Made by a program: the position numbers and the translations under genes. A DNA stretch of 5,682 nucleotides, from positions 1-5,682 of the forward strand of contig VBJR01000307.1 of assembly GCA_005880175.1 (NCBI GenBank), given 5' to 3'. The stretch comes from Chloroflexota bacterium (GTDB lineage Bacteria > Chloroflexota > Dormibacteria > Dormibacterales > Dormibacteraceae). Each line of letters opens with the position of its first letter. Within the stretch, counting starts at the first letter, position 1. The notes under the pieces were generated by a model. It saw only the letters and a list, made by a program, of their open reading frames with translations, was not told the origin of the DNA and made no database searches. This document shows positions 1-5,682 of this stretch, piece by piece.

Positions 1-67
1 TCTACCCACACTCCCACGCTTTCTCCTACAGTGTTCGGCGTTCGGGCACTCCGGATTGTGGGTGGGG

Positions 68-2431
68 ATGAGAGAGGGGACCTGGTCGGGGGAGCCAGCG
101 TTCGGCGCCCTGCTGCGCCGGCACCGCATCGCGGCGCGCCTCACGCAGGAGGCGCTGGCGGAGCGCGCGGGACTGAGCATGAAGACCGTCAGTGCGCTCG
201 AGAGCGGGGCGCGCAGGAGCCCGTACCAGACGACCGTCGACCGGCTGGCCGCCGCCCTGCGCCTCTCGCCGCAGCAGCGTGCCGAGCTGGCCGCGTCGGC
301 GCGCCGCCGGCCCCGGAGTGCGGTCCGCACGGAGCGGCCGGCACTGGGCGGGCCGCGCGTGCGGCTGCCACTGCCGCCCACCCCGCTGGTGGGGCGGGGC
401 GCCGACCTCGCCCTCGGCCTGGAGCTCGCGAGCCGGCCGGAGGTGCGCCTGCTCACGGTCGTTGGCCCCGCCGGCGTCGGGAAGAGCCGGCTCGCGCTGG
501 AGCTGGCCCGGGAGCTGGCGGCCGGCAGCGACGAGGTGGCGCTCGTGCCGCTGAACGCGCTCTCCGACCCGGGCCAGGTCGGTGCGGCGATCCAGCAGGT
601 GCTGGCGGTGCCGGACGGCGCGGAACCGGTGGTCGAGCGGCTGTCCGGCAACGTGGGCTCGCGGCGCGTCCTCCTCGTGCTCGACGGCTTCGAGCACGTG
701 CTGCCGGCGGCCAGGCTCGTGGCCTCACTGCTGGCGGCGTGCCGCCAGCTGTCCGTCCTGGTCACCAGCCGGGCGCCGCTGGGCGTCCGCGGCGAGCACC
801 GCCTGCCGCTGCTGCCGCTCGAGGTCGCCGACGCCGTCGAGCTCTTCGTGCAGCGGGCGCGGGCGGCCAACCCGCGGTTCCGTCCGCGGCCCGAGAACGC
901 GGCGGCGGTGGCCGAGATCTGCCGGCGCCTGGACGGCCTGCCGCTGGCGCTGGAGCTGGCGGCGCCGCGGCTCACGGCGCTGTCGCCGGAAGAGCTGCTG
1001 GCGCGGCTGGACGACCGGCTGCCGCTGCTGACCGGCGGCCCTGCCGACCTGGCCGAGCACCAGCGCACGCTCCGCGGCGCGCTGGACTGGAGCCACGACC
1101 TGCTGGAGCCGGCCGAGCGGGTGCTGTTCCGCCGGCTGTCGGTCTTCCGCGGGGCGTTCGAGCTGGACGCGGCGAGGGCGGTGTGCGCCTGCGGCGACGT
1201 CCACGGCCGCCTGTCGCGGCTGGTGGAGGTGTCGCTGGTCGCGGTCGCGCCGGAGTCCGATGCGGGCGGGCCGGCGCGGTACTGGCTGCTGGACACGGTT
1301 CGCGCCTACGCCGCTGAGCAGCTCGCCGCCGCCGAGCCGGCGGAGGAGGTCCGCGAGCGACACGCGCGCCACTACCTGGGGGTGGCGGAGGCCGGCCGCG
1401 ACGTCGGATGGTCGCCGGGACGGGTCGACCTGATCCACCGCCTGGAGGCGTGTCATGCGGACCTGCGCGCGGCCCTCCTGTGGCTGCGGATGCACGAGGT
1501 CGCGCGCTGGGTGCAGATGATCACGGCGCTGGGCTGGTTCTGGGTGACGTACTCGCACCTCGACGAGGGGCGCGAGTGGCTCCTGGGCGCGCTGGAGGTG
1601 GTCTCGCCGGCCTCCGCCGAGCGGTGCCAGGTGCTCCACCGGCTCGGTGTGCTGGCCTACTGGCAGGGCCAGTACGCGGCGGCGCGCGAGCTGCTGAGCG
1701 GCAGCCTGGCGCTGGCGGAGGAGCTCGGCGATGGCGACGAAGCGACGCGGATCAGGGCCTCGATCGGGCACGCCGCGCTGGCCTCGGGCGACCGGGCGGG
1801 TGCGTGGGCGGCGTACGAGCAGGTCCTGGCCGGCCATACCGACGAGGGGCTGCGCGCCTACGTGCTGGTCATGACCGGAGACCTCCACCTGCAGGAGGGC
1901 CGCGTCGCCGAGGCGCGGGAGGTGCTGCGGCGCGGCCTGGCCATGGCCTCCGCGGCCGGCCGGATGGACGCGGTGGCGCGGGCCGAGCTGTTCCTCGGGG
2001 TCGCCGCGTACTACTCGGGCGACAACGCCGAGGCGCTGCGCCGGGCGGGGACGGGCCTGCGCGGGTACGCGACGATCGGGCACTGGAGCGGCGTGGCCGG
2101 CACGCTGGAAGGCATGGCGGTGCTGGCGATGGCGGACGGAGACGCGACCCGCGCGCTGCGGTTGGGTGGCGCGGCGGCGGCGATCCGCCGCCAGATCGGC
2201 TCGCCAGCGGGCCAGGGCTGGGAGGCTGCCGTGACGAGCGCCGCGTTCGAGCCGGCCCGGGCGGTCGCCGGCGCCGCGGCGGACGCGGCATGGTCGGACG
2301 GCGAGCGCCTCTGGGTGGGCGGCGCGATCGAGTACGCGCTGGGCGGCGACCTGCGGTCGTGCGTCGAGACGCACGTGGCAGTGCGCCCTCAGGAGGCCGT
2401 TCGAGGCGCTGCGCGACCTCTCAGCCGCTGA
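68..2431 (+). CDS. XRE-family HTH / NB-ARC-like STAND ATPase with TPR repeats, putative transcriptional regulator
   Basis: This is a large cytoplasmic signal-transduction ATPase of the STAND type, about 787 residues from the ATG at 68. An XRE-type helix-turn-helix fills residues about 9-70 ([16 protein letters not shown], then KTVSALESG). The nucleotide-binding region has a Walker A GPAGVGKS at 133-140, a Walker B-like LLVLDGFEH with Asp at about 206, a sensor [11 protein letters not shown], and a GLPLA motif at about 290. A winged-helix-like segment follows (ALDWSHDLL). Alanine-rich helical pairs from about 520 to 720 look like TPRs and would bind a ligand or partner. In this family, binding is thought to release nucleotide-dependent autoinhibition so that the HTH can act on DNA; the target here is unknown. 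No C-terminal LuxR or SARP domain is visible. TTG at 56 and GTG at 62 are in-frame alternative starts, and no start has a well-spaced Shine-Dalgarno. The next gene has its own promoter, so this gene looks monocistronic. Family assignment is firm; regulatory role is inferred. Confidence 0.9.
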
Positions 2432-2435
2432 GAGG
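2417..2435 (+). terminator. Hairpin overlapping the stop codon of the STAND gene
   Basis: CCTCTCAG pairs perfectly with CTGAGAGG across a 3-base loop (8-bp stem). The TGA stop at 2429-2431 lies in the right arm. No T-tract follows, as is common for actinobacterial terminators. It is placed to end or protect the transcript, but this is inferred from structure alone. Confidence 0.45.
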
Positions 2436-2578
2436 CGAGTTCAAGTACACACGACAACTCCCGAGATGGCGGGAAAGGCGAACTGCGGCCACACCGCCGA
2501 GGCTCGGCGTCTTCCGAAACCGCGTGTCGGGAGTATGCGATCACGGGCTCCTCCGCGGAGGGTGCGCCCTCGCGTGCC
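2432..2578. other. Intergenic region with small inverted repeats
   Basis: I see no coding region here. It holds several short inverted repeats: TCCCG/CGGGA (2459-2474), CGCCGA/TCGGCG with a 3-base loop (2495-2509), the self-complementary CCTCCGCGGAGG (2550-2561), and GAGGG/CCCTC with a 4-base loop (2558-2571). The last two share bases 2558-2561, so they could not both form in one RNA. They may be extra termination signals or regulator sites, but short repeats of this size are expected by chance in such GC-rich DNA. Confidence 0.3.
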
Positions 2579-2615
2579 TTGACGGGCCAGATGTGACCGG
2601 TCACAATCCATGGTA
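2579..2615 (+). promoter_or_regulatory. Putative housekeeping-sigma promoter of the lacI-type gene, leaderless
   Basis: TTGACG at 2579-2584 matches the -35 consensus in five of six positions. CACAAT at 2602-2607 matches TATAAT in four of six, including the key A and final T. The spacer is exactly 17 bp. Initiation 7-8 bases after the -10 falls at 2614-2615, which is the A of the lacI ATG, so the transcript is predicted to be leaderless. The absence of any Shine-Dalgarno before that ATG agrees. An operator palindrome covers the spacer and part of the -10. Confidence 0.65.
2592..2605. promoter_or_regulatory. LacI-family operator O1, palindrome TGTGACCGGTCACA
   Basis: This is a perfect 14-bp palindrome with a central CpG, the usual form of a LacI-family operator. 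It lies between the -35 and -10 elements and overlaps the first four bases of the -10, so a bound repressor would block RNA polymerase. Its TGTGA half-site equals that of the E. coli lac operator. The same 14 bp recur 28 bp downstream. Confidence 0.8.
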
Positions 2616-3670
2616 TGCGTGTGACCGGTCACACGAGCAGCATCCGGGACGTCGCCGCGGCGGCCGGGGTGTCCTACCAGACGGTGTCCCGCGTGATCAA
2701 CAGCCATCCCTCGGTCAGGGCGTCCACGCGCGAGACCGTGCTCGCCGCCATCGCGGAGCTCGGCTTCCGGCCCAACCGGGCGGCGCGGGCCCTGGCCGGC
2801 GGCCCGGTCGAGTCCGTCACCGTGCTGACGGGCAACACCGCCCGGTACGGGTACTCGGCGGGGCTCCAGGGCATCGAGGAGGCTGCGCGGCTCGCGGGCT
2901 ACGCGGTGGGCGTCCGGATGATCGAGTCGGTCGCCGCCCAGGAGCTGGACGACGCGGTCAGGAGGGCGATCGAGCCGGGTGCCGGGCTCATCGCGATCGC
3001 CTACGACCCGGCCGGGACGATGGCGGTGAGCGCCGTGCCGCCGGACGTCCCGGTCGTCGCGATGGTCGAGGCCCCGGTGGGAGACGACGCGCGGGGGAAG
3101 CCGTGGGTGTGGGTGGACGACGGGAAGGCCGCGCGGCAGGCGACGCGCTTCCTGCTCGCCCTGGGCCACCGGACGGTGCGCTACGTGTCGATCCCGTCCT
3201 CTACCGACGCGCCCAGCCAGCGGCTGGCCGGCTGGCGGGCGGAGCTGGAGGCCGCCGGCGCCCCCGTCGTCGAACCGCTGGCCGCGGGCTGGGACCCTCG
3301 CTCCGGGTACCTGGCCGGGCAGACCCTGGCCGCGGACGACGAGGTCACCGCGGTGCTGTGCGGCAATGACGACATCGCGCTCGGCGTGATGCGAGCGCTG
3401 CGGGAAGCGGGCCGGCGGGTGCCGGACGACGTCAGCGTGGTCGGGTTCGACGACATCCCGCTGGCCGAGTTCTTCACGCCCGCCCTGACCACGGTCCGCC
3501 TCGACTTCGCCGGGCTCGGCCGGGTCGCGTTCGGCCTGCTCCGCGGCCTGGTGGACCCGAGGACGGCGACCGCCGACCCGCCGCGCGGGCCCGAGCCGGA
3601 GCTGATCGTCAGGGAGAGCGCCGGGCCGCCGCGGACCGCGGCCGGACGCCGCCCGGGCCGAATCCCGTGA
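2615..3670 (+). CDS. LacI-family transcriptional repressor
   Basis: This is a complete 351-residue sugar-responsive repressor, near the family's usual length of about 330-350. The N-terminal helix-turn-helix (SIRDVAAAAGVSYQTVSRVIN, residues about 9-29) has recognition residues Y21, Q22 and R26, as in E. coli LacI. The hinge helix is FRPNRAARALAG (about 51-62). The ligand-binding core shows typical landmarks: AVLCGNDDIALGVMRAL, RRVPDDVSVVGFDD (around 270-280) and the PALTTVRLD segment. It should bind DNA as a dimer and release it on binding a sugar, whose identity cannot be read here. I chose the ATG at 2615 because it coincides with the predicted transcription start; GTG at 2621 is an in-frame alternative. 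Two operator-like palindromes in its promoter and first codons imply autorepression. The stop overlaps the next frame by four bases, and a secreted glycosidase lies downstream, a plausible co-regulated target. The arginine- and proline-rich tail after LIVRESAGPP is slightly long. Confidence 0.95.
   Translation: MRVTGHTSSIRDVAAAAGVSYQTVSRVINSHPSVRASTRETVLAAIAELGFRPNRAARALAGGPVESVTVLTGNTARYGYSAGLQGIEEAARLAGYAVGVRMIESVAAQELDDAVRRAIEPGAGLIAIAYDPAGTMAVSAVPPDVPVVAMVEAPVGDDARGKPWVWVDDGKAARQATRFLLALGHRTVRYVSIPSSTDAPSQRLAGWRAELEAAGAPVVEPLAAGWDPRSGYLAGQTLAADDEVTAVLCGNDDIALGVMRALREAGRRVPDDVSVVGFDDIPLAEFFTPALTTVRLDFAGLGRVAFGLLRGLVDPRTATADPPRGPEPELIVRESAGPPRTAAGRRPGRIP
2618..2635. promoter_or_regulatory. 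LacI-family operator O2, 18-bp palindrome within the start of lacI
   Basis: CGTGTGACCGGTCACACG is a perfect 18-bp palindrome containing the same 14-bp core as O1. It covers codons 2-7 of the downstream regulator (Arg-Val-Thr-Gly-His-Thr) and about +4 to +21 of the predicted transcript. Centre-to-centre distance to O1 is 28 bp. Two identical perfect copies in 44 bp are very unlikely by chance and imply autoregulation by the adjacent LacI protein. Confidence 0.8.
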
Positions 3671-3867
3671 GCGACCTCGATAGGCGGCTCACCGTCCTCG
3701 ACCCCATCGACGCGCACTGCCCGAGTCAGGTCACCCCGGGCATGAACCAGGCGCTGCTCGACATGGCCAACCAGCTCGAGCCCGCCTACCTGACCGGCGG
3801 CAACGCAGCCCAGGCGGTGGATGCCGCCGCGAGACAGGCGAACGGCGATTTGGCATCCGCGGGCTGA
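3667..3867 (+). pseudogene. Probable C-terminal remnant of a sugar ABC-transporter substrate-binding protein
   Basis: This is a 66-codon frame starting at GTG 3667, which overlaps the lacI TGA (GTGA). There is no Shine-Dalgarno, so it would depend on translational coupling. From about residue 20 the sequence (PGMNQALLDMANQLEPAYL, then TGGNAAQAVDAAARQANGDL) has the pattern seen at the extreme C-terminus of CUT1-type carbohydrate-binding lipoproteins, where a helix and loop are followed by a repeated Ala/Asp/Asn helix ending about 5-10 residues before the stop. Such proteins are normally about 400-450 residues. This frame lacks the lipoprotein signal and both lobes, so as a binding protein it cannot be functional. 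The perfect hairpin at its stop fits a genuine old gene end. The likely explanation is a deletion between lacI and the 3' end of a transporter gene. A small, independently functioning peptide remains possible. The family match rests on pattern recognition, not a search. Confidence 0.5.
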
Positions 3868-3875
3868 CCCGCGGA
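3856..3875 (+). terminator. Hairpin with the stop codon of the 66-codon frame in its loop
   Basis: TCCGCGGG pairs perfectly with CCCGCGGA around the loop CTGA, which holds the TGA stop (3865-3867). The 8-bp stem is almost all G-C and has no T-tract after it. It lies 17 bases before the glycosidase Shine-Dalgarno, so it could end, attenuate or stabilise the transcript between lacI and the glycosidase. Confidence 0.5.
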
Positions 3876-3892
3876 CATCGTCGACGTTGCGG

Positions 3893-3899
3893 AAGGAGG
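3893..3899 (+). promoter_or_regulatory. Strong ribosome-binding site of the glycosidase
   Basis: AAGGAGG is a near-perfect anti-16S match, 7 bases before the ATG at 3907. It fixes that start and is the only strong Shine-Dalgarno seen ahead of a gene in this window. Confidence 0.85.
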
Positions 3900-3906
3900 G
3901 ATTGCG

Positions 3907-5274
3907 ATGCGGACGAGATCCGGAGCCGGCCGTGCGTTCGTGATGGCCGGCCTGGCCCTGCTGCTGGCCCTGCTGTGGCCGGCGCCGACGGCCGGCCAGG
4001 CGGCGGAGTCGCTGACCGTGAACCTGGCCGCGCGGACGAGGCCGGCGACGCACGTGGGCGAGGGCTTCCTGTACGGGATCAGCCAGGACGCCTCGCTTCC
4101 GGCGAACCAGTTCCTGCAGCCGCTGGGCGTCAACGCCTTCCGCGGCGCGGGCCACGCCTCCCGAGGTTGGATCGGGGACAACTACACCTTCGGCACCGGC
4201 GCCCGGGCCGACATCACCGAGGCGATCACCCAGGCCAGGCACCTGTCCGGTGCGCAGTACCAGGTGATCCTCAGCGACGTCTACGGCGCGGACGGCGGCC
4301 AGCCGTCCAACACGATGTGGCCGTGCGACGGCGGCAGCTGCGCGAACTACGTGAGCTTCCTCGACTCCGTCGTCGGGGCCCTGCAGGCGTCCGGGCTCAA
4401 GTTCGCGTACGACGTCTGGAACGAGCCGGACATCTCCGTCTTCTGGGCGCGGGGCATGAACAGCGCCCAGTACTTCCAGATGTGGGACACGGGCGTGCGC
4501 GAGATCCGGCGCATCGCCCCGGGCGCGACGATCGTGGGGCCGTCCGTCGCCATCACCCCGCAGCAGAGCCCGAGCGAATGGCAGACCTGGCTGGCCCACG
4601 TCAAGGGCGCCGGCACGCTGCCGAACGAGATCTCCAACCACCTCGAGGGCGACGGGGACGACCCGGTGACCGTGGCGCCGGCGATCAACGCCGATTTCTC
4701 GTCCAACGGCATCGCGCCCATCGCGCTGTCAGCGAACGAGTTCGGGCCCCGTGACCAGCAGACGGCCGGTCAGTCGGCCTGGTACCTGGCGCGCCTCGCC
4801 CAGTCCCGGTACGCCAACGCGATGCGCGGCAACTGGGTCTGCTGCGAGACGCCCAACCTGACCGGGCTCCTCACCCAGAGTGGGAGCACCTGGCTGGCCA
4901 CCGGCATCTGGTGGACGTTCCGAAGCTACGCGGACCTCACCGGCTCGCTGGTGTCCACCTCCGGCCAGGTGGGGTCCACGGCGATCTCGGCGGCCGAGGA
5001 CAGCTCGGCGCGCCGCGCCGTGGCCATCGTCGGCGACGACGGCAGCTTCACCGGCGCCGCGTCCGTGACCTTCGGCGGCCTGTCGTCGGTTTCCTTTCTG
5101 GCCAACAACGGCAGCATCCACGTCACCGTGGACCGCATCCCGGACCAGGCGCCGCTCAGCGCACCGCAGGTGGTCCTCAGCCGGAACATGAGCACGTCGA
5201 GCGGCTCGTTCACCGTCCCCCTCACGTTCCAGGCCGCCCACGACGCGTTCGCCATCTACCTGACTCGACCCTGA
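3907..5274 (+). CDS. Secreted clan GH-A glycoside hydrolase, GH39-like
   Basis: This 455-residue protein appears to be an exported glycosidase. It has an N-terminal signal peptide: basic MRTRSGAGR, a hydrophobic core at about 10-25, and probable cleavage near AGQA or AA at 32-33. The body reads as a (beta/alpha)8 barrel. YDVWNEPD places the probable acid/base Glu at 173, in the Asn-Glu-Pro context typical of clan GH-A. IALSANEFG places the probable nucleophile at Glu278. WWTF (335-338) fits the end of strand 8. A small beta-sandwich domain fills about 360-455. The retaining mechanism is inferred from clan membership. WNEPDISVFW resembles GH39 beta-xylosidases and PslG-like enzymes, but the substrate cannot be assigned. 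Two cysteine pairs (PCDGGSC; vicinal CC in WVCCE) suit an exported protein. The gene lies 39 bp after the binding-protein remnant and probably shares the LacI-controlled transcript. A strong stem-loop follows. Other GH-A families (GH5- or GH30-like) are the main alternatives. Confidence 0.8.
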   Translation: MRTRSGAGRAFVMAGLALLLALLWPAPTAGQAAESLTVNLAARTRPATHVGEGFLYGISQDASLPANQFLQPLGVNAFRGAGHASRGWIGDNYTFGTGARADITEAITQARHLSGAQYQVILSDVYGADGGQPSNTMWPCDGGSCANYVSFLDSVVGALQASGLKFAYDVWNEPDISVFWARGMNSAQYFQMWDTGVREIRRIAPGATIVGPSVAITPQQSPSEWQTWLAHVKGAGTLPNEISNHLEGDGDDPVTVAPAINADFSSNGIAPIALSANEFGPRDQQTAGQSAWYLARLAQSRYANAMRGNWVCCETPNLTGLLTQSGSTWLATGIWWTFRSYADLTGSLVSTSGQVGSTAISAAEDSSARRAVAIVGDDGSFTGAASVTFGGLSSVSFLANNGSIHVTVDRIPDQAPLSAPQVVLSRNMSTSSGSFTVPLTFQAAHDAFAIYLTRP

Positions 5275-5281
5275 GATACCG

Positions 5282-5317
5282 GCTCCCCGTGGCCGGTCAG
5301 CACCGGCCACGGGGAGC
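5282..5317. terminator. Strong stem-loop terminator between convergent genes
   Basis: A 16-bp perfect stem (GCTCCCCGTGGCCGGT with its complement) encloses the 4-base loop CAGC, starting 7 bases after the glycosidase stop. There is no T-tract on either strand, which fits the stem-only terminators common in actinobacteria. It could serve both the plus-strand glycosidase and the minus-strand ABC gene. Confidence 0.85.
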
Positions 5318-5324
5318 ACACCTG

Positions 5325-5345
5325 CCCGCGGCGGTAGACCGCGGG
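5325..5345 (-). terminator. Second small hairpin just past the ABC gene stop
   Basis: CCCGCGG pairs with CCGCGGG across a 7-base loop. It begins 4 bases beyond the minus-strand ABC gene stop, so it could be that gene's own termination signal ahead of the larger stem-loop. With a stem of only 7 bp, chance is possible. Confidence 0.35.
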
Positions 5346-5349
5346 GTGG

Positions 5350-5682
5350 TCACCGGCCCCGCAGAACCATCACGCGGCTGGCCAGCTCGAGCGGAGCGGT
5401 CCGGTGGGACACGACCACCAGGCTGCGGCCCGCGGCGAACGTGTCGATCGCCTGCAGCACCTGTCGCTCCGTCCCGAGGTCGAGGTGCGCGGTCGCTTCG
5501 TCCAGGACCAGGATCGGTGCCTCACGGAGGAAGACGCGGGCCAGCGCCAGGCGCTGGCGCTCGCCGCCGCTCAGCTTGAGACCATCGTCTCCCACGAGCG
5601 TGTCCAGGCCGTCCGGCAACGACGCGACGAAGTCGCCCAGCATCGCCAGGTCGCACGCGCCCAGCAGGCGGGGGTCGTCCGC
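5350..5682 (-). CDS. ABC transporter ATP-binding domain, C-terminal part (5' end outside the window)
   Basis: The last 110 codons of a minus-strand gene are present. The reading frame stays open through 5682, so the start lies beyond the edge; the internal Met at 5643 is not the true start. Visible motifs in order are PDGLDTLVGDDG (typical of exporter-type ATPases), the ABC signature LSGGERQRLALAR, Walker B with D-loop ILVLDEATAHLD, and the H-loop VVSHR. Walker A and the Q-loop are outside the window. Together they form a complete-looking C-terminal half of a nucleotide-binding domain that powers transport across the membrane. The PDGLDT and LSGGERQR context suggests an exporter with a fused membrane domain. 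TAHLD and the very short tail, ending at VMVLRGR soon after the H-loop, also recall CydD/CydC-type exporters; I would not fix the subfamily. The gene converges on the glycosidase and ends in a shared terminator region, so it belongs to a separate transcription unit. Confidence 0.92.
   Translation of the reverse strand, partial: ADDPRLLGACDLAMLGDFVASLPDGLDTLVGDDGLKLSGGERQRLALARVFLREAPILVLDEATAHLDLGTERQVLQAIDTFAAGRSLVVVSHRTAPLELASRVMVLRGR

Follow-up and report, generated by a model that had tools for sequence, protein, structure and literature searches.

Among the closest described systems to the element reported here is that of the E. coli lac repressor, with which it has the operator half-site TGTGA in common. 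The likeness extends to membership of the LacI family, to the Y-Q recognition residues and to one operator near +11, and lacI of E. coli is described as being autoregulated too. For LacI-family local regulons, Ravcheev et al. 2014 (PMC4052901) report autoregulation in 72% of factors, multiple sites before about 20% of operons and operators that follow a central CG rule; fewer than 1% of sites lie in coding regions, and spacings between sites peak at 13, 22 and 32 bp, of which the 22- and 32-bp classes are read as cooperative. In engineered promoters, a lac operator placed in the -35/-10 spacer competes directly with polymerase, the canonical proximal lac operator being centred at +11 (PMC7804116), and leakage falls as operators are added (PMC7059391).

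We describe here a lacI promoter in a 5,682-nucleotide stretch of DNA (the whole of which we call ‘the window’) that carries two operators, the second of them in the first codons of the gene. With a probability of roughly 0.8, we read the pair as a conserved autorepression switch of a probably dimeric, alpha-galactoside-sensing LacI-family repressor, two dimers of which would occlude their own promoter. In contrast to E. coli lac, the operator has CCGG at its centre, two adjacent sites lie at the repressor's own promoter, the protein has no match to the C-terminal end of the LacI model, and no distant looping operator was found in the window. The tandem operators surveyed by Ravcheev et al. 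share the autoregulation and the multiple sites but differ in spacing, here 27-28 bp, and the second site here falls in codons; the engineered promoters share the spacer position and the use of more than one operator, whereas the present element is natural, autogenous and predicted to be leaderless, with its second operator translated. Autoregulation and tandem sites are common in the family, but their conserved fusion with a leaderless start and a codon-embedded operator looks new: a literature search that covered few subscription journals found no paper with the exact 14-mer TGTGACCGGTCACA, and no description of the layout, as judged mainly by titles and abstract openings.

Two perfect copies of TGTGACCGGTCACA are present in the window, 28 bp apart centre to centre (Table 1). 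The first copy and the -10 box overlap by four bases, which end the former and open the latter; the second copy starts at the third base of codon 2 (CGT), ends with the first base of codon 7 (ACG), and can be read off the sequence as part of an 18-bp palindrome. The two copies, their spacing, the overlap of the first with the -10 and the 18-bp extension of the second within codons 2-7 had been proposed in the first-pass annotation of the sequence and stand, as does its judgement that the pair is improbable by chance. A single 14-bp palindrome would be unsurprising (simulated mean, 1.6 per window), and the window has no perfect one other than these two; an identical pair within 50 bp occurred in 0 of 300 Markov-simulated windows, which rules out a chance origin, and with up to 3 mismatches allowed two or more matches arose in 3 of 200 shuffles, the window's pair having 0 mismatches. 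As an even palindrome with a central CG, TGTGACCGGTCACA has the form of a LacI/GalR-family operator, and binding by the adjacent protein is predicted. That protein is indeed of the LacI family, as had been claimed, with an N-terminal LacI helix-turn-helix domain (PF00356, 2.6e-18) and a periplasmic-binding-protein-like sensor (PF13377, 2.3e-33); against the NCBIfam model of the E. coli LacI subfamily (PRK09526) it scores 209.5 bits, below the cut-off of 340, which makes it a family member only.

Table 1. Features of the lacI locus and its surroundings in the window.
Feature	Position	Strand	Basis and remarks
XRE-HTH/ATPase/TPR-type regulator	56-2431		weak match to RiPP-cluster TPR protein model, far below cut-off
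-35 box TTGACG of lacI promoter	2579..2584	+	consensus scan; TTGAC in 31/31 close pairs
Operator 1	2592..2605	.	TGTGACCGGTCACA; in -35/-10 spacer, overlaps -10; centre about -16.5
-10 box CACAAT	2602..2607	+	consensus scan; first four bases supplied by operator 1
ATG start codon and predicted (leaderless) transcription start	2615..2617	+	7 nt after -10
LacI-family repressor, 351 aa	2615..3670	+	recognition helix SYQTVSRV; Pfam LacI and Peripla_BP_3; PDB relatives LacI, PurR, CcpA
Operator 2	2618..2635	.	14-mer 2620-2633 plus extension; codons 2-7 (RVTGHT); centre about +12.5
C-terminal remnant of ABC sugar-binding protein	3667..3867	+	phmmer 7.6e-19 (L163), 3e-18 (L169)
GH39-like glycoside hydrolase	3907..5274	+	weak Glyco_hydro_39 match, below cut-off
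Part of ABC transporter	after hydrolase	minus	

Comparison with related genomes, one of the checks put forward at the outset, finds the palindromes conserved at the lacI genes of relatives. The loci were drawn from species genomes (the best 80 of 232), from protein searches of genomes (with a match at the thresholds used in 49 of 341, 4 of 299, 1 of 296, 17 of 160, 12 of 101 and 3 of 32, some genomes being searched twice; the first of these searches contributed 30 loci, weaker matches being left out) and from a pattern scan of genomes. Removal of stretches that were identical across 400 bp, and of those lacking a recognisable recognition helix, reduced 132 matches to 108 lacI loci, the window included; these are a non-random sample, with many of the positives being near-copies from one genus. 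The site search covered the 330 bp preceding the recognition helix (105 bp in L086, which is cut by its contig end) and allowed 2 mismatches in 12 positions. Operator pairs 18-50 bp apart are present at 34 of the 108 loci, at a spacing of 27 bp in 26, 28 in 2 (the window and L143), 22 in 1, 23 in 2, 43 in 2 and 45 in 1. The 77 loci without a pair at 22-28 bp divide into 32 with no site (L086 among them), 37 with one, 5 with sites far apart and 3 at 43-45 bp; at several of them, a neighbouring gene has tandem sites in front of it instead.

Among the 31 close pairs (22-28 bp), both operators are perfect TGTGACCGGTCACA in 18. Operator 2 is weak or lost in L083, L084 and L131, and operator 1 in L132, L133 and L142. 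The 26 loci with a 27-bp spacing give the consensus Ttgacg.cc.... TGTGACCGgTCACA ATCctggC ATG.a TGTGACCGGTCACA CaAG (capitals, at least 90%). A conserved operator at the gene's own promoter, the mark of an autoregulated local repressor, is found in these 31 close pairs with promoter among the 108 loci, and at the level of sequence the operator pair and promoter are a conserved composite element. A scan of 394 genomes of the class for two TGTGANCGNTCACA sites separated by 4-30 bp finds 7 with such a pair, and none for the reversed control: in G660 and G400 it is this element at lacI, in G537 a 27-bp pair lies between GH36-like and IclR-family genes, and in four genomes (G003, a Microbispora, and three more) a 30-bp pair follows a lacI paralogue. 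At L173 in G537 (5662-5702) the 27-bp pair is accompanied by an ATG-VTGHT stub with no lacI there, a lacI sitting elsewhere in the genome; here the operator switch appears to have survived the loss of its regulator gene. Upstream of lacI in L124, there are three operator copies 45 bp apart.

Between 2440 and 3960, a consensus scan, which covers sigma-70-like promoters only, returns one match, TTGACG, 17 bp, CACAAT, against a shuffle mean of 0.0. Throughout the 31 close pairs, the -35 box has TTGAC (best of spacers 16-19; a count biased by the way in which sites were picked), the -35/-10 spacer is 17 or 18 bp, and the -10 box is CACAAT in 27, with the remaining 4 differing by one change each. 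From the -10 to the start codon there are 6 nt in 25 pairs, 7 in 3 and 8 in 1, the other two having no assigned value; this gap of 6-8 nt in 29 of 31 agrees with the rule that the -10-like box of leaderless genes begins about 12 bp before the start codon (PMC3160421), but CACAAT is without the first T of TANNNT. In the window, the frame upstream of the lacI ATG is closed by a stop inside operator 1 (at -21). We predict from this layout that the lacI mRNA is leaderless, its first base being that of the start codon; in S. coelicolor, leaderless mRNAs are reported to account for about 21% of primary starts (PMC4895711). If lacI is leaderless, an operator just downstream of the transcription start must sit in codons, and motif surveys limited to upstream DNA can miss operators in genes of this kind. 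Judged from the proteins only, two of the 120 listed homologues (P0082 and P0119) have an earlier start and appear to be translated through both operators, as do a further seven in which the first site is a variant; this suggests that their start predictions are misplaced.

The recognition helix of the window repressor carries Y-Q, the wild-type pair of E. coli LacI. In the published code, which links AA-15/16 to NT-5/-4, Y-Q goes with TG on a symmetric lac site (Camas et al., PMC2978694), and the window operator, with TG at NT-5/-4, agrees. Over the 76 loci that have a site, the GTTA half-site is found in none of 37 Y-Q loci and in 32 of 39 non-YQ loci (Fisher 6e-15); on the tree, recognition residue and half-site provide 4-6 independent contrasts, each in the expected direction or without difference, and the sign test is not significant. 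The operator sites appear to vary with the recognition residues. At L130, a change of residue in the protein accompanies a change of operator: the helix has H instead of Y (HQ), both operators are TGTGACCGGTAACA (GGTAACA) and the peptide is VTGN. In its tree neighbour, L127, the TGTGACCGGTAACA-type change is seen in operator 1 only.

Judged by its codons, operator 2 is maintained as DNA, not as peptide. At the 28 loci with 27-28 bp spacing, codon 2 is AAT, GAT, GTT, CGT, CAT, TAT or TCT in 26 and AAC or TCA in 2, giving N, D, V, R, H, Y or S with a third-base T in 26 of 28, compared with a 3.8% T background in the same genes; the Gly codon of operator 2, where present, is GGT in 27 of 27, compared with 8.2%, both counts being somewhat biased by the requirement for an operator-like site, and L082 being kept despite its broken frame. 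A regulatory DNA site can here be traced as dictating protein sequence: the residue at codon 2 varies, its last base stays, and rare codons are kept. The VTGH frame is used in 29 of 31 close pairs, the exceptions being L082 and L158 (other frame). In the distant loci L122, L124 and L125, which share a class with G002 (whose locus, L005, is from Solirubrobacterales), translation runs through the proximal site in a different frame. The Q-Q clade (15 loci; 16 less L097, which has no site) keeps one site in lacI, GTTACCGGTCAC or GTTATCGGTCAC, in codons 3-6, and of the 153 invariant-residue columns examined there, the only two with invariant T/A-ending codons are both inside the site.

Could operator 1 alone repress, with the second copy kept since VTGHT forms a useful N-terminal arm and the palindrome incidental to it? 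V[TIS]GH does occur near the N-terminus, within 60 aa, in 79 of the 120 listed homologues, counting the window protein; yet the retention of rare T-ending codons, the confinement of the Q-Q clade's only invariant T/A-ending codons to the site, the other reading frame at L122, L124 and L125, and the appearance of VTGN where the operators differ all speak against it, and we regard it as very improbable. We favour maintenance as DNA. Because a leaderless mRNA would force a downstream operator into codons 2-7, the N-terminal VTGHT is a probable by-product of the operator. To the right of operator 2, outside the palindrome, CAAG is found in 23 of 31 close pairs and entails the Thr codon ACA, which is rare (1.8% of Thr codons); perhaps it serves translation from the leaderless start.

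Bringing these observations together, we propose the following model. Without inducer, one dimer would occupy operator 1, across the spacer and the -10 box, and a second would occupy operator 2, at about +6 to +19, on a nearly opposite face of the DNA (27-28 bp, about 2.6 turns). Either dimer alone should exclude RNA polymerase; their effects would multiply, and little repressor would be made. A sugar ligand would release both dimers and switch on lacI together with the following gene, here GH39-like and in relatives an ABC importer. Such a natural, compact and doubly blocked promoter is a test object for repression geometry. DNA looping was considered and rejected: 28 bp is too short, as had been argued earlier, and the protein's match to the LacI model (5-336 of 358) ends short of the model's C-terminus.

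A site at about +6 to +19 falls within the usual polymerase footprint. The first-pass annotation had operator 1 blocking polymerase and operator 2 acting as a roadblock; we keep the former, but for operator 2, with its centre close to the canonical lac position of +11, occlusion is likelier. That operator 2 is mainly a roadblock to polymerase that has already started seems to us unlikely, even though it lies downstream of the predicted start and the Q-Q clade keeps a single such site in lacI genes that are mostly behind a solute-binding-protein gene or its apparent end (directly so in L006, with like stop-codon surroundings in most Q-Q loci). Those genes may have a start of their own: in 14 of 15 Q-Q loci (e.g. 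L093, L088 and L101) a TANNNT, which in most is the upstream gene's stop codon, is found 6-8 nt ahead of the lacI start and is possibly an internal leaderless promoter.

The suggestion that the two dimers sit on different faces of the DNA fits a spacing that recurs in 28 of the 34 pairs (27-28 bp) but is not universal, other lineages having 22-23 or 43-45 bp. Whole-turn, same-face spacings of 22 or 32 bp are not those of the window (28 bp) or of 26 of the 34 pairs (27 bp), and 22-23 bp is found in 3 of 34. We favour two independent, multiplying blocks because 27-28 bp would place the dimers on nearly opposite faces, unlike the cooperative 22- and 32-bp classes. Only just short of an even chance, in our estimation, is that this facing has no function, the spacing being a by-product of a start fixed 6-7 nt after the -10 and a frame that puts operator 2 at codon 3. 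Such an origin is compatible with the autorepression switch, fits the 22-23 bp of loci with a GTG start inside operator 2 (L126, L159), and sits well with the published family peaks of 13, 22 and 32 bp (PMC4052901); the recurrence of the spacing across branches (7 tree changes, at least 5 of them forced by starred branches) is, however, also expected if opposite faces matter. Returning to the autorepression switch, we speculate, tentatively and at somewhat less than even odds, that it is a natural two-face device: in a widespread actinobacterial LacI lineage, leaderless initiation would have fixed an operator in the first codons, so that the operator writes the N-terminus; two dimers 2.6 turns apart, outside the 13/22/32-bp peaks, would clamp opposite faces without cooperativity; and the codon operator would persist even when lacI is preceded by a transporter gene, with a stop codon possibly serving as the -10 as well.

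In the window, lacI is followed by a remnant whose two matches, from ORFs of 380-520 aa, are solute-binding proteins of the SBP_bac_1/8 type near the lacI genes of L163 and L169; the remnant has no Pfam match, and none to the one solute-binding protein it was first compared with, that of L168. No permease genes lie behind it, the importer being otherwise gone, and the locus has the appearance of a reduced alpha-galactoside operon. From its N-terminus, the GH39-like hydrolase is predicted to be secreted, and since 2440-3960 has no other sigma-70-like site, the lacI promoter probably drives both lacI and the hydrolase.

In 11 of 12 larger regions from relatives, a divergent long ORF faces the gap before lacI (L171 has none); measured from operator 1 at its right edge, the outermost possible start of this ORF lies 20-117 bp away in 10 regions, and in L161 the outermost candidate start overlaps the operator. 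All 7 divergent ORFs scanned (L160, L161, L162, L163, L166, L168 and L113) have a Melibiase (GH36) domain; the annotated genes of L171 (28 bp) include no GH36 neighbour. Downstream of lacI lie a solute-binding protein and two permeases in L168 and a solute-binding protein in L113, with importer genes nearby in L163 and L169; L168 has a further operator pair, 29 bp apart, before a GH27 alpha-galactosidase. In the clade of L028, L031, L032 and L111, sites come after lacI, and in the two annotated cases precede a CBM35 protein (L028) and a GH36-like gene (L032). Linkage to alpha-galactoside genes (GH36 Melibiase, GH27, solute-binding proteins and permeases) is a property of the annotated relatives, the window having only the solute-binding-protein remnant. 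The repressor probably senses alpha-galactosides. Tight autorepression had been predicted for the pair, and its layout supports this; we suggest that its role goes beyond autorepression and that it probably acts as the main switch for a small regulon of alpha-galactoside genes, because in several relatives the short gap before lacI also has the divergent GH36-like gene on its other side, and lacI is the first gene of a transporter operon. The element offers a handle on this probable regulon in actinobacteria.

A genome scan for the 14-mer, also advised at the outset, finds few sites outside lacI in 14 genomes of relatives (3-10 Mb): allowing 1 mismatch, there are 0-5 per genome (reversed control, 0-2), and perfect copies occur in 9 of 14, as the lacI pair only in 8 and with one extra pair in G055. 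With so few sites, a role as global regulator is unsupported, and LacI looks like a local regulator. The extra pair of G055, the only other perfect one in that genome, has a 43-bp spacing and precedes a GH39-ricin protein that is 76% identical to the window hydrolase over 435 residues. GH39-like homologues are present in 4 of the 14 genomes, all chosen for carrying this lacI; the other 10 have none at 1e-40, which speaks against a general link. The 6 places examined around a GH39-like homologue (L172 and L174 being one and the same) have 1 perfect pair, 1 adjacent TGTGAGCGCTCACA pair, 2 single TGTTAGCGCTAACA sites and, in 2 cases, none, so rare a perfect pair likewise telling against a general link. 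In L178, the two TGTGAGCGCTCACA sites upstream of the GH39-like gene directly adjoin one another, 14 bp apart.
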